Source: Ruminococcus sp. (GTDB lineage: Bacteria > Bacillota > Clostridia > Oscillospirales > Ruminococcaceae). From it: 64,000 nucleotides of DNA. Under the pieces are notes generated by a model that worked only from the letters and a program-made list of their open reading frames with translations, did not search any database and was not told the DNA's origin. Below, piece after piece: positions 1-64,000 of this stretch (positions are counted from its first letter, which is position 1; each line of letters opens with the position of its first letter). Where the stretch lies: NCBI GenBank assembly GCA_017525915.1, contig JAFXSC010000015.1:1-64000 (forward strand), in the 5' to 3' direction. A program made the translations under genes and the position numbers.

Positions 1-36
1 CTCAAGAAGGTCGCCGAGGGAAAAATAAAGTATTAA
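1..36 (+). CDS. rmlA: C-terminal end of glucose-1-phosphate thymidylyltransferase (partial, runs off the left edge)
   Basis: The first 36 bases are an open frame ending in TAA, encoding [12 protein letters not shown] lysine-rich tail of this kind is usual at the end of RmlA, and the position directly before rmlB is where rmlA would stand in a dTDP-rhamnose cluster. Only eleven residues are visible, so the identity is mostly from context. Confidence 0.5.
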
Positions 37-47
37 GGACTAAGGAT

Positions 48-1076
48 ATGACAATTTTTGTAACAGGCGGTGCCGGATTTATCGGCTCCAACTTCGTATT
101 CCATATGCTTGACAAATATCCGGACTACCGCATCGTATGTCTGGATAAGCTTACCTACGCGGGCAATCTTTCAACGCTTGCCCCCGTTATGGACAACAAG
201 AATTTCCGCTTCGTGAAGATCGATATATGCGACCGTGAGGCTATCTATAAGCTTTTCGAGGAAGAAAAGCCGGATATCGTTGTGAACTTCGCAGCTGAGA
301 GCCACGTTGACCGTTCTATCGAGAATCCGGAGATATTCCTCCAGACCAACATTCTCGGTACACAGGTACTCATGGACGCCTGCCGCAAGTACGGCATACA
401 GCGCTATCATCAGGTATCAACAGACGAGGTTTACGGTGACCTTCCGCTGGACCGTCCCGACCTTTTCTTCACCGAGACTACACCTATCCACACAAGCAGT
501 CCGTATTCAAGCTCAAAGGCTGGTGCTGACCTGCTCGTTATGGCTTATCACAGAACTTACGGTCTGCCGGTGACAATTTCAAGATGTTCCAACAACTACG
601 GACCGTATCACTTCCCGGAGAAGCTTATCCCACTGATGATAGCAAATGCGCTCGCTGACAAGCCTCTGCCGGTTTACGGCGAGGGTCTGAATGTCCGTGA
701 CTGGCTCTACGTTGAGGATCACTGCCGGGCTATCGACCTCATTATCCACAAGGGCAAGGTCGGTGAAGTTTACAACGTTGGTGGTCACAACGAGATGAAG
801 AACATCGACATCGTCAAGCTGATATGCAAGGAGCTCGGCAAGCCTGAGAGTCTTATCACACACGTTGAGGACAGAAAGGGGCACGATATGCGTTACGCTA
901 TCGACCCGACAAAGATACACAACGAGCTTGGCTGGCTGCCTGAGACAAAGTTCGAGGACGGCATCAAAAAGACTATTAAATGGTACCTTGAAAACCGCGA
1001 GTGGTGGGAGACCATCATTTCAGGAGAATACCAGAATTACTACGAGAAAATGTATGGGAGCCGTGCAGAGGTATGA
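48..1076 (+). CDS. rmlB: dTDP-glucose 4,6-dehydratase
   Basis: Second enzyme of dTDP-L-rhamnose synthesis: it oxidises, dehydrates and reduces dTDP-glucose to dTDP-4-keto-6-deoxyglucose in the cytoplasm. The 342-residue product has the usual length. It starts with the Rossmann NAD-binding motif [11 protein letters not shown], has the [10 protein letters not shown] segment that carries the catalytic Asp-Glu pair, and the catalytic YSSSKAGAD (YxxxK) near residue 160. The ATG lies 11 nt after the preceding stop. Its stop TGA overlaps the next ATG (ATGA), so it is coupled to the acyltransferase gene. Product of the pathway is probably used by the DUF1972 transferase downstream. Confidence 0.97.
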
Positions 1077-2134
1077 GTGAAACTAAAAAGATACACTACT
1101 ATGGCATTGACCTCCTCAGGGCGTTCTGCTGCATAGCTATCATAATCATGCACATAAGGGCAAATTCTGCTTATAATCTCTCCGGATATGTATATGATAC
1201 TATCATAGCTTCGTGGACGCAGTTTGTATATCTGTTTATCATGATAAGCGGATTTGGAATGTGCGTAGGATATTACAGCAAGGTCAAGGACGGAAAGCTC
1301 GACGTGAACAGCTTCTACGGAAAGCGTTATGCGAAAATTATACCGTTCTTCGGATTCCTTCTCCTTATTTCTTTAGTTATGGAACGCAACGGTTCAACGG
1401 CAGTTGAATCATTTATGGAGATAACGCTGGCGTTCGGACTTCTGCCGAACAATCACCTTGAAACTATCGGCGTAAGCTGGACTTTAGGCGTTATTTTCCT
1501 TTTCTACTTCCTTTTCCCGTTTATTGTTTTCCTGACGTATGACCGCAGACGTGCAGTGATGTCCTTCCTCATTTCAATTGCGGTGAACTATGCCTGTGTC
1601 TACTACTTCTTCACGGACAAGTTTGTTGTTGACGGTTTTGCATTCAGGCATTGTTTTATTTACTGTCTGCCGTTTTTCCTTGGCGGCGTGCTTATCTATC
1701 TTTTCAGGGAGCCGATACTTGCGTTTGTGACGAAGTACAAGATTGTGATGTTCCTGATAATGGCAGCTATGGTCGCTGCTTATTATGCTTTGCCTGATGA
1801 GATCGGAGATGTCAGCATATTCACTGTGAAAAATCTCCTTATCAGTATGACGATACTTTCATTCGCTATCGGCTGCAACGGAAAGATATGCAACAATAAA
1901 GTCGTTTCTTACCTTAGCTCGATAAGCATGGAGATGTATCTTTGCCAGATGGTACTGTTCAGAGTTGCTGAAAAGGCACATCTTCTCTACCGTTTCGGAA
2001 AAGGCTGGCTTTCGTTCTGCGTATGCTGTGTTATTGTAATTGCACTGATAATAGTGTTTGTTGAGTGCTTCAGATTTGGCTGCAAGCTTCTCTCAGCTCT
2101 TAAAAAGAAATATTTATCCGGGGTGAAAGAATAA
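1073..2134 (+). CDS. Membrane acyltransferase (acyltransferase 3 family)
   Basis: A 353-residue polytopic membrane protein with about ten hydrophobic segments. It begins with the typical family signature [17 protein letters not shown], where the RA...H pattern in the first membrane segment is characteristic of integral acyltransferases (OafA/WecH type). Such proteins usually transfer acetyl or other acyl groups to sugars of an exported polysaccharide. The ATG at 1073 overlaps the rmlB stop and has GCAGAGG upstream; a longer frame reaches back into rmlB but is unlikely. It sits between rmlB and rmlD, which suggests that the rhamnose-containing polymer is acylated. The acyl donor and target cannot be told from sequence. 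Confidence 0.88.
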
Positions 2135-3021
2135 TGAAAGCATTTGTTACAGGAGTCGGCGGACAGCTCGGCTACGATGTTGTGAATGAACTTAAAAAGC
2201 GCGGATATACCGCAGTAGGAAGCGATATCCTTGCGGAAACTGCTGCTGACTGTGAGTACATCAGACTTGATATCACCGATGCAGAAGCGGTCGGAAAGGC
2301 TATAACTGAAGTTGCTCCTGACGTTGTTGTACACTGCGCTGCATGGACTGCCGTTGACGCTGCCGAGGACGAGGAGAATCGTCCGAAGGTAAAGGCAATA
2401 AACGTTGACGGTACGCAGAATATCGCCAATGCCTGCAAAAAGCTCGGCTGCAAGATGATATATATTTCTACAGACTATGTTTTCGACGGTCAGGGAACTG
2501 AACCGTGGCAGCCCGACTGTAAGGACTACGCTCCGCAGAATGTTTACGGTCAGTCCAAGCTTGACGGCGAGCTTGCCGTTGCAAATACACTTGAAAAGTA
2601 TTTCATCGTGCGTATCGCATGGGTTTTCGGCGTGAACGGCAAGAACTTCATAAAGACCATGATAAATGTCGGCAAGACACATGATGAAGTGAGAGTTGTC
2701 TCCGACCAGATAGGCACTCCGACCTACACTTTCGACCTTGCAAGACTGCTGGTCGATATGGCTGAGACTGAGAAGTACGGCTACTATCACGCTACCAACG
2801 AGGGCGGCTATATCTCATGGTACGATTTCACAGTTGAGATATACAGGCAGGCAGGAATGTCCACAAAGGTCACTCCGGTAACTACTGCGGAATACGGGCT
2901 CTCAAAGGCGGCAAGACCTTTCAACAGCAGGCTCGACAAGTCAAAGCTCGCTGAAAACGGCTTCACTCCGCTTCCGACTTGGCAGGATGCACTTTCAAGA
3001 TATTTAAAGGAGATTCAGTAA
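2134..3021 (+). CDS. rmlD: dTDP-4-dehydrorhamnose reductase
   Basis: Last step of dTDP-L-rhamnose synthesis, reducing dTDP-4-keto-rhamnose with NAD(P)H. The 295-residue protein has the N-terminal nucleotide-binding motif TGVGGQLGYDV, the segment VVVHCAAWTAVDAAE, and the catalytic YGQSKLDGE (YxxxK) near residue 140. Start and stop overlap both neighbours by one base (TAATG), which is strong evidence of one operon. The order rmlB, acyltransferase, rmlD, rmlC differs from the common rmlACBD order. Confidence 0.96.
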   Translation: MKAFVTGVGGQLGYDVVNELKKRGYTAVGSDILAETAADCEYIRLDITDAEAVGKAITEVAPDVVVHCAAWTAVDAAEDEENRPKVKAINVDGTQNIANACKKLGCKMIYISTDYVFDGQGTEPWQPDCKDYAPQNVYGQSKLDGELAVANTLEKYFIVRIAWVFGVNGKNFIKTMINVGKTHDEVRVVSDQIGTPTYTFDLARLLVDMAETEKYGYYHATNEGGYISWYDFTVEIYRQAGMSTKVTPVTTAEYGLSKAARPFNSRLDKSKLAENGFTPLPTWQDALSRYLKEIQ

Positions 3022-3629
3022 TGGGACAGATAACAGTTGAGAAGAATGTTGGCGGTATCGAAGGACTTTGCGTAATAACTCCGGCAGTTCACGGCGACAG
3101 CCGCGGATACTTCATGGAGACTTACAGCCAGCGTGACATGGAAGAAGCAGGCATAAACATCGTTTTCGTTCAGGACAATCAGTCCTGCTCGACAAAGGGA
3201 GTCCTTCGCGGACTTCACTTCCAGAAGCAGTTCCCGCAGACCAAGCTCGTCCGCGTTATCAGGGGAAGGGTATTCGATGTTGCCGTTGATCTCAGGAGCG
3301 GAAGTGACACCTACGGAAAGTGGTTCGGTGTTGAGCTCACTGAGGAGAACAAGAAGCAGTTCCTCATCCCCAAGGGTTTTGCACACGGTTTCCTTGTGCT
3401 CAGCGATGTTGCTGAATTCTGCTATAAATGCGACGACTTCTATCATGCAAACGACGAGGGCGGAATGGCATGGAATGACCCCGAGATCGGTATTGAATGG
3501 CCCGAACTCACCGGCGAATACAAGGGCAGTGCTGACAGCGAAGGATATACCCTCAGCGACGGAACTGCACTCAATCTTTCAGACAAGGACAAGAAGTGGC
3601 TCGGCTTCAGGGATACCTTCAAGTTTTAA
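3021..3629 (+). CDS. rmlC: dTDP-4-dehydrorhamnose 3,5-epimerase
   Basis: Epimerises C3 and C5 of dTDP-4-keto-6-deoxyglucose in the rhamnose pathway. The 202-residue cupin protein shows the family signatures HGDSRGYFMETY, FVQDNQSCSTKGVLRGLHFQ with the catalytic histidine, and IPKGFAHGFLVLSD. The start is the ATG that overlaps the rmlD stop (TAATG), with AAAGGAG upstream; an extension inside rmlD is a reading-frame artefact. With rmlB and rmlD it makes the pathway complete if rmlA lies just off the left edge. Confidence 0.96.
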   Translation: MGQITVEKNVGGIEGLCVITPAVHGDSRGYFMETYSQRDMEEAGINIVFVQDNQSCSTKGVLRGLHFQKQFPQTKLVRVIRGRVFDVAVDLRSGSDTYGKWFGVELTEENKKQFLIPKGFAHGFLVLSDVAEFCYKCDDFYHANDEGGMAWNDPEIGIEWPELTGEYKGSADSEGYTLSDGTALNLSDKDKKWLGFRDTFKF

Positions 3630-3649
3630 CAGATAGGGAAGATAAACAT

Positions 3650-4882
3650 ATGGATAAAGATGTACAGCACATATGGCTCATTGGTGCAAAATCTCTGGGC
3701 GCTTACGGCGGTTATGAGACCTTTATAAACAAGCTCACCGAATATCATCAGAACGACAAGAGGATACGCTATCACGTTGCCTGCAAGGCTAACGGCGACG
3801 GCTGCATGGACCCTGAAAAGACTGAGGGTGCAAAGATACTCTCGGACAAGGTGTTTTTCTACCACAATGCTTCCTGCTACCGTGTGAAGATACCGGAGAA
3901 GATAGGTCCGGCACAGGCTATCTATTATGATGTCGAGGCTCTGAAGATATGCTGCCGCTATATCGAGAGGCACAATATCCAGCACCCCATTGTTTATATC
4001 ATGGCTTGCAGGATAGGACCCTTCATGAAAAAGTATTACGATAAGATACACAAGCTCGGAGGCAAGGTTTACCTCAACCCCGACGGCCATGAGTGGATGA
4101 GAGCAAAATGGTCCGCTCCTATCAGGAAATACTGGAAGAAGTCCGAGCAGATCATGATAAAGTACAGCGATCTTGCGATCTGCGATTCTGTAAACATCGA
4201 GAATTATATCCACGAATGCTATGACGGCAAGGGCATTAAGGGCGCTGACCCGAAAACCACATTCATCGCTTACGGTGCGGAGACACGAAAGAGCGTTCTT
4301 GCTGATGACGATGAAAAGCTGCTTGAATGGTACGCATCAAAGGAACTCTCGCCGAAGAATTATTATCTTGTAGTCGGAAGATTCGTTCCCGAGAACAACT
4401 ACGAGACCATGATAAGAGAGTTCATGATGAGCAATTCGGAACGTGACTTTGCCATCATCACCAATGTGAACGAAAAATTCCTCGATGAACTCGAAAGCAA
4501 GCTGCATTACAGATCAGACCCGAGGATCAAATTTGTGGGCACAGTTTACGATCAGGAGCTCCTCATGAAGATCCGTGAGAATGCATACGGATATTTCCAC
4601 GGGCATGAGGTCGGAGGCACAAATCCTTCGCTTCTTGAGGCTCTTGGCTCAACTGACCTCAACCTGCTCCTTGACGTCGGATTCAACCGTGAGGTCGCAG
4701 AGGATTCAGCACTCTACTGGACAAAGGAAACAGGCGACCTTGCCGCACTTATCGAAAAGGCTGATTCCCTCAGTCAGGAGGAGATCGGACAGCTTGGCGA
4801 GCGCTCTACCCAGAGGATCAGAGACGCTTACTCATGGGAATATATCTGCGGACGCTACCGTGAAGTATTCCTTGGAGAGTAA
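3650..4882 (+). CDS. DUF1972-type glycosyltransferase, probable rhamnosyltransferase
   Basis: A 410-residue cytoplasmic GT-B glycosyltransferase. The N-terminus IWLIGAKSLGAYGGYETFI is typical of the DUF1972 family, which includes the pneumococcal beta-1,4-rhamnosyltransferase WchF/Cps2T. The middle contains NPDGHEWMRAKW, and the C-terminal donor domain has LVVGRFVPENNYETMI and GYFHGHEVGGTNPSLLEALG, the E(x7)E-like region that holds the nucleotide sugar. Position right after the rml genes fits dTDP-rhamnose as donor, which is inference. The ATG at 3650 is 21 nt downstream of rmlC with AGGGAAGA upstream. Confidence 0.9.
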   Translation: MDKDVQHIWLIGAKSLGAYGGYETFINKLTEYHQNDKRIRYHVACKANGDGCMDPEKTEGAKILSDKVFFYHNASCYRVKIPEKIGPAQAIYYDVEALKICCRYIERHNIQHPIVYIMACRIGPFMKKYYDKIHKLGGKVYLNPDGHEWMRAKWSAPIRKYWKKSEQIMIKYSDLAICDSVNIENYIHECYDGKGIKGADPKTTFIAYGAETRKSVLADDDEKLLEWYASKELSPKNYYLVVGRFVPENNYETMIREFMMSNSERDFAIITNVNEKFLDELESKLHYRSDPRIKFVGTVYDQELLMKIRENAYGYFHGHEVGGTNPSLLEALGSTDLNLLLDVGFNREVAEDSALYWTKETGDLAALIEKADSLSQEEIGQLGERSTQRIRDAYSWEYICGRYREVFLGE

Positions 4883-4899
4883 CGATCGGAGGAAAAATA

Positions 4900-6081
4900 A
4901 TGAAGAAACTTTTAATCGTCGGCGGCAGCAACGGTGTCGGGCTGTCGCTTGCGAAGCTTGCAGTTGAAAACGGCTATTTTGCAGTCATCGCTGATATCTG
5001 TGAACCTGACCCGGTCGCAGGTCTGAATGAGACTAACAGTGAATGGGTACCCTGCAATCTTCTTGAATTCAATGCTGACCTGTTCCAGCAGCTCAGCGGG
5101 GACAAGGATATCTGCGGACTTATGATAACTGCCGGTATAGGAAGGGTATCAGCCTTTGAGGACCTGCATTTTGCCGAGATAAAGAAAACTCTCGATATCA
5201 ATACTGTAAGTGCTTTGGAGATAATCAGTATATTCTATAAGCGTATCAGCGGTGCAGAGAAGTTCATGTGCGGAGTTATGTGTTCAATAGCCGGACTTGT
5301 TAGTTCACCGCTTTTCAGCGTTTATGCCGCCTCAAAGGCGGCTCTTTGCCGCTTTACCGAGAGCCTCAATATCGAGCTCGAAAAGAAGGGAACTGCCAAC
5401 AGGATACTCAATGTTTCACCGGCTTCCCTCAAGGGTACCAGATTCAACGGCGGCGAAAACTCAATGGGCGAGCTTGAAGCTGTTACGGCTGACATTTTCA
5501 CCAGCCTTCAGGAGAGCAGGGAGATACTTATCCCTTCCTATGAGGAGACCCTTAAAGCTGTCATCGGCAGATACAACGACGATCCCCACGCATTCGGACT
5601 TTCCAGCTATGATTACAAGATGAACAGCGGAAGAGTTGCAAGCGGTCAGAGGGTAAAGATAGGTTATCTTTCCGGTACATTTGACCTTTTCCATGTCGGT
5701 CATCTCAATCTTCTCAGAAGGGCAAAGCAGCAGTGCGATTACCTTATTGTCGGAGTTCATCCAGATGCCTCCCATAAGGGCAAGCAGGTATTTATCCCGT
5801 TCAAGGAAAGAATGGAGATAGTCGGATCCGTGAAGTATGTCGATAAGGTAGTTCCTTCATGTCCCGAGGACTGTGACGCCTGGGATCTCTGGCATTACAA
5901 TATGCTCTTCGTCGGCAGCGATTATAAGGGAACTGAGCGCTTCAACCGTTACGAGGAGTATTTCAGCGACAAGGACGTTAAGATAGTTTATTTCCCCTAT
6001 ACCAAGGGTACGAGCAGTACACAGATAAGACAGACCATCATCGAGAAGGGGAACTCCGGCAAGGAAGGCAGTAACGGCTGA
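4900..6081 (+). CDS. SDR oxidoreductase fused to a TagD-like cytidylyltransferase, probable CDP-polyol synthase
   Basis: A 393-residue fusion. Residues 1-240 form a short-chain dehydrogenase with cofactor motif GGSNGVGLSLA and catalytic YAASKAALC (YxxxK). Residues 248-385 form a nucleotidyltransferase with GTFDLFHVGHLNLL (HxGH) and a C-terminal KGTSSTQIR in the place of the RTxGISTT motif. The C-terminal half most resembles glycerol-3-phosphate cytidylyltransferases. A reductase coupled to a cytidylyltransferase recalls bifunctional CDP-ribitol synthases such as Bcs1, but there the cytidylyltransferase is IspD-like and comes first. The next gene is LicD-like, a family that transfers phospho-alcohols from CDP donors. 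I infer synthesis of CDP-ribitol, CDP-glycerol or a related compound; the substrate is unknown. The RBS GGAGG precedes the ATG. Confidence 0.85.
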   Translation: MKKLLIVGGSNGVGLSLAKLAVENGYFAVIADICEPDPVAGLNETNSEWVPCNLLEFNADLFQQLSGDKDICGLMITAGIGRVSAFEDLHFAEIKKTLDINTVSALEIISIFYKRISGAEKFMCGVMCSIAGLVSSPLFSVYAASKAALCRFTESLNIELEKKGTANRILNVSPASLKGTRFNGGENSMGELEAVTADIFTSLQESREILIPSYEETLKAVIGRYNDDPHAFGLSSYDYKMNSGRVASGQRVKIGYLSGTFDLFHVGHLNLLRRAKQQCDYLIVGVHPDASHKGKQVFIPFKERMEIVGSVKYVDKVVPSCPEDCDAWDLWHYNMLFVGSDYKGTERFNRYEEYFSDKDVKIVYFPYTKGTSSTQIRQTIIEKGNSGKEGSNG

Positions 6082-6131
6082 TATCAGACGGTTTACCGTG
6101 TTCAGAATAATTAAGAGAGAGAGTGATATTT

Positions 6132-6968
6132 ATGAGCAATATGGATCTTCTGCATCAGGTCGATCTTGATATTGTAAAAGAAGTTGTTGCGATCTGCAAA
6201 AAACACAATCTGAAATACTATATGCTTGGCGGTACAATGCTCGGTGCGATCAGGCATAAGGGCTTCATACCGTGGGATGACGATATCGACCTCGGTATGC
6301 CGAGAAAGGATTATGACAAGTTCCTTAAAATAGCACCGGAGCTGCTCTCGGCTCATCTTAAACTGGTCAATTATCATACTGACCCTGAATATCACTACTA
6401 TATCACCCGCATACTCGATACCGATACTAAGGTCATCGAGGAGCGCATCGGAAACGATAACAAGTATACAAATGCTTCAATTGACATTTTCCCGATAGAC
6501 GGTACTCCGAATAACGGTATCCTGAGAAAGATATACTTTTTCCGCGTGCTTTTCCACAGGGCGATGATGTCGCTCTGCTATAAGGATTCCATAGACAGGA
6601 AGCGTCCGAGGGGCAAAGCTGAAAGAATACTTCTCTGGGTGATGGAGAAAATGCCGGTCGAGAAGCTTACCACTCCCTATAAGCAGAAGGAAAAGATCGA
6701 CAAGCTCCTGAGAAAGCAGAATGTGAAAAAGTCAAAGTATATCGGAAATATCATGGGCGCATACCGTACAAGGGAGATAGTGCCGAAGAGCTTCTACGGA
6801 AAGGGAAGAATGTATAAATTCGAGGATATCGAGCTCTGTGGACTTGAAAAGTACGATGAATACCTCACTTATACATACGGCAACTACATGGAGCTCCCGC
6901 CAGTTGAAAAGCAGAAGACACATTTCAAGATACTCGAGATACACGGCAAGGACGTTTCAGGTGATTGA
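6132..6968 (+). CDS. LicD family phosphotransferase
   Basis: A 278-residue cytoplasmic protein of the LicD/fukutin family, whose members transfer phosphocholine or polyol phosphates from CDP donors to glycans. Visible signatures are YMLGGTMLGAIRHKGFIPWD followed by DDIDLGMPRKDYDKF, where the DDID cluster binds metal and nucleotide, and NASIDIFPIDGTP. A GTG at 6123 would add three residues, but ATG at 6132 sits better behind the GAGAGAG sequence. It directly follows the putative CDP-polyol synthase, so the two probably make and transfer the same group. Confidence 0.93.
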   Translation: MSNMDLLHQVDLDIVKEVVAICKKHNLKYYMLGGTMLGAIRHKGFIPWDDDIDLGMPRKDYDKFLKIAPELLSAHLKLVNYHTDPEYHYYITRILDTDTKVIEERIGNDNKYTNASIDIFPIDGTPNNGILRKIYFFRVLFHRAMMSLCYKDSIDRKRPRGKAERILLWVMEKMPVEKLTTPYKQKEKIDKLLRKQNVKKSKYIGNIMGAYRTREIVPKSFYGKGRMYKFEDIELCGLEKYDEYLTYTYGNYMELPPVEKQKTHFKILEIHGKDVSGD

Positions 6969-6979
6969 GGAGGAATACT

Positions 6980-7930
6980 ATGGGATTGATGGAAACCTTC
7001 AACAAGCAGGGCGGCAGGGACCTTCTGCATCAGTACAGACGCAGCGGTGCACTTGTTACCTCCGGCTGCGAATTTGCCCTTCTCGGAAAAAGCAAAAAGG
7101 CGCTTGAGATACTCCGCTTGTCTGCACAGTTCAAGACCAATCAGAAGCTCAGGAAGAAATACTATCAGCGTATGTGCAGGATCAAGGAGAATCTGGATAC
7201 CGCCGCACCGCGTGAGAAATCAGACAAGATCTGGGTATGCTGGTTCCAGGGTATCGAGAATGCTCCCGAACTTGTAAAGATATGCTATGAGTCTCTGAAA
7301 AAGAATCTCCCCGACCGTGAGATAGTTCTCATTACAGAGGAGAATATGTATGATTATGTTCATTTCCCGGAACACATCATGAAGAAGATAGAAGCCGGAG
7401 CGATCTCAAGAACACATCTCTCCGACCTTCTCAGACTTGAACTGCTGATACGCTACGGCGGAACATGGGTCGATTCGACCGTATTCTGTTCCGGCGGCAA
7501 TATTCCGGAGTATATGCTCGATTCAGAGCTTTTCATGTTCCAGTGTCTGAAGCCGGGACTTGACGGTCATGTACTCAACGCATCAAGCTGGTTCATGACT
7601 GCATATTCAAATTCGCCTTTGCTCAGACTTGTACGCAGCTCGCTGTATATGTACTGGAAGGAGTATGACGAACTCATCGACTATTTCCTCCTTCATCATT
7701 TCATTCAGATCGCTTCACAGATAATCCCTGAGGAGTGGGACAGTATGATACCTTTCAGCAATTCTCTGCCGCATATGCTGCTGCTCCGTTTCTTTGAGCA
7801 GTATGACGAGAGAAAATGGAATGCAATAAAGGCTCAGACACCTTTCCACAAGCTCACTTACAAGTCAGAGGAAGCCGATCTCGAAAAGAAGGATACCTTT
7901 TATGACACCGTTATCCGCGGTGAGCACTGA
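6980..7930 (+). CDS. Caps_synth-type glycosyltransferase (GT32-like)
   Basis: A 316-residue protein of the capsular polysaccharide synthesis family related to GT32 transferases. It contains IWVCWFQGIENAPELVKIC, typical of the start of the GT-A fold, and LLIRYGGTWVDSTVFC, the conserved YGGxWxDxT segment with the metal-binding aspartate. Near the end it has FHKLTYK. The start is ATG 6980, 7 nt after GAGGAGG; an upstream TTG overlapping licD is less likely. Probably adds one sugar of the repeat unit. Donor and acceptor are unknown. Confidence 0.88.
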   Translation: MGLMETFNKQGGRDLLHQYRRSGALVTSGCEFALLGKSKKALEILRLSAQFKTNQKLRKKYYQRMCRIKENLDTAAPREKSDKIWVCWFQGIENAPELVKICYESLKKNLPDREIVLITEENMYDYVHFPEHIMKKIEAGAISRTHLSDLLRLELLIRYGGTWVDSTVFCSGGNIPEYMLDSELFMFQCLKPGLDGHVLNASSWFMTAYSNSPLLRLVRSSLYMYWKEYDELIDYFLLHHFIQIASQIIPEEWDSMIPFSNSLPHMLLLRFFEQYDERKWNAIKAQTPFHKLTYKSEEADLEKKDTFYDTVIRGEH

Positions 7931-7941
7931 CAGGTGATGAT

Positions 7942-8619
7942 ATGATAATTGAATTTATCGGTCTGCCGGGTGCCGGCAAGACCTATCTCTGCGATAAGCT
8001 TATCGGTGACCTAAGGTCAAAAGGTATCAAAGCCTCGAATTTTATAGAGGACAGCCGTAGCAAGTTTATGTACAAGGCAGTCTTCAAGGCACTGGGAGCT
8101 TCGGAGCATATTCCCGACAGCAGGACTTCGGTTCTTGCTTCAAAGCTGAAGGAACTGCTCGCTCCTTATATGGGCATAAAGGCTAAGTACAATGACTGCT
8201 GCATCGACAGCTATATTACTGATCTCTGCCGAGTGGTCGCGATAGAAAAGATAGTGAAAAAGCGCAGTTCAGTCTGTCTAATTGATGAAGGACTGTTCCA
8301 GCGTGCAGTCACAATGATAATTAATTACGATATCGACGAGCTGCATTACCGCAGGCTACTGTCAATCCTCAGCAGATATGCAAGTGATACCGTTTATCTC
8401 AGGATAAGTCCGGAGCAGGCATTTGAGTCTGTCCGCAAGCGCAACAGATGCGTCTGTGCAATGGACAGGCTCGGTGATGATGACCTGAAGGTGTTCCTGA
8501 ACAGATATTACGAGCTCTGTGAATTTATAAGCGAGCGCAGCAAGCTCACGGTCGTTCACAGAGACGACCCTGAGAATATAAATATACTCAACAGCAGATT
8601 CAATTTCGGAGGTGTATGA
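7942..8619 (+). CDS. P-loop NTPase or kinase-like protein of unknown role
   Basis: A 225-residue cytoplasmic protein. It has a clear Walker A motif GLPGAGKTYL near residue 7, a Walker-B-like VCLIDEG near residue 115, and a basic RKRNR segment that could be a lid. The layout resembles small-molecule kinases of the thymidylate or adenylylsulfate kinase fold rather than a motor ATPase. It lies inside the polysaccharide operon with short spacing on both sides. It might phosphorylate a sugar, polyol or lipid intermediate, but nothing in the sequence fixes the substrate. Confidence 0.72.
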   Translation: MIIEFIGLPGAGKTYLCDKLIGDLRSKGIKASNFIEDSRSKFMYKAVFKALGASEHIPDSRTSVLASKLKELLAPYMGIKAKYNDCCIDSYITDLCRVVAIEKIVKKRSSVCLIDEGLFQRAVTMIINYDIDELHYRRLLSILSRYASDTVYLRISPEQAFESVRKRNRCVCAMDRLGDDDLKVFLNRYYELCEFISERSKLTVVHRDDPENINILNSRFNFGGV

Positions 8620-8620
8620 T

Positions 8621-9505
8621 TTGGTTTGCTTTGTTATCCTGCATTATATGGCAGCTGACGAAACTATAAAATGCGTGGACTCTATACTTGAAAATGTTGA
8701 AGGCGAAAAGCAGATAATCGTTGTTGACAATTTTTCGCCGAACGATTCCTTCGGTGTGCTTAAAGAGAAGTATGAAGGAAACGAACAGGTAGATGTTATC
8801 CAGACAAAGAAAAATCTCGGCTTTGCAAGAGGCAATAACTTCGGCTACCGTTTCGCAGCAGAGAACTACTCCCCGGATTTCATCGTTGTCATGAATAATG
8901 ATATGGAGATCTACCAGGAAGATTTTATCAGCCATATCTATTCTTCATATGAAAAGTACGGTTATGATATACTCGGTCCGGACGTATATTCGACTAAAAT
9001 GGATTATCATCAGAACCCTCAGACCCGCAGGATACTCACGCTGAAGGAACTGAAAAAGAAGTACCGCAAGCTTGCGATCAAGGATATGTTCCCGTGGCTC
9101 GTTTGCCTTAAATGGTACATCTCCAAGCTTTTCGGGCGTGACAACAAGGAACAGAAAGAGCGTGAGCGCAAGTCGAAGATACCTTATGTTGACGAGGTCA
9201 GGGAGGGCGTGCTGCTCCACGGTTCATGCTATGTATTCTCGCACGGTTTCATGAAAAAGCATAAGTATGCCTGCTTCTATCCCAAGACCTTCATGTACAT
9301 GGAGGCTGAGATACTCTACTATATTGCAAGCAAAAACGGCGAGAAAATCATATATTATCCCGAGCTCAAGATCGATCATCACGAAGATGTGGCTACTGAT
9401 GCGACCTTCAAGAGCTATAAGAAATCAACATTCTCTGTAAAGTGCCTGAAGCAGTCGGTGAAGGCATTCATAGAGCTTATGGAAGAATTACAGGAGAAGA
9501 AATGA
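8621..9505 (+). CDS. GT2 family glycosyltransferase
   Basis: A 294-residue GT-A glycosyltransferase. Signatures are VCFVILHYMAADETIKC at the N-terminus, IIVVDNFSPND (nucleotide-binding), KNLGFARGNNFGYRFA, and FIVVMNNDMEIY with the DxD-like metal site. Rhamnosyltransferases of this family share the NLGFARGNN block. The chosen start is TTG 8621, eight bases after GGAGG (8608-8612); GTG 8612 would be three codons longer but overlaps the ribosome binding site. Its last codon overlaps the next ATG (ATGA). Confidence 0.92.
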   Translation: MVCFVILHYMAADETIKCVDSILENVEGEKQIIVVDNFSPNDSFGVLKEKYEGNEQVDVIQTKKNLGFARGNNFGYRFAAENYSPDFIVVMNNDMEIYQEDFISHIYSSYEKYGYDILGPDVYSTKMDYHQNPQTRRILTLKELKKKYRKLAIKDMFPWLVCLKWYISKLFGRDNKEQKERERKSKIPYVDEVREGVLLHGSCYVFSHGFMKKHKYACFYPKTFMYMEAEILYYIASKNGEKIIYYPELKIDHHEDVATDATFKSYKKSTFSVKCLKQSVKAFIELMEELQEKK

Positions 9506-10554
9506 AAACTAAACTAAACCTGAAAAAGGATTCCAGGATCTATATACTTGATGTAGGTTCGAGAACAGGCGGCGGTGAGGCACTGTTCCAGCTCAGGTGC
9601 GACCTTGAGGATATGGGATACAGGACATACATCGCTTACAAGGGCAGTGATCTGAAAGAAATGGTCATACCCGAAAAATTCAGGAAGTATGTACTTACTG
9701 AAGGCTGTATATGCCGGCTCAGCGATGTTGCTGACGAAGAAGACAACTGCATAATCGTTCCCGAGGTAGCAACGACTTATCTCTTCGGATTTAAAAAGAT
9801 ACAGAAGGCTGTATGGTGGCTCTCGTCAAATTACTATGACGGAAAGTGCAGATTCCGCAACCGTCCGGAAGGCGCTGTCAACGAGATCAAAAAATGCTAT
9901 GACTATGCCGGATATCTGAAAAAATGTGCGGTACGTCTTTACAAATACCGCAAGGTCAGGTACCCGCTTACAGATGTTGTGAATATTTCCGGCTATAATC
10001 ATGTCGATGACATACTCAGGAAGAAATATCACCTTGAACCTGTTCTGCTCATACATTCGATCGGACAGGACTTCCTCAACAATAAAATGTCGGAAGAGGA
10101 GGCTTCTGCCGAAAGGGAGAACAATGTCCTCTATAATCCAAAAAAGCCTTCAAAGCTTATGGAGAGCCTGTTGAAAAGGAATAAATTCAACTACATCCCG
10201 ATCATAAATATGTCGCCGGATGAAATGATCGCTCTTTTCAGAAAGAGCAAACTCTATCTGGACTTCGGTCCCTTCCCCGGACCGGAAAGGCTTCCAAAGG
10301 AAACTGTGTATAACGGCGTTAATGTAATGGTGGGAAAGAGAAACACCGCCACGAATTATCTCGATGTCAGAGTGCCTGACAAGTACAAGATCGATGTCAA
10401 GTCTTCTCCGGAAAAGATCGAGCAGCTCATACAGTATATGCTTGACAACTATAAGAAGATCTATCCGGAATTCGATGATTACAGACAGATGGTTGAGAAT
10501 ATGGAAAAGGTATACTACGAACAGCTTGGAGGAATTTTCGGGAACAATGAGTAA
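9502..10554 (+). CDS. Probable glycosyltransferase, GT4-like, unclassified
   Basis: A 350-residue protein with no strong family signature that I recognise. It starts with RIYILDVGSRTGGGEALFQ, similar to the glycine-rich loop of GT-B enzymes, and ends with LYLDFGPFPGPERLPKE followed by AVNVMVG-like sequence, which resembles the donor-binding half of GT4 proteins. The middle contains IIPIINMSPDEMIALFRKSK-like sequence before a predicted binding loop. The ATG overlaps the preceding stop and AGGAG is upstream. Placement between GT2 and the polymerase supports a glycosyltransferase role, with moderate confidence. Confidence 0.65.
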   Translation: MKTKLNLKKDSRIYILDVGSRTGGGEALFQLRCDLEDMGYRTYIAYKGSDLKEMVIPEKFRKYVLTEGCICRLSDVADEEDNCIIVPEVATTYLFGFKKIQKAVWWLSSNYYDGKCRFRNRPEGAVNEIKKCYDYAGYLKKCAVRLYKYRKVRYPLTDVVNISGYNHVDDILRKKYHLEPVLLIHSIGQDFLNNKMSEEEASAERENNVLYNPKKPSKLMESLLKRNKFNYIPIINMSPDEMIALFRKSKLYLDFGPFPGPERLPKETVYNGVNVMVGKRNTATNYLDVRVPDKYKIDVKSSPEKIEQLIQYMLDNYKKIYPEFDDYRQMVENMEKVYYEQLGGIFGNNE

Positions 10555-11788
10555 CAGCAGTATTAATACTTCTTCGTCTATTGTTATTAATCTGCGGCAG
10601 ATACTCTATGCCACGGTGTTCATGTTTACTTTTTCGGAAGTCCTGCTTTCGAGCCGTGTCGTTTTCATGTCCACTGCGATATTCAGTGTTGCCGGTCTTT
10701 TCGTCAATCTCAGCAGGGTAATGATGATAATGCTTTTTATCATCAACGTAGACCGTTTAAGGCTTACAACATTTGTTGAGCTTTCGCTGCTCCTGTGCCT
10801 GATAGTCATATCGCATAAAGTCACGACGATATGGGCACTTTTTGATCTGTTTTTCCTTCCGTTTTTTCTGAAAAAGTATGCTTCGCCCAAAATATATAAA
10901 TGCTTCCTGTATGCTATACTTTCAGGATGTGCGGTTGTCATTCTTTTTCATTATATGGGTGTTCTGCCGGAGATAATCTATTACCGCAGAAACATGAGAG
11001 TACGATATTCTTTCGGTTTCTCAAATCCGAATTCGTTTTCAAGATATGTGATGCTTTCGGATATACTGTTTATCCTTCTCAGGAAGGACAAGCTGAAATA
11101 CTGGCATATCGGTGTGATTTTCGCATCAGCACTGTTCGTATATCAGTTCCCGAACACTATTACGGTAGCTGCAATGATAGTGCTTATGTCGCTCGTTCTT
11201 CTGATAAACAAACTGCTTGACGGAAAACTCATCAATTTCTGGGCTTGCCGTGCAGGAATCGTACTGGTGATACCCTGTATGATCGCTGTTTTCGCATTCC
11301 TCATGGTCTATTACAGAAGTCAGCCCGGAATGCTTTACAGGATTGACAATACCATTCAGGCAAGATTTATTATGGGATTCCGCGGTATTGATGATTACGG
11401 AATACATCTTTTCGGAAACAATATCAGCTTTGTTTCATCATCTTCAGCCGGCACGCTCGCTCAGGGAGAATACTTTGTTATAGACTCACTGTTCTTCTAT
11501 CTGCCGGTCAGAATGGGAATCATCATAACTGTTATGTTCTTCAGCTTCTATATGTGGCTGTTAGTCAACGCAGTAAGAGAAAGAAGATTCTACTGTGCAG
11601 TTGCCCTGCTGATAGTTGGCTGCTATTCGATGTTTGAGAATGCAATGCTTTCGTCATATGCTTTTGTATTCTCGTTCCTCATGATGGACAATATCTATAC
11701 AGTCACCGAACAGGCAAAGAGACTATGGAATTCAATTATCAGCGGAAAGAGAAGACGAAGGAGGTTCCATGTCAAAATCAAGCGTTAA
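10547..11788 (+). CDS. Polysaccharide polymerase, Wzy-like
   Basis: A 413-residue integral membrane protein with roughly ten hydrophobic segments and few conserved motifs, as expected of O-antigen or capsule polymerases. The large loop around residues 250-300 contains YRIDNTIQARFIMGFRGIDD, comparable to the periplasmic loop of Wzy proteins. It lies between the glycosyltransferases and the flippase, the usual place for wzy. It would join lipid-linked repeat units on the outer face of the membrane. Start ATG 10547 overlaps the previous gene by 8 nt; the longer upstream frame reads through that gene and is not real. Confidence 0.78.
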   Translation: MSNSSINTSSSIVINLRQILYATVFMFTFSEVLLSSRVVFMSTAIFSVAGLFVNLSRVMMIMLFIINVDRLRLTTFVELSLLLCLIVISHKVTTIWALFDLFFLPFFLKKYASPKIYKCFLYAILSGCAVVILFHYMGVLPEIIYYRRNMRVRYSFGFSNPNSFSRYVMLSDILFILLRKDKLKYWHIGVIFASALFVYQFPNTITVAAMIVLMSLVLLINKLLDGKLINFWACRAGIVLVIPCMIAVFAFLMVYYRSQPGMLYRIDNTIQARFIMGFRGIDDYGIHLFGNNISFVSSSSAGTLAQGEYFVIDSLFFYLPVRMGIIITVMFFSFYMWLLVNAVRERRFYCAVALLIVGCYSMFENAMLSSYAFVFSFLMMDNIYTVTEQAKRLWNSIISGKRRRRRFHVKIKR

Positions 11789-13217
11789 AAAGAACTTTAT
11801 GTATCAGATGATATATGAAGTGCTTGTAATAATACTCCCTTTTGTGACCTCGCCCTACATTGCAAGAGTTATCGGAGCGAGCGGGCTTGGTGTTTACTCG
11901 TATTCGTATTCGATAGCGTTCTACTTCGTACTGTTCTCGATGCTTGGTCTGAAGAACTACGGAAACCGTGCTATCGCAATGGTGAGAGACAATGAAAAGC
12001 ATCTGAACGAGACATTCACGAATATCACCATACTGCACATAATCGTGTCCCTGATATGCCTTGCCGCATATGTCGGATATATCTTTATACTTGCCGAACA
12101 AAGGCTCTATGCGGTAATACAGCTTTTCTACGTTCTGAGCGGTCTGTTTGATATCAGCTGGTTCTATTTCGGTATCGAAAAGTTCAAGATGACCGTTTTC
12201 AGAAATATCACGATAAAGATACTCAATGTCGTATGTATTTTCGTATTTGTCAGGGACGAAGGCGACCTCTGGAAATACTGTCTGATCATGTCGCTCGGTA
12301 TGCTCATCAGTTCACTGATACTCTGGGTGCCGCTCAGAAAGTATGTGAAGTTTGTCAAGCCGGATAAGCAGAAGATACTCATGCACCTCAAGCCGCTGCT
12401 GATACTTTTCATACCGGCGGTAGCTGTCAGTCTGTATAAGTATATGGATAAGATAATGATCGGACAGCTCAGCAGCAAGGCACAGTTAGGCTTCTATGAC
12501 AATGCGGAAAAGATAAATATTATCCCGCTTACTGTCATCTCATCTTTCGGCACGGTCATGATGCCTAAGATGTCAAATCTTGCTGCAAAGGCAAATAAAA
12601 AGGAATCGGAAAAGTATATGAGCATATCCATGCAGTTCGTAATGTTCCTTGCGTTTGCACTGAGCTTCGGACTGGCTTCGATCGGAAAGGTCTTTGCTCC
12701 TATATTCTGGGGAAAAGAGTTCACGTTATCAGGTACGCTCATGATGTATCTCTCGATAACTATACCGTTCATATCCTTTGCGAATGTTATCAGAACACAG
12801 TACCTTATCCCTAACGAAAAGGACAGAGAGTATATCTTGTCGGTAGTTCTTGGAGCGATCGTCAATCTGACCATCAATTTCCTGCTTATTCCGGAACACG
12901 GTGCTGTCGGAGCGACTATCGGTACTATTGCCGCAGAGGTAACGGTATGCCTTGTGCAGGTATACGCTGTACGCAAGGAGCTCCCCATGCTGAGGTATCT
13001 GAGAAGCTTTATAGTGTTCCTTCCGATAGGCGCGGTGATGTTTGCCGCAACTTACGGTATCGGAGTATTGCTCGGCAAGAGCTTCACAACACTGTTCATA
13101 CAGATATTTGTCGGCGGCTGTATCTATGCTGTATTCTCACTGATATATTTTGTCGCTACAAAAAACGAATTCTTCCTGAAAACGGTCAATGGAGTGAAAA
13201 AGAAGTTTATTCACTGA
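11769..13217 (+). CDS. Polysaccharide flippase, Wzx-like (MATE/MOP superfamily)
   Basis: A 482-residue protein with about twelve to fourteen membrane segments. The N-terminus FVTSPYIARVIGASGLGVYS is the conserved start of polysaccharide transport proteins of the RfbX/Wzx family, followed by a long hydrophobic profile and NEKDREYILSVVLGAIVNL in the C-terminal half. It would flip the undecaprenyl-linked repeat unit. AGGAGG precedes the ATG, and the gene overlaps the polymerase by 20 nt. It is the last gene before a strong terminator. Confidence 0.93.
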   Translation: MSKSSVKKNFMYQMIYEVLVIILPFVTSPYIARVIGASGLGVYSYSYSIAFYFVLFSMLGLKNYGNRAIAMVRDNEKHLNETFTNITILHIIVSLICLAAYVGYIFILAEQRLYAVIQLFYVLSGLFDISWFYFGIEKFKMTVFRNITIKILNVVCIFVFVRDEGDLWKYCLIMSLGMLISSLILWVPLRKYVKFVKPDKQKILMHLKPLLILFIPAVAVSLYKYMDKIMIGQLSSKAQLGFYDNAEKINIIPLTVISSFGTVMMPKMSNLAAKANKKESEKYMSISMQFVMFLAFALSFGLASIGKVFAPIFWGKEFTLSGTLMMYLSITIPFISFANVIRTQYLIPNEKDREYILSVVLGAIVNLTINFLLIPEHGAVGATIGTIAAEVTVCLVQVYAVRKELPMLRYLRSFIVFLPIGAVMFAATYGIGVLLGKSFTTLFIQIFVGGCIYAVFSLIYFVATKNEFFLKTVNGVKKKFIH

Positions 13218-13224
13218 CCTGATA

Positions 13225-13265
13225 CAAAAAAACCAGCGGTTTGAATTGCAAACCGCTGGTTTTTT
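13225..13265 (+). terminator. Strong, probably bidirectional terminator of the polysaccharide operon
   Basis: A perfect 12-bp stem (AACCAGCGGTTT pairing with AAACCGCTGGTT) with a 7-nt loop, preceded by an A run and followed by TTTTTT. It sits between the end of the flippase gene (plus) and the end of the SIMPL gene (minus), so it can serve both. Confidence 0.93.
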
Positions 13266-13325
13266 GCGTTTGATGCAGAGCTTCAGCAATTGCCGGCAGT
13301 ACTCAACCGCGCGGCTGAAAGTCTT

Positions 13326-13982
13326 TTACTCGATCGACCAGATTACGGTAACAGAATCCTCGGCGGTAATATCGTCCGGCTCGATATTGACGGAATATGC
13401 GGCGGATTTTGCAAGGCAGAGATTGTCGGCAATGATACCGCGGCTCATAGGACTTATCTCATAATCAGAACTGCCCCATGAGTAGTCAATGCTGACTATA
13501 TATCCGAGAGAAACTCCGGCTGCCGCTGTGAGGACCGCAGCCTTTTCCTTTGAATCGGCTACTGCTTTGCCGAGCAGTTCGTTCTTTACGGCTTCAATGT
13601 CCCTGACGGTGTAGCTGAGACGGAATTCGGGGTGGAGTTTGCAGTTTGCAAGAGCGTAAAGTATCCTGCCGAGGCGGTCGTTGTCGGAATCAAATTCGAG
13701 CTTCATCTGGTGAGTATACTTATAGCCTGCGAAACGCTGCTTGTACACATCGTCCTCACGGTAGCTCTCATACTCGGTATCTACATTGAAACTGAGCGTT
13801 CTGAGGTCTGAACGTTCAAATCCGAATGGTTCGAGTATATCCTTCAGCTCGTTAGTATCGCCAGCGGAATGCTCGAGAGTTTCACTGTATTCGGGATAGA
13901 TGCCTTCAAGCGTAATGGTTATCCTCGTCATATCCGGGCGTATCCGGATACTGCCTTTGCCTGTGACTTTGATAGTTCTCAT
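13326..13982 (-). CDS. SIMPL (DUF541) domain protein
   Basis: A 218-residue protein matching the SIMPL/DUF541 family by its start (TIKVTGKGSIRIRPDMTRI), the repeated beta-alpha pattern, and the segment DIEAVKNELLGKAVADSKEKA, which matches the usual A(L)xxAVxxAxxKA region. Most DUF541 proteins are exported, but no signal peptide is visible here, so this one is probably cytoplasmic. Function of the family is poorly known. AGAGGAGG precedes the ATG. It is a single gene between two terminators. Confidence 0.85.
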   Translation of the reverse strand: MRTIKVTGKGSIRIRPDMTRITITLEGIYPEYSETLEHSAGDTNELKDILEPFGFERSDLRTLSFNVDTEYESYREDDVYKQRFAGYKYTHQMKLEFDSDNDRLGRILYALANCKLHPEFRLSYTVRDIEAVKNELLGKAVADSKEKAAVLTAAAGVSLGYIVSIDYSWGSSDYEISPMSRGIIADNLCLAKSAAYSVNIEPDDITAEDSVTVIWSIE

Positions 13983-14046
13983 GAGAAGCCTCCTCTGAAA
14001 TATTATACTACTCCGATTATATCACATAATCAGAGCGTATTCAAGC

Positions 14047-14084
14047 AAAAAGAGAAAAGTCCGGAACAAAGCCGGACTTCTCTT
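14047..14084 (-). terminator. Terminator of the esterase gene
   Basis: Stem with AGTCCGG pairing to CCGGACT, extended by GAGAA/TTCTC, loop about 7 nt. On the minus strand it is followed by TTTTCTCTTTTTG. It lies 37-74 nt after the esterase stop and before the SIMPL gene. Confidence 0.85.
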
Positions 14085-14120
14085 ACACTGATCTATCTGG
14101 AGGGGAATAGCATTGGTGTA

Positions 14121-15797
14121 TCAGGTCGCCTTGAAGATGAACCTGATGAAATTATACATGAGCGGTATAACGGTACTGCTGTCGTGATTGCCGCCGGGAA
14201 CAGAAATGAAGATATTCTCTGTGCCGTGCTGAGTGAACAGGTCACTGTACTGCTTCGGGTAATCCGAGACCATACCGTCATTGGTGCCGCCTGCTATCAT
14301 AAGGAGGTAAGGCGAATAGGGCGGGTCGATACGCATATCGTCCTTGCTCATGACGCCGGGGTGGCTCATGATATTGTCACGGGTGGGGAAGATGCCGGGT
14401 GCAGGAGCGCCGCCTCCGATATAGCCTACCTTGTCGCAGCATCTTATGCCGATGTAGAGCGCCTCTCTGCCGCCCATTGAAAAGCCTGCGATCGCGGTAT
14501 TCTCGCGTCCGGTCTTGACCGGGTAGTGCGACTCGATATAGGGCATGAGGCTGTCCGGGAAGTCTTCAACGAAGTTGTCATAGCCGGGGACGTCCGCCTG
14601 ACCGTTGCCGGTCTGTTTTTCGTGCTGGGGGTCGGTATACTGGTTCGTGAATACTATTATCATCGGTACGGCATCGCCGCTCTTGATGAGGTTTGTAGCT
14701 ATCTCACGCACGCCCATACCGTTGACCATTGAGTTCTCATCGCCGCCGTAGCCGTGGTTGACATAGAAAACAGGGTACTTCTGGCTCGGGTCATATCCGG
14801 GCGGGAGCCATACATTCGCGCCCTTGTTGCGGTTCGCCTTCTTCGAGAAGTAGGTGATATGCTCGATCTTGCCCTCTGCATTTTTCAGGACGGACGAAGG
14901 CACGTTCGGAGTTACCTGATCGCGTATGCTTGCCATATAGTTGCCTGTCACCGCGGTAGTAGTGGTGGTTGTTGTCGTTGTGGTAGTTGTAGTCGCAGTT
15001 GCCTTCGGGAAGCTCCTGGCCCTGCCGAGAAGGAATTTTGCAAGCACCACGATATCGTTTACCCCGAAACTGCCGTCACCGTCAACATCAGCAATATCAG
15101 TGTTGACTGAGCGCTGGGGTTCGCTGAAAAGCGCCCTTCTTGCGATCATTAGGTCGAAAACATTAATAACGCCGTCGGAGTTGAAGTCGCCGTTTATCAC
15201 GGCAGCAGGCTTCGGAACGGTAATGACCGTGCCGGCTTTAGCAATGACAGCTTCATCTATGGTGATATCAGCCGTGCCGCTCTCGGTCTCGACGTAGAGG
15301 ATATAGCCGGTGCCTTCCGGAAGCTGATAGCTTGTGTTTGCGAGCACTACATAGTCGCCGGATGACTCACCGTCTGCAATATGGCCGTAGGAGGTCTTTC
15401 CGGAAGCATCGGTATACTGGAGCGAGAGCATCATATTGCCCGAGCCGGAAGCAGCAATGCTGAAGCTGTAAGTCGCACCGGAAAGAAAAACATCAGGGTC
15501 TAGAGCTTTCTGTGCGCCGTGCCACGAGCTTCCTCTGCCTGAAACTGTGAGAGCCTTGCTGCCGGCGTAAGCAGTACCGCCTGCTGCAACAGAAGCACCG
15601 CCTCTTCCTTCCCAGCCGTTGGTACCTTCCTCGAATGTATCGCGGAAGAAATAGCCGTTCTCATCGGTCTGACCTGCTGCATCCGCACCGGAAATGCCTG
15701 TGAATTTTCCACTCGCAGGTGAAAGAGCCGAAGTGAAGACCATAGTGACCGCGGCAAGTCCAGAGATCAGAGACTTTAACGTTCTGTGTCTGTTCAT
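14121..15797 (-). CDS. Secreted carbohydrate esterase (CE1-like) with CBM-like module and dockerin
   Basis: A 558-residue multidomain protein, probably a xylan acetyl or feruloyl esterase of a cellulosome. Domains: signal peptide (1-35); carbohydrate-binding module, CBM22/CBM4_9-like (about 45-185), with FEEGTNGWEGRGG and NTSYQLPEGTGYILYVE; type I dockerin (about 198-262) with two calcium loops, DFNSDGVINVFDLMIARR and VDGDGSFGVNDIVVLAK; an all-threonine linker (about 268-283); and an alpha/beta hydrolase domain (about 290-558) with nucleophile GFSMGGREA (Ser about 439), NHGYGGDEN (oxyanion), and a late histidine in PGGNHDSST. The central position of the dockerin is typical of ruminococcal enzymes. 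The ATG follows AAAGGAGG. Confidence 0.92.
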   Translation of the reverse strand: MNRHRTLKSLISGLAAVTMVFTSALSPASGKFTGISGADAAGQTDENGYFFRDTFEEGTNGWEGRGGASVAAGGTAYAGSKALTVSGRGSSWHGAQKALDPDVFLSGATYSFSIAASGSGNMMLSLQYTDASGKTSYGHIADGESSGDYVVLANTSYQLPEGTGYILYVETESGTADITIDEAVIAKAGTVITVPKPAAVINGDFNSDGVINVFDLMIARRALFSEPQRSVNTDIADVDGDGSFGVNDIVVLAKFLLGRARSFPKATATTTTTTTTTTTTTAVTGNYMASIRDQVTPNVPSSVLKNAEGKIEHITYFSKKANRNKGANVWLPPGYDPSQKYPVFYVNHGYGGDENSMVNGMGVREIATNLIKSGDAVPMIIVFTNQYTDPQHEKQTGNGQADVPGYDNFVEDFPDSLMPYIESHYPVKTGRENTAIAGFSMGGREALYIGIRCCDKVGYIGGGAPAPGIFPTRDNIMSHPGVMSKDDMRIDPPYSPYLLMIAGGTNDGMVSDYPKQYSDLFTQHGTENIFISVPGGNHDSSTVIPLMYNFIRFIFKAT

Positions 15798-15981
15798 GAT
15801 GTGTACCTCCTTTGAACGAGTATTATAACAAATTCTATAACATTATACATCATTCGTACATATTTTTAAACCCATAATATTGATTTTAGGTGGATAAAAA
15901 GCAGGTTTCCCGGATATTTTTTATTCATATACCGGAAGAAAACACCTGCCGCGCCTGAAAGCTGTTCCGGTACACAAAAGA

Positions 15982-16009
15982 AGCCGGCTATGATCTGCCA
16001 TAGCCGGCT
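15982..16009 (-). terminator. Terminator of the deaminase-like/GGDEF-like operon
   Basis: Stem AGCCGGCTATG pairing with CATAGCCGGCT, 6-nt loop, followed on the minus strand by TTCTTTTG. It lies just past the stop of the GGDEF-like gene at 16023. Confidence 0.85.
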
Positions 16010-16022
16010 CAGTGGACCTATC

Positions 16023-17540
16023 TTACTGCTTGTCGTTATCCTTGTATTCGATAGTGCCTCTGAAGTTGTTTATCATATCCTTCAGAACTGCAACGATCGA
16101 AAGATTGAAGTCCTTGCTTTTCTTGATGATAGCAGCCTTGAACTTGAAGGTCTGCTTGCCGTGAGGTGTCGTTCTTGTAGCGTTGAGCGATTCAAAGATC
16201 GTATTTACAGTCTTGATGATGTCTTCCTTGCTGGTCTTGGTAGCATCGGCTGCTATTACGAATTCGTCCGAACCGGTACGGTAGATCTTTGCGTCCTTGA
16301 AGCCCTTCTGGAGCATATCAACAGTTCTCACGAGGAGCCAGTCGCCCATCTCGTTTCCGAATCTGTAGTTTACTCTGCTGAAATCTGTAATGTTGAACAT
16401 TATGAAATAGTGTGGCTTCAGATTTTCTGCGTTCTTCACTTTGTCCATATCCATTGAGAACGCAATACGGTTGCTCGCCTCGGTAAGAACGTCCTTGAAC
16501 ATCGCAGTATAAAGCGATTCCTTGGTCTTGTTGTTCTTGGTGATAGCAGATGCGAGCTTCTCGCTTACCTTCTGCTGCTTCTTGGTTATGAAGCTGAATA
16601 CTATCATAAGACCTACAAGTACAGCGGCGAATATTACCATATATATCCTGAGGTCGTATGTAAGAGAGTAAACCTCTTTTCTTGTATCGTCGAGCATGAG
16701 CAGCCAGCCGTACTCAGGCATATAAGAGTAGATCGAAACGTATTTCTTACTGCCCTTCTTGTACTCGAAGTCGCCGTCACCGGATTCCTTCCTGCCGGAA
16801 TACTTCTCACAGAGCTTCTGGATATCTGAATTCTCAGCAACTGTATCAATGAGCTCGGCATCGTCATTGAAGATGTACTTGCCGTCCTTGACGTTGACCA
16901 TGCTGTATGATGAATTCTCAATACCCTTGATCGAGAGGGCGTCAAGGCTGCTGACGAGCTGATCGGTGAAGATACCGAGACCTACAAAGCCGATGGGGTT
17001 GCCGTCTGAACCGTATACCGCCTTGTACATGGATACGATCTGCTTGCCGGTAGCAGGGGAGATGATGATACCGATATTGTATACACCGTCACCGGCAGCT
17101 TTCATAGCATCCTGCAATTCCTTGAGCTTTTCGGGCACCTTGTCCTTAGGTCTTGTTACAAGGCCTACTGTGCCGGGATTTGTATGGGCGAGACATTCGG
17201 TCTCCCATGTTCCTATCCACAGACCCTCGACGTTGTCGATAGCACTGGAATAATCCTCGGTGAAAGCCTGAGCCTTTGCTTTCTTATCCGCATTAGTCGG
17301 ATCGGCGAGAAGGTTTGTGACCTGTTCAGCCTTGCTGTAATAGGTGAGGGTCTTCTCGGCGTTCTCAACGTAGTTAAGGATGATATGAGCACGTTCATCG
17401 GTGATGGTCTGCATATGCTCGATCGCATTTTTCTTCGTAGTTATGGTGATCGTTGCCGTAATGATAACGGAAAGCACTATCATGATAACAAGCTGAAGAA
17501 TAAGGATAAGACTCAGAGTAGATATTTTTTTCTCTTTCAT
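16023..17540 (-). CDS. Membrane sensor with extracellular CACHE domain and degenerate GGDEF domain
   Basis: A 505-residue membrane protein. One TM helix (about 10-32), an extracellular dCACHE-like sensor (about 35-290; contains GTWETECLAHTNPG and GLGIFTDQLVSSL), a second TM helix (about 295-318), and a GGDEF-fold domain (about 340-500). That domain has DVLTEASNRIAF and FNITDFSRVNYRFGNEMGD, but the catalytic loop reads YRTGSDEF instead of GGDEF, so the second glycine is serine. It may be a weak diguanylate cyclase, or a c-di-GMP- or GTP-sensing domain. It lies 18 nt after the deaminase-like gene, in one operon. AAAGGAAAG precedes the ATG. Confidence 0.85.
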   Translation of the reverse strand: MKEKKISTLSLILILQLVIMIVLSVIITATITITTKKNAIEHMQTITDERAHIILNYVENAEKTLTYYSKAEQVTNLLADPTNADKKAKAQAFTEDYSSAIDNVEGLWIGTWETECLAHTNPGTVGLVTRPKDKVPEKLKELQDAMKAAGDGVYNIGIIISPATGKQIVSMYKAVYGSDGNPIGFVGLGIFTDQLVSSLDALSIKGIENSSYSMVNVKDGKYIFNDDAELIDTVAENSDIQKLCEKYSGRKESGDGDFEYKKGSKKYVSIYSYMPEYGWLLMLDDTRKEVYSLTYDLRIYMVIFAAVLVGLMIVFSFITKKQQKVSEKLASAITKNNKTKESLYTAMFKDVLTEASNRIAFSMDMDKVKNAENLKPHYFIMFNITDFSRVNYRFGNEMGDWLLVRTVDMLQKGFKDAKIYRTGSDEFVIAADATKTSKEDIIKTVNTIFESLNATRTTPHGKQTFKFKAAIIKKSKDFNLSIVAVLKDMINNFRGTIEYKDNDKQ

Positions 17541-17558
17541 GGCTTTTCTTTCCTTTCG

Positions 17559-18326
17559 TTATTTTCTGAAAAATCCGAAGCGCTTCTTTTTCTCGGTAAG
17601 TCTGTCGATCTCTTCGTCCTCGTCAGAAGCGACTCTCAGCAGGCTGTTTACCCTGCTTTTGAGAAGATTGGAGTTGAATCTCTCATCGCTTTCAGCTTCG
17701 ATGGTATTAAGATCGACCCCGGACTCATGAGCGCCGTCGAACTCAGCTTCCTGCACGTCATCGGGGAAAGGCTCCGGAATTCTTACAGGTGCGTCATCAG
17801 GCTCCTCCACTGCTGCGAGAGTTTTCGCCGGAGCAGGTTTTTCGACCGTCACGGGCTTCGGAACAACGACAGGCTGCGGCGGAACGGTCAGCGGTACGAC
17901 AGGCGGCGGTGCTATATTCATCGGGGGAGCACCGGGGAACGGATGGTTTACCGGTCCTGCCGGATTTGCCGCGAACATACCTACATCCGCAAGTCTTATT
18001 GCACGGTCGGGCATGATGACAGCACAGTTGGCATTCTCCGGGTGGAGGGACATAATGAATCCTGCACAGTTGTTGCAGGGAAGAAACTGAACCTTCGACT
18101 GCACTCCTATCAGGATAAACTCATCTACGATAACTTCTCCGGCAGCCTGCATACTGTTTATCGCTTCGATCTCTGCGTGGATGTTCATATGACTTGAGCC
18201 AACGAATATCCTGCCTGATCTTGCACGGATAGAGCAGACGGTATCCTCCGGGGATACAAACGGGTTTGATTCAAGTATCTGGTTTGCAACGGTGTATGCA
18301 GCAATGATAGTCTCACTGTTATACAT
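17559..18326 (-). CDS. Cytidine deaminase-like protein with proline-rich linker and charged tail
   Basis: A 255-residue protein. The N-terminal domain (about 1-130) has a cytidine-deaminase fold with the zinc motifs HAEIEAI and PCNNCAGFI, so the catalytic Glu and three zinc ligands are present. A long Pro/Val-rich linker (about 140-185) and an acidic tail with a basic end (KKKRFGFFRK) follow, which is unusual for a cytidine deaminase. The start at 18326 has GAGGTGAT upstream; the open frame extends 26 codons further but without a ribosome binding site. It is the first gene of an operon with the CACHE-GGDEF-like protein. The proline-rich region suggests a protein-interaction or scaffold role; the substrate is unknown. 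Confidence 0.75.
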   Translation of the reverse strand: MYNSETIIAAYTVANQILESNPFVSPEDTVCSIRARSGRIFVGSSHMNIHAEIEAINSMQAAGEVIVDEFILIGVQSKVQFLPCNNCAGFIMSLHPENANCAVIMPDRAIRLADVGMFAANPAGPVNHPFPGAPPMNIAPPPVVPLTVPPQPVVVPKPVTVEKPAPAKTLAAVEEPDDAPVRIPEPFPDDVQEAEFDGAHESGVDLNTIEAESDERFNSNLLKSRVNSLLRVASDEDEEIDRLTEKKKRFGFFRK

Positions 18327-18698
18327 TTTAGTATCACCTCTATTCCTTACTATTCGTATCGTTTGGTACAAACGAACTGCGCTTCGGGAACGCAGCTCCT
18401 TCATATATTAATTATATCATTCCGGATAGCATAAATCTATAAAAAAATATGCAGATTTATAGCCTATTATATTAATTAGCTATAATTAACTACAAATCAG
18501 ACGCAGCGCGGGTTAAATAATTTCACCTATATATGTTTAAAAACTGCCCCATGCTGTTAAGGCAGTGTTATTATCTGGTCATCTCTTATCGTTATGAGTT
18601 CAGGCTCAGTGCCTATGTATATATAACACAGCAGTCCGGCTTCAAGCTCTTTGCAAGCCTTATCGGTCATGAGCTTGAAGCCGGACTGAAGCGTTCCT
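18327..18698. other. Intergenic region with AT-rich upstream sequence and a long perfect palindrome
   Basis: About 370 bases without a gene. The right part of the AT-rich block 18410-18500 reads on the minus strand as TTGTAG, 18 nt, then TATAAT, a possible promoter of the deaminase-like operon. The 18632-18688 palindrome is listed separately. Nothing else recognisable. Confidence 0.5.
18632..18688. repeat. Perfect 18-bp inverted repeat with a 21-nt loop
   Basis: CAGTCCGGCTTCAAGCTC at 18632-18649 is the exact reverse complement of 18671-18688. It begins 11 nt after the stop of the LRR-dockerin gene on the minus strand. There is no T run on either side, so it is not a classical intrinsic terminator. 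It could stabilise the 3' end of that mRNA or be a mobile palindrome. Confidence 0.8.
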
Positions 18699-20240
18699 TT
18701 ATTCATTACGCAGGTTTTTGAAGAAGGTGTCGAATGTCAGGTCCGGGGCGTTCTCAAGATTTGCACAGTAGGCGAGCAGGAGCGAAGCGTCAACGGATGA
18801 GATAAGACCGTCGCCGTTCATATCGTACTTAGCGATAACGTCCGCTGACGGAAGCGCTGCATCAGGTGATGCGAGCTCTGTACATTTTACAAGTATCTTT
18901 GAAGCATCAACAGCGTTTACAATTCCGTTACCGTCGATATCACCTTTCAGTTTAAGAGGGATAACTGAGAACTTCCTGCTGAACTCCTTTGCGTATTGCT
19001 CTGCTGTCGAACCGCTGTAACCTTTGATAACGCCGGTATAGTTATAATTACCTTCTGACCCGGTGTTGGAGAAAGTGGAAGTACCGTATGAGATGCTGCA
19101 ATTCTTGTTCTCAATAGTTACCGAACTCAGGTTCTTGCACTGTGAGAAGGCTCTTGTACCAATTGAGCTGACGGCAGACGGCAGGTAAATGTTCTTTATA
19201 GCCGAACATCCGATAAAAGCCTCCCAGCCGATGCTTTTTACAGTTTCTGGAACGGTGATGCCGCTCAGACTTCCGCACCATGCAAATGCCTGTTCACTGA
19301 TAGTGTCGATGGTATCCGGAAGGCTTACTGTCTGAAGTGCGGTGCACCGCATGAAAGCGGCTCTCTGGACAGACCTGACTGAACGCGGAACGGTAACATT
19401 TCTCAGTCCTGTACATTCACTGAACGCATACTGGTTTATCGTATTTACACTGCCCGGTATAACTACATTTCCGGAGCACTTCTGACCGTCGATAAGGATA
19501 CCGTTCACGATAACGAGGGGATTCGCTTTTCTCTTGTTTTCAAGCCATGTCGTACTGTCAAATGCGTACAGACCGATCTCTTTGACAGATGAAGGCACAT
19601 CGATCTCCGACAGACTGTAACAGCCCTTGAAAAGATAATCGCTGACAGCAGTGACAGAGGAGGGGATTTTTACTGATTTAAGGGAGGTGCAGCAGTAAAA
19701 AGCCTTTTCTCCAAGCTCTTTGACAGAATTGGGTATAGTAACTGACTGCAGAGAAGAGCATCCGCTGAACAGATCTTCGGGAATGCCGGTAACAGAGTCA
19801 GGCAGTGCTATCGAGCGAAGACCGGTGCATTCACTGAATGCAGATACTCCCAGATCTCTGACTGTCTTGGGAAGGCTTGCCGATGCCAGATTTTTACAGC
19901 CGTAAAATGCAAAGCTTCCGATGTGTGTGATATTGTCGCTTACGGAGACCTTTTTTATGTCGTCATGGAAATAGTACCACGGCGGTGCAGCTCCCATATC
20001 TACCTCATCATTGCTGTCGTATAGTATCTTGTAATCAGGAATACTTCCAGTGCCTTTTATGTAAAGAGTACCGTCAAAGTCAAGCATCCACCTGATAGTA
20101 TCTGTGCAGATGCCGCTTGCACCGGAACCAGCCTCGGCGGTCAGTACATTGCGGCAGTTTTCGGGAGCTGTTCCGGGCATCATGCTGAATGCTGACGCGG
20201 AGACAGCGGCAGATAATATTACAGATAACAGCTTTTTCAA
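18699..20240 (-). CDS. Secreted BspA-like leucine-rich repeat protein with C-terminal dockerin
   Basis: A 513-residue exported protein. Signal peptide (1-35, LLSVILSAAVSASAFSMMPG), then about a dozen LRR_5 repeats of about 23 residues (about 85-410) of the form ..AFxxCxxLxxVxIPxSVxxI, e.g. IGSFAFYGCKNLASASLPKT and LGEKAFYCCTSLKSVKIPSS. Residues about 440-505 form a type I dockerin with loops DIDGNGIVNAVDASK and DMNGDGLISSVDASL. BspA-like LRRs usually bind proteins or surfaces, so this may be an adhesive or structural subunit recruited to a scaffoldin. The start is TTG, seven bases after GGAGG. Confidence 0.92.
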   Translation of the reverse strand: MKKLLSVILSAAVSASAFSMMPGTAPENCRNVLTAEAGSGASGICTDTIRWMLDFDGTLYIKGTGSIPDYKILYDSNDEVDMGAAPPWYYFHDDIKKVSVSDNITHIGSFAFYGCKNLASASLPKTVRDLGVSAFSECTGLRSIALPDSVTGIPEDLFSGCSSLQSVTIPNSVKELGEKAFYCCTSLKSVKIPSSVTAVSDYLFKGCYSLSEIDVPSSVKEIGLYAFDSTTWLENKRKANPLVIVNGILIDGQKCSGNVVIPGSVNTINQYAFSECTGLRNVTVPRSVRSVQRAAFMRCTALQTVSLPDTIDTISEQAFAWCGSLSGITVPETVKSIGWEAFIGCSAIKNIYLPSAVSSIGTRAFSQCKNLSSVTIENKNCSISYGTSTFSNTGSEGNYNYTGVIKGYSGSTAEQYAKEFSRKFSVIPLKLKGDIDGNGIVNAVDASKILVKCTELASPDAALPSADVIAKYDMNGDGLISSVDASLLLAYCANLENAPDLTFDTFFKNLRNE

Positions 20241-20295
20241 ATCAATTCCTCCAGTTCATGTCAATGCTCCGTGTTGACTCTTCGCGGTGAGCACT

Positions 20296-21786
20296 TCACT
20301 TTGCGACCTTAATATTATATTTACCGTCAGAGTGTTCGCCTATTGATACAGTATAGCCGGTGTCTATGGTCGGATATCCATTGTAGTCGTAAGCGGCAAA
20401 ATTAGAAGTTCCGAAGCTGGCAGTATCGCCGGTGTGATAGAAGCCGCCGTTGTCGTTCACAAGACGGAGAACTCTTATCTTATCATTGCCCATAAAGTCA
20501 TCTGACTGGTTTTCATATTTGAAGCCGTATTGATTGAGTTCGGCTTTAACGTGGAAAATGCGGACTCCTGAATCGTAGGTGTAGTAATGGAAATTGTTGC
20601 CGGAGCGTGAAATGTTCTCGATGAGGAAATACTCAGAGGTATAGTCACCGGGAGCCGAGTTTATCGGAAGAATAAGGCAGCTTCCTGTCTGAGAAGCGTC
20701 ATCGAGGACAAAGGTCTGCTCGCCGTATCCGGAATAGGACTGGACCTCGTTTTCCCTGAGCCAGCCAAGCATAAGCTTGGAGAAGCTGCACAGGTCGCCG
20801 ACAGCATCGTCCATGCACTCATAGCCTGCATCGCCGTTAAGGCTGGCGCCGCCGTCATTGACATTGTCGTAAGGGTTTGAATCGTAAGCGTAATAGTCGG
20901 GCAGACCCATAGAATGACACATTTCATGTATCAGTGTGGATTTGAGATATTTCATTTCGTCGGCGTTCGGCATAACGTCCATTATGATATACTTATCAAC
21001 ACGCAGACCGTCAACGGTGAAGGACGGATCACCGAACCAGTCGTTCGTGCAGGCATACCAGAAATTCTTCATTTCATCGGAGGCGAAGTCGAGCGGTACA
21101 GTGAATGTTACGCAGTCGATAACGCCGTCCCCGTTGCTGTCATAGTCGGAAAAATCGAGCTGATCTTCAAGTCCTTTCAGTACCTCGGATGCCATAGGTG
21201 TATAGTTGTATCTGCCCTGCGAGTAGTCCGCCATATTTCCGCTGCAAGTGTAGTGGACGACGTCGCCTTCAATGTGGAGACTGCCGTAAGAAGACCTTTC
21301 AAACCATGCTGTAATGCTTTCGTACGGAGCTGCGACCGTACCGCTGCCGTAAAGCTCCTCGTAAATCTGTGGGGTATTGTAGTCGTAGTCAGCGTATTTC
21401 ACATCGGCAAAATCAACGTATATATTAAGTGCCTTTACGTTGCCTGATGTTGGGGTCGGAGCGCCGAACTGAGATATCTGAGAGGGTATCAGATCATTCC
21501 CGGAGGTTTCAGAGAGCACCGCCCTTTTCAGAAGGCAAAGGTCGAAAACATTGAGCTTTCCGTCATTGCAAAGATCGCCGGCGGTCCAGTCGGCGAGATA
21601 TGCTCCTGGTCTGGAAAGCAGCCAGTTCTGCAAAGCTACAACGTCAGCGATATTTGTATCACCGTCGCCGTTCACATCTCCGCGGGCTCCGGAACGTCCG
21701 TAAACTGCATCAGAATAGACCGGAACAGTTCCGAAAGGAATCAGCAGCGCCGCAGAAAACGCTGCCGCGAGCTTTTTTAGTTCCAT
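20296..21786 (-). CDS. Secreted M6-type metalloprotease with N-terminal dockerin
   Basis: A 496-residue exported zinc protease. Signal peptide (1-25), dockerin (about 33-95) with RGDVNGDGDTNIADVV and [16 protein letters not shown], then a peptidase domain with LIHEMCHSMGLPDYY, the HExxHxxGxxD zinc signature of the M6/metzincin group, and a C-terminal beta-rich region. The start at 21786 has AAAGGAG; an upstream in-frame ATG is less likely. The dockerin is close in sequence to that of the CotH protein at 55493, so both may bind the same cohesin class. Peptidases with dockerins are known in ruminococcal cellulosomes, though their substrates are not. Confidence 0.9.
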   Translation of the reverse strand: MELKKLAAAFSAALLIPFGTVPVYSDAVYGRSGARGDVNGDGDTNIADVVALQNWLLSRPGAYLADWTAGDLCNDGKLNVFDLCLLKRAVLSETSGNDLIPSQISQFGAPTPTSGNVKALNIYVDFADVKYADYDYNTPQIYEELYGSGTVAAPYESITAWFERSSYGSLHIEGDVVHYTCSGNMADYSQGRYNYTPMASEVLKGLEDQLDFSDYDSNGDGVIDCVTFTVPLDFASDEMKNFWYACTNDWFGDPSFTVDGLRVDKYIIMDVMPNADEMKYLKSTLIHEMCHSMGLPDYYAYDSNPYDNVNDGGASLNGDAGYECMDDAVGDLCSFSKLMLGWLRENEVQSYSGYGEQTFVLDDASQTGSCLILPINSAPGDYTSEYFLIENISRSGNNFHYYTYDSGVRIFHVKAELNQYGFKYENQSDDFMGNDKIRVLRLVNDNGGFYHTGDTASFGTSNFAAYDYNGYPTIDTGYTVSIGEHSDGKYNIKVAK

Positions 21787-21800
21787 AGTATGCTCCTTTT

Positions 21801-23354
21801 TCAGATGATCTTTGTTGACCATTCCTCGATATTCCAGATATTGTCGGCAATATCCATATAGAATTCCGGTTCGTGGCTGACGATGAGGACAGTTCCCTTG
21901 AAGTCCTTTATTGCCTTTTTCAGCGACTCCTTAGCGTCAACGTCAAGGTGATTCGTAGGCTCATCGAGGACGAGCAGATTCACATCGCGCAGCATTATCC
22001 GGCATATCCTTACCTTTGCATTTTCACCGCCTGAGAGCACTCTCATCTGTGACGTGATATGCTCGGTTGTAAGTCCGCACTGTGCAAGTGCCGCACGGAC
22101 CTCCGCATTTGTCATCGAGGGGTATTCCTCCCAGATCACATCGAGGGCAGTTTTGGAGGTACTTTCCTCCTCCTGCTCAAAATAGCCGTACTCAACGAAC
22201 TGGTCGTGCTCAACGTAGCCTGATATCGGAGGGATTATTTTGAGGAGTGTTTTCAGCAGCGTGGACTTGCCTATGCCGTTCACTCCGCGTATAGCTATTT
22301 TCTGACCGTTCTCGACCTTGACGGAGATTGGCTTGGTGAGCGGCTCATCATAGCCGAGAACGACATTCTTGCAGTCGATGACTACACGCCCGGGAGTACG
22401 CGCCTTACGGAACGAGAAAGTCGGCTTCGGCTTTTCGCGCATGAGAGTTATCTTGTCCATTTTGTCAAGCTTTTTCTGACGTGACTTAGCCATGTTCGTG
22501 GTGGCAACACGCGCCTTGTTGCGGGCAATGAAGTCCTCAAGGTCGGCTATTTCCTTCTGCTGCTTCTCGTAAGCCTGCTCGACCTGTTTCTTCTTCAGCT
22601 CATACATACGGACAAAGTTGTCGTAGTCGCCTGTATATCTTGTCATAACGGCATTCTCAACGTGATACACCACATTTATTACGTTGTTCATGAAAGGCAC
22701 GTCGTGAGACACAAGTATGAACGCATTCTCGTAATTCTGAAGGAAATTCGTCAGCCACCTGATATGGTTCTCGTCAAGGAAATTCGTGGGCTCGTCAAGT
22801 ATAAGTATCATCGGGTTCTCAAGCAGCACCTTTGCAAGCAGCACCTTCGCACGCTGTCCGCCGGAAAGCTCTGCGACTTCCCTGTCAAGTCCTATCTCGT
22901 TAAGTCCGAGACCGTTTGCGTATTCAGATATCTTCGCGTCGATAGTATAATAGCCGCTGTAATCGAGTATTCCCTGTATCTCGCCGACTTCCTCCATGAG
23001 CGTGTTCATCTCGTCCTCGGAGCAGTCGGACATCTTATCGTAAAGCTCAAGCATTTCCGCTTCAAGCTCGCTGAGATGGTCGAAAGCCTCACACAGAACG
23101 TCCCGGATAGTCTTCCCCTTTGCAAGAGTGCTGTACTGATCGAGGTAACCTACCGTGATATGCCTGCACCACTCCACCTTTCCCTCATCAGGCTGAAGCT
23201 TGCCCATTATAATATTCAGGAATGTGGATTTGCCCTCGCCGTTAGCACCGACAAGTCCGACGTGTTCGCCTTTCAGCAGCCGGAAGGAAGCGTCATTCAG
23301 TATCTGCCTTGCACCAAATCCGTGGGTAACGTGTTCAACATTAAGTATGCTCAT
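21801..23354 (-). CDS. ABC-F family ATPase
   Basis: A 517-residue cytoplasmic protein with two ABC ATPase domains and no membrane segments. Domain 1 (about 1-250) has Walker A GANGEGKST and signature LSGGQRAK; domain 2 (about 320-517) has GVNGIGKST and LSGGENAK; both have Walker B segments followed by DEPTN. The linker between them (about 245-310) is basic. ABC-F proteins act on the ribosome, in translation or antibiotic protection. It resembles general housekeeping members more than named resistance factors. CGGAGG precedes the ATG, and the gene is divergent from the ABC operon at 23617. Confidence 0.95.
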   Translation of the reverse strand: MSILNVEHVTHGFGARQILNDASFRLLKGEHVGLVGANGEGKSTFLNIIMGKLQPDEGKVEWCRHITVGYLDQYSTLAKGKTIRDVLCEAFDHLSELEAEMLELYDKMSDCSEDEMNTLMEEVGEIQGILDYSGYYTIDAKISEYANGLGLNEIGLDREVAELSGGQRAKVLLAKVLLENPMILILDEPTNFLDENHIRWLTNFLQNYENAFILVSHDVPFMNNVINVVYHVENAVMTRYTGDYDNFVRMYELKKKQVEQAYEKQQKEIADLEDFIARNKARVATTNMAKSRQKKLDKMDKITLMREKPKPTFSFRKARTPGRVVIDCKNVVLGYDEPLTKPISVKVENGQKIAIRGVNGIGKSTLLKTLLKIIPPISGYVEHDQFVEYGYFEQEEESTSKTALDVIWEEYPSMTNAEVRAALAQCGLTTEHITSQMRVLSGGENAKVRICRIMLRDVNLLVLDEPTNHLDVDAKESLKKAIKDFKGTVLIVSHEPEFYMDIADNIWNIEEWSTKII

Positions 23355-23471
23355 ATTTATCCTCCGTTTTTGTTATGAATATATTATACTATAAATCCAT
23401 GATATAATCAAGAGGAGATATACTGACGCTGCGGAAAACTTCGCGTCGGTGCTTTTCATTTCAGTAAAATT

Positions 23472-23503
23472 CAAGTCATTTTCATGGAAAAACAAGTCGT
23501 TTT
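23472..23503 (+). promoter_or_regulatory. 21-bp-period direct repeat, putative LytTR operator
   Basis: CAAGTCATTTT (23472-23482) is repeated as CAAGTCGTTTT (23493-23503), 10 of 11 identical, exactly two helical turns apart and 10 bp upstream of the -35 box. LytTR-domain regulators bind direct repeats with about this period, and the operon ends with a LytTR gene. Binding is inferred. Confidence 0.6.
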
Positions 23504-23513
23504 TAGAAATCTG

Positions 23514-23542
23514 TTGACGTTTGGATGCGGTTGTAATATAAT
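23514..23542 (+). promoter_or_regulatory. Sigma-A-type promoter of the ABC-LytTR operon
   Basis: TTGACG (23514-23519), 17-bp spacer, TATAAT (23537-23542). It lies 75 bp upstream of the ATPase start. Confidence 0.85.
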
Positions 23543-23616
23543 TACAGTTGTGCAAGTCCAGCGTTTTTACAAAAGGCGGCCGGATTTGTTAATATCTTAT
23601 CCAAAGGAGTGTCAGG

Positions 23617-24537
23617 ATGGAATTTATTATGCAGACCGATAAACTGACAAAGACCTACGGCAAAAAAGATGCCTGCAAGGACATCAGCATCAGTATCCGC
23701 GAAGGCGAGATATATGGTCTTATCGGCAGAAACGGTGCAGGAAAAACAACGATCATGAGAATGATCAGCGGCCTTTCTAAGCCTACCAGCGGCAGCTATT
23801 CGCTGTTCGGAAAGACCGGAAACGACATGATGAAGGAACTCCGCAATGTCGGAGTGCTTATCGAACACCCGGGTCTTTACCCAAAGCTTTCTGCAAGGGA
23901 GAACATCAAGATCAAATGCATCGGTATGGGCATCAACTGGAAGAACGGTTATATCGACCAGCTTCTCAAAACGGTAGGACTGGAGAACACCAACGACAAG
24001 AAGGGGGCAGGCTCCTATTCTCTCGGTATGAGGCAGAGACTCGGAATTGCTCTTGCTCTCGTCGGAGAACCGAAAATGATAATTCTCGACGAGCCTATCA
24101 ACGGTCTTGACCCGCAGGGTATCGTTGAGATAAGACATACTCTCGAAAAGCTCAGGGACGAGCGCGGCATTACAATCATGATATCCAGCCATATCCTCGA
24201 CGAGCTGGGAAAACTTGCTGATTCCTACGGCATCATACATGAGGGACAGCTCCTCGATCAGTTCACCTCCGAGGAGCTCCACAGACGCTGCGGTCAGTTC
24301 ATATCAATAAGTACCGGAGACAACCGGAAGACTGTTGATCTGCTTCATACTCACGGCTTCGAGAATGTTGAAATAGATCACGATAACATTATACGTGTGA
24401 ACGAGCATCTTGACGAAAGCGCTGACATTGCAAAGCTTATCGTCAATGCCGATATTCCTCTGAAAGAAATATTCATCAACAATATTTCACTTGAGGACTA
24501 CTATCTCAGCGTTACAGGAGGCAAGCACAATGGTTAA
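23617..24537 (+). CDS. ABC transporter ATP-binding protein (BcrA-like)
   Basis: A 306-residue ATPase with Walker A GRNGAGKTT, signature YSLGMRQRLGIALAL, Walker B and DEPINGLDPQG, and H-loop SSHILDELGK. The C-terminal extension of about 90 residues is typical of the bacitracin or lantibiotic export subfamily. It would energise the permease encoded next, with which it overlaps by 8 nt. AAAGGAG precedes the ATG. The operon is likely controlled by the LytTR regulator encoded third. Confidence 0.94.
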   Translation: MEFIMQTDKLTKTYGKKDACKDISISIREGEIYGLIGRNGAGKTTIMRMISGLSKPTSGSYSLFGKTGNDMMKELRNVGVLIEHPGLYPKLSARENIKIKCIGMGINWKNGYIDQLLKTVGLENTNDKKGAGSYSLGMRQRLGIALALVGEPKMIILDEPINGLDPQGIVEIRHTLEKLRDERGITIMISSHILDELGKLADSYGIIHEGQLLDQFTSEELHRRCGQFISISTGDNRKTVDLLHTHGFENVEIDHDNIIRVNEHLDESADIAKLIVNADIPLKEIFINNISLEDYYLSVTGGKHNG

Positions 24538-25315
24538 TATTATAAAAATGGATATGTACCGGCTGTTCAAGTCGAGATCCTTCAAGGTCGTACTTATAGT
24601 CGTAGTCATTCTCAATCTTCTCTATGGTTCGTATAACAGACTGGATACTTATTTCACCGCCAAAAGCCTTGAAGAGGGGGCGGATCCGGTCGTATGGTCA
24701 AAGACTGTTGATTTCGCCAAGTTCCTGAGAAAGCCTGTATTCTATTTTGACTGTATCATGACACTTCTCTCGATAGTGTGGTTCTCGAATTCCGATCTCA
24801 GCCACGGCTATATCAAGAACATTGCAGGTCAGCTCCCGAAGAAGGGACATACTGTAATATCCAAGTTCATTGTTGTGGGAGTACATAATTTCTTCCTGCT
24901 CTTTGCAGCTGTTATAGGTCAGCTGATCGGCTATCTCCCTTACAGCTCCATCAATTTCACAAACGATCTCGGTGAAGGCATTCTCCACTTCTGGATAAAA
25001 TGGCTTCTCCTGCTCTCGATAAGCGCGATAATCCTGCTCTTCTCATCAGGCTTCAAGTCGAAGAACGCTGCAACTACGATAGCAGTCCTCATGGGCGGAA
25101 AGGTCCTTACCCTGACCTATGCGCTCGTATCTGCCGGCATCAATAAAATACCGGTCGATTGTCTCAAGGACTTTGATCTTACAAAGTATATGCCCGATGC
25201 GCTTATGTCATTTGCAAGACCTGACGTAAAGACCTCGGTCATTGTCAGCATTGTCATCATTGCGGTATTCATTACGGCAACTGTAAGGATCTTCAACAAG
25301 AAGGACGTGAACTGA
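24530..25315 (+). CDS. ABC-2 type transporter permease
   Basis: A 261-residue membrane protein with six hydrophobic segments and the N-terminal MDMYRLFKSRSFKVV, typical of ABC-2 permeases in Firmicutes that accompany BcrA-like ATPases. It overlaps the ATPase gene. Cargo unknown: peptide antibiotic export, immunity or lipid transport are all possible. The start at 24530 avoids a 13-codon extension inside the ATPase gene. Confidence 0.88.
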   Translation: MVNIIKMDMYRLFKSRSFKVVLIVVVILNLLYGSYNRLDTYFTAKSLEEGADPVVWSKTVDFAKFLRKPVFYFDCIMTLLSIVWFSNSDLSHGYIKNIAGQLPKKGHTVISKFIVVGVHNFFLLFAAVIGQLIGYLPYSSINFTNDLGEGILHFWIKWLLLLSISAIILLFSSGFKSKNAATTIAVLMGGKVLTLTYALVSAGINKIPVDCLKDFDLTKYMPDALMSFARPDVKTSVIVSIVIIAVFITATVRIFNKKDVN

Positions 25316-25316
25316 G

Positions 25317-26114
25317 TTGAACATTAAGAACTGTGTTGAAAGCAGCATATATATGACAACTGAATACTACAAGAATAATCTCGAACCGTTTTTCAGCAAC
25401 ATGACGGATGATGTCGTGTGGCACGGTCCGGCGATCGGTCAGCGTATCGCAGGTATTGACAATATGAGAAAGGCGTGGGGGAGCGAGAATAACGTCCTGA
25501 CATTTGAGCTGGGCGATATCGAGGCACAGTACACCCAGGTCGTTCCTTCCGCCTGCGAGGTGATGCTGATGTTCGTCGTTACCACATATTATCCGAACGG
25601 CGATGCCTATTCGGTATTCCAGCGTATACATTTCAGCTGGGCTGACTGCACGGTCATTGATGAGAACGGACACAAGAGTCGTGTCCCCAAATTCTATATG
25701 ATACATATTTCAAATCCTATCAGCCAGCACAGTTCCGATTTCATCTATCCTGTCCACTATAACGAGATATGCGATCAGCAGAAGTCGCCCGTTCAGGAGA
25801 AGCGTATCAGTCTCCGAGGTATCGACAATGTATTCTATGTACTGTCAGTAAGCTCGATAGTATGGGCTGAATCAGAGCCGGGACAGCACTGCTCCGTGCA
25901 TCTTCTGGATAAAGTGATAAACGTCCGGGCTTCGGTCGCTGAGATCGAAAGGCAGACAAAGGGCACGCTCGTAAGAGTTCATTCCGGTTACATTGTTAAT
26001 CCGAAGGAAGTCGTTTCCGTCCGGAGATTCAGCGTAGAACTGTCTGACGGTTCGGTGATCCCGGTGCCGGAAAAGAAATACACGGCAGTAAAGAAACTGC
26101 TGATAGGAAAATAA
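25317..26114 (+). CDS. LytTR regulator with N-terminal SnoaL/NTF2-like domain
   Basis: A 265-residue protein. Residues about 1-135 look like a SnoaL/NTF2-like domain (DVVWHGPAIGQRIAGIDNM and a cone-like pattern of strands). Residues about 165-262 form a LytTR DNA-binding domain, with VLSVSSIVWAESEPG, RASVAEIERQTKGTLVRVHS and GYIVNPKEVVSVRRF. There is no receiver domain, so the SnoaL-like half may bind a small ligand instead of being phosphorylated. The TTG start lies one base after the permease stop. Likely target is the repeat upstream of the operon. Confidence 0.82.
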   Translation: MNIKNCVESSIYMTTEYYKNNLEPFFSNMTDDVVWHGPAIGQRIAGIDNMRKAWGSENNVLTFELGDIEAQYTQVVPSACEVMLMFVVTTYYPNGDAYSVFQRIHFSWADCTVIDENGHKSRVPKFYMIHISNPISQHSSDFIYPVHYNEICDQQKSPVQEKRISLRGIDNVFYVLSVSSIVWAESEPGQHCSVHLLDKVINVRASVAEIERQTKGTLVRVHSGYIVNPKEVVSVRRFSVELSDGSVIPVPEKKYTAVKKLLIGK

Positions 26115-26151
26115 AGCGTTTGTGCGCTTTAATGATAAGGAGGAATCAGAA

Positions 26152-29100
26152 TTGAAAAATCACAGCGCATGGAAAAAAACTCTCGCTTTCACGTTCGCGC
26201 TTGCCGTGACAGCAGGAGCTCTTTCCAATAATGCAGCCGGTTTGCTGCATGGGAACACAATTACAGCTTCCGCAGCGGAAAACGATGAGCAGTCCACGGA
26301 GACTTCCGCTGAAACTGAAAATGATGACAGCGGCAAAGCTGTCCGCACGATAATGCTCTATCTCTGCGGTTCAGACCTTGAGACCCGACAAGGCTCGGGA
26401 ACGTTCAGCCTTGAAGAGATACTCAGCTCGGATTTCGGATCGGGAGATGACGTGAATTTCATTGTAATGACCGGCGGAAGCAAAGAATGGATGACCGATA
26501 GCAGTCTGCTCTACGATCCGGCGACAGGAACTTCCCCGGAAGGGATAAGCAGCGAATATAACCAGATATGGGAGGCAAAGAGCATAAGCTCTCCCGAGAA
26601 TCCAGGAAAGCTCGTTCTGCTTGACGGTGACGGCATCAGCGGTGACGGCGAAAACGCCAGGAAATCGGTCGATGAGCCGATGTGCGACCCTGATACTCTC
26701 AAAGCCTTCATAAACTATTCCGCAGAGAATTTCCCGGCAGAAAAGTATGACCTCATACTCTGGGATCACGGCGGCGGCCCGAACGGCGGCTTTGGTATCG
26801 ACGAGCACATCGAGTCCGGCGAAGATACCATGACCTTCGGAGGACTGATCGATGCGTTCTCCGACAACGCTGTAACTGCAAACGGCGGAAAATTCGATTT
26901 CATCAATTTTGACGCCTGCGTTATGGGAAGCACTGAGCTTGCACTTGCATTCTCCGGCTACGCAGACTACTACATCGCATCTCCGGAGAGTATTCCCGGT
27001 TGCAGTCAGGAGTATACCGGCTGGCTCGGTGCCCTGGGTCAGGACCCGGATATCGACACCTTCGAGCTCGGAAAGATCATTGCTGACGACATGATCGAAT
27101 TTTACGATACTGACGCCTGCCCGTATCCCAATCAGGAGGCTACACTGACCGTCATTAACAATAAAAAGCTCCTCGAAAGCGATTTCGTGAGCGCACTTTC
27201 CGATTATACCGCAGAGCTGAGAAAAAGCCTCGATACCCCCAACAGCAGCGGCGAATATTACTTCTATGACAAGCTGTTCGCGTGGGATTCCTCAATAAAA
27301 TACGGCTCTCCAACACTCAACTATTCAGATCTCGGTATCGTCATGAACGTTATGCGCGGCAACCTCATGAACTACATCGACGGCAACGATATTACCGCGT
27401 ATTCCGACGTTTCAAGGCGCATACTCGCCGTTCTCAATGACCCGGAGATATTCTATGTAAGGGCAACTGAGAACTACGGGACTGATGAACCGGTCATCTA
27501 CGGCGACGAGGAGGGCAACTTCTGCTATGACTTCTTCGGCACGAGCGGACTTTACCTCGGAGCTGTAAACCAGTCCGGCAAGAGAACAAATACCAAATAT
27601 CTGATCTCACTCGATGAGGCGCTTGGTATGATGGAGGACGGCGAGATAAAGAACTTCCTTATGGATTATTCCGGTGTCATAAGCGACTTCATGATGATCT
27701 CGGAGACAGGCTACACGATCAGTGAACTCTCCGATCTCGGCGTTGACAAGAGTCAGATAGATTACGACCTCCTCTGCGAATACTGGCAGGACGGCTATGT
27801 TTACGAGGGGATGTCCGAGAGCTATGACTGGATACTGATGAATTACTACTTCGCACATCATCCCGGCGGCAAGGAATCTGCAAAGGAATGGCTTCAGCCC
27901 TATATCGCACAGATTGCCGATGAGGTTATTTCTCCCGATAACGTAAGTGTAAGCGTTGTTGAAGGCTCACAGGGGACCAGTTTCATTGTAAAAACTGAGG
28001 ATACCCACAAGAGACTTATCGACAATGTCAGCCTGACCTATACGGCAGAGCTTCCCGTTGTTGAGGAATACTGGAATAATTCTCCGAACAAGGATGACAG
28101 ATATGATATCTGTCCCGATCTCATTCTCGGTCAGCGTGAAGCTGACGTTCAGATGGACCTTGGAGAAGGCGAGGATACTCTTGACAGCATCTTCCGCTGG
28201 TTCGACAACAAGTCCAGCACCTGGGAGATAGAGAGCATAAGCGACAAGTGGTACGCGATAAACGACGCGGACGGAAAACTCCATGTTGCGGTCATCGAGG
28301 GAGGCGACGATGAAACTCTCGAAGTACCTGCGATCACATGGGACGATGAAGAAAATGAGGTAGCAGTTGCACTCTGTTTTACCAACGGCGTGCTCGACTA
28401 TTTTAGGATTTACACTTCCGACCTTATGGCATACTACACATTTGATCCGGCAGATATCGACTTTGAACTCGAGCTCATGCCGATGTACCTCGACCTCGAC
28501 TCAGATTATCATTTCATGATCCCGCTCAGCAAGTCCACATTTATCCTCAATGCAGAAAATGCAGACCGGATAAGCCTTGTTTATACCGACGTTGCTGATA
28601 TCCCCGACATTGAGGACATTGACGGTGACGGAAGCGCTATCACTGAGTCACTCGTTATCACTGACCTCTATCAGTACAGCTTCGACATCACCGACAAGCT
28701 TGCTGCCCCGGCAGGTACTCTGATAAGCATTGCGGACGCTGAGGTGCAGACTGCCGTAAGCGACGGTAAAGTGAAGAAACCCGTGGTAATGTATAACGGA
28801 AAGGTACTCACAGAGGGCGTTGACTACATTTACTACAACACGGACGAAAAGGAGAGTATGTCCGAGCCCGGAAGTTACAGCATCACCATCTGCGGCAAGG
28901 GCGGATACGGCGGAACTCTCGAGACATATTTCGATATATGCGGTGCTGACGACTTTGCAACACCGGCAGAATTTGCTGAAATGGCAAAGACAGACTACGA
29001 GCAGAAGACCGGAACTTCCGCAATAGCCGGAGCTGTCAGAAATACTGACGGTACGGTAACGGTATCGCTTACAGATGAAGAGTCGAATGTGCTTGACATA

Positions 29101-29271
29101 TACACTCTCGATGCTGAGACCGGTACAGGTACCAATAAAGAGGGCGAGGATGTTGACCTTCCCCAGACAGGTATGTCCGGAGTTCATAAGGCGGTAACAG
29201 GCCTTGCAGCACTTATGCTGCTATCAGGTGCAGTTCTCGTTGAAAAAAGCAGAAAACAGGACGAAGAATAA
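26152..29271 (+). CDS. Cell-wall-anchored clostripain family (C11) protease
   Basis: A 1039-residue exported protein. Signal peptide (1-40, ending near ITASAAEN), then a C11/clostripain domain (about 65-480) with LYLCGSDLETRQG, catalytic His in LILWDHGGGPNGG (about 205) and catalytic Cys in FDACVMGSTELA (about 255). A long beta-rich region follows, and the C-terminus has LPQTG (about 1003), a hydrophobic helix and a basic tail KSRKQDEE, the classical sortase sorting signal. The start is TTG 26152, seven bases after AAGGAGG. A GTG ten codons upstream is less likely. Clostripain homologues cleave after Arg and activate by self-processing. Its location after the LytTR operon, 37 nt away, may be coincidental. 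Confidence 0.93.
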   Translation: MKNHSAWKKTLAFTFALAVTAGALSNNAAGLLHGNTITASAAENDEQSTETSAETENDDSGKAVRTIMLYLCGSDLETRQGSGTFSLEEILSSDFGSGDDVNFIVMTGGSKEWMTDSSLLYDPATGTSPEGISSEYNQIWEAKSISSPENPGKLVLLDGDGISGDGENARKSVDEPMCDPDTLKAFINYSAENFPAEKYDLILWDHGGGPNGGFGIDEHIESGEDTMTFGGLIDAFSDNAVTANGGKFDFINFDACVMGSTELALAFSGYADYYIASPESIPGCSQEYTGWLGALGQDPDIDTFELGKIIADDMIEFYDTDACPYPNQEATLTVINNKKLLESDFVSALSDYTAELRKSLDTPNSSGEYYFYDKLFAWDSSIKYGSPTLNYSDLGIVMNVMRGNLMNYIDGNDITAYSDVSRRILAVLNDPEIFYVRATENYGTDEPVIYGDEEGNFCYDFFGTSGLYLGAVNQSGKRTNTKYLISLDEALGMMEDGEIKNFLMDYSGVISDFMMISETGYTISELSDLGVDKSQIDYDLLCEYWQDGYVYEGMSESYDWILMNYYFAHHPGGKESAKEWLQPYIAQIADEVISPDNVSVSVVEGSQGTSFIVKTEDTHKRLIDNVSLTYTAELPVVEEYWNNSPNKDDRYDICPDLILGQREADVQMDLGEGEDTLDSIFRWFDNKSSTWEIESISDKWYAINDADGKLHVAVIEGGDDETLEVPAITWDDEENEVAVALCFTNGVLDYFRIYTSDLMAYYTFDPADIDFELELMPMYLDLDSDYHFMIPLSKSTFILNAENADRISLVYTDVADIPDIEDIDGDGSAITESLVITDLYQYSFDITDKLAAPAGTLISIADAEVQTAVSDGKVKKPVVMYNGKVLTEGVDYIYYNTDEKESMSEPGSYSITICGKGGYGGTLETYFDICGADDFATPAEFAEMAKTDYEQKTGTSAIAGAVRNTDGTVTVSLTDEESNVLDIYTLDAETGTGTNKEGEDVDLPQTGMSGVHKAVTGLAALMLLSGAVLVEKSRKQDEE

Positions 29272-29297
29272 CATCGGTTCATTAACTATTAATAAGA

Positions 29298-29326
29298 GGA
29301 GCGCTGCTTTCAAGCAGCGCTCCTTT
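29298..29326 (+). terminator. Terminator between the C11 protease gene and the ion channel gene
   Basis: Perfect 12-bp stem GGAGCGCTGCTT / AAGCAGCGCTCC with a two-base spacer, followed by TTT. It stands between two converging genes and may work in both directions, though the T run is short. Confidence 0.8.
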
Positions 29327-29348
29327 GCATATTGGTAAGAAAACTCTC

Positions 29349-30245
29349 TTATTTTTCAGCGGGCGGCTGGCTGCCGGCATCTTTTTCCGGAAGCTCTTCT
29401 TCAGGGCCGCTTTCATCGTTCATCACAAAATCCTTTGTTTCATTGTAGAAGTTTATGATGATAGAAGTAATAAGTGCGACTACGATGATACCGTAAATTC
29501 CCAGTATTACCGAAAGTACCCTTCCGATAACCGTTACAGCGGTCATGTCACCGAAGCCTATCGTAGTGACAAGCGCAAAGCAGTACCACATTCCGTCTCC
29601 GAAGGTGTTGATATCCGGCTCAAATGCCTGAAATACGACGGAAAACGTAACAATGAGTATCATTAATCCGTAGAAGACTTCTGAAGCCATAGACTTGACG
29701 AATATCCTTTTCAGTATATCAAATCTTATCTTGGACATTGAGATCTCTATCATTCTCAAAAGTACCTGTATCGTCATTGTCAGCCCCAGGATTATCGCAT
29801 TTGAAAGAATGATCTCAGTGTCGCCGTACAATGGTACGATGATCAGATAAAAGCTGATGAACATCAGCAGGATATTCCACAGGGTATTGGCGACCTTGTG
29901 CTTGAAGATTATTTTTATTATGCGAGAGTACAGCAACGATGCGCTGAATATGTAGAATGAAGCGCATACTGCCTGCATCGGCGGAAGGCAGGCTGTTATG
30001 ACAGCACCAAGCAGCAGTAGTATGCCGATACCGGCGAATTTACGGCTCTCGAATTTACTGGACTTCCTGTATCGGAAAGCTCTCATTATGTCTGAAAGTC
30101 CGATAGCAGTAAAGGCAAGCACAATGTTGTAACGTATCAGTGCTGCATGATCTATCTCGGTAAGCAGCTTCACAGCGACGATTATCGCTTCAAACAGGAA
30201 GCAGCTCTCCGCGTTCTGGAGCTTTTTGTTATTGCTGATATCCAT
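29349..30245 (-). CDS. Voltage-gated-type potassium channel protein
   Basis: A 298-residue membrane protein with about six TM segments and the selectivity filter TTIGFGDMTAVTVIGR near residue 225, i.e. the TxGFGD form of K+ channels, between two pore helices. The C-terminus is short, acidic and proline-rich, without an RCK domain. It resembles bacterial ion-channel (Ion_trans_2/KvAP-like) proteins. GCGGAGG precedes the ATG. It is 15 nt downstream of the next membrane protein gene, so both are probably cotranscribed. Confidence 0.88.
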   Translation of the reverse strand: MDISNNKKLQNAESCFLFEAIIVAVKLLTEIDHAALIRYNIVLAFTAIGLSDIMRAFRYRKSSKFESRKFAGIGILLLLGAVITACLPPMQAVCASFYIFSASLLYSRIIKIIFKHKVANTLWNILLMFISFYLIIVPLYGDTEIILSNAIILGLTMTIQVLLRMIEISMSKIRFDILKRIFVKSMASEVFYGLMILIVTFSVVFQAFEPDINTFGDGMWYCFALVTTIGFGDMTAVTVIGRVLSVILGIYGIIVVALITSIIINFYNETKDFVMNDESGPEEELPEKDAGSQPPAEK

Positions 30246-30260
30246 TGGAAAACCTCCGCT

Positions 30261-31526
30261 TTACGCCGCCGCGGACGACTGCCGCAGAACTTCGCATATC
30301 ATCGAGAATATACCGTCGAAGAATATGTAAACGATGATGATTATGCTCAATACCGGTACAGCGATATCTATAAGCTTGTTCTTATGCGTCTTTGTATATG
30401 AGAAAAGGAGTATAGCAGGGATTATCGTCAGTAAGTAGACGGTTTTTCCGAAGCCCCATTCCATGACCTGCTCCGTTGCCTCTGTGACCCTGTCAGTGCC
30501 GAGATCCTGCAATCCGCCGTTGGCGGAAAGATGCAGCAGTACCATGATAAATGTAAGTATAAAGTCTGCCGCTGAAACTATGATTATTGAAAGCGAAACG
30601 AATTTTGCAAATCTGAATGAGTTGTGGTTGGTTTTAAGGTAGGCTTCATAATCATCATGTGTTTTGCCGTGCTTTATGAACTGGTACTCTATTTCGTTGA
30701 AGTACCGTGCAATGATGATGAACAGCAGGAATGAAGCCGGCGGTTTTGTCGTCAGGAACGGGAAGAGGTATATGGGAAGCGTTACCGAATGTGTTGAGGC
30801 AAGTATTTTCAGACATACGGAAGCTACCTCATAGGCTATCGGAAATATTACGAACGCTCTGAAAATATGTATCTTCTTTCCCTGAAAATACTTTTTCGGT
30901 GAATAGTTGAGAAAGAACATGACGAGCGTACACAGTGTCAGGTCTATGAAGATGTTGAACGAGAAAAAGCCGTTCGATGTTCCGGAATTAAGGAAAGAGT
31001 CGATATTTTCCATGGCAGTTGTGCGGTCACCGAAAAGCGCCGTGCTGATACGCATGACGTATCTCTCGTAGAACAGTATGAAAAGAGCAGCAAGCGTGAA
31101 AGCGATCACACTGTTGGTTATCAGTATCTTTTTATAGTTGCTTCTGCCGTTTAGTACGGTCGCAAGTCCTGCGAACAAAAGCAGCTGTACAGAAAAGTCC
31201 TTTCCGAACTGAAGGACGGATACTGCGGTATCGTACTCGGAGTGTTTTTCGGCAACGTCAGCATACAAGCTCAGAACTGTGCCTGTACAGGCAAGGATAA
31301 TGAACAGCCATGCTATGATCTTCAGGTGTCTGTATGAGAGTATGCCCCTGTATCTGATATCGTTTTCGGTAGTGATGTCGTAATATTTTATCTTTGCCTT
31401 TTTCTTTTTTGGTCTGCCTTTTTTGCTTTTTTTGTCAGGCTGTGAAGGTGTTGTATCTGGTGTAGGTTCCGGCGGTTTTTCTTCGGTCAGTACTCCGGAT
31501 TCTGCTTCTGTTTTTACATCTGGCAT
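30261..31526 (-). CDS. Polytopic membrane protein of unknown function
   Basis: A 421-residue protein with a basic, proline-rich cytoplasmic N-terminus (about 1-65; contains KKSKKGRPKKKKAKI) and about eight hydrophobic segments from residue 70 onwards. No family recognised. It is cotranscribed with the K+ channel gene, so it may be a channel partner or an unrelated envelope protein. GGGAG lies upstream of the ATG. Confidence 0.65.
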   Translation of the reverse strand: MPDVKTEAESGVLTEEKPPEPTPDTTPSQPDKKSKKGRPKKKKAKIKYYDITTENDIRYRGILSYRHLKIIAWLFIILACTGTVLSLYADVAEKHSEYDTAVSVLQFGKDFSVQLLLFAGLATVLNGRSNYKKILITNSVIAFTLAALFILFYERYVMRISTALFGDRTTAMENIDSFLNSGTSNGFFSFNIFIDLTLCTLVMFFLNYSPKKYFQGKKIHIFRAFVIFPIAYEVASVCLKILASTHSVTLPIYLFPFLTTKPPASFLLFIIIARYFNEIEYQFIKHGKTHDDYEAYLKTNHNSFRFAKFVSLSIIIVSAADFILTFIMVLLHLSANGGLQDLGTDRVTEATEQVMEWGFGKTVYLLTIIPAILLFSYTKTHKNKLIDIAVPVLSIIIIVYIFFDGIFSMICEVLRQSSAAA

Positions 31527-31699
31527 TTTATCAGCTCCCGTATTGGAAATATGATATTATTCTACCATATTTTACGTTTTTTTTCAAGTATCTGCCACAT
31601 ATTTTTACTGAATACCGCCCGGAAATCCTGACACAGATTTTCATGGACTGACGAGCTCCTTCAGACTTTGAAAAGCTGAATATGCCGTATTACAAAGAA

Positions 31700-31742
31700 T
31701 TAACCGCTGCATTCGTTATATGACGATGTACAGCGGTTTTGT
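31700..31742. terminator. Weak hairpin after the GGDEF-EAL gene
   Basis: AACCGCTG (31702-31709) pairs with CAGCGGTT (31731-31738) across a 21-nt loop, with TTTTG on the plus strand and TTAATTCTTTG on the minus strand. It is within 105 nt of the GGDEF-EAL stop. The long loop makes it weak. Confidence 0.4.
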
Positions 31743-31803
31743 TTATAGCCAATGTGAAGCGCAGCCTTAATTCCGGAAGGCGGTCCGTTTCGGGAATGCC
31801 GGG

Positions 31804-34026
31804 TCAGATCATGTCTGTTACGAGCTTTTCAGCGTCCTCTGCCGACATAGGACGTCCCCAGATATAGCCCTGCACATAGTCACAGCCGATACTTCTGAGT
31901 GCATCAAGCTGCTTCTCGTCCTCAACGCCTTCCGAGATTACGTCAAGTCCCATAATATGTCCCATTGAAATAATAGCGGCAACATACTGCTTAGAGGATT
32001 CGTTTGCGTTGATCTTGTCGATAAAGGACTTGTCTATTTTCAGCAGGTTTGCAGGTATCTTACTTAAATAGCTTAGCGAAGAATAGCCCGTGCCGAAATC
32101 ATCTATCGCCAGCTTCACGCCTATATCTCTAAGTTCGTTTATAGACCGCAGAGCCTTGTCCGCGGAGTCGATAAGTATGGATTCTGTTATCTCGATCTCG
32201 ATCTGGTCGGGTGCAATGTCACATTTTTCAAGCAGCTCGCGTATTTCTTCAACAAAGTCATTTTTCATAATATGTCTTGCTGAAGCATTGAGGCTTAAAG
32301 TTAGATCAAGTCCTGTTTTTTTGATAAGGGTGCTGAAAAAAGCAGCTGCTTTTTTAAACACCATATTATCGACTTTGTCAATAAGACCGACCTTTTCAGC
32401 GATAGGGATAAAGTCCACGGGCGAGACAAAGTTGCCGTCGGGATCCTTCATACGCGCAAGTGCTTCAAAGCCGCGCAGTTTATGCTCCATATCATACTGC
32501 GGCTGAAGGTTGAAATATATCGTCTCTTTTTTTAAAGCCTTTCGTATAATGTTTTCTATTTCAAGAGTACGCTCGTTTTTATGGAGCTCAGAGGTGTATT
32601 TCAGGATATGATCGCTGCTGTTGGCTCTTTTGATTTCATTCATAGCCAGATTGGCGTGCGATATCAGAGAATCCTGAGTGTCTGCGTCTGCCGGATATTC
32701 AGCATATCCGAAGCTTGCCGTAATGTAAAGGTCGCAGCCGTCAACTGTAAGATGATCGGTGAGAGCATCTGCATAGCGTTCAACAGCGTTCCGGAGCTCG
32801 ATGTCATTGCTGTAACCGTATATGATAAGCAAAAACTCGTCACCGTTGATACGGGTTATATAGTCCGTGGTTCTGGTGCGTTCATCATCCGTAACAGCTT
32901 TCCAGCGTTTTGCAAGCTCTATCAGCACTTTGTTTCCTGCATTGAAACCCAGAGTATCATTTACGCTCTTGAAGTTGTTCAGGTCGATAGATACTGCGGT
33001 GAACTTCTCATTGCGCCTGATAAGGTCGGCAACATAATCCGAACTTGCAAAACGGTTCGGAAGCTTGGTCAATGCGTCAGTATAACTCATATACCTGAGA
33101 TGCTCGATCATTTTGTAGCTGTAAAGCTCAGATGCAAGAATAAACGATGTAAGTTCAAGAGTTTCCTTTATCATCAGTGCTTTGTCATCGCTGAAATTTA
33201 TTGCCCACATAAAGCCTAAAAGTTCATCTTTGAACGTAAGAGGGAACAGGACTATGGTCTTTCCGCCGGCACTTGTGATAGAGTTATGCCATATAGGATT
33301 ACGCTCTTTTATGATCTCCATATCATGCTCGTTTTTGACTATAAGACAGTTGCTTCCTGCAAGAGTATCAAGCCACGAATAGGCAATATCATAAAAGGCA
33401 TCATCAACATATCTGTCCATAGGAAGAAGCTTCGTATCTTTTGAAAATGCTTCACAGAGCACAGCGCATTTGCGCTTGGCAGTATCCATCAACAGAATGC
33501 AGCAGTGTTCCGAATCGCAAAGATCACGGATACCTGAACAGACTTCCTTCATGGCTTCTTTGAAGTCATCGGGGTTCTGGAGCTTGATACACGTTTCAAG
33601 AACATAGGATGCTATGTCCGCGGAGACAGTTGACAGTCTTTTTGCATCGGGTTTCAGGTCCACTTCGACGATATACAGGCAATAGCACAAGTTGTCCTTA
33701 TCCTGCGTCAAAGGTATGAATGACATATTGAACCAGATATCGTATCTTGAAGGACGCGCATAAGAATTCACGCATTTCTTTTTTACAGCGGCCTCATAAC
33801 AGGCTCCCTCAAAATTCAGATCTTTGGGTATATAGTCGGTGTATTCGGTGTCAGGCACGAATTTTGTCGTCAGCATGGACATACCTACCGGCTTTTCTAT
33901 GGTATCCAGATATGCCCTGTTTCCCGTAACTATGCGGATCTTACCGTAATTGCCGTCATCTGCTTTTTCAACAGATACAACACAAGCGGCTTTGTCAATA
34001 CTGTCAACAAGTGTCTGAAATACCAT
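31804..34026 (-). CDS. GAF-GGDEF-EAL cyclic-di-GMP protein
   Basis: A 740-residue cytoplasmic protein: PAS-like N-terminal domain (about 1-125), GAF-like domain (about 145-310), GGDEF domain (about 320-480) and EAL domain (about 495-735). The GGDEF loop reads RINGDEFLL, with Asn replacing the first Gly, so cyclase activity may be lost or altered. The EAL domain keeps FEALARM, ESILID, DDFGTGYSSLSYL, LKIDKSFID and EGVE, so it is likely an active phosphodiesterase. The start at ATG 34026 follows GGGAGGG; a TTG six codons upstream overlaps this site. No membrane segment. Confidence 0.92.
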   Translation of the reverse strand: MVFQTLVDSIDKAACVVSVEKADDGNYGKIRIVTGNRAYLDTIEKPVGMSMLTTKFVPDTEYTDYIPKDLNFEGACYEAAVKKKCVNSYARPSRYDIWFNMSFIPLTQDKDNLCYCLYIVEVDLKPDAKRLSTVSADIASYVLETCIKLQNPDDFKEAMKEVCSGIRDLCDSEHCCILLMDTAKRKCAVLCEAFSKDTKLLPMDRYVDDAFYDIAYSWLDTLAGSNCLIVKNEHDMEIIKERNPIWHNSITSAGGKTIVLFPLTFKDELLGFMWAINFSDDKALMIKETLELTSFILASELYSYKMIEHLRYMSYTDALTKLPNRFASSDYVADLIRRNEKFTAVSIDLNNFKSVNDTLGFNAGNKVLIELAKRWKAVTDDERTRTTDYITRINGDEFLLIIYGYSNDIELRNAVERYADALTDHLTVDGCDLYITASFGYAEYPADADTQDSLISHANLAMNEIKRANSSDHILKYTSELHKNERTLEIENIIRKALKKETIYFNLQPQYDMEHKLRGFEALARMKDPDGNFVSPVDFIPIAEKVGLIDKVDNMVFKKAAAFFSTLIKKTGLDLTLSLNASARHIMKNDFVEEIRELLEKCDIAPDQIEIEITESILIDSADKALRSINELRDIGVKLAIDDFGTGYSSLSYLSKIPANLLKIDKSFIDKINANESSKQYVAAIISMGHIMGLDVISEGVEDEKQLDALRSIGCDYVQGYIWGRPMSAEDAEKLVTDMI

Positions 34027-34262
34027 ACTGCTGCCCTCCCTCAATAATACTTACATACATTCTATCAGCTGTGAACAATTATTTCAATATAAACTGAAAA
34101 TGTTTACAAATTATTCTGAATTATCATCATATCATACAAATCATTTAAGCGCTGTTTGTGTATTATGACAATCTGATATTATAGCTGAAACAGGCATAGT
34201 GTAACAGAGCCGCGTTTATTGTAGCTGTCCGTTTTGCGGCTCGAACGAAAACCGGCAAAGTT

Positions 34263-36068
34263 TCAGGATATGCCGGAACGTACAGCTTCTGTGATATATT
34301 TCCTGCGCGCCGAGAAGAAATCCTGCACTTCCCTGACAGCGAAGCTGTAATTGGAGTCTGCATAATACCCTCCGACAGAATCGCGCCAGAAGCGGTCGTA
34401 GGTATCCGTGACCATTTCACGGTATTCATCAGAAAAGGCTGCGATGGCGCTCTCAACCTTTTCATCGCTGAAAGTGTTCTCTGAGATATCAGTGAAGGTA
34501 TCATAGAACTCTTTCCGGAATCCTTCATTGCGGAGTGCCGCTTTGAGCAGGTCCGTTATGAAGCAGTCCTTATCCAGAAGTCTCGCAAAGCTGTCGTTTT
34601 CAGGCAGAGCACGTTCGTAGATGCCTGTGCTGAATTCCGTATCAAACAGGATAAAGCGCCATTTTCCGTCGGCGTAGGGATTGCTTTCGTCAATTGTCTG
34701 AGCACGCCACATCGCAGAATTAGGTGCTCCCCAATCGTAGTTGTCAATGTAGAGCTCCGTGCTGATATACTCTATGAATCCTTGCATATCAACTTGACTG
34801 CACAGTCTGGAATATGCTTCTTCGTCCGAGAAATCGGTCGATTGTATCCAGCTGCGGAGAGCCTGCCATTCGGCAAATGCCGCATCCGTTCCTTCGTCAA
34901 GAGCGTCGCGCTTGACTATACAGATATCATTTTTAGGTACTCCGTAATGTGCCTTGATGAAGGCAGCGTCGAGCTTTTCCGTCAGTTCATAGTGTCCCCA
35001 GTATTCGCCGTTTATGAAAAGTATGCAAGGCTCCATTCCCTGAGTCAGGAACTTTCTGTCTGATACGAGCGACTGGATCAGTTTGTCACGGAATCGCGTA
35101 TACATCGCATCGTTGCCGGCATTACGCAGCATGAATGAATCGAACTCCGTTATCGGTGAGCCGCTGGTCTGGCTGTTGACATTTCCGGAAAAAAGGTCAT
35201 ATCTCAGCTTGCCCGCACCGTAGTCTTTCCGTGCATAGACATTGAAGCTCTTCTGCGTATATGAGCGTGTCGCGCCGCCGTGGATACGCACTCCGATGTC
35301 CTGTGAGCAGGCAAGCTGTCCGTTCTCGAAAAACTGGACAGAAGCGCCGCGCTCCCATTCGCGTCCCTTCTGCGTATAATTGGCAGGAATAGACCATTCA
35401 GGCGTTTCCTGGTCATATTCGTCTCCGCTGAGCCACTTGTCATAGACGCTGCCGAGGACATATATGCCGGTATCGTAGTCAAACAAACTGCTTTCGTCAA
35501 TTATAAGCGATACGATCTTCACATCATCGTAGTAAGACGCCTTGCTGCTGAATCCGACAAAATATGTATTGGTAACGACTGCGCTTTGAGTTCCGTCTTT
35601 GTCAACGGCAACGGCACGGACAACATTAGCCTTATCCACCGGCGAGGAAGGCAGCTCACGGCTCACATAGCCGGCTGGCTGTGCGATGTCACTGCGGGAG
35701 CTCAGTTTATTCGGCTCAGATGATATGTCGCGTATGAGAAGCGGCTGCGTGAACTCCGGACTTTCAGCCGTTGGCGTGCTGCCGTCGAGAGTGTAATGCA
35801 CTGTGCGCCCTTCACTGGCGGTAATATCAAGGTAGAATTCTGAATCGTAGAAACCGCTTGCGGCTGAGAAAGTAATTCCTTCCGATTCAAACGGGAGTGT
35901 TTCCGTGTCCGGTTCAGCGTCCGTGGTACTGTCTGTGACTGTTTCAGCGACGGATGGCGGCTCCGACGGCTCATGCGAAGAGGAACTCTTATCTGAACAG
36001 GATACAAGAAAGATATCCGCACAGGCGAGTGCAATAAACAGTGCGGATCTGATTTTTATATTTTTCAT
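34263..36068 (-). CDS. CotH-family lipoprotein with chitobiase-like domain
   Basis: A 601-residue exported lipoprotein: lipobox LVSCSDKS (Cys about 24), Ser/Thr/Glu-rich linker, a chitobiase C-terminal-like fold (about 65-125; TASEGRTVHYTLDGSTP) and a CotH kinase-like domain (about 175-600) with VSLIIDESSLFDYD, GVRIHGGATRSYTQKSF and FILFDTEFSTG. CotH proteins are atypical protein kinases of spore coats; in fibrolytic ruminococci they occur in surface and cellulosomal proteins, where their role is not settled. CAGGAG precedes the ATG. A second CotH protein, with a dockerin, lies at 55493. Confidence 0.9.
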   Translation of the reverse strand: MKNIKIRSALFIALACADIFLVSCSDKSSSSHEPSEPPSVAETVTDSTTDAEPDTETLPFESEGITFSAASGFYDSEFYLDITASEGRTVHYTLDGSTPTAESPEFTQPLLIRDISSEPNKLSSRSDIAQPAGYVSRELPSSPVDKANVVRAVAVDKDGTQSAVVTNTYFVGFSSKASYYDDVKIVSLIIDESSLFDYDTGIYVLGSVYDKWLSGDEYDQETPEWSIPANYTQKGREWERGASVQFFENGQLACSQDIGVRIHGGATRSYTQKSFNVYARKDYGAGKLRYDLFSGNVNSQTSGSPITEFDSFMLRNAGNDAMYTRFRDKLIQSLVSDRKFLTQGMEPCILFINGEYWGHYELTEKLDAAFIKAHYGVPKNDICIVKRDALDEGTDAAFAEWQALRSWIQSTDFSDEEAYSRLCSQVDMQGFIEYISTELYIDNYDWGAPNSAMWRAQTIDESNPYADGKWRFILFDTEFSTGIYERALPENDSFARLLDKDCFITDLLKAALRNEGFRKEFYDTFTDISENTFSDEKVESAIAAFSDEYREMVTDTYDRFWRDSVGGYYADSNYSFAVREVQDFFSARRKYITEAVRSGIS

Positions 36069-36191
36069 TAGGCAACTCCTGATAGGCGCGCGGGAAATGT
36101 CCCGCGCTGAATTACTCTGAATATATCATAATTCTGACAAAAAGTCAATGGGAACGATGACTTTGCGAGTTTGTTGACCTCGTATATAATA

Positions 36192-36650
36192 ATGATGGAT
36201 ACGGAAAACGACGGCGATACCGTTCTGCCCGATGCCGAACAGGTCAGGGCGGAACGAGACAAGCTCAGCTACCGTGCTAAATACATGAGGATAATTCGCA
36301 GTACAGTTGCCGTCCTCATAGTTGTAGCAGCAGTCGCTGTGCTCGTTTCGATACTTTTCCTGCCGGTAATACAGGTCTCGGGGGACAGCATGGAGCCTAC
36401 CCTAAGCAACGGCGATATAATCCTGCTGGTAAAGACGAAGAAGTTCTCGCGCGGACAGCTCTGCTGCCTTTCGTGGCAGAACAAACTCCTGCTGAAAAGA
36501 GTGATAGGGCTTCCCGGAGACGTCATTGAGATAGATGCCGAGGGCAATGTCCGTCCTTGTTTCGGGCAATGTTTTCTGGCAGCTGACGCTGTTCACTTGT
36601 ACTCTCAGCGGCAGGAGCCGTGTGACCGTAAGAGCGTGCCGGGTCAATGA
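36192..36650 (+). pseudogene. lepB: Signal peptidase I gene, truncated or frameshifted
   Basis: The N-terminal part is convincing: a TM segment (about 30-58), SGDSMEPTLSNGDIILL with the catalytic serine, and LLKRVIGLPGDVIEID with the catalytic lysine. After this the frame has no resemblance to the family; the expected GDNR-type box E (usually ...GD.R..S.DSR...) is missing, and the reading ends 39 residues later. No frame restores a normal C-terminus. A ribosome binding site is not visible. I take it as inactivated. Confidence 0.75.
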
Positions 36651-36934
36651 AGTTCCGGCTTAGTTGTTCACACTTCCGCAAGCCCCGCGCTTATTGAAAA
36701 TCGGTGCTATGTGATAATCGTTTCACACAGTTTTCATTAAATCATCACAATTGGTTGTGCAAATTATGGTATAATGTGATTAATATTTTAAGTATGATAA
36801 CAATTATGCTGATCTTTGATAAAAGATTTTAATCGTTTTTTACCGGATACAGGCGTATCTCAGAAGTCAAGGCTTCTGTCTATGCTTTTGTGTTACATAA
36901 TATTCAGTTGATTCTGAATCAAGGAGGAAGAGTA
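36651..36934 (+). promoter_or_regulatory. Leader region with an extended -10 promoter upstream of the 561-residue secreted protein gene
   Basis: The sequence holds TGGTATAAT at 36767-36775, i.e. an extended -10 (TGnTATAAT) without a good -35. A transcript from there would have a leader of about 155 nt. In it, CAGAAGTCAAGGCTTCTG (36860 region) and ATTCAG...CTGAAT (36903-36920) are small hairpins. No known riboswitch was recognised. Confidence 0.45.
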
Positions 36935-38620
36935 ATGAGAAAGCACAAAACACTGAAACGCACAGCAGCAGGAATGCTCGCGGCGGCAATCATCGTCGGA
37001 GGAATGCCGGCAACGACGGATAATCTGCTTTCAGGAAAAGCAGGCATGACAGCTAATGCACAGTCAGCTGTGGGTAATCCCCTCGGTTTCTGGGAAACTA
37101 CGGACTTTTATTCGAGCGAGACAATCTTTTCTGATATTGATATTGTCGATAACGCAGAGGTCAATATCGGTAAATCGGCCAAATGCTGCATAACTGTCAA
37201 AGGAAACCTCTCAGTCGGTGCGGCTAAGCTGATTATCCACGATGGTTCTTACCTTATAGTTACCGGCAGCCTGACTCTCGGAAAGAACAGTCAGCTTGTA
37301 TGTGAAGGCAATGCTAAGGTAATTCTGAACGGTGAAGAAATTTACGTATCACCGTCAGCAAGTTATAGCGAGGACGATTGGGTCGGAACATCACTTACTG
37401 ACCTTGAGTATATACCTGACCTTGTTCCCGGAAAGGATTATTTCAGATCGAACGGTGTGTACTACTCATTCGACGGCTCGATGTTCTCAAAGATCACCGA
37501 AAACTCAAAGACAAAGCGCCTCAAGCAGCTCTGCACGGATTCATATGAAGGATACAGCGCAAAGATCAGTCCTGCCGCTAAAGAAATCCTTTCAACTTGC
37601 AGAACAAACTACACTGTTCCGCAGTCCTTGATCGGCTATTGCATTGACGGTGAAACCTGTGATGAAATGGTGCTTGCATCCAGACCATATAATTCTTCTT
37701 TTGGTGCTACTGCAAAGTTGAAAAGTGATCTTAATGCATTCAAGAGATGCGGTGCATTCTACATAGTGACAGAAGAGGAAGCTAAAACAGTAGTAGCTGC
37801 TCCTGTCTTCAAAAGTGCATCTGTTAATGTCGGCAATGATCTTAAGCTGTACTTCGCATTCTCAGATGTTACTGCCGAAACAGTCGGCAATTTCAAAGTG
37901 GTTCTCACAGGTGAATGTGAAGAAAACGGAATTGCACAGACAATTACCGCAGACAAGGATTTCGGATATGTTGTTACTGCAACGATCACCCCGAATAACA
38001 TGAATGAGGTCATCACCGGCAAGATATACTACAATGACATTGATGTCGGCATCGACTTCTCATATTCCGTAGCGCAGTATCTCACTGCACTGTACAACAA
38101 GAGTACCGCGCTGAGCCCTATCGTCGAAACCATTCAGTTCTATGGCAAAACTTCTGCTAACTACTTTGACGGCAAGAATAATAACATCAGTTCAGATGTT
38201 GAAAAATACATGAGTGAGTACAAGCTTACCCCTGATAAGGCTGCTGCCACACTTGCTGATTATGCACCGAACTACACCACAGACGAAGCTAAGCTCTCAC
38301 TTGTACTCAATTCTACTGTTGCTATGAGATTTTATCTTGCTGGTCTCCCCGACGGCTATGAGGTGAAGAATTCTCAGGGTGAGGTAGTTTATACTGCTAA
38401 AAAGGGAAAGAACGGCGTGTTTATTGAGATTCCCGGATGTACACCTCTCGGAATGCATAATACTATAAGCTTAGGCAAGTACAAGATGAGCTGTATGACA
38501 TGGGTATACCGTGTACTTACTGATCCGACCCTTTACAGCAATCAGAAGACACGCGATCTGGCTGTAAGTCTCTACGCTTACCAGCAGTCAGTATACGACT
38601 ATGTTCATAAGAACAACTAA
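36935..38620 (+). CDS. Large secreted protein paired with a micro-peptide, unknown function
   Basis: A 561-residue exported protein with signal peptide (1-45, MRKHKTLKRTAAGMLAAAII). Residues about 55-140 are a repetitive beta-rich region (AKCCITVKGNLSV, LIVTGSLTLGKNSQLVCEGN) that suggests a beta-helix. The last about 275 residues (from about 285) align collinearly with the C-terminal part of the protein at 39318: a pattern of AVAQYLTALY, then IVETIQFYG, then VLNSTVAMRFYLAGL, and near the end LAVSLYAYQQ. No catalytic motif seen. AAGGAGG precedes the ATG. The 37-residue peptide gene follows 23 nt after the stop. Confidence 0.75.
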   Translation: MRKHKTLKRTAAGMLAAAIIVGGMPATTDNLLSGKAGMTANAQSAVGNPLGFWETTDFYSSETIFSDIDIVDNAEVNIGKSAKCCITVKGNLSVGAAKLIIHDGSYLIVTGSLTLGKNSQLVCEGNAKVILNGEEIYVSPSASYSEDDWVGTSLTDLEYIPDLVPGKDYFRSNGVYYSFDGSMFSKITENSKTKRLKQLCTDSYEGYSAKISPAAKEILSTCRTNYTVPQSLIGYCIDGETCDEMVLASRPYNSSFGATAKLKSDLNAFKRCGAFYIVTEEEAKTVVAAPVFKSASVNVGNDLKLYFAFSDVTAETVGNFKVVLTGECEENGIAQTITADKDFGYVVTATITPNNMNEVITGKIYYNDIDVGIDFSYSVAQYLTALYNKSTALSPIVETIQFYGKTSANYFDGKNNNISSDVEKYMSEYKLTPDKAAATLADYAPNYTTDEAKLSLVLNSTVAMRFYLAGLPDGYEVKNSQGEVVYTAKKGKNGVFIEIPGCTPLGMHNTISLGKYKMSCMTWVYRVLTDPTLYSNQKTRDLAVSLYAYQQSVYDYVHKNN

Positions 38621-38643
38621 TTTAGCGGAAGGAGCAGCCTGTT

Positions 38644-38757
38644 ATGAAGGAAAAATACATTGAACCCGAGATAGGGATAGTTGAGTTTGATAACGAGGAT
38701 GTCATCACAACAAGTGATACTACCCTCAATCCCAAGACTGAAACAGAACTGGTGTGA
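38644..38757 (+). CDS. Micro-peptide with EFDNEDVITTS leader-like motif (37 residues)
   Basis: The 37-residue product begins MKEKYIEPEIGIVEFDNEDV and continues ITTSDTTLNP. The ATG has AAGGAG at ideal spacing (38629-38634), and the stop is followed by a hairpin (38766-38790). It is almost identical up to ITTS with the 36-residue peptide at 41007, then diverges. This conserved-N, variable-C pattern resembles a peptide with a leader and a core, but no modifying enzyme is in the window. It lies just behind the 561-residue protein gene. Too short for most gene finders. Confidence 0.8.
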   Translation: MKEKYIEPEIGIVEFDNEDVITTSDTTLNPKTETELV

Positions 38758-38765
38758 TCAATAAT

Positions 38766-38790
38766 GCAGGCAGCTATAACGGCTGCCTGC
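38766..38790 (+). terminator. Hairpin after the first micro-peptide gene
   Basis: GCAGGCAGC pairs with GCTGCCTGC around a 7-nt loop (38775-38781). There is no T run, so it may be an attenuator or a weak terminator. Confidence 0.4.
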
Positions 38791-38813
38791 AATTCTGCGT
38801 AAAAGGAGACATT

Positions 38814-39206
38814 ATGAAAAGACTTATTCCCCTCCTGCTGCTTTCATTCATGATGCTGACTTCCTGCAACGGCGGCGGAAGCAGTTCATCCGGCAGCACT
38901 TCCTTGCCATCGGAAGCAACAGAGACCGTCACTGCTCAGGCTGAAACCGACCCGGTATCGACTGAAAGCAGTACGACAAAAGTATCAGCGACTTCCGAAG
39001 CAGCTACGACTGCCAGCACAGAAGCTGAAACAGCAGCAGCTACGGAAGCTGCTTCCACTCAGCCTGCCGCAACCGAAGCGTACAGACTTCCAGTTACCGA
39101 AGCACCGACCGAAACCGCAAGCGCTGCCGGTACCACTCACAACTACGGTGATGTGACGATAAACGATGACGGTTCTATAACGCTCCCGCTCATACCGATA
39201 GATTGA
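38814..39206 (+). CDS. Small Thr/Ser/Ala-rich lipoprotein
   Basis: A 130-residue lipoprotein: signal peptide ending in lipobox MMLTSCNGG (Cys about 20), a low-complexity stretch of Thr, Ser, Ala and Glu (about 25-105), and a short C-terminal tail DVTINDDGSITLPLIPID. The low-complexity region probably projects the tail from the surface. AAGGAG precedes the ATG, and a strong terminator follows. Function unknown. It lies between two large-protein/peptide pairs. Confidence 0.75.
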   Translation: MKRLIPLLLLSFMMLTSCNGGGSSSSGSTSLPSEATETVTAQAETDPVSTESSTTKVSATSEAATTASTEAETAAATEAASTQPAATEAYRLPVTEAPTETASAAGTTHNYGDVTINDDGSITLPLIPID

Positions 39207-39231
39207 TATTGCCGGTGAAACGGCACACAGA

Positions 39232-39270
39232 ACAGTCAGCTGCGAATAATAGCGCAGCTGGCTGTTTTTT
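39232..39270 (+). terminator. Strong terminator after the small lipoprotein gene
   Basis: ACAGTCAGCTGCG pairs with CGCAGCTGGCTGT (one G-T pair), 7-nt loop, followed by TTTTTT. Confidence 0.9.
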
Positions 39271-39317
39271 CAATAACGGAGAATTGCTGTTCCGGCGATA
39301 TTCCATAAATATATCGC

Positions 39318-39346
39318 TTGACAAAAATGGCTGTATGTGGTAAATT
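39318..39346 (+). promoter_or_regulatory. Promoter-like element, TTGACA-17-TAAATT
   Basis: TTGACA at 39318-39323, 17 bp, TAAATT at 39341-39346. It overlaps the first codons of the frame at 39318, so transcription from it would start inside that frame. This suggests that the start of the gene is missing or misplaced. Confidence 0.55.
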
Positions 39347-40988
39347 TAAACTGTGTGTCAGAAACTATGCAGGGTATGCTTCGCTTGAAAAGGTGATTTT
39401 TAAAAAGACTGATTTTTCAAATATAGTATCAATGCAGGATATGTTCCGCGATTGTAGCAATCTTTCTGAGGTCGTTAACTTAAAGGCTTCAAGCGAGAAT
39501 CTTACTACTGTTGAAAGTCTTTTTGACGGATGCTACCGCCTCAAGGAAATTAACGTAAAAGGTCTCAATACCGAGAATGTAACAAACTTCTGCCGTATGT
39601 TCATGTACTGCAAGAATATCAGGACTCTTGACCTCAGCAATCTTAAAACATCGAGTGCAACGGATATGAGCTGGATGTTTGATTATTGTGCTTCGCTTGT
39701 TTCGGTAGATGTCAGCGGCTTCAATACTTCAAATGTGACAAATCTGGAGTATATGTTTGGCAGCTGTTTCAGTCTGTTCAATCTTGATCTTTCCAGTTTC
39801 AAAACAGAAAAATGCAAGAATTTCAGTGGAATGTTCAGCACCTGCAATTCTCTGCGTGAGTTAAATATCAGCAGCTTTACTGTCAGTGACGATGCAGATG
39901 TATCAGATATGTTTGAAAACTACGTCGTCTACAAAATAAAGCTGGGCTCCGGAATCAAAAAGATCACGGAAAAAATGGCTCTCCGTTCAGCACCGAAGGG
40001 CTGGGTAAATGAGAAGAATCCCGGAATAATTATAGCTAACCCCGGTGTGAATGAAAATGCTGAGTTTGAAAACAGCGGCTGCAATACCTATATCAAGAAT
40101 CCTGCATACGGCAAGATCAGCGGTATGGGCATAAATATCAATCAGGACGGCACCTTCGGCATTCGTGTCAGCGTTACTCTCCCCGACACTCTTTCCGCAA
40201 AGGAGAAGGAAAGTGCAACTATTTATGTCTATTCCAGAAACGGCTACTGCCATAGTGAACCAGAAATTCCTGTCAAGAGCGACGGAAAGGGCGGTTATTA
40301 TGTCGATTTCCGTTTGTATGCAAAGGAAATGACTGCAAGGTTGGGTGTAAGGCTCAAAATTGACGGCGAACTCGTTGATGAGGCTGGCATTTCTGCAAGA
40401 CAGTATGCAGACTATCTGCTTTCTGACCCGGTAACATACGCGAAGGAACAGAATCTTGTAAAGGCAATGCTTTGCTTCTGCGGTGCAGCACAACGTAATT
40501 TCAACTATTATTACACTGATGACAACCAGTGTGCTGACTACGGTATCAATTATTCCAGAGATAAGATAGGCACTGCAAATAGCTTTGCTGCTCCCGATGA
40601 CCTTGATGACCTCAGCTATTACGGCTCCTCGATAGTTCTCGGTTCGGGAATTGTCCAGAGACACTATTTCAGACTCAATACCGGAGATATCGGTAACTAT
40701 ACATTCATAGTTGACAAAAAGCCGGCAGTACCCACCCAGAGCGAAAGCGATGAGTCGCTCTACTATGTTGACGCTACAAAGAACGGTGCTGCTATGAAGC
40801 TGTACGACGCGTCTGAGATCAAGGCATACAAGACAAGCGAGCCTTCAAAGACTATCACATTCAATTACAGCGTTATGGATTATGTAGGTATCGCAAAGAA
40901 CAAGGGGATTTCCGGTAAAGCATTTGAAGTTATAAAGACTCTTAGCTGGCTTGCTGATGAGGCAAAGGCTTACTTTGAAACTAACTGA
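39318..40988 (+). CDS. BspA-like (DUF285) repeat protein paired with a micro-peptide, probably 5'-truncated
   Basis: A 556-residue open frame. Residues about 20-215 consist of DUF285/BspA-type repeats of about 25 residues with MFxxCxxLxxLDLSxxxTSxVTDM, e.g. NVTNFCRMFMYCKNIRTLDL and NTSNVTNLEYMFGSCFSLFN. The last about 290 residues align with the C-terminal part of the protein at 36935 (ISARQYADYLL, IVLGSGIVQRHYF, KTLSWLADEAKAYF). BspA proteins are secreted, but here there is no signal peptide and no ribosome binding site, and the frame starts in a promoter-like TTGACA. I think the 5' end has been lost. The micro-peptide gene follows after 18 nt. Confidence 0.7.
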   Translation: MTKMAVCGKFKLCVRNYAGYASLEKVIFKKTDFSNIVSMQDMFRDCSNLSEVVNLKASSENLTTVESLFDGCYRLKEINVKGLNTENVTNFCRMFMYCKNIRTLDLSNLKTSSATDMSWMFDYCASLVSVDVSGFNTSNVTNLEYMFGSCFSLFNLDLSSFKTEKCKNFSGMFSTCNSLRELNISSFTVSDDADVSDMFENYVVYKIKLGSGIKKITEKMALRSAPKGWVNEKNPGIIIANPGVNENAEFENSGCNTYIKNPAYGKISGMGININQDGTFGIRVSVTLPDTLSAKEKESATIYVYSRNGYCHSEPEIPVKSDGKGGYYVDFRLYAKEMTARLGVRLKIDGELVDEAGISARQYADYLLSDPVTYAKEQNLVKAMLCFCGAAQRNFNYYYTDDNQCADYGINYSRDKIGTANSFAAPDDLDDLSYYGSSIVLGSGIVQRHYFRLNTGDIGNYTFIVDKKPAVPTQSESDESLYYVDATKNGAAMKLYDASEIKAYKTSEPSKTITFNYSVMDYVGIAKNKGISGKAFEVIKTLSWLADEAKAYFETN

Positions 40989-41006
40989 TCGAAAGGATAG
41001 CGTAAT

Positions 41007-41117
41007 ATGGAAAAGTACATGACACCTGAACTTGAAGTAATCGAGTTCGACAATGAAGATGTTATCACTACAAGCCTGCTCACTGGCGATGATGAAATGG
41101 ACATCGTAAAGCCCTGA
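41007..41117 (+). CDS. Micro-peptide with EFDNEDVITTS motif, second copy (36 residues)
   Basis: Encodes 36 residues beginning MEKYMTPELEVIEFDNEDVI, followed by TTSLLTGDDEMDIVKP. The ATG follows AAAGGA at normal spacing, 18 nt after the large gene. It shares the YxxPExxxxEFDNEDVITTS pattern with the peptide at 38644, and the rest differs. A terminator follows at 41156. The persistence of both peptides, with changes concentrated after TTS, points to a real coding sequence. Confidence 0.8.
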   Translation: MEKYMTPELEVIEFDNEDVITTSLLTGDDEMDIVKP

Positions 41118-41155
41118 CAAAGCAGCGTGCAGATTTCAAGTAATGGCATAGATAC

Positions 41156-41185
41156 AACCGGAAGTCGGACTGGCTTCCGGTTTTT
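41156..41185 (+). terminator. Terminator after the second micro-peptide
   Basis: AACCGGAAG pairs with CTTCCGGTT, loop about 9 nt, followed by TTTG. Confidence 0.85.
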
Positions 41186-41358
41186 GTTTCTCCGTTTCAT
41201 CTTACTGTATCTTCACCGTTCTGTCACATAGCAGGAGCGAAATTCCACAAACCGCGCCTTATATTCCACGTTCACTCCATTTTCTTTACAAACTGCTGCT
41301 GTATAATACAATCATAGAAACAAAACCTCAACCCAACGTATTAAAAAGGAGTGTTATT

Positions 41359-42603
41359 ATGAAAAAATTATATATGTATTCAGTTATGGCAGCAATGTTC
41401 GCAGCGGCAGTTACAGGCTGCGGGAGCAAGACAGATTCAGACAGCACTGTTCCGGTTGAAAATGACGTGAGAACAGCCGTTGTATCAGAGGAGAAGGAGA
41501 GCGCTTCGTTAGCTCAGCTTTCAAATACAAATATCGAAGAAACTGAGAAAACGACTTTCACAAAGCGCGATCTTGAGCAGACCGCAGATACAAGCGATGC
41601 TAAGTACATTACAGTGGGTGACGGCGCGACCGTTGACATCACAGCAGAGGGCGTGTACGTTATCTCCGGAACAGCCGAGGATTGCACTATCAGAGTTGAG
41701 ACTGACGAAAACTCAAAGGTGCAGCTCGTGCTCGACGGCGTAAGCGTTACAAATGCAGATTTTCCGGCAATATATGTCGTATCAGCTGACAAGGTGTTCA
41801 TAACAACGACCGACAGCGAGAATACACTCACAGTCAGCGGAGAGTTCACATCTGACGGTGAAACAAATACAGATGCGGTTATCTTCTCTAAAGACGATCT
41901 TGTGTTCAACGGCACCGGCACTCTGGATGTCACTTCTTATTACGGCAACGGCATTACTTCCAAAGACGATATGAAGATAACAGGCGGTACTTACAACGTG
42001 AAGTCAGCGCTGGACGCTTTTGAAGCAAACGATTCGATCTCCATAAGCAGCGGAACATTCAATATCACTACCAACAAGGACGGCTTCCACTGCGAGAACG
42101 ATGACGCTGATGGTACGATAACAATATCAGGCGGTACATTCAGCATCAACGGCAGAAGCGACGGTATTCAGGCTTGCGCTCTGCTCCGGATAGACGGCGG
42201 CACATTCGATATCACAGCAGCAGAAGGTTTTGAAGCAACATATATACTCATCAATGACGGAGACATAAATATCTATGCGACCGATGACGGAATTAATGCT
42301 TCAACAGGTACAGATGCCTGTGAAACTGCTATCGAGATAAACGGCGGAAATATCAATGTTGAGGTCGGTCAGGGCGACACGGACGCTATCGACTCCAACG
42401 GCTCGATTTATGTGAACGGCGGCGCGATTAATGTCACAGCTCAGATGTCATCATTCGACTATGACAGAACGGCAGAATTCAACGGCGGCACTATCATAAT
42501 CAACGGTACAGAGGTCTCCGAGATACCTCAGAGCATGATGGGCGGCGGTATGCGCGGCGGAATGAATGGCGGAATGAATAGTGGCAGAGGCGGCAGGTTC
42601 TGA
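41359..42603 (+). CDS. Cthe_2159-like carbohydrate-binding beta-helix lipoprotein (DUF4353)
   Basis: A 414-residue exported lipoprotein with lipobox AAVTGCGSK (Cys about 21). From about residue 75 it is a right-handed beta-helix with short repeats: TVDITAEGVYVISGTAEDCT, VLDGVSVTNADFPAIYV, GTISGGTFNI-type rungs, and GDINIYATDDGINAS. This matches the Cthe_2159 (DUF4353) family, whose founding member binds cellulose and polygalacturonate. The C-terminus is Gly/Met-rich (MMGGGMRGGMNGG). AAGGAG precedes the ATG. Next to it are remnants of an apbE/FMN-binding gene. In related genomes DUF4353 and CotH proteins often occur in the same organisms, as here. Confidence 0.88.
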   Translation: MKKLYMYSVMAAMFAAAVTGCGSKTDSDSTVPVENDVRTAVVSEEKESASLAQLSNTNIEETEKTTFTKRDLEQTADTSDAKYITVGDGATVDITAEGVYVISGTAEDCTIRVETDENSKVQLVLDGVSVTNADFPAIYVVSADKVFITTTDSENTLTVSGEFTSDGETNTDAVIFSKDDLVFNGTGTLDVTSYYGNGITSKDDMKITGGTYNVKSALDAFEANDSISISSGTFNITTNKDGFHCENDDADGTITISGGTFSINGRSDGIQACALLRIDGGTFDITAAEGFEATYILINDGDINIYATDDGINASTGTDACETAIEINGGNINVEVGQGDTDAIDSNGSIYVNGGAINVTAQMSSFDYDRTAEFNGGTIIINGTEVSEIPQSMMGGGMRGGMNGGMNSGRGGRF

Positions 42604-42626
42604 ATATACTGAACGGAGGCGGTCTT

Positions 42627-42860
42627 ATGACAAGTTTGGTACAGACTCTGAAAATGTTCTTTGCAAAGGGAACAGTCAATGCGATAACAGTTCTTGAATA
42701 AGCAGATGAGGCTCTTTCAGCGGCAAAGGACTGAGTAAAGGAGATGGACCGCAGGCTGTCCGCCTACTCTCATGACAGCGAACTGAGCGCTGTAAAAAGA
42801 ATGGCGGGCATTTCACCGGTGCCGGAAAAGGCTTCCGCGGTGACGTCAATGTCACTGTAA
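42627..42860 (+). pseudogene. apbE: ApbE (FAD:protein FMN transferase) fragment with in-frame stops
   Basis: The frame starting at ATG 42627 (GGAGG upstream) reads TVNAITVLE, stop, ADEALSAAKD, stop, VKEMDRRLSAYSHDSELSAV. This matches the N-terminal part of ApbE, in which the LSxYxxxSELSxxN block is characteristic. Stops are at 42699 and 42732. The catalytic C-terminal part is absent; the frame then joins, with a frameshift, an FMN-binding domain. It is a dead gene. Confidence 0.72.
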
Positions 42861-43111
42861 TAGTAGAGAACGGAATTATATCGGATGTTACCGTTGATTC
42901 CTGCAAGGACGACAGACAGTATTTCAACCGCGCCAAAGGCAGTATCATATCTGCGGTCATAACTTCACAGAGCACGGAAGTTGACGCGGTGAGCGGCGCT
43001 GCGTTCAGCAGCAACGGCATAAAGGAAGCTGTTCCCGACGCTCTTGGCATCGAGTTCACGAACCCTAACAGTTCAGCTTCAAAATGTCATGGCAGAAGTC
43101 GTTCACGCTGA
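42803..43111 (+). pseudogene. FMN-binding domain fragment
   Basis: In another frame (offset 2 from the apbE fragment) the DNA reads GHFTGAGKGFRGDVNVTVIV, then GIISDVTVDSCKDD and DAVSGAAFSSNGIKEAV. The D(A)VSGAxxSS motif is the site where ApbE attaches FMN in NqrC/RnfG-like proteins. The two fragments are fused without a clean junction, suggesting an apbE-FMN_bind gene pair or fusion that has lost most of its middle. The end of the frame is at 43111, before a terminator. Confidence 0.7.
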
Positions 43112-43116
43112 AACAT

Positions 43117-43143
43117 AAGCGCTCTTTACAAAGGAGCGCTTTT
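43117..43143 (+). terminator. Terminator before the two-component genes
   Basis: AAGCGCTC pairs with GAGCGCTT inside a short loop region, followed by TTTT. It lies between the FMN-binding remnant and the response regulator. Confidence 0.8.
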
Positions 43144-43180
43144 CGTGTATAATATCTACAGTAAACTTCGGAGGTGCGCT

Positions 43181-43855
43181 ATGCCAAAGATACTTATCGC
43201 TGATGATGAACCGAATATAGTTACCCTCATAAGCCGTTACGTTCAGCGTGAGGGATACGAGGCAGTTTCTGTCTCAAACGGCAGACAGGCTATTGAAGCC
43301 TGCAAAGCCAGTGATTTCGACCTGATCGTCATGGACGTCATGATGCCCGACACAGATGGCTTTACCGCCTGCAAGAAGATCAAGGAGTTCAAGGACATTC
43401 CTGTCATTATGCTTTCCGCAAGAGGTACTGAGTTCGACAAGCTTTTCGGATTCGAGGTAGGCGTTGACGATTATGTTACGAAGCCTTTCTCGCCTATGGA
43501 GCTGATGGCGCGTATCAAGGTAATTCTCAGTCACAAAACTGTTCCGGCTGTATCAGACGGAACCGGTTCTGTCAGTGCCGGCGGTATAGTCATTGATACG
43601 CTCGGTATGACGGTGACGGTCGACGGTGAAAGAGCTGACCTCACCGCAAAGGAATATTCTTTGCTGCTTCTGCTTGTGCAGAATAAGGGCGTGGTGCTCT
43701 CCCGGGACAGGATACTAAATGAGGTCTGGGGATACGACTGCTTCGGCGTTGACAGAACGGTCGACTGGCAGATAAAGCTGCTGCGGAGCAAGCTCGGAGA
43801 ATACCGTGATTGTATCAGAACAGTGCGAGGGGTGGGATATAAATTTGAAACGTAA
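43181..43855 (+). CDS. OmpR-family response regulator
   Basis: A 224-residue regulator with receiver domain (about 1-115; LIADDEPN acidic pair, phospho-acceptor in LIVMDVMMPDTDG, conserved KPFSP) and a winged-helix Trans_reg_C domain (about 130-222; LTAKEYSLLLLLVQNKGVVL and TVRGVGYKFET). The ATG at 43181 follows CGGAGG; an upstream in-frame ATG is inside the terminator. It overlaps the kinase gene by 11 nt. It probably acts on neighbouring envelope genes, but no site was found. Confidence 0.95.
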   Translation: MPKILIADDEPNIVTLISRYVQREGYEAVSVSNGRQAIEACKASDFDLIVMDVMMPDTDGFTACKKIKEFKDIPVIMLSARGTEFDKLFGFEVGVDDYVTKPFSPMELMARIKVILSHKTVPAVSDGTGSVSAGGIVIDTLGMTVTVDGERADLTAKEYSLLLLLVQNKGVVLSRDRILNEVWGYDCFGVDRTVDWQIKLLRSKLGEYRDCIRTVRGVGYKFET

Positions 43856-45290
43856 AACAAGATCTTTCCAGCGAAAGCTGTTAGGCTATTTTATGTTCTT
43901 CACCGCCGTTATTTTCGCTGTGCTGTGGCTTTTGCAGACAGTATTCCTTCAGCGCTTCTACAATGGCATGGTCATAAGGAATACCATCAAATCAGCCGAT
44001 AAGATAGCTTCCCGGAGCGATTCGAGCGATATTACTGAGTATATCGACGAGCTTACCCGTGATAATTCCGTTCTTGTATTTGTTACGGATACTGATGGGA
44101 ATATTCTTTACACATCTGATGAATACAAGAAAGGTCACAGAATAAGTAATAGTGAGTTCGGCGGCATGAAAGCCGATCTCAAGGGCGAGCGCGGACGTTA
44201 CAGGGAGCTCCCTGACAACTATGATGAGTTCCTGAGCAAGTTTGCCGCCTCTGGCGGCAGTGAAGCAGAATTGCAGACGGACGAGCTGTATGTTTACGGA
44301 CGATATATCGACTTCTACGGCTGCGAAGACAAAGCCGTGCTGTATATCGGAACTACTCTCAATGCAGTAGGTTCAACGGCAAGGATAATCCGCCTTCAGC
44401 TCATATGGGTGACTTTGTTGTCGGTTGTTGTAGGCTTTGTACTTGCATGGTTCCTTTCAAGGAGCTTTTCACGTCCGGTGGCTCAGCTGACGGAAAAAGC
44501 CCATAAGCTTGCAGACAAGGACAGCGATATCACTTTCCGGGAGGGCTTCTGTTCAGAGCTCGACGAACTGGACGCTACCCTTGACGAAACAGCGGAAAAG
44601 CTCAGAAGATCGCAGGAATTCCAGAACGAGCTCCTTGCGAATGTCTCCCATGATCTGCGGACGCCGCTCACTATGATAAAAGGCTATGCCGAAATGATAA
44701 GGGACATCTCAAGAGAAGATGAAAAACAGTGCGCGGAGGACGTTGCGGTAATTGTTGAAGAGGCGGACCGTCTCACTGCACTTGTCAATGAGATACTGGA
44801 ATATTCGGAATTGCAGATGACCGATACAGAGCTTCCAATGAGTGATGCTGACCTCAGTGAGGTTGTAAGCACTGTTGCTGACAGCTTTGAAAACCTTTAC
44901 GCAAAGGAAGACTATGTTTTTGAGCGAAACATAGCTGAAAATATACATATCCGCGGGAACGCCCCGCGTTTGCAGAGAGCGGTATACAACCTTATGGACA
45001 ATGCTGTGCGTCACGCAGGCGAAGACAAGTGGATAGGGATAACGCTCAAAATGGAGGACGGAACAGCTGCCGTTGAAATATCAGATCACGGTGAAGGGAT
45101 AGCTCCTGAGGAGCTTGAACGCATATGGGACAAATACTATACCAAGCGTCAGCGTCAGGGCAAGGGCGTTTCAGGACTCGGACTTGCTATCGTAAAACAG
45201 ACTGTCGCTCTTCATAACGGTAAATGTGAAGCTGTATCCGAAAAAGGAAAAGGAAGTGTTTTCAGGATACTGCTCAGTGCCGCAGATTAA
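43845..45290 (+). CDS. Sensor histidine kinase
   Basis: A 481-residue membrane kinase: TM (about 15-38), extracellular domain (about 40-180), TM (about 190-210), HAMP (about 210-260), HisKA with NVSHDLRTPLTMIKGYAE (phospho-acceptor His), and HATPase_c with NLMDNAVRHA (N box), DHGEGIAPEE (G1) and GLGLAIVKQ (G2). The start is TTG 43845, after GAGGGG and overlapping the regulator gene; the frame extends upstream but within the regulator. It is the partner of the preceding response regulator. Confidence 0.94.
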   Translation: MKRKTRSFQRKLLGYFMFFTAVIFAVLWLLQTVFLQRFYNGMVIRNTIKSADKIASRSDSSDITEYIDELTRDNSVLVFVTDTDGNILYTSDEYKKGHRISNSEFGGMKADLKGERGRYRELPDNYDEFLSKFAASGGSEAELQTDELYVYGRYIDFYGCEDKAVLYIGTTLNAVGSTARIIRLQLIWVTLLSVVVGFVLAWFLSRSFSRPVAQLTEKAHKLADKDSDITFREGFCSELDELDATLDETAEKLRRSQEFQNELLANVSHDLRTPLTMIKGYAEMIRDISREDEKQCAEDVAVIVEEADRLTALVNEILEYSELQMTDTELPMSDADLSEVVSTVADSFENLYAKEDYVFERNIAENIHIRGNAPRLQRAVYNLMDNAVRHAGEDKWIGITLKMEDGTAAVEISDHGEGIAPEELERIWDKYYTKRQRQGKGVSGLGLAIVKQTVALHNGKCEAVSEKGKGSVFRILLSAAD

Positions 45291-45308
45291 TTAGCTTTCA
45301 AAGATAAG

Positions 45309-45338
45309 GGCAGCCGTAATTGAATGGCTGCCTTTTTT
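45309..45338 (+). terminator. Terminator of the two-component operon
   Basis: GGCAGCC pairs with GGCTGCC, 10-nt loop, followed by TTTTTT. Confidence 0.88.
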
Positions 45339-45352
45339 CTGATAATCAGCAC

Positions 45353-45393
45353 TTGACATAAGTCAATAAACGTGCTATAATTGACATAAGTCA
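45353..45393 (+). promoter_or_regulatory. Consensus promoter overlapped by a duplicated palindrome (putative operator)
   Basis: TTGACA (45353-45358), 17 bp, TATAAT (45376-45381) is a near-perfect sigma-A promoter. The 13-mer TTGACATAAGTCA covers the -35 box (45353-45365) and is repeated exactly at 45381-45393, overlapping the end of the -10 box, 28 bp on. Each copy contains the palindrome TGAC-ATAA-GTCA. Two identical palindromes over both promoter elements strongly suggest binding of a dimeric repressor. Confidence 0.82.
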
Positions 45394-45409
45394 GAAAGGA
45401 GATGCTAAT

Positions 45410-46138
45410 ATGCCAAGACCACAGAAGTTGCGCAGGATATGCTGTTATCCCGATTACTGGAGCTTTGCGCCCGATCAGGACAAGGCAAACGATACGATAG
45501 TAATGTCGCTTGACGAATTCGAGACCATACGTCTTATCGACTATCAGTCAAAAACTCAGGAGCAGTGCGCTGCTGAAATGAACGTGGCAAGAACTACTGT
45601 CACGGCGATATATGACACTGCAAGAAAAAAGCTTGCACAGGCTCTGGTAGAGGGCAGACGCATCGTCATTTCGGGCGGAAATTACACTCTCGATAACACT
45701 ATCTCGGAGGAGATAACTCAGAAAGGAAGCACTATTATGAGAATTGCAGTAACCTATGAGAACGGACAGATATTCCAGCACTTTGGCAGAACAGAGCAGT
45801 TCAAGCTCTACGATGTTGCTGACGGCAAGATAATCAACGAGCAGGTAGTAGGAACAATGGGTGCAGGACACGGCGCTCTTGCAGGTTTCCTGAAAAATGC
45901 ACAGGCCGACGTGCTCATCTGCGGAGGTATCGGCGGCGGAGCTCAGATGGCTATGCAGGAGGCGGGTATCGCTCTCTACGGCGGCAATATGGGAAGCGCA
46001 GATGAAGCTGTTGCAGCTTTTCTCGCACAGACACTTGAGCAGAACTCCAATCCTACCTGCGATCACCACCATGAACACGGCGAGGGACATTCCTGCGGAG
46101 ATCACGGCTGCGGCAAACACAGTTGTGGTAATCACTGA
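45410..46138 (+). CDS. DUF134 protein fused to a NifX/NafY-like (dinitrogenase iron-molybdenum cofactor) domain
   Basis: A 242-residue fusion. Residues 1-95 match DUF134: the start RPQKLRRICCYPDYWSFAP and LDEFETIRLIDYQSKTQEQC, then a helix-turn-helix VARTTVTAIYDTARKK. Residues about 107-215 match the NifB/NifX cofactor-binding domain with VTYENGQIFQHFGRTEQF and GAGHGALAGFLKNAQADVLI. The tail is rich in His and Cys (about 220-242; HHHEHGEGHSCGDHG), a likely metal-binding appendage. DUF134 has sigma-region-4-like helices, so the protein may bind DNA, and could autoregulate through the palindromes at its promoter. No nif genes are present; such fusions occur in many anaerobes and probably sense or handle Fe-S or metal clusters. 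Confidence 0.9.
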   Translation: MPRPQKLRRICCYPDYWSFAPDQDKANDTIVMSLDEFETIRLIDYQSKTQEQCAAEMNVARTTVTAIYDTARKKLAQALVEGRRIVISGGNYTLDNTISEEITQKGSTIMRIAVTYENGQIFQHFGRTEQFKLYDVADGKIINEQVVGTMGAGHGALAGFLKNAQADVLICGGIGGGAQMAMQEAGIALYGGNMGSADEAVAAFLAQTLEQNSNPTCDHHHEHGEGHSCGDHGCGKHSCGNH

Positions 46139-46373
46139 TGAAAATTGTAACCCTTGTAGAGAATACCTGCGGACATCAGGATTGTATCTCTGAACACGGA
46201 CTTTCGCTCTATATCGAGACTGAAAAGCACAAGCTTCTCATTGACACAGGACAGACCGACGCAGTTGTAAAGAATGCGGAAGTCCTCGGCATAGAACTCT
46301 CATCGGAAATGCTCCCGACCGCGTTATCACCGGCTTCCACATGATGAAGAAGGAAGGCGAGCATATGCACCAA
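46138..46373 (+). pseudogene. MBL-fold hydrolase with an internal deletion
   Basis: The ATG overlaps the preceding stop (TGATG), and the N-terminus matches MBL-fold hydrolases of the dihydropteroate-synthase-like group (LVENTCGHQDCISEHGLSLY, LLIDTGQTDAVVKNAEVLGI). At about residue 58 the metal site (HxHxDH) should follow, but the frame jumps. Out of frame the DNA continues [18 protein letters not shown], which fits a much later part of the protein. An internal deletion of well over a hundred codons with frameshift seems likely. Originally it probably formed an operon with the DUF134 fusion. Confidence 0.75.
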
Positions 46374-46700
46374 ACGTGTAATTTATCAGCGTTATACCGT
46401 CATCGGGAGCAGTGTGACCGGCAACGTAGACATCGCCGCCGTCATCGGGAATACAAAGTACTCTTTCGAGGGGGATAACTCCGCAGACATCGAACACTAT
46501 CGTCCTTGCACCCTTCATGGTCTCGAGACCGTAGCGGAGAGACTCCTCGCCGTCGTCGTTGAGGTTGGTAACGTGGTAGACATAACCGCGAATCCGGAAT
46601 TGAAACGAACTGGGGCAGGCTTACAGCGTTAAGCATTACTGCGGTGGCAAAAAGAACTGCAAGCAGCCTGATTTTACCTGTACTTATAACGATCTCTCCT
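46366..46700 (-). pseudogene. Pectate lyase (PL1-like) N-terminal fragment
   Basis: On the minus strand, frames read [18 protein letters not shown] (signal peptide) and, after a frameshift and small deletion, [34 protein letters not shown] and [12 protein letters not shown]. This matches the start of secreted pectate lyases (HVTNLNDxGxGSLRxG... TIVFDVSG). An AGGAGAG site (46694-46700) lies six bases before ATA at the place where the start codon should be, so an ATG to ATA change is possible. The catalytic domain is missing, replaced by the MBL fragment. Confidence 0.68.
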
Positions 46701-46892
46701 GTAAAATAATAGTGAACGAAATTATCTGTAACAATTATATTGCACTATTTAATCTCTCAATAGCATTTTGTGAACAGAACATGACATTTTTAGCACAATG
46801 CCATTCTTGACAGTAACGGTTGACTTGCCGACTTTGCAGTGTAATAATGTGAACGAGGTATGTTGGGCGAATACAGATAATGGAGTAATTGT

Positions 46893-47044
46893 ATGAAAAT
46901 AGAATTTTGCGGCGGTGAACGTTTTCGTTATCCTTTCGGGAAGTATCCTGTGAATACAGTGCAAATTTCAGCAAAACGGCCTGAAATTTATTGGCGAATA
47001 AACAGAAAAATACCGGAAATACTAACCTCACAAAGTCAAGAATG
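46893..47044 (+). CDS. Possible small open frame of 50 residues
   Basis: Begins MKIEFCGGERFRYPFGKYPV and ends EILTSQSQE. GGAG lies eight bases before the ATG. No family recognised. It lies in a region of gene fragments and could be a chance frame. Confidence 0.25.
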
Positions 47045-47062
47045 ATTTTGGGAGGTAATAAA

Positions 47063-47248
47063 ATGAAAGCAACAGGAATAGTCAGACGAATCGACGACCT
47101 CGGCAGGGTGGTCATACCCAAGGAAATACGCAGAACTATGCGTATCAGAGAAGGTGACCCCTTGCTGAGATCATTGACACCCGATATGGAGTTCTGCAAA
47201 GCTATGGATGAGATCGGTAAGAGGGTACATATTCCAGGAAAAATCTGA
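47063..47248 (+). pseudogene. AbrB/SpoVT-type regulator, C-terminally replaced
   Basis: The product starts MKATGIVRRIDDLGRVVIPK, then EIRRTMRIREGDPL, the swapped-hairpin DNA-binding domain of AbrB/SpoVT regulators. The ribosome binding site GGGAGG is well placed. After GDPL the expected sequence (.EIYxxxxGEVIFKKY) is replaced by LRSLTPDMEFCKAMDEIGKR, unrelated to the family, and the protein ends at residue 61. It looks like a fusion of the start of a regulator to a fragment of another gene through deletion. The DNA-binding part lacks its last strand, so it is probably inactive. Confidence 0.7.
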
Positions 47249-47307
47249 GTATTTCCGTGTAGATAATGTTACGCTGTAATTAGAATCTGCAATGACGTTC
47301 ATCCACA

Positions 47308-47492
47308 GGTTACGGAAACAGACATTTTTGGTGTACCGGGTATTATGTAGATACAGTAGGAAAAACTCTCAGAAGATTGAGGAGTATATTAAAAATCAAC
47401 TGCAAGAAGGTATTATGACAGACCAGTTAAGCTTGTTTGAAACAACAGACCCGTTAACGTATTTCCAAATCAAAGTCAATGACTATAAATAA
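47308..47492 (+). pseudogene. IS200/IS605-family TnpA transposase remnant
   Basis: Reading GYGNRHFWCTGYYVDTVGK and, after loss of one A in an A run (near 47361), NSQKIEEYIKNQLQEGIMTD and QLSLFETTDPLT. These match the C-terminal part of IS200-type Y1 transposases (YGNRHFWxxGYYVxTVG..N...IxxYIxxQ). The N-terminal part with the HUH motif is missing. Element ends could not be defined. Confidence 0.75.
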
Positions 47493-47792
47493 TCTAACCT
47501 TATTCTTGTAAGAATTAACAATTTTTAATTTGATATCATCTTTTTTTAGAGTAATCCATCCCACAAAAAAGACAACCAGTTTATGATCGATGAATTATTA
47601 CTCAATTCTGCGTAAGCTGAATGTTTATGCTGTCTGCGTAGTCGTGTTAAGAAAGCGACTCGACATAAGTCTTTTCCCGGACTTGATTTCTCGGTGCAGA
47701 TTTCTGCCTTAGACGTCCTTAACAGAGAAAAACCGGTCTATCCGAAGACAGACCGGTTTCCCTTTGTATTATTGTGTATCATGAAGAATTCG
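47493..47792. other. Intergenic region between the IS200 remnant and the SDR gene
   Basis: About 300 bases without a gene. Contains the minus-strand terminator at 47727-47762. I see nothing else in it. Confidence 0.5.
47727..47762 (-). terminator. Terminator of the SDR-epimerase operon
   Basis: AAACCGGTCT pairs with AGACCGGTTT, loop of 10 nt, followed on the minus strand by a T-rich stretch. It lies 31 nt past the SDR stop. Confidence 0.85.
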
Positions 47793-48554
47793 TTATAAGC
47801 TTATAGTGCCTGTGTAAACAGGTATTTCTTTCTCGGCTCTTTCGACAGCTTCTTCAAGTGAAAGATCATAGAAATCGCTTGCACAGAAGCATCTTCCTGA
47901 CTTTCTGTCGCTTATGAAAGCTCCGACCACAACTCCGGGGAGCGAACTTTCCGGAGGATTGGGAGCACTTGGTCCGCCGAGATCGGTTCTGCACCAGCCG
48001 GGATCAGTAAGACTGATGCAAATATCCGAGCCGTTGTATTTTGACGCAAGATCCATAGTAACTTTATCAAGAGCAGCTTTGCTTGCAGAATAACCTGCCT
48101 GTTCCGGCTCGAGCCGTATACCGCTCGTTGTATTGATGATCCGTCCGAAACCTGTTTCCTCCATTTTTTTCAGGAAATGATAGGTTATCATCATAGGGGC
48201 TATCGTGTTAATCCTGAAGCTCTCTTCATAGTCTACTGCGGGAGTTTCAAGAGGTTCTGTCCTGTAAGCGACCTGGACACCGGCATTGTTGAATACTATA
48301 TCAACTCTTGTTCCCAGATCGTCTATCTCAGAAAGCAGATTCTCCACCTGCTCCGTATCAGATAATTCAGCACCGAAAGCCACAGCTTCAACGCCAAGAG
48401 CTCTTACTTCCTCAAGCACTTTTCCGCAGTGAGCAGCAGTTCTGCTCTGCAAAATGAGATTACAGCCGTGCTCGGCCATATATTTAGCAACACCGTATCC
48501 TATGCCTCTTGCAGCACCTGTCACAAGCGCCCATCGGCCTTTTACTTCAAGCAT
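47793..48554 (-). CDS. Short-chain dehydrogenase/reductase
   Basis: A 253-residue classical SDR: cofactor motif TGAARGIGYGVA, NNAG in DIVFNNAGVQ, catalytic Ser in IINTTSGIR, and YSASKAALDK (YxxxK). Substrate is unknown. It overlaps the upstream epimerase gene by 13 nt, so they are translated together. GGAGG precedes the ATG. An AraC-type regulator divides them from the next region and may control sugar-related metabolism. Confidence 0.93.
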   Translation of the reverse strand: MLEVKGRWALVTGAARGIGYGVAKYMAEHGCNLILQSRTAAHCGKVLEEVRALGVEAVAFGAELSDTEQVENLLSEIDDLGTRVDIVFNNAGVQVAYRTEPLETPAVDYEESFRINTIAPMMITYHFLKKMEETGFGRIINTTSGIRLEPEQAGYSASKAALDKVTMDLASKYNGSDICISLTDPGWCRTDLGGPSAPNPPESSLPGVVVGAFISDRKSGRCFCASDFYDLSLEEAVERAEKEIPVYTGTISL

Positions 48555-49564
48555 TTAACAGCCTCCTTTGCACCTTCAAGAGCAGAGATGACCTTATCGC
48601 ACCAGATGTCGAATTCAGGGTCATCTATCTGGAATTTACGGTGTCCGAGAATATATTCAACTGTCTTTTTTATGCCTTCTTCAGCACTGATCTCAGCTTT
48701 GAAATCAGGCACAAGTTGTCTGACCTTGCTGTTGTCAAATATCACTGAATTTGCCTTGTCTCCTATAAGACTGCCAGTCAGGTCGTAATCGCCCATGTCC
48801 GCCAATGTTTGCGAAGCGACATAATACGGCTTCAGCTCAACGCCAAGTGCGTCCGCAATAGCCTGATAGATCCTGTTCCAGCTCACGCTTTCACTCGAAG
48901 TGATATGGAAAGCTTCTCCGATAGCTTCCGGCTTGCCTATAAGACCTGCGTAAGCCTTCGCAAAGTCGCTGTTATGTGTTATCGTCCAGAGTGAAGTGCC
49001 GTCACCGTGGATGATCACCTTTTTCCCCTCTCTGATGCGTTTTACGACCTGCCAGCTTCCATTGCGCCCGTGTACTCCAAGCGGTACCGCCCTTTCATCA
49101 TAGGTATGGCTTGGACGTACAATAGTCACGGGAAATCCGTCTTTATGGTATCTTTCCATAAGATAGTTCTCGCAGGCGATCTTGTTGCGTGAATACTCCC
49201 AGTATGGGTTTTCGAGGGGAGTATCCTCGGTGATAACATGGCTTTCAGGAGGCTTCTGATATGCAGAGGCGGAGCTGATATAGATGAACTGTTTCGTTCT
49301 GCCGTTGAAAAGCCGGAAGTCACGTTCAAGCTGCTCCGGAACAAATCCGATAAACTCACCGACACAGTCGAAGGTCATACCCTGAAGCGCTTTTGCCGCA
49401 GCTTCTTCATCGTTAATATCAGCGATTATCGTTTTAACATTTCCCGGCAGTTCTTTATTCCGGTTTCCGCGATTCAGGAGGAAAATCTCATCGCCTCTTG
49501 AAGCAATCAGTTTTGTTATGGCCATACTGATAGTTCCTGTGCCGCCAATGAATAGTATTTTCAT
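48542..49564 (-). CDS. NAD-dependent epimerase/dehydratase family protein
   Basis: A 340-residue extended SDR with nucleotide-binding motif GGTGTISMAI (GGTGxxS, like the CSP41/RNA-binding or atypical SDR group), ISSASAYQKP and YSRNKIACEN (YxxxK). The middle part, WTITHNSDFAKAYAGLIG, and the C-terminal helices also fit this family. Its atypical cofactor loop suggests a non-standard activity. First gene of a two-gene unit; the RBS is weak (GGTGAT). Confidence 0.85.
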   Translation of the reverse strand: MKILFIGGTGTISMAITKLIASRGDEIFLLNRGNRNKELPGNVKTIIADINDEEAAAKALQGMTFDCVGEFIGFVPEQLERDFRLFNGRTKQFIYISSASAYQKPPESHVITEDTPLENPYWEYSRNKIACENYLMERYHKDGFPVTIVRPSHTYDERAVPLGVHGRNGSWQVVKRIREGKKVIIHGDGTSLWTITHNSDFAKAYAGLIGKPEAIGEAFHITSSESVSWNRIYQAIADALGVELKPYYVASQTLADMGDYDLTGSLIGDKANSVIFDNSKVRQLVPDFKAEISAEEGIKKTVEYILGHRKFQIDDPEFDIWCDKVISALEGAKEAVKCLK

Positions 49565-49719
49565 ATTATGATCACCATGCTTGACAAAATCTCAGAAATC
49601 GTTTACCATTGGAAATATCATATCATCATTGCATATAGAAATCAAGTGGCCAAAGCAATTATTATAGATTTATTCTATTTTTATGATAAAACGTTATACT
49701 GCAAAAAAAGACGGCCGCA

Positions 49720-50610
49720 TTACTGCGGCTGGCTCCTCTGTAATCTGAATTGCTTGGGAGTTATCCCATGATACCTTTTGAATATCCGTATGAAATGGCT
49801 GCAATCCGAAAAACCTGTTTTGCTGCTTATATACGAGAGATCGTGATCGGTGAACAGCAGGTATTCCTCCGCTTTGTACAAACGCATACGTTCGATATAG
49901 TCCTTGCAGCTCATGCCGTACATATCACGGAATTTTACTGCAAACCCTGAATAGCTCATGTGGCACTTTTCCGCTATATCGCTCACTCGGATGTTATCTT
50001 CAAGGCTGCTGTCTATGTATTCGGCTATGTTTTCGATACCGTAACTGTCCGCCGCTTTTATAGGACATTCACTTATGTCAAGTCCGGCAGCGAGCCAATA
50101 CCTTACGATGCCGAAAATCAGCCTGTATATCTGCGAACGCAGAATAACGTCCCTGCCGTACAGACAGCTTTTCATCTCATCAATACAGTTGAAAAAGATC
50201 TGGCGACTTTGAAATGAGCCGGTATCTTCGGAATCGAAATGGAACGGCATATTCTTTGAACGAGCGTAACTGAACAGACTCTGAACAGTAGGTGCATAGG
50301 GTGAAGTGTCGGGGAATTTCGCAGTATCAAATTTGATACCGGCAAATTTTTTCAAGCCTCCGCTTGCAGAAAAGATAGAATGGACTGAATTGGGCGGAAA
50401 GATCATCAGTTCATTCTCATTTACTATGTATGCCTTATTATCGCATATCGCTTCAGCGCTTCCTTCCAGAATAAGGATGAATTCGGCGAAATAGTGCCAG
50501 TGCGGCCTTACCGGAAAAGTGTTTTTGTCCGTTTCAAATATATACGCTTCGATTGGAGCGTTAAGGCTGTCCTGCTTTTCAAATAGTGAGTTCATAATTA
50601 CAGTTCTCAT
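49720..50610 (-). CDS. AraC-family transcriptional regulator
   Basis: A 296-residue regulator. N-terminal cupin sensor (about 20-110; RPHWHYFAEFILILEG and NELMIFPPNSVHS) and C-terminal double HTH (about 195-293; IRVSDIAEKCHMSYSGFAVK and LSYISSKTGFSDCSHFIRIF). AraC proteins of this type usually activate sugar genes. It is transcribed in the same direction as the epimerase-SDR pair, 155 nt upstream of it, and may control it. ATG 50610 has only a weak RBS; ATG 50595 is an alternative. Confidence 0.92.
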   Translation of the reverse strand: MRTVIMNSLFEKQDSLNAPIEAYIFETDKNTFPVRPHWHYFAEFILILEGSAEAICDNKAYIVNENELMIFPPNSVHSIFSASGGLKKFAGIKFDTAKFPDTSPYAPTVQSLFSYARSKNMPFHFDSEDTGSFQSRQIFFNCIDEMKSCLYGRDVILRSQIYRLIFGIVRYWLAAGLDISECPIKAADSYGIENIAEYIDSSLEDNIRVSDIAEKCHMSYSGFAVKFRDMYGMSCKDYIERMRLYKAEEYLLFTDHDLSYISSKTGFSDCSHFIRIFKRYHGITPKQFRLQRSQPQ

Positions 50611-51035
50611 TTCTTTTGCTGTGCGGTGAATCCTTCAATCTTCATGTCAGGATCATCTGTGGCAGTTAGTTTAACGGAAAATATCTTTAATCCGTGGACT
50701 GTGAATATCAGCATTTATGCGCTGAGTGACAGCTTGTTCCTTGCCGTTAACATAGGATTCCTCCAGCATTATAATATAGGATTATTATACTATAATAAAC
50801 TTTGTAATGCAATAGTTTATCGTGGATAAATAATTCAATATGTGCTGTTTCTGATAATCATTCAGTCTGCAATGTAATTATAGCACGATTTTTAATACAG
50901 TAAATTGAAACTGCATTATTCTGCCGGACTATGCTGATATGTAGCGTGAGCTGATGCGGAAACCCGATAACGAAGGGCCTTTCACAGATGAAATGATGAC
51001 TGCTATATGGAAAAGCCAGTATATAGCGATATTAC

Positions 51036-51064
51036 TTGCATTTGTAAGAAATATGTGTTATAAT
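51036..51064 (+). promoter_or_regulatory. Sigma-A-type promoter
   Basis: TTGCAT (51036-51041), 17 bp, TATAAT (51059-51064). It lies 39 bp before the small frame at 51103. Confidence 0.65.
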
Positions 51065-51102
51065 AGCTGCAAAGAATTATTCTTGGAACGGAAGGTGATG
51101 TT

Positions 51103-51264
51103 ATGAAACTAAAGAAAAGCACAGCTGCATTTATTCCAGCTATGCCCGCATTCACGCCCTTTTTTCTGAGCGCATCGGTGATATGTATGAGATTTGATCG
51201 ACAATGCTCTCGGGACGTCACCTGCCAGCCTCCTTCGGATATTTATGGCGTATGTTCCGCTTGA
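51103..51264 (+). pseudogene. 53-codon remnant of a gene, start preserved
   Basis: Begins MKLKKSTAAFIPAMPAFTPF, resembling a signal-peptide start, and has GGAAGGTGAT upstream and a good promoter. From about residue 30 the sequence looks random, with Cys and Arg clusters (FDRQCSRDVTCQPP). Probably the 5' end of an exported protein gene whose remainder has been deleted. Confidence 0.4.
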
Positions 51265-51576
51265 AGATGCAGTGGATATTGAGCCTCAGCAGCTTGATGC
51301 TTTCGAGCGAAAAGGATTCGCAGTCGTTGAATGGTGCAGCTGCGAGGTAAGATAACACATAAATACCGCTGTACACGCGTGAGATACATATACATTATTC
51401 TTGTGCTAATGCGAGCCGGCAAATAACTTCGGTTCTTTACTGTTTTGGAATACTGACACAACAGTCTGTAACCCAATGCCTTGCTAATGATATTATTCCG
51501 CATTTCATCAAGCAAAAGCAATTTGCTGTACGGAATAAGAAGCACTAATCTTTCTTCCCGAAAAGAGGAATGACAT

Positions 51577-52854
51577 ATGAACGAAATGGACTTTAGCCAC
51601 ACTAAGCGCTTTGACCCTGCGATGCCGTATAAAAGATTTGTACGGCAGATGTCGGATTGGTATAACGGGGGAGAGCTTCCCGGACTTGCAGGTCAGGATC
51701 TGAAATTTGTTTTAAAGCTGCAAAAAGATAAGATGCGATCGCTTGGACTTGATACAACGTGCAAACTCACAACGGCAGGTTCAGGCAATAGCGATACCGG
51801 CTGCTTTTCTTTCAGCGACAGAATATTTATAAACAGCATCACCGGTGGAAATATGGTCATGACAAGAAGTATTGTCGATACTGATAATCAACTCACCAAA
51901 AACACTGAGGATATCTGTCTGACTGCGATCATACAGGATTTGAAGGACGGAACGAATCCGAGCAATGATATGGCATTATGCTGTCCGCACTGCGGTGCGC
52001 CTTCAACACTTGGTGAACTGCAAGCCGGTTGCAAGCATTGCGGTACGCATTTTCTTATGAGCGAGATGTATCCGACAGTCATGAACTGTTTTATCAACGA
52101 AAAATATGACAGAGACAAGAATGCGGCTAAAAACAAGCACGATCTGAAAGTTATTCTAACCGCGAGCATCATACCGATGATTGCAGTCGGGATAATAGGC
52201 AACCTGTTCACAAATCAAGGTCAGAACATAATCATGAGTATTATCCTCGGTCTCCTTGGCGGTATCTTTGGAGGAGGGTATATCGGAATCATGATTTTCG
52301 TGTTCAAAAAGCTGTTCGAGGTTTTGGGACTGATGGGCAGGCAGATGAGGGGCGGAGGGCATACAGCCTCAACTCTGATCCGCGCGAATAAGATCAAACA
52401 GCATGATCCTGAGTTTTCATCCGAATACTTCCGTGATAAAGTGATGTCTCTGTTCAGAATGGCTGTTTACAGCCGAGATGCGACAGAACTTGCCTGCTGC
52501 AAGTGCCGGTGTCCTGAAAAAGCGGCTGATATCATTGAAGCACAGCTGCACAATTTCAATATAAACAGCTGCAAAATAAAAGACATGGTATGCGATGCCG
52601 AAGTCACACTGTTTCTGGATTGTCTGCATTACAAGGAAGGAAAAGTCGTAAGCAAAACGGACAAGTTCAGAATGCATATGAGGAAGCGTATCAAGAGTCC
52701 GACTGAACTTGGTTTCTCTTTCGCAGCCGTGAGCTGTCCCTCCTGCGGTGCAAGTTTTGACGCCCGCAATGTTAAAGCCTGTCCGTACTGCAACAATGCG
52801 TATTTGCATGAAGACCACGACTGGATCATGACTGACCTGAAATGCATCGGCTAA
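51577..52854 (+). CDS. Zinc-ribbon membrane protein with TIM44-like domain
   Basis: A 425-residue protein without signal peptide. A zinc ribbon (about 135-162; CCPHCGAPSTLGE and CKHCGTHF), a TM hairpin (about 190-250), a TIM44-like domain (about 270-375; PEFSSEYFRDKVMSLFRMAV), and a second zinc ribbon near the C-terminus (about 388-410; CPSCGASFDARNVKACPYC). TIM44-like domains bind membranes or proteins; zinc-ribbon/TIM44 combinations occur in uncharacterised bacterial membrane proteins. GAGG precedes the ATG. No neighbours suggest a role. Confidence 0.8.
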   Translation: MNEMDFSHTKRFDPAMPYKRFVRQMSDWYNGGELPGLAGQDLKFVLKLQKDKMRSLGLDTTCKLTTAGSGNSDTGCFSFSDRIFINSITGGNMVMTRSIVDTDNQLTKNTEDICLTAIIQDLKDGTNPSNDMALCCPHCGAPSTLGELQAGCKHCGTHFLMSEMYPTVMNCFINEKYDRDKNAAKNKHDLKVILTASIIPMIAVGIIGNLFTNQGQNIIMSIILGLLGGIFGGGYIGIMIFVFKKLFEVLGLMGRQMRGGGHTASTLIRANKIKQHDPEFSSEYFRDKVMSLFRMAVYSRDATELACCKCRCPEKAADIIEAQLHNFNINSCKIKDMVCDAEVTLFLDCLHYKEGKVVSKTDKFRMHMRKRIKSPTELGFSFAAVSCPSCGASFDARNVKACPYCNNAYLHEDHDWIMTDLKCIG

Positions 52855-53133
52855 TACACTCCGTCAGCCTGCAACAGCTCAATAAATCTCTGATAGACGA
52901 AATACTGTACTGGTGCAAACGACTGAACAAATCACGCCTTTGGCTCAAAAAAGCAAAATCCTGACAAGCCGCAAGACCTGTCAGGATTTCGTTATATTAC
53001 GATTTATAGCCGATTATGAATTGCTTCATAGCCTCTTCAACAGCAATTGCTGCATTAACCATCGGGTTGTTGCCGGCATTCTGAATCAGAAGCACTATTT
53101 GTGGTTAAGTCTATGATCTCATCGCCGCAGAGA
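52855..53133. other. Converging-gene spacer with a coding scrap
   Basis: Contains the terminator listed next. On the minus strand at about 52995-53110 the frame reads QNAGNNPMVNAAIAVEEAMK followed by QFIIGYKS and a stop, which looks like the end of a lost protein. Family not recognised. Confidence 0.4.
52956..52989 (+). terminator. Terminator between the zinc-ribbon gene and the diguanylate cyclase gene
   Basis: AAATCCTGACA pairs with TGTCAGGATTT around a 12-nt loop. The symmetrical A and T ends allow function in both directions, though the T run is only three. Confidence 0.75.
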
Positions 53134-54777
53134 TCATGCCTGATCCTTCATAGCACGCTTCTTTTCGTACATTCTTTCGTCTGCAAGTTTTTCAGCAGCA
53201 TCCAGCGTATCCGCTTTAGGTTCACAATTGGCAAAGCCATATGCTATCTGTAACGGAACAGGCGGAGTCTCTTTCGAGTTATAGTCAGCGACCCGTTTCT
53301 CTAAATCGGCAAGAGCACTTTCGACCTCGCTGCTGCCGCATTTTTCAGCAACTACAATGAATTCGTCACCGCCTGTGCGGTAGCTTGTCCCGATATTGCT
53401 GAAGGAGTCGCGGATGATATGGGCTGCACTTATGATATGGCGGTCACCCTCAGCGTGGCCGTAGACATCGTTGACCTTTTTCAGGAAGTTTATGTCGAGC
53501 TGAACTATTACGCAGGCCAGACGCTCACGGCGTATCTCAGCCTCCTTTTCGTGGAAGGCTGCTCTGTTGGCAAGTTCAGTGAGTACGTCAGTATAAGCTA
53601 TTTTTACCATGAGTTCAGACTTTCCCTGCTCGACTGCAAGCCGTGTCCGCTCCCTCATAAGGTGGATATCCATGAGCACTACAAATATCAGCACTCCGAC
53701 CCTTGTGAACAGGCTTGAACCGAATATGCTGTTCTTAATGAACTTGAACCTGATAAGATCCACTGCAACTCCGAGTACAGCGCAGGTCATGCCGATGATA
53801 ACAGTTTGCAGGAAATTTCTGTCAATGGTTTTCTTTCGGAATGCAACAGCCATAAAATAGACCGTCATGCACATTGCGACCGCAATATTGATATGCGAGA
53901 ACAGAAGCATCTGCCTTACGTCACGTATATCAAGGGCGGAAAGCGTCATAGTCAGTGCGAAATTCACGGTCACAAGTGCAAAAAGGATCGGCAGAAGAAC
54001 ACTTTTTCTGTTGTCCGTAACACTGGCCATAAACGATACAGGAAGATACGCAATAAATATCAGACAGAGATAGTTTATGAAGCGTATTATTTCCGGACGC
54101 TGGGTAAATACCTGCAAAATAAGCGTGTCGTTTGCTGACCATATCCCGACAAGTATCGCAAATGCACCGAGCGAGAAGAAGTTGACGTATTTTGCCGCAG
54201 ATCTCGTAGTAAAGCCAAGTATGAGCATAAGCACACCGTAGAGGGCTATCAGCATACACAGCGCGAAATCAGGCAGCCCGCTGTGATATATATCCCCCAT
54301 GAACATTCCCGCGTCCTCAACGGCTACATTTCTTAGCTTGGGAGTACGTCCGTTGTATATTGGGTGGAGGGTCAGCGTGACAGATTCGGCTCCAACGGGT
54401 ATTGGGATCATATGGACGTACATACCGTAGGATTTACCGAGTATATTTGCAAGCTTTGGAGCGTAGGAATAAGTGACTTCTCCGTCAAATGCTGCTGTTA
54501 TATGCGTGTCTGTGCTCCGGAAGCAAATGCGCTTGCGGTTTGTGTCAACGTTTTTCAGGCTGTGCGTTATGGTAATATCACCACACGGCAGTTCTTCAAT
54601 GGAATATGTCTTTCCGTCCTCAGCATCCCAGCCACTTGTAAGATCAGTTACTTTATCATCAAATACGCTTTTTTTCGGTGTGCAGCAGATTGACACAATG
54701 ACTGTACACAGAACAACTGCTAATAGTGGCAGAAGGTCAGCCGAGAGCAATTTTCTGTATTTCTGAAATCTATCCAT
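53134..54777 (-). CDS. Membrane diguanylate cyclase
   Basis: A 547-residue protein: N-terminal TM (about 13-32), extracellular domain (about 35-165) similar to 7TMR-DISM sensor domains, seven TM segments (about 170-375), a short coiled linker and a GGDEF domain (about 395-545). The active-site loop reads RTGGDEFIV (about 467), so the enzyme is probably active, and has an NRAAFHEKE start. It would make c-di-GMP in response to an outside signal. GAGGTGAT precedes the ATG. It is the one clear cyclase with an intact GGDEF in this window; two others have changed loops. Confidence 0.93.
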   Translation of the reverse strand: MDRFQKYRKLLSADLLPLLAVVLCTVIVSICCTPKKSVFDDKVTDLTSGWDAEDGKTYSIEELPCGDITITHSLKNVDTNRKRICFRSTDTHITAAFDGEVTYSYAPKLANILGKSYGMYVHMIPIPVGAESVTLTLHPIYNGRTPKLRNVAVEDAGMFMGDIYHSGLPDFALCMLIALYGVLMLILGFTTRSAAKYVNFFSLGAFAILVGIWSANDTLILQVFTQRPEIIRFINYLCLIFIAYLPVSFMASVTDNRKSVLLPILFALVTVNFALTMTLSALDIRDVRQMLLFSHINIAVAMCMTVYFMAVAFRKKTIDRNFLQTVIIGMTCAVLGVAVDLIRFKFIKNSIFGSSLFTRVGVLIFVVLMDIHLMRERTRLAVEQGKSELMVKIAYTDVLTELANRAAFHEKEAEIRRERLACVIVQLDINFLKKVNDVYGHAEGDRHIISAAHIIRDSFSNIGTSYRTGGDEFIVVAEKCGSSEVESALADLEKRVADYNSKETPPVPLQIAYGFANCEPKADTLDAAEKLADERMYEKKRAMKDQA

Positions 54778-55492
54778 AATGATATCACCTCGGATAATTC
54801 GCAGTTGAAAAGCAATATTGCCTGCTTTTGATAATTAATGTCTGCTCAGCGACTTGAAAATGCCTTATTACAGATTTTAGAAGGCATTTTTAAGTTGTCA
54901 GAGTGCAAGAAAAATAAAAAATGAAAGATTATAATTGCGCTTTGCTTTGCCTTTCCGGGCAAAATGAGCCTGATATCAATTAGTGTGCTGTGCCAAATTC
55001 CCCAATTATAAAGAATTTGCGCTCCCCGAACAGAGTTCGGGGCAACAACCACCATAGGACGGTTATTGATGATACACTAATTATACACTTTACAAGCTGA
55101 AAAAGCAATAGACAGATTGTTAACAAATACAGCCAAAGATTATCAGGTGGGATATTAAAGTCAATTAACTGCACTTGATTTGTTCATGATTCAGTGGTGT
55201 AATGTGCATATATGCCTGTTTTTAGTCTGGAATACGTCAACTGTGCCGGGAAGTTCCTCTTTCTTCTGAGCGCTATATGTTAAAGTCGTTTATAGCTGTT
55301 GTCATCTTACTATTTTCAACCATGCGAAGTTTGTTCTTTATCAATTTGCAGAAAAGCTCCGCAGATACAGTATTATCTTCTCGTTTTTCTTAAAGATAAA
55401 TAAGGCTTGACAACCATAGATATTCCCAGTATAATAGGCATATAAATCATTCGCTACAAATAATCATTTCACTTGAAAGAGAGGGGTTCATT
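54778..55492. other. AT-rich intergenic region with hairpins, no clear gene
   Basis: About 715 bases. AAAATGCCTT/AAGGCATTTT (54855-54890) and CCCCGAAC/GTTCGGGG (55024-55042) are hairpins. A minus-strand frame at about 55275-55385 reads EDNTVSAELFCKLIKNKLRM without a start, a possible coding scrap. The right end holds the promoter of the CotH gene. Confidence 0.5.
55407..55435 (+). promoter_or_regulatory. Perfect consensus sigma-A promoter of the CotH-dockerin gene
   Basis: TTGACA (55407-55412), exactly 17 bp, TATAAT (55430-55435). Both boxes match the consensus. It lies 58 bp before the start codon. Confidence 0.9.
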
Positions 55493-58141
55493 GTGAAAAT
55501 GAGACTTAGACTCAACGCAGCGGTACTTGCAGGGGCTTTGGCCGTGACAGCACTTCCGTCTGACAGCACCGATACCGTATGCGCTGCCGGTTCGGCTGTT
55601 GTTATCAACGAGATCTGCTCACAGAACAAAGCCTGCCTTGCTGACAGCTATGGTGTATATTCTGACTGGATAGAGCTGTACAATCCCGGAAGCACATCTG
55701 TTGACCTGTCCGGATACGGCTTATCAGACAAACCCGATGCTCCGCTGCTGTTCACTTTTCCGAGCGGTACAACTATCAAAGCCGGAGAGCACAAGGTCGT
55801 ATTTGCTTCAAAGCAGCAGTCAACTGCAAACGAGTTCCATACCGGATTTGCGCTGAGCAAGAACGGCGATACCGTTGTGATGTCAAGTCCTGACGGAAAA
55901 GTGCTGCAACAGGTAGAGATCCCGACACTTGGAACGGATATGAGCTACGGAAGAACTCCGGACGGTGATGATACATTTGAGATAATGCCGCCCACGCCTG
56001 CAAAAGCAAATGCAATTGCTGTTTCTGCACCGGCTTTTTCCGCACCTTCCGGTTTTTACGGAACTGACTTTGCGTTGACACTTACAGCCGGCGATAATGA
56101 TACTGTCTATTTCACGACAGACGGCAGTGATCCGCTCACATCGTCAACTGCACAGGTCTATACCTCAGCCATTACTATCAAGGACCGCACCAGTGAGCCA
56201 AACCTATACAGCAATTATGCCGAGGATGATAATTCGGCTGTTTCAATATCAAGAGGGACAGGCTACCAGAAGCCGACTTTCAATGTTGACAAAGCAACTG
56301 TTGTCCGTGCGGCTGCGAAAAATGCTGACGGAACTTTCAGCAAGGCAGTAAGCCAGACATACTTCGTTACAAGCAGCAATCTTGCTCAGTATAAGAATAT
56401 GACGGTAGTATCCCTTGTAACTGATCCTGATAATCTGTTTGACCCTGACAAGGGCATTTATGTCACGGGCAACCAGTACCTTGACTGGAAGAATAGTCCA
56501 CGATACGATTCTCTGAAAAGCGTCTGGGATACGGACAATGTTACCAATTATTTCTCGCACGGCAGAGAATGGGAGCGCGAGGCGGCTATCACTATTTTCC
56601 GTGACGGAGAGAATATCGTTGAGCAGAATATGGGCATACGCATAAAGGGAGCTTCCACAAGGAATACCTCGCAGAAGAGCTTCCACCTGTACGCAAGAAG
56701 TGACTACGGTGCTTCAAAAGTCAATTATCCGATAATCCCGGACAATTATGACTGGCAGGGAAATCTCATAGACGAATACGATTCCTTTTCCCTCAGAGCC
56801 ATAGGTGAGGAAGGACGTCTCCGTGACGGTTTTGCACAGAAGCTTCTTGCCGCCAGGGAAAACATTACAACTCAGGATATGCAGAGCTGTGTGGTATTCC
56901 TCAACGGTGAATACTGGGGACTGTATGAGATAGTCGAGAAGTTGTCCGATGACTTCATTGAGTCCAACTATGGCATTGAAAAGAAAAATGTTGCAATGAT
57001 AAAGAACGGAGAGCTTGAAGAAGGCACTCAGGAAGAATATGACAGCTTTATGAGCTTTGCTGAAAAATATGCCAGGCTTGATCTCACCGATGAAGCAAAC
57101 TATAAGGCTGTCTGTGACGCAATTGACATTGACAGCTTAATTGAACATTATGCGGCAGGAATATACCTTGGCACCTATGACTGGCCAAACTACAACTACG
57201 CTATGTGGCGGAATACCGGTGATGCCATTGCCGGCAACCAGTACAGTGACGGAAAATGGCGCTTCATTTCTTTCGATTACGATTTTTCAATGGGCAAGAC
57301 TTATGACGATTTCGGTGGAGTTGAGGGCTATGCCTATGATAATTTCCGCCATATGGAATCATGGGACAATGCAGGAAAAAACTCTCCTACCGACCTGTTT
57401 ATCAATATGCTGAATAATAAGGATTTCCGCAGCAGGTTCGTGAATGTTTACTGCGATTATGCAAATGAAGTCCTCACCCCTGAAAAAGCAAATGCAATGG
57501 CGGAGATTTACAGCAGAGATTATACAGAACCGCTTGCAAATACGACTGTCCGCTGGTGGGGATTCTTTGGCGGTTCTAAGGAGAGCAATCTCAGTTACAA
57601 CCGCACTCAGTACAGGAATACCACTCTGCCGCAGATACAGACTTTTTTCCGTGAGCGAAAGAAATACACAATTGAGGATATGCAGAATTATCTCGGACTT
57701 TTATCTTCAATGAATACAATAACGCTGAAAACCTCCGGCACCGGAAAAATCCGGATAAACTCCATTACTCCAGATTCGTCAGGCGGCTGGAGCGGTGATT
57801 ACTCGGCTGACTGCCCCGTAACTCTGACTGCGATACCGGACAGGGGAGCGCAGTTCGTCGGCTGGGGAGGGGATATTTCCGGCAGCGAAAAAACTGTGAC
57901 CGTTACGCTCAGAGAGGCTATGACTATTACTGCAAGCTTCGGAGAAAAGAAGCTGATCCGCGGTGATGTGAACGCTGACGGCGAGTTTGATATTGCAGAT
58001 GTTGTGCTGCTCCAGAACTGGCTTCTTGGCAGAAACAATGCAGAACTTGCAGACTGGGAAGCTGCTGACCTTTCCAATGACCGAAAGCTCAATGTCTTTG
58101 ACCTTTGTCTTATGAAAAGAGAGCTTTTCGGCTCGGTGTGA
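55493..58141 (+). CDS. Secreted CotH-family protein with lamin-tail, chitobiase-like, InlB-type and dockerin domains
   Basis: An 882-residue exported multidomain protein. Signal peptide (1-30), lamin-tail domain (about 30-130; [20 protein letters not shown]), chitobiase-like domain (about 175-250; [17 protein letters not shown]), CotH kinase-like domain (about 290-720; [20 protein letters not shown] and [16 protein letters not shown]), an InlB-type bacterial repeat (about 745-815; [20 protein letters not shown]), and a C-terminal type I dockerin (about 822-880; [16 protein letters not shown] and [15 protein letters not shown]). The start is GTG 55493, six bases after GAGGGG; ATG 55499 is possible. 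Combining CotH with a dockerin puts a kinase-like fold on the scaffoldin. It is a larger relative of the CotH lipoprotein at 34263. Confidence 0.93.
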
Positions 58142-58152
58142 ATATAAACTGT

Positions 58153-58335
58153 AACCGTCTGCTCTATCTGCCGTACCTTATGGGCGAAAGGACTCCGCAC
58201 CTTGACCCATTCGCAAGAGAAGTTTTCTTCGGATGTTCTGCAATTCATAAATAAGCCGACCTTATCCGTGTCGTTATGGAGGGAGTGACCTGTTCGCTCC
58301 GTGACTGCATAGAGATATTCCAAATCCACATATAA
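58153..58335 (+). pseudogene. xylB: Xylulokinase remnant
   Basis: The frame reads [20 protein letters not shown], then [13 protein letters not shown], a stop, and ADLIRVVMEGVTCSLRDCIE. This matches the conserved LPYLxGERTPHxDPxARGxFxGL...RxDLxRAVxEGVxFSLRD block of xylulokinases. About 60 residues of a 500-residue enzyme remain. It begins 11 bases after the CotH stop and ends at a terminator, perhaps the original xylB terminator. Confidence 0.85.
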
Positions 58336-58364
58336 AAAAGTCCAGTGAATAACTGGACTTTTTT
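58334..58364 (+). terminator. Bidirectional terminator
   Basis: GTCCAGT pairs with ACTGGAC around a 5-nt loop, with AAAAAA before and TTTTTT after. It ends the CotH gene and its xylB remnant on the plus strand. Confidence 0.92.
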
Positions 58365-58478
58365 AGTTTGTCAACAAACCTCATTATAATACGAATGATA
58401 GTGGGCAGCGGAACGCTGCCTGTGCATAATATTTTAATATTACGTCAAAACTAAGTGGCGGCGTTCTGCAGCCTGAAC

Positions 58479-59369
58479 TCAATTACTGTTGTTCATTGTA
58501 TTGGCTGACGGGATATCTGCGAACTCACCGCAAGTCTCTGTACTTATCCAATCAAAAGCATTTGAATCGTAGGATATTTTTAACAGAAAAGCTGCAATAC
58601 CGGGATTGTTATCGAAGTAAACATAATAATCGACAGTTTCGCCGGGCTGTGCTGAAATCTTGTCAGCGTATATGGAAGGGGCGTTATCATTTGCAATGCC
58701 GTTGGAGTCTGTACTGTTTTTCCCAACGGCAATCTCACCGTCAGAGACGTTTATTTCCCGGTTCAGACATTTGCCCATAACCGTGGAAACATCAGGGACT
58801 ACATGAACAGGGTAATTTCCCGAAGGGGTACTGTCTTTTACTTTTAAGCTGATTTTTATGAATTTACCGTTAAATACATAGTCGATCTCCTTTTTAACAT
58901 CAAGCCAAATAAAATGTTTTGACTTGTAGTCGCTGACGTAGCCGGCATCATCGGAAACAGCGCTGGGGAGCTGTGAACCGTCTATATCAGCCAAATAATA
59001 ACCTTCGTCTTCGGGGGAGAATTCCTGAAATACTCTGATTATATAATTTTCAGTTGTCGTTATTGCAGTGGTCACATTAGTCGTGGTAGTCTCCTCATTC
59101 TCAGCCGTTGTCAATTCTTCGGATTCAGTAGTTCCTTCGGTAGTCAGATCTTCTTCTGTCTTGCATTCTTCTGTGGTTTCAGCGGATATCTGTTCCGCTG
59201 ACGGTTCTTCTGTGGATGCGTTTTCATCTTCAACATCTGGACTTGAAGCTCCAGTATTTGCCGGACTCTTTGACGATGAGCTTTCATAATCTATGTTTCC
59301 GCAGGCTACACAGAATACTCCTATTGTAAGCGCTGCCATGATCTCTGCAAGTATTTTTCTGAATTTCAT
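58479..59369 (-). CDS. Lipoprotein with cohesin-like segments, probably truncated
   Basis: A 296-residue lipoprotein. Lipobox GVFCVACGN (Cys about 23), a Ser/Thr/Glu-rich linker (about 30-110), a segment (about 110-220) that ends like the second half of a cohesin (KFIKISLKVKDSTPSGNYPV), and a last segment that begins like a new cohesin (APSIYADKISAQPGETVDYY followed by NNPGIAAFLLKISYDSNAFD). That segment is cut short at about 45 residues, where a cohesin needs about 140, and the start of the first is also missing. I think an original protein with cohesins was shortened. As a membrane-anchored cohesin protein it would hold dockerin-bearing enzymes to the cell. AGGAGGG precedes the ATG. Confidence 0.7.
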   Translation of the reverse strand: MKFRKILAEIMAALTIGVFCVACGNIDYESSSSKSPANTGASSPDVEDENASTEEPSAEQISAETTEECKTEEDLTTEGTTESEELTTAENEETTTTNVTTAITTTENYIIRVFQEFSPEDEGYYLADIDGSQLPSAVSDDAGYVSDYKSKHFIWLDVKKEIDYVFNGKFIKISLKVKDSTPSGNYPVHVVPDVSTVMGKCLNREINVSDGEIAVGKNSTDSNGIANDNAPSIYADKISAQPGETVDYYVYFDNNPGIAAFLLKISYDSNAFDWISTETCGEFADIPSANTMNNSN

Positions 59370-59996
59370 ACTTATCCCTCCTGATAAAAAAATAATTACA
59401 CAAATATTATACTACACCATGAGGGGAATGTCAAGAATTATGAGGTCGCCAGCTGACCTGTTATGAGCTGCGGAGATGTGAACGCTGACCGTGTGGTTGC
59501 TATACTGCCCAGGTAAATGAAACAGGTATTTATCGCACTGAGTTCGCTACAAGGCGGTACAAGCCTGCTGTATTCCTCAGAGAAATACTTAGCACTGCCA
59601 AGCTCCTCGAATCTGCAAAAAAGCAGTTCGTTGTATATCACCTTCAGCTTAGAGGAGAAAAGGTGGTCTATTTCCGCAAACAGTCCGTCGGAGCGGAAGC
59701 TCTCGCTCAGCTTGCCAAGCTTTATGACGTTCGCACGATAGTTTTGTATCTCCTGACTCAGCGCACTGCGGTATAATTATGTACACTGCATATTCAACAA
59801 ATCACCGGATTTGATTCTGTGCATTGCTACAAAAAGCAGTGATAAATCAACGTTATTCACAAATTATTCTCAAACGGCTTCGGGTTGAATGTTATAATTG
59901 TAATATAAACAGGTGCCGTGAATCAGTTGTATCTGCGACAGATATTTGATCCTGTACTGACAGCGACACGGTGCTGACATAAGGAGTTGAAAGATC
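59370..59996. other. Intergenic region with an unidentified coding scrap
   Basis: About 630 bases between the cohesin-like lipoprotein gene and the MscS gene. On the minus strand at about 59438-59775 an open frame without start reads LSQEIQNYRANVIKLGKLSE, then LFSSKLKVIYNELLFCRFEE and VPPCSELSAINTCFIYLGSI. It has codon use like the neighbours but no family that I recognise. Probably the rest of a deleted gene. The remaining sequence upstream of MscS is AT-rich and without clear promoter. Confidence 0.45.
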
Positions 59997-60914
59997 ATGA
60001 AATCAAGCAAATCAACAATCATCAAGCTCATTATCTGTCTTGCAGCAATGGCGATAATGATTCCTGTCGGTGCGGCAACGAAGCTCCTCAGCTTCAAGGA
60101 ACTGAAATCCATCAATTTCGATGCTTCAAATATCTGGAAGATCATCATTATGGTGTTCGCGGTAATTTTTGTTGAGACGGTCGTTGTGATGCTTCTTGGT
60201 CTGCCAAAGCTCAAAAGCCACAGAGCGCGTTCAATAATCTCAATAATAGGCAGCCTTGTGAGGTCACTGTGCATTATCGTCATGATCTGCTGGGCACTCA
60301 CGATACTCGGAGTCAACATCAGCACTATCATAGCAAGCCTTGGTATCATGGCTCTTATCGTCGGCTTCAGTGCCGAGAGCCTCATAGCTGATATCGTTAC
60401 CGGTGCGTTCATAATCATCGAAAATCAATACAACATCGGCGATATCATCGAGGTAGACGGCTTCCGCGGAACTGTTACCTCAATAGGCATCCGCACGACC
60501 TGTCTCACCGATACCGGTGAGAACGTGAAGATAGTGAATAACAGCTCAATGAAGAACATTCTCAACCGCTCCGATAAGATTTCACGCAGCATAAGCGATA
60601 TCGGCATCCCCTACGAGACAGACCTCGAGGAGCTTGAGTCACATTTTCCGGCGCTCATGCAGGATATTTTCAGCAGGCACAGCGATATCATGAAGACTCC
60701 TCCACGCTATCTCGGAGTCCAGAAGCTTGATGACAGTGCAGTTGTACTGAGATTCGTTGCGGACGTCGAGGATAAGGACATATTCATGGGCGTGAGAGCC
60801 CTCAACCGCGAGCTCTTCCTCGGATTCAGGAAGCTCGGCGTGGAGGTTCCTTTCTCGCAGCTAGATGTCCATATGGACAACAAGTCATCGACCGCTCCCA
60901 AGAATAAGCAGTAA
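59997..60914 (+). CDS. mscS: MscS-family mechanosensitive channel
   Basis: A 305-residue small-conductance channel protein: three TM segments (about 8-28, 45-68, 85-125) and the cytoplasmic MscS beta and alpha/beta domains. The pore helix and following region read SLGIMALIVGFSAESLIADI and IENQYNIGDIIEVDGFRGTV, and LEELESHFPALMQDIF belongs to the lower domain. It protects cells from osmotic down-shock. AAGGAG precedes the ATG by 10 nt. The gene is 24 nt upstream of the duplicated-domain protein gene, in the same direction. Confidence 0.95.
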   Translation: MKSSKSTIIKLIICLAAMAIMIPVGAATKLLSFKELKSINFDASNIWKIIIMVFAVIFVETVVVMLLGLPKLKSHRARSIISIIGSLVRSLCIIVMICWALTILGVNISTIIASLGIMALIVGFSAESLIADIVTGAFIIIENQYNIGDIIEVDGFRGTVTSIGIRTTCLTDTGENVKIVNNSSMKNILNRSDKISRSISDIGIPYETDLEELESHFPALMQDIFSRHSDIMKTPPRYLGVQKLDDSAVVLRFVADVEDKDIFMGVRALNRELFLGFRKLGVEVPFSQLDVHMDNKSSTAPKNKQ

Positions 60915-60938
60915 GCTTGACCGAAGGGGGGCTGCCCT

Positions 60939-63356
60939 ATGATTAACAAAGAATACAATATACCTGAGGAATACAGCTTCCCTGCGGATAGTTCCGTTGA
61001 TATGGACGCTGAATTCAACACCTCTCCGCGAAGAAGGAACGCTCTGCCCGAAAAAAAGGGCACTCAGCGGAGGTTTCTCAGGCATAAGGCTGCAATGCTC
61101 CTTGCGGCATTCACATCGGTATACGTCTTTATGCCGATGTACGACATACCTATGTTCCAGGAAAGCGGCGAAGCTGCCGTCAGTATTCCGCCGCCGATGG
61201 CTGAAGTCCAGACATCGTATGAAGGCACGGCAACATTCGACTATGAGTATGAGCTGGCCGGTACTGCAAGGCATCAGGTTTACCATTTCAGCAATCATAT
61301 TACCTACTACTATCACACTCCTGACGGCGAAAAAGAGGAAGTCTATCTCGGAAGCTTCGGTTTAGGCACGGACATCGACGGCGAGAAGCTCGGTCCGTTC
61401 TTTGAGGAGCGCGGGCTTGATGTTACTCAGGCACGCAAGTACTTCTCGTCCGGAGATAACTATATGTCCTATACAATCGAGGATAAGAGCGGAAAAGTGA
61501 TACAGCCCGATGAACTTCCGGACGGATATTCCATAAGGGAATACGCTCCTTCCATACTTGCAGGCTGGGCGGAGGAACGCTCAGGACAGCAGGATGCTCA
61601 CGAGAATGCAAGTCACCTTTATTATATGAACCTCCTCGTTGACGACGAGGACCAGAGCATCTATCAGCTTATAGACACACCGTATGAGCTGCATATATAC
61701 GATAACCGTCAGATGTATTATATCCTTCCGAGAACGGGAGAGCGGTATGAGCATCCTGATACAAGCGACTGGTGCAGCGAATACGATGACAGCTACGGCA
61801 GCGAGGAAAACGGCTATGCAGGCCTTGAATCAGTTGACCGGAACAGCGTTGACCTCGACAAGAAACAGTTCGGCATAAAGGTCACTCCGTCGCCTATGGT
61901 CAGGGACTTCGGAAACGGCGCGGAATGTCTGTACGACCTTTCATACGAGATACATTTCGACCGCAGCGAGGTTCCCGGACTGAAATTCCCGGACAATCCT
62001 GCCTCGATCGACCCGAAGCTCCCGATGAAGGAGCAGCTCGCAAAGATGGCGGAGACTTACGGCATTGAGCCCGGCAGACTGAGACTGCACAGTGACACTA
62101 CCCTTTCGGACGCATATACCGTACTTGAGGGCTCGGTCTACACCGGTGACCCTCTCGGCGATGACCTTAACGTTGAAAAGGGAAAGATAACATTCTACCG
62201 CGCCGGAACGATACACCTCGTTCTTGCTCCGGAGGGAAGCACCGACAGCGCGGAGGTCTCCGACTATGAGGGCAGGCTTGAATTCCAGATGAATTACGGC
62301 GGCTCTCAATACGCGGTCTATGACAGCACGATGAACGAGCCGTTCAGGCACTTCGTATACTACTACCACACTCCTGACGGACAGCCGGAAAATATTGATC
62401 TCGGAGCGCTTGGAACAGACTGGGATAATGTAGTTGAGTATCACCTGAAGTCGTTCTTTGATGAGCGCGGACTTGATGTGAATGATGCATATCAGTTCTT
62501 CTTCAACGGCGATAACTACATGAGCTGTCTGGCAGCGAAAGAGGACGGATTTGGATTTGATGAAATAAAATTCAGCGAACTGCCGGACGGATATTACGTC
62601 ACGGATTCGCTTCCGGAGAATGTCAGATTTGACAGGGACAGAACAGAAGCCGACTACGGTGACCGCTCTGCTGATGATAAGTCGTACTATATGTCACTTC
62701 GTATCGACAATAACGAGATTTTTGACGATAACGTAACAGAGGGCGAGGACGGCTGGGCTTACCGACCGTATCTGCTCGGAGCTGTAACGACAACGTACAG
62801 CTATTATGTAGTGCCCAATCCCGGTGAGGAGCCGGTGCGTCCGGATCCTCCCGGCTCGTGGAATGAATATGACCCGAACTGCGGCGGTGCAGAGGCAGGC
62901 TATGCAGAACTGCAATCCGCTGCAAATGACGGCATTGATCTCGACAGCAAATTCTTCACGCTGACCCTTCGCCCTTCTACCATGGTCGAGAAAATCAGCG
63001 ACACAGAAGAAACGCTCCACTACATAGTATATTATGTTTACTTTGACCGCAGCGAGGTTCCCGGACTTAAGCTGCCGTACCGCGAAAGGGAAAATGCTTC
63101 ATCGGTACTTATCAAGGTCAATCCCTCGCTCTCATTGAAGGAGCAGCTTGAGAAAATGGCACAGGCTTACGGCATAGACCCTTCAAGGCTGAGATTCCAC
63201 AGTGAGAAGTTAGGTACTATGACCGCAGGCTTCCTTGACGGTGCATCGTACATAACCAATACTACTGACAGACTTCTTGAATATGACGCAGAGACCGGAA
63301 AGAAAATCAACTACCGTATGCATAAAATAAGGCTTGTGCTTGCTCCGGCCGGCTGA
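60939..63356 (+). CDS. Large membrane-anchored protein with two long tandem repeats, unknown function
   Basis: An 805-residue protein. A polar, basic cytoplasmic N-terminus (1-48), one TM helix (about 50-67; AAMLLAAFTSVYVFMPM), then two repeats of about 350 residues (about 110-440 and 460-805). Each contains YYYHTPDG, a FFxERGLDV block, GDNYMS, ELPDGY, an EEPxRPDP/ERYEHPD strand, and FDRSEVPGLK, followed by KEQLEKMAQAYGIDPSRLRF. The repeats are about half identical by eye. No catalytic motif was seen. GAAGGGGGG precedes the ATG. It is probably cotranscribed with mscS. The acidic extracellular part suggests a role at the envelope, not more. Confidence 0.7.
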   Translation: MINKEYNIPEEYSFPADSSVDMDAEFNTSPRRRNALPEKKGTQRRFLRHKAAMLLAAFTSVYVFMPMYDIPMFQESGEAAVSIPPPMAEVQTSYEGTATFDYEYELAGTARHQVYHFSNHITYYYHTPDGEKEEVYLGSFGLGTDIDGEKLGPFFEERGLDVTQARKYFSSGDNYMSYTIEDKSGKVIQPDELPDGYSIREYAPSILAGWAEERSGQQDAHENASHLYYMNLLVDDEDQSIYQLIDTPYELHIYDNRQMYYILPRTGERYEHPDTSDWCSEYDDSYGSEENGYAGLESVDRNSVDLDKKQFGIKVTPSPMVRDFGNGAECLYDLSYEIHFDRSEVPGLKFPDNPASIDPKLPMKEQLAKMAETYGIEPGRLRLHSDTTLSDAYTVLEGSVYTGDPLGDDLNVEKGKITFYRAGTIHLVLAPEGSTDSAEVSDYEGRLEFQMNYGGSQYAVYDSTMNEPFRHFVYYYHTPDGQPENIDLGALGTDWDNVVEYHLKSFFDERGLDVNDAYQFFFNGDNYMSCLAAKEDGFGFDEIKFSELPDGYYVTDSLPENVRFDRDRTEADYGDRSADDKSYYMSLRIDNNEIFDDNVTEGEDGWAYRPYLLGAVTTTYSYYVVPNPGEEPVRPDPPGSWNEYDPNCGGAEAGYAELQSAANDGIDLDSKFFTLTLRPSTMVEKISDTEETLHYIVYYVYFDRSEVPGLKLPYRERENASSVLIKVNPSLSLKEQLEKMAQAYGIDPSRLRFHSEKLGTMTAGFLDGASYITNTTDRLLEYDAETGKKINYRMHKIRLVLAPAG

Positions 63357-63482
63357 TGGAGAATACCTCCGGCTGCGGAACTGAATACCGCAAGGGAAGA
63401 CCGATCTTCAGCGGTTCAGATGAGAACTGCGAGGATATGGAGACTCTTGCATGAACAAAAAGACGCCCTCTGCATAAGATAG

Positions 63483-63633
63483 TGTCATTAAGCTAAGAAA
63501 ACGTAAATAGTCACAGGAATCATCCCGATCTGTCTTTTTGTCATGCCATTTTGGATAAAATAATAGCAGGAGTATGTTTGCTTCTCTCATACATACTCCT
63601 GATTATTTTTCGTATTCGGTTAGCTTAATGACA
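63483..63633. mobile_element. Small element with 14-bp terminal inverted repeats (MITE-like)
   Basis: TGTCATTAAGCTAA (63483-63496) is perfectly inverted at 63620-63633 (TTAGCTTAATGACA). The 151-bp element contains a hairpin CAGGAGTATGT/ACATACTCCTG (63567-63601) followed by ATTATTTTT. No transposase frame is inside. The form is that of a miniature inverted-repeat element. Only one copy is in the window, so target duplications could not be compared. Confidence 0.5.
63567..63601 (+). terminator. Hairpin inside the inverted-repeat element
   Basis: CAGGAGTATGT pairs with ACATACTCCTG over a 13-nt loop, followed by ATTATTTTT. May terminate transcription from the repeat-protein gene. Confidence 0.55.
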
Positions 63634-63709
63634 TTAGTCCATGAAGAACGGATATTTTTCTGTATATCGTTGTATTACAGTCATAGCATATTTGAATTCA
63701 ACGGCGTTC

Positions 63710-64000
63710 TCATGATGCTTGCGAAGCAGAGACGTTGCTGATTCGGAATCCGTTTTCTGTCATGACTATATCAAAGGACTGTGTGATGACTGTATCGGCG
63801 ATGTGGATATACTTTCCGGTTACAGTAAAGCTGTTCGCAGTTACATTTGTGAACTGTAGCTCATCCCAGAGCCATGAATCAGAATATGCAGAACCTCTTC
63901 CCACCGAAAGAACATATATCTTCCCGTCCTGTTCCAGATAGATCGGGACTGTATCCTCAAACATGATCTGAATCATTTTGTCGTATTCCGGGCCGCTCAG
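63710..64000 (-). CDS. C-terminal part of a protein (partial, off the right edge), IseA-like
   Basis: The minus-strand frame is open from 64000 down to a stop at 63710 and encodes at least 96 residues: LSGPEYDKMIQIMFEDTVPI, LEQDGKIYVLSVGRGSAYS, then beta strands FTVTGKYIHIADTVITQSFD and a final FRISNVSAS. The pattern of a beta-rich domain with QDGKIYV...GRG resembles IseA-type DL-endopeptidase inhibitor domains, but that is only a guess. The N-terminus lies outside the window, and an internal ATG at 63976 is not likely to be the start. Confidence 0.6.
   Translation of the reverse strand: MSGPEYDKMIQIMFEDTVPIYLEQDGKIYVLSVGRGSAYSDSWLWDELQFTNVTANSFTVTGKYIHIADTVITQSFDIVMTENGFRISNVSASQAS

Follow-up and report, generated by a model that had tools for sequence, protein, structure and literature searches.

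Two micro-genes behind large-protein genes in Ruminococcus look like part of a genome-wide set of modified-peptide precursors, probably matured by one shared enzyme set

Within the 64,000-nucleotide stretch of Ruminococcus sp. DNA that we analyzed (the window), two genes for large proteins are each followed by a very short gene, and a small lipoprotein gene lies between these two pairs. The short genes are described here as putative precursors of the type of the linear polyphosphorylated peptides (LPPs). The features of the locus are as follows:

36935..38620, + strand: large protein 1, 561 aa, N-terminus resembling a signal peptide (crude pattern match), no Pfam family above cut-off
37820..38617, + strand: shared C-terminal domain (∼270 residues) of protein 1, a domain family without a convincing Pfam or PDB match
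38644..38757, + strand: putative LPP-type precursor gene 1, leader and TTS motif (invariant Ser), then tail DTTLNPKTETELV
38765..38791, + strand: strong hairpin separating precursor 1 from the lipoprotein gene, no T-run on the + strand
38814..39206, + strand: small lipoprotein gene, 130 aa, lipobox LTSC, S/T/A/E-rich linker, C-terminal end INDDGSITLPLIPID
39318..40988, + strand: large protein 2, 556 aa, DUF285/BspA-type LRR followed by the C-terminal domain
40134..40985, + strand: shared C-terminal domain of protein 2
41007..41117, + strand: putative LPP-type precursor gene 2, leader and TTS motif (invariant Ser), then tail LLTGDDEMDIVKP
41156..41182, + strand: terminator-like hairpin 3' of precursor 2

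Both micro-ORFs are present as the initial annotation described them, with products of 37 and 36 residues, respectively, Shine-Dalgarno-like sites, and distances of 23 nt and 18 nt to the upstream gene. The hairpin that it placed 3' of each micro-gene was recovered as well, and hairpins were also seen at other loci in the position equivalent to 38765-38791. Scanning both micro-peptides against Pfam and NCBIfam gave a single sub-threshold Pfam match (E 0.056) and nothing else, and a profile search of the PDB returned zero matches even at E 10.

The N-terminus common to the two micro-peptides proved to be far above chance: 12 copies of the family, including the 2 in the window, are found in the genome itself, and matches at E <= 0.1 occurred in 35 of 60 genomes from the genus (this genome counted), at 133 places in those 35 and with a maximum of 14 scattered precursors in one genome. 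A scan of named genomes yielded 238 candidates, the best 80 of which were retained, and at the family level the spread was patchy, with precursors in 31/297 genomes. The general layout is a conserved 20-residue N-terminus, YxxPExEIxxFDxEDVITTS, followed by a variable and usually acidic tail that can be as short as 6 residues. The alignment consensus reads YxxPEMEIIxFDxEDVITTS, with Y and P in 22/22 members of set A1, which was itself picked with a P-requiring pattern. The two precursor sets used for the counts differ, comprising 100 micro-genes (Pro-requiring pattern) and 113 (relaxed pattern); in both, micro-genes identical in sequence as well as in 5' context were merged, and the loci scanned were L042-L055 and L087 upward, the short loci L001-L041 and L056-L086 being left out. 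Under the relaxed pattern, the leader P position was occupied by P in 92 and by A in 12 of 104 twenty-letter matches. The motif-final Ser was present in 113/113 although the pattern admitted S/T/A/G; a further copy that is not among the 113 (L101 near 6839, with an internal stop) has TTA in place of TTS. Since, in addition, the tail contains no S, T, or Y in 24 of 95 distinct leader-tail combinations, TTS holds the sole acceptor common to all.

As to purifying selection, whose absence from these frames the initial annotation had named as evidence against its reading, the 20-codon leader has a dN/dS of ∼0.13 (47 independent pairs from 98 distinct micro-genes) that is biased downward because the micro-genes were chosen with a protein pattern, and the tail has a dN/dS of ∼0.42 (10 pairs of equal tail length). 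Being short and intergenic, these ORFs might have been chance or non-coding sequences; that reading is refuted by the pattern-biased leader dN/dS, by good ribosome-binding sites, and by recurrence across genomes (the 133 places and 238 candidates given above), and we regard it as vanishingly improbable.

Turning to the large proteins, protein 2 is probably 5'-truncated, since it starts inside LRR-type repeats and has neither a signal-peptide-like start nor a good ribosome-binding site. A direct BLASTP comparison did not reproduce the alignment that had been claimed for the last ∼280 residues of both proteins (not significant, best E = 0.11), but the claim held via intermediates: iterative profiles seeded from either window protein gathered one common set of 62 out of 84 upstream proteins over ∼270 residues, each including the other protein (final E values for the latter were ∼1e-52 to 1e-54, from profiles that already contained it). 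A PDB profile search with this domain gave one chance-level match (E 0.8). Of 100 precursors, 70 lie no more than 150 nt behind a gene whose product has at least 300 residues, and nine of at least 12 in the own genome lie directly behind large-protein genes. The proposed unit of C-terminal domain plus micro-peptide is common (62/84) but not obligatory, the domain being absent from 22/84 upstream proteins (within 150 nt), some of which are lipoproteins or pathway enzymes, and 2 of the 8 full domains that this genome encodes having no micro-gene directly behind them. With leader similarity controlled for, similar tails go with similar domains (partial r 0.49, 0/2000 permutations, counts that are not true probabilities because the loci are mutually related); joint inheritance of neighboring genes can be an alternative source of this correlation.

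The likeness of the micro-peptides to RiPP precursors, raised by the initial annotation, was borne out and narrowed by enzyme set, leader, and kinase co-occurrence to the LPP type, which was described for the lppA-K-B-S-D-N genes of Paenibacillus alginolyticus (Popov et al., May 2026; PMC13381572) with in-cell and in vitro evidence for LppK, LppB, and LppS. The accompanying statement that no modification enzyme lies near is correct for the surroundings in the window, where zero pathway enzymes adjoin the two precursors, but not beyond them, as the set is encoded at three separate places in the same genome (C42, C41, and C32) and beside precursors in relatives. The kinase, the protease, and the exporter are all on C42, and the recognition protein and nucleotidyltransferase adjoin another precursor copy on C41. 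Coordinates for the kinase and for an intact protease ORF are as follows:

C42:368150-368878: HprK-like kinase with an invariant P-loop, corresponding to LppK
L189:10879-11319: intact protease ORF, SipW/archaeal-type signal peptidase-like, corresponding to LppS

The kinase of a relative matched Hpr_kinase_C (E 8e-4), as well as ScmC and hpr-ser, all below curated cut-offs, and the kinase profile gave five chance-level PDB matches (E 0.14 or worse). The PqqD-type RRE, a discrete protein like LppB, exceeded the PF05402 cut-off at two places, C37 and, adjoining a precursor, C41; against the PDB, its profile matched LppB (9x8z) weakly at E 0.29 and the lasso protein TfuB1 at E 1e-5. In the protease alignment, Ser is present in 8/8 rows with a complete start and His and GDN in 12/12, suggesting a putative Ser-His-Asp leader peptidase; a relative's protease matched TIGR02228 below cut-off, and PDB matches to SEC11 were weak (E 0.02-0.09). 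The nucleotidyltransferase, corresponding to LppN, is above cut-off for NTP_transf_5 (PF14907) at C41 and C32. For the exporter, the LppD counterpart, the own-genome frame on C42 is open over 588 codons; that of a relative had MsbA as its best NCBIfam match, below its cut-off, and no peptidase family among its Pfam matches.

In relatives, the enzyme genes are clustered, mostly as A-K-B-S-D-N. Both precursors and an enzyme cluster were seen in Ruminococcus flavefaciens ND2009, a laboratory strain that can be cultured. The order K-B-S-D-N (an intervening precursor being permitted) was found in 18 of 34 fetched kinase loci and B-N-K-S-D in 5, the remaining 11 being variable or interrupted by contig ends. 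Cluster frequencies from the 20 RRE neighborhoods (20 of 46 places) are not unbiased because these were picked by eye, largely for a nearby precursor; the kinase co-occurrence counts are independent of that choice. Within the genus, a full-length kinase was present in 29/34 precursor-positive versus 0/25 negative genomes (p = 5e-12), and within the family in 29/31 precursor-positive versus 14/266 other genomes (p = 2e-27). The exceptions are 5/34 genus and 2/31 family genomes with precursors in which a kinase was not detected, and 14/266 family genomes with a kinase in which precursors were not detected. These counts bear on the proposal that the micro-peptides stay unmodified and help the C-terminal domain to fold or to be exported, their link to RiPP enzymes being incidental. 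Such partners would be consistent with the tight domain coupling (6/8 full own-genome domains lie directly before a micro-gene) and with the window's two precursors having no adjoining pathway enzymes. Yet kinase presence almost tracks precursor presence, precursors lie inside K-B-S-D-N clusters, Cys tails occur, with one exception, solely beside radical SAM genes, and the domain is missing from 22/84 upstream genes, all of which makes this proposal rather improbable.

The two tiny genes look like part of a genome-wide set of modified-peptide precursors that are probably matured by a single enzyme set whose genes lie in other parts of this genome, and their assignment to the predicted LPP-type precursors is strongly supported. 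Shared with LPPs are the five enzyme kinds, in the same order in many loci, the YxxP leader, the combination of a conserved N-terminus with a variable C-terminus, a conserved Ser close to where the conserved part ends, and a B2 protease that is not above cut-off in 58/60 genomes here. The full LPP consensus YxxPxVLxHQxIxFETxxS was not found: the ends agree, but the middle differs (FDxEDVITTS here versus HQxIxFETxxS in LPPs, with no HQ) and the Ser is at +19 from the Tyr rather than +18, so we class the family as an LPP variant, not a canonical member. Further differences are the Oscillospiraceae-type hosts, the dispersal of as many as 14 precursors over one genome as opposed to 1-3 per cluster in LPPs, the linkage to a lipoprotein and to large surface-type proteins where LPPs are linked to capsule loci, and a radical SAM/Cys branch (PMC13381572 for LPPs). 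The main text of the LPP paper contains 0 mentions of Ruminococcus, Clostridia, or Oscillospiraceae (PMC13381572), and no second LPP paper was among the matches listed from the PMC-archived literature. Likewise, in searches of that literature on SynChlorMet/PqqD, Ruminococcus RiPP, and small-protein topics and with the motif letters EDVITTS, EDIITTS, and DVITTSG, we recognized no account of FDxEDVITTS-leader precursors.

Other known systems resemble this one in part. The SynChlorMet cassette protein ScmC (NCBIfam TIGR04249) is what the kinase matches best in NCBIfam (E 2e-7), but at 30.7 bits against a family cut-off of 125. Paeninodin/pseudomycoidin-type lasso systems (PadeK, PsmN) have an ABC exporter, as is the case here. 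They also share, according to one report, the HprK-like kinase, the PqqD-type B1, and the nucleotidyltransferase (PMC9266682). Together with the YxxP...T leader, these likenesses could suggest that the micro-genes encode lasso peptide precursors. That identity is disfavored, with the B2 leader peptidase (PF13471) absent from the own genome, above cut-off in only 2/60 genomes and at E <= 0.001 in 4/60, no asparagine-synthetase-like cyclase recognized among the annotated cluster proteins, a signal-peptidase-like protease in place of B2, and linear acidic tails of down to 6 residues; we consider it very improbable. In a study of rumen lasso peptides, R. flavefaciens lasso leaders differ in sequence from the precursors found here (PMC7533575).

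A distinct branch of the family was missed by the first precursor pattern because Pro was required there. It is characterized by Cys tails, which were present in 8/8 precursors near a radical SAM gene versus 1/105 others. The one radical SAM enzyme scanned (L098), which adjoins a Cys-tailed precursor, had radical SAM/SPASM peptide maturases (TIGR04463, Clo7bot, and the like) as its nearest named families, the matches shown being below family cut-offs; in comparison with these maturases, the enzyme is here an add-on to a K-B-S-D-N cluster. This branch suggests that the same leader has also come to serve another type of chemistry.

In the proposed pathway, the PqqD-type protein would bind the YxxP leader, and the HprK-like kinase would phosphorylate the invariant Ser at the end of TTS. 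The signal-peptidase-like serine protease could then cut off the leader, plausibly just before TTS (compare FET|AQS in LppA), the nucleotidyltransferase may further modify the phospho-Ser, and the MsbA-like transporter would export the short linear tail. Each mature phosphopeptide might act together with the neighboring large exported protein, and often with a tail-similar lipoprotein, the peptide being a short ligand for a shared docking partner. The computation shows the family, the enzyme set, their co-occurrence, the cluster order, the pairing with the domain, and, for part of the loci, the sharing of tails, whereas phosphorylation, cleavage, export, and most of all the role are inferred. 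We hold this reading as a whole, of LPP-type precursors, an enzyme set at three places, and a mature phosphopeptide that may work with the neighboring large exported protein, with good confidence.

The adjacent lipoprotein bears on the possible role of the peptides. Its ending, INDDGSITLPLIPID, is a tail type also present in second precursors of other loci, and in some loci the precursor tail copies the C-terminus of the adjacent lipoprotein. Only some of the pairs show a clear tail match: for lipoproteins 3' of a precursor, the mean score is 17.2 versus 14.5 permuted, and the window pair scores just 19. Tentatively, the RiPP enzyme set might act as a genome-wide finishing service that provides each large exported protein with a dedicated phosphopeptide, while a lipoprotein with a like tail sits on the membrane; peptide and lipoprotein could vie for a single docking site, or fill it together, and thereby determine how the surface protein is anchored, assembled, or released. 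A possible but doubtful alternative, compatible with LPP-type maturation, is that the mature peptides are secreted pheromone-like signals or antagonists directed toward other cells, the surface-protein linkage reflecting shared regulation and the lipoprotein being a receptor decoy or self-protection factor. Leader-plus-exporter logic, one conserved leader with many variable tails, the patchy distribution (31/297 family genomes), and the copying of the tail by some lipoproteins would all be in keeping with signals or antagonists; against them stand the constant kind of partner, with one C-terminal domain common to 62/84 upstream proteins, and the lack of any recurring receptor or regulator gene noticed in neighborhood tables in which most neighbors have no annotation. 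Nothing supportive was found for the earlier suggestion of a toxin-like tag.

Cluster-based genome mining would probably miss such precursors, because many sit away from the enzymes. The initial remark about the missing modification enzyme illustrates what this kind of mining would overlook. The biological role of LPPs is stated as unknown in the Discussion of the original report (PMC13381572); scattered precursors behind large-protein genes, combined with tails shared with lipoproteins, offer a first clue and a concrete lead, which can be tested by knock-out and binding experiments. If peptides of this family do act as partners of surface proteins, RiPPs would here belong to the structure or the regulation of the cell surface instead of being natural products that diffuse away.

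Both micro-genes described in the initial annotation are present where it had placed them, and each encodes a peptide composed of a 20-residue leader, YxxPExEIxxFDxEDVITTS, and a variable tail:

38644-38757: precursor 1, 37 aa, starting 23 nt past the end of the gene for a 561-aa protein (window protein 1, 36935-38620)
41007-41117: precursor 2, 36 aa, starting 18 nt past the end of the gene for a 556-aa LRR protein (window protein 2, 39318-40988)

When the second peptide was used as a query, the source genome (3.09 Mb, 67 contigs) yielded 12 such places, including the two window copies. The leader is kept in all 12, and the tails differ apart from two similar pairs (DTSGNPAPELPEIPDVG and NTSGNPAPELPEIPDNNY; TILDDDK and TLLEDDKLK). 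Nine copies start no more than 70 nt behind a same-strand gene whose product has 340 to 2088 aa, and three (contig positions C31:88305, C26:19755, and C41:67364) have no such upstream gene. The observation made in the window is real and is part of a wider system, very probably the scattered precursors of a RiPP pathway of the linear polyphosphorylated peptide (LPP) type.

Within the genus, precursors were matched at 133 places in 35 of 60 genomes (source genome included), and within the family in 31 of 297 genomes and 16 of 126 genera. The named scan returned 238 candidates, from which 79 loci were kept, many of them from Ruminococcus flavefaciens, other Ruminococcus, or Oscillospiraceae MAGs. 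A stricter first pattern yielded 100 precursors and a relaxed one 113. In the strict set (98 distinct members), tails are 6 to 22 residues long (median, 12), with 295 acidic versus 41 basic residues and no Cys. The leader showed a dN/dS of about 0.13 in 47 independent pairs (pS, 0.46; pN, 0.09), a value biased downward since the micro-genes were picked by protein pattern; the tail, which is free of that constraint, gave about 0.42 (10 pairs with equal tail length). A broken-looking copy in locus L101 (near 6839, minus strand), with TTA for TTS and a stop within the match, lies outside the 113. Locus L171 is labelled Alistipes senegalensis yet is of the Ruminococcus type, closely resembles L148, and is probably a mis-binned MAG contig.

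On contig C41 of the source genome, one precursor is followed by a PqqD-type RRE (B) and a PF14907 nucleotidyltransferase (N). At 20 neighborhoods fetched from the 46 RRE places of the genus, selected largely for a nearby precursor, we observed a recurring set comprising an HprK/ScmC-like kinase (K), B, a signal-peptidase-like protease (S), an MsbA-like exporter (D), and N, with a methyltransferase in addition at three places and a radical SAM/SPASM enzyme at four. The source genome carries K, S, and D together on C42, B and N on C41, and a second N on C32. Its second RRE, on C37 (L054:9134-9879), lies directly behind a lipoprotein gene with product end GGTIELPEIPL, and neither precursor nor kinase was seen in that stretch; the lipoprotein gene itself comes after a TraB/PrgY/gumN-family gene. 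Profile annotation placed K in 34 fetched loci, or 32 after removal of two duplicates. A precursor lies within 9 kb of K in 28 of these 32 (on the opposite strand in L102), and none was found within that distance in L104, L105, L106, and L189. The gene order is K-B-S-D-N in 18 of the 34 K loci (an intervening precursor being allowed) and B-N-K-S-D in 5; in the remaining 11 it varies or is interrupted by contig ends.

Enzymes and precursors also co-occurred across genomes, in statistics that ignore relatedness. With the source genome excluded, full-length K was found in 29 of 34 precursor-positive versus 0 of 25 precursor-negative genomes of the genus (p = 5e-12), the precursor-negative G009 having a K match of 42 residues only, and the RRE in 29 of 34 versus 5 of 25 (p = 6e-7). 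For K in the family sample, the numbers were 29/31 versus 14/266 (p = 2e-27), or 26/28 versus 14/264 once the five genomes listed for the window's genus are set aside. Counting against the LPP reading, K was not found in five precursor-positive genomes of the genus (G005, G016, G023, G032, and G037, with completeness of 90, 91, 66, 99, and 73%, respectively) or in two of the family (G234 and G338). The sole precursor match in G032 carries an internal stop. The lasso protease B2 scored above the cutoff in just 2 of 60 genus genomes and was absent from the source genome.

Popov et al. 2026 (PMC13381572) define the LPP family by an SpI-type protease, a discrete RRE, an HprK-like kinase, an NTP transferase, and an MsbA-like transporter, and give the leader motif YxxPxVLxHQxIxFETxxS with variable C-termini. 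In that account, LppS together with LppB cuts after FET to yield a core starting AQS, LppK polyphosphorylates core Ser3 (an S3T variant being unphosphorylated), lppN deletion in B. subtilis caused no detectable change, and the biological role is given as unknown. Our motif ends in Ser in all 113 precursors, though the pattern permitted S, T, A, or G. Since 24 of 95 distinct leader-tail combinations lack Ser, Thr, and Tyr in the tail, TTS is the only site phosphorylatable in all precursors. Alignment of the motif Ser with LppA Ser3 would place leader cleavage between EDVI and TTS. However, the consensus middle (HQ in LPP) differs, the Tyr-to-Ser spacing is 19 rather than 18, and the match of the RRE profile to LppB in the PDB was weak (E = 0.29); we therefore file the system as a variant rather than canonical LPP. 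Thus qualified, the micro-genes are in our judgment very probably RiPP precursors of the LPP type.

Independent support for precursor status comes from the radical SAM loci, where the tail behaves like a core suited to the enzymes encoded nearby. In the relaxed set, Cys occurs in the tail of all 8 precursors that have a radical SAM/SPASM-like gene no more than 3 kb away (7 loci, 4 of which seeded the profile, and among which close relatives such as L097 and L163 show few residue differences), immediately after TTS or STS in six, and in only 1 of the 105 others. This one (L177:131-300) has the same leader and a Cys-rich tail and lies on a Faecalibacterium prausnitzii contig starting 130 bases upstream of it. 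With Ac for a Cys-tailed precursor and R for the radical SAM gene, the order is Ac-R-K-B-S-D-N in five loci, Ac-R-K-B-S in L093, and R-K-Ac-Ac-B-S in L161. In the latter, from a Clostridia MAG, a more distant radical SAM enzyme neighbors two tandem Cys-rich-tailed precursors with the same leader (L161:479-3100).

Small lipoprotein-like ORFs were found within 250 nt of a same-strand precursor in 28 cases (one a duplicate locus). Where the lipoprotein comes first (8 pairs), its end resembled the precursor tail (mean score, 45.8 versus 27.2 permuted; 1/1000 as high), with high scores in L112, L129, L131, and L135, one near the permuted mean in L133, and lower ones in L096, L146, and L172; in L129, for instance, the lipoprotein ends in DKPIELPLVPLR and the adjacent precursor in EPIELPLVPLR. 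Where the precursor comes first (27 pairs), the effect was weaker (17.2 versus 14.5; 0/1000 as high) and due to L095, L150, L176, and L139, most pairs, including that of the window, being unremarkable. These permutation counts overstate independence because several loci are mutual relatives. At L113:2510-2971 and L115:10148-10663, the 3' end of the lipoprotein ORF doubles, in the same frame, as a second precursor that has a ribosome-binding-like site of its own, so that the same tail could arise both as a lipoprotein end and as a free precursor. Precursor-lipoprotein gaps of up to 120 nt held a hairpin stem of at least 7 in 21/21 cases (median z, -4.5; z < -2 in 19/21) versus 44/76 control gaps of the same loci (median z, -0.86; z < -2 in 25/76), and the hairpin sequence varies from locus to locus.

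Upstream genes, called with a simple script of our own, were present on the fetched DNA for 99 of the 100 strict-set precursors, 93 on the same strand and 84 of these within 150 nt. The products have at least 300 residues in 70 of the 84 cases, and 62 of these 70 start like a signal peptide by a crude pattern; window protein 2 is among the other eight. A C-terminal domain of ∼270 residues is common to 62 of the 84 proteins and absent from 22, whichever window protein served as the seed. A Pfam scan of 39 domain members (at most one member per family) gave nothing convincing, and the best PDB hit had E = 0.8. The N-termini vary (LRR_5, DUF285, and unnamed types). The source genome has eight full domains, six with a precursor directly behind, and two partial matches. 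A second type of C-terminal end (like FVVTVSSSSDI...CKLDFE) recurs in upstream proteins without the main domain (L046, L047, L112, L123, L130, and L135). Window protein 2 has a TTG/ATG start inside LRR/DUF285-type repeats, without a good ribosome-binding site or signal-peptide-like start; its ORF looks 5'-truncated, with the domain and micro-gene intact. Neighboring window genes encode a Cthe_2159 carbohydrate-binding-domain protein (41359-42603) and a protein that carries a CotH kinase domain and starts like a lipoprotein (34263-36068, minus strand).

Tail similarity tracks domain similarity across the 60 domain-bearing loci (r = 0.54; with leader similarity controlled for, partial r = 0.49, 0/2000 permutations as high), and the partial r falls to 0.23 in pairs with <50% domain identity. 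Joint inheritance of neighboring genes can produce such a correlation and would be a simpler cause than co-adaptation; leader similarity, under the same linkage but more constrained, shows a lower correlation with the domain (r = 0.35). The mature peptides might be dedicated partners of surface proteins, a role that we put forward only tentatively, the remaining probability being shared by signaling or antagonism and roles that we have not considered.
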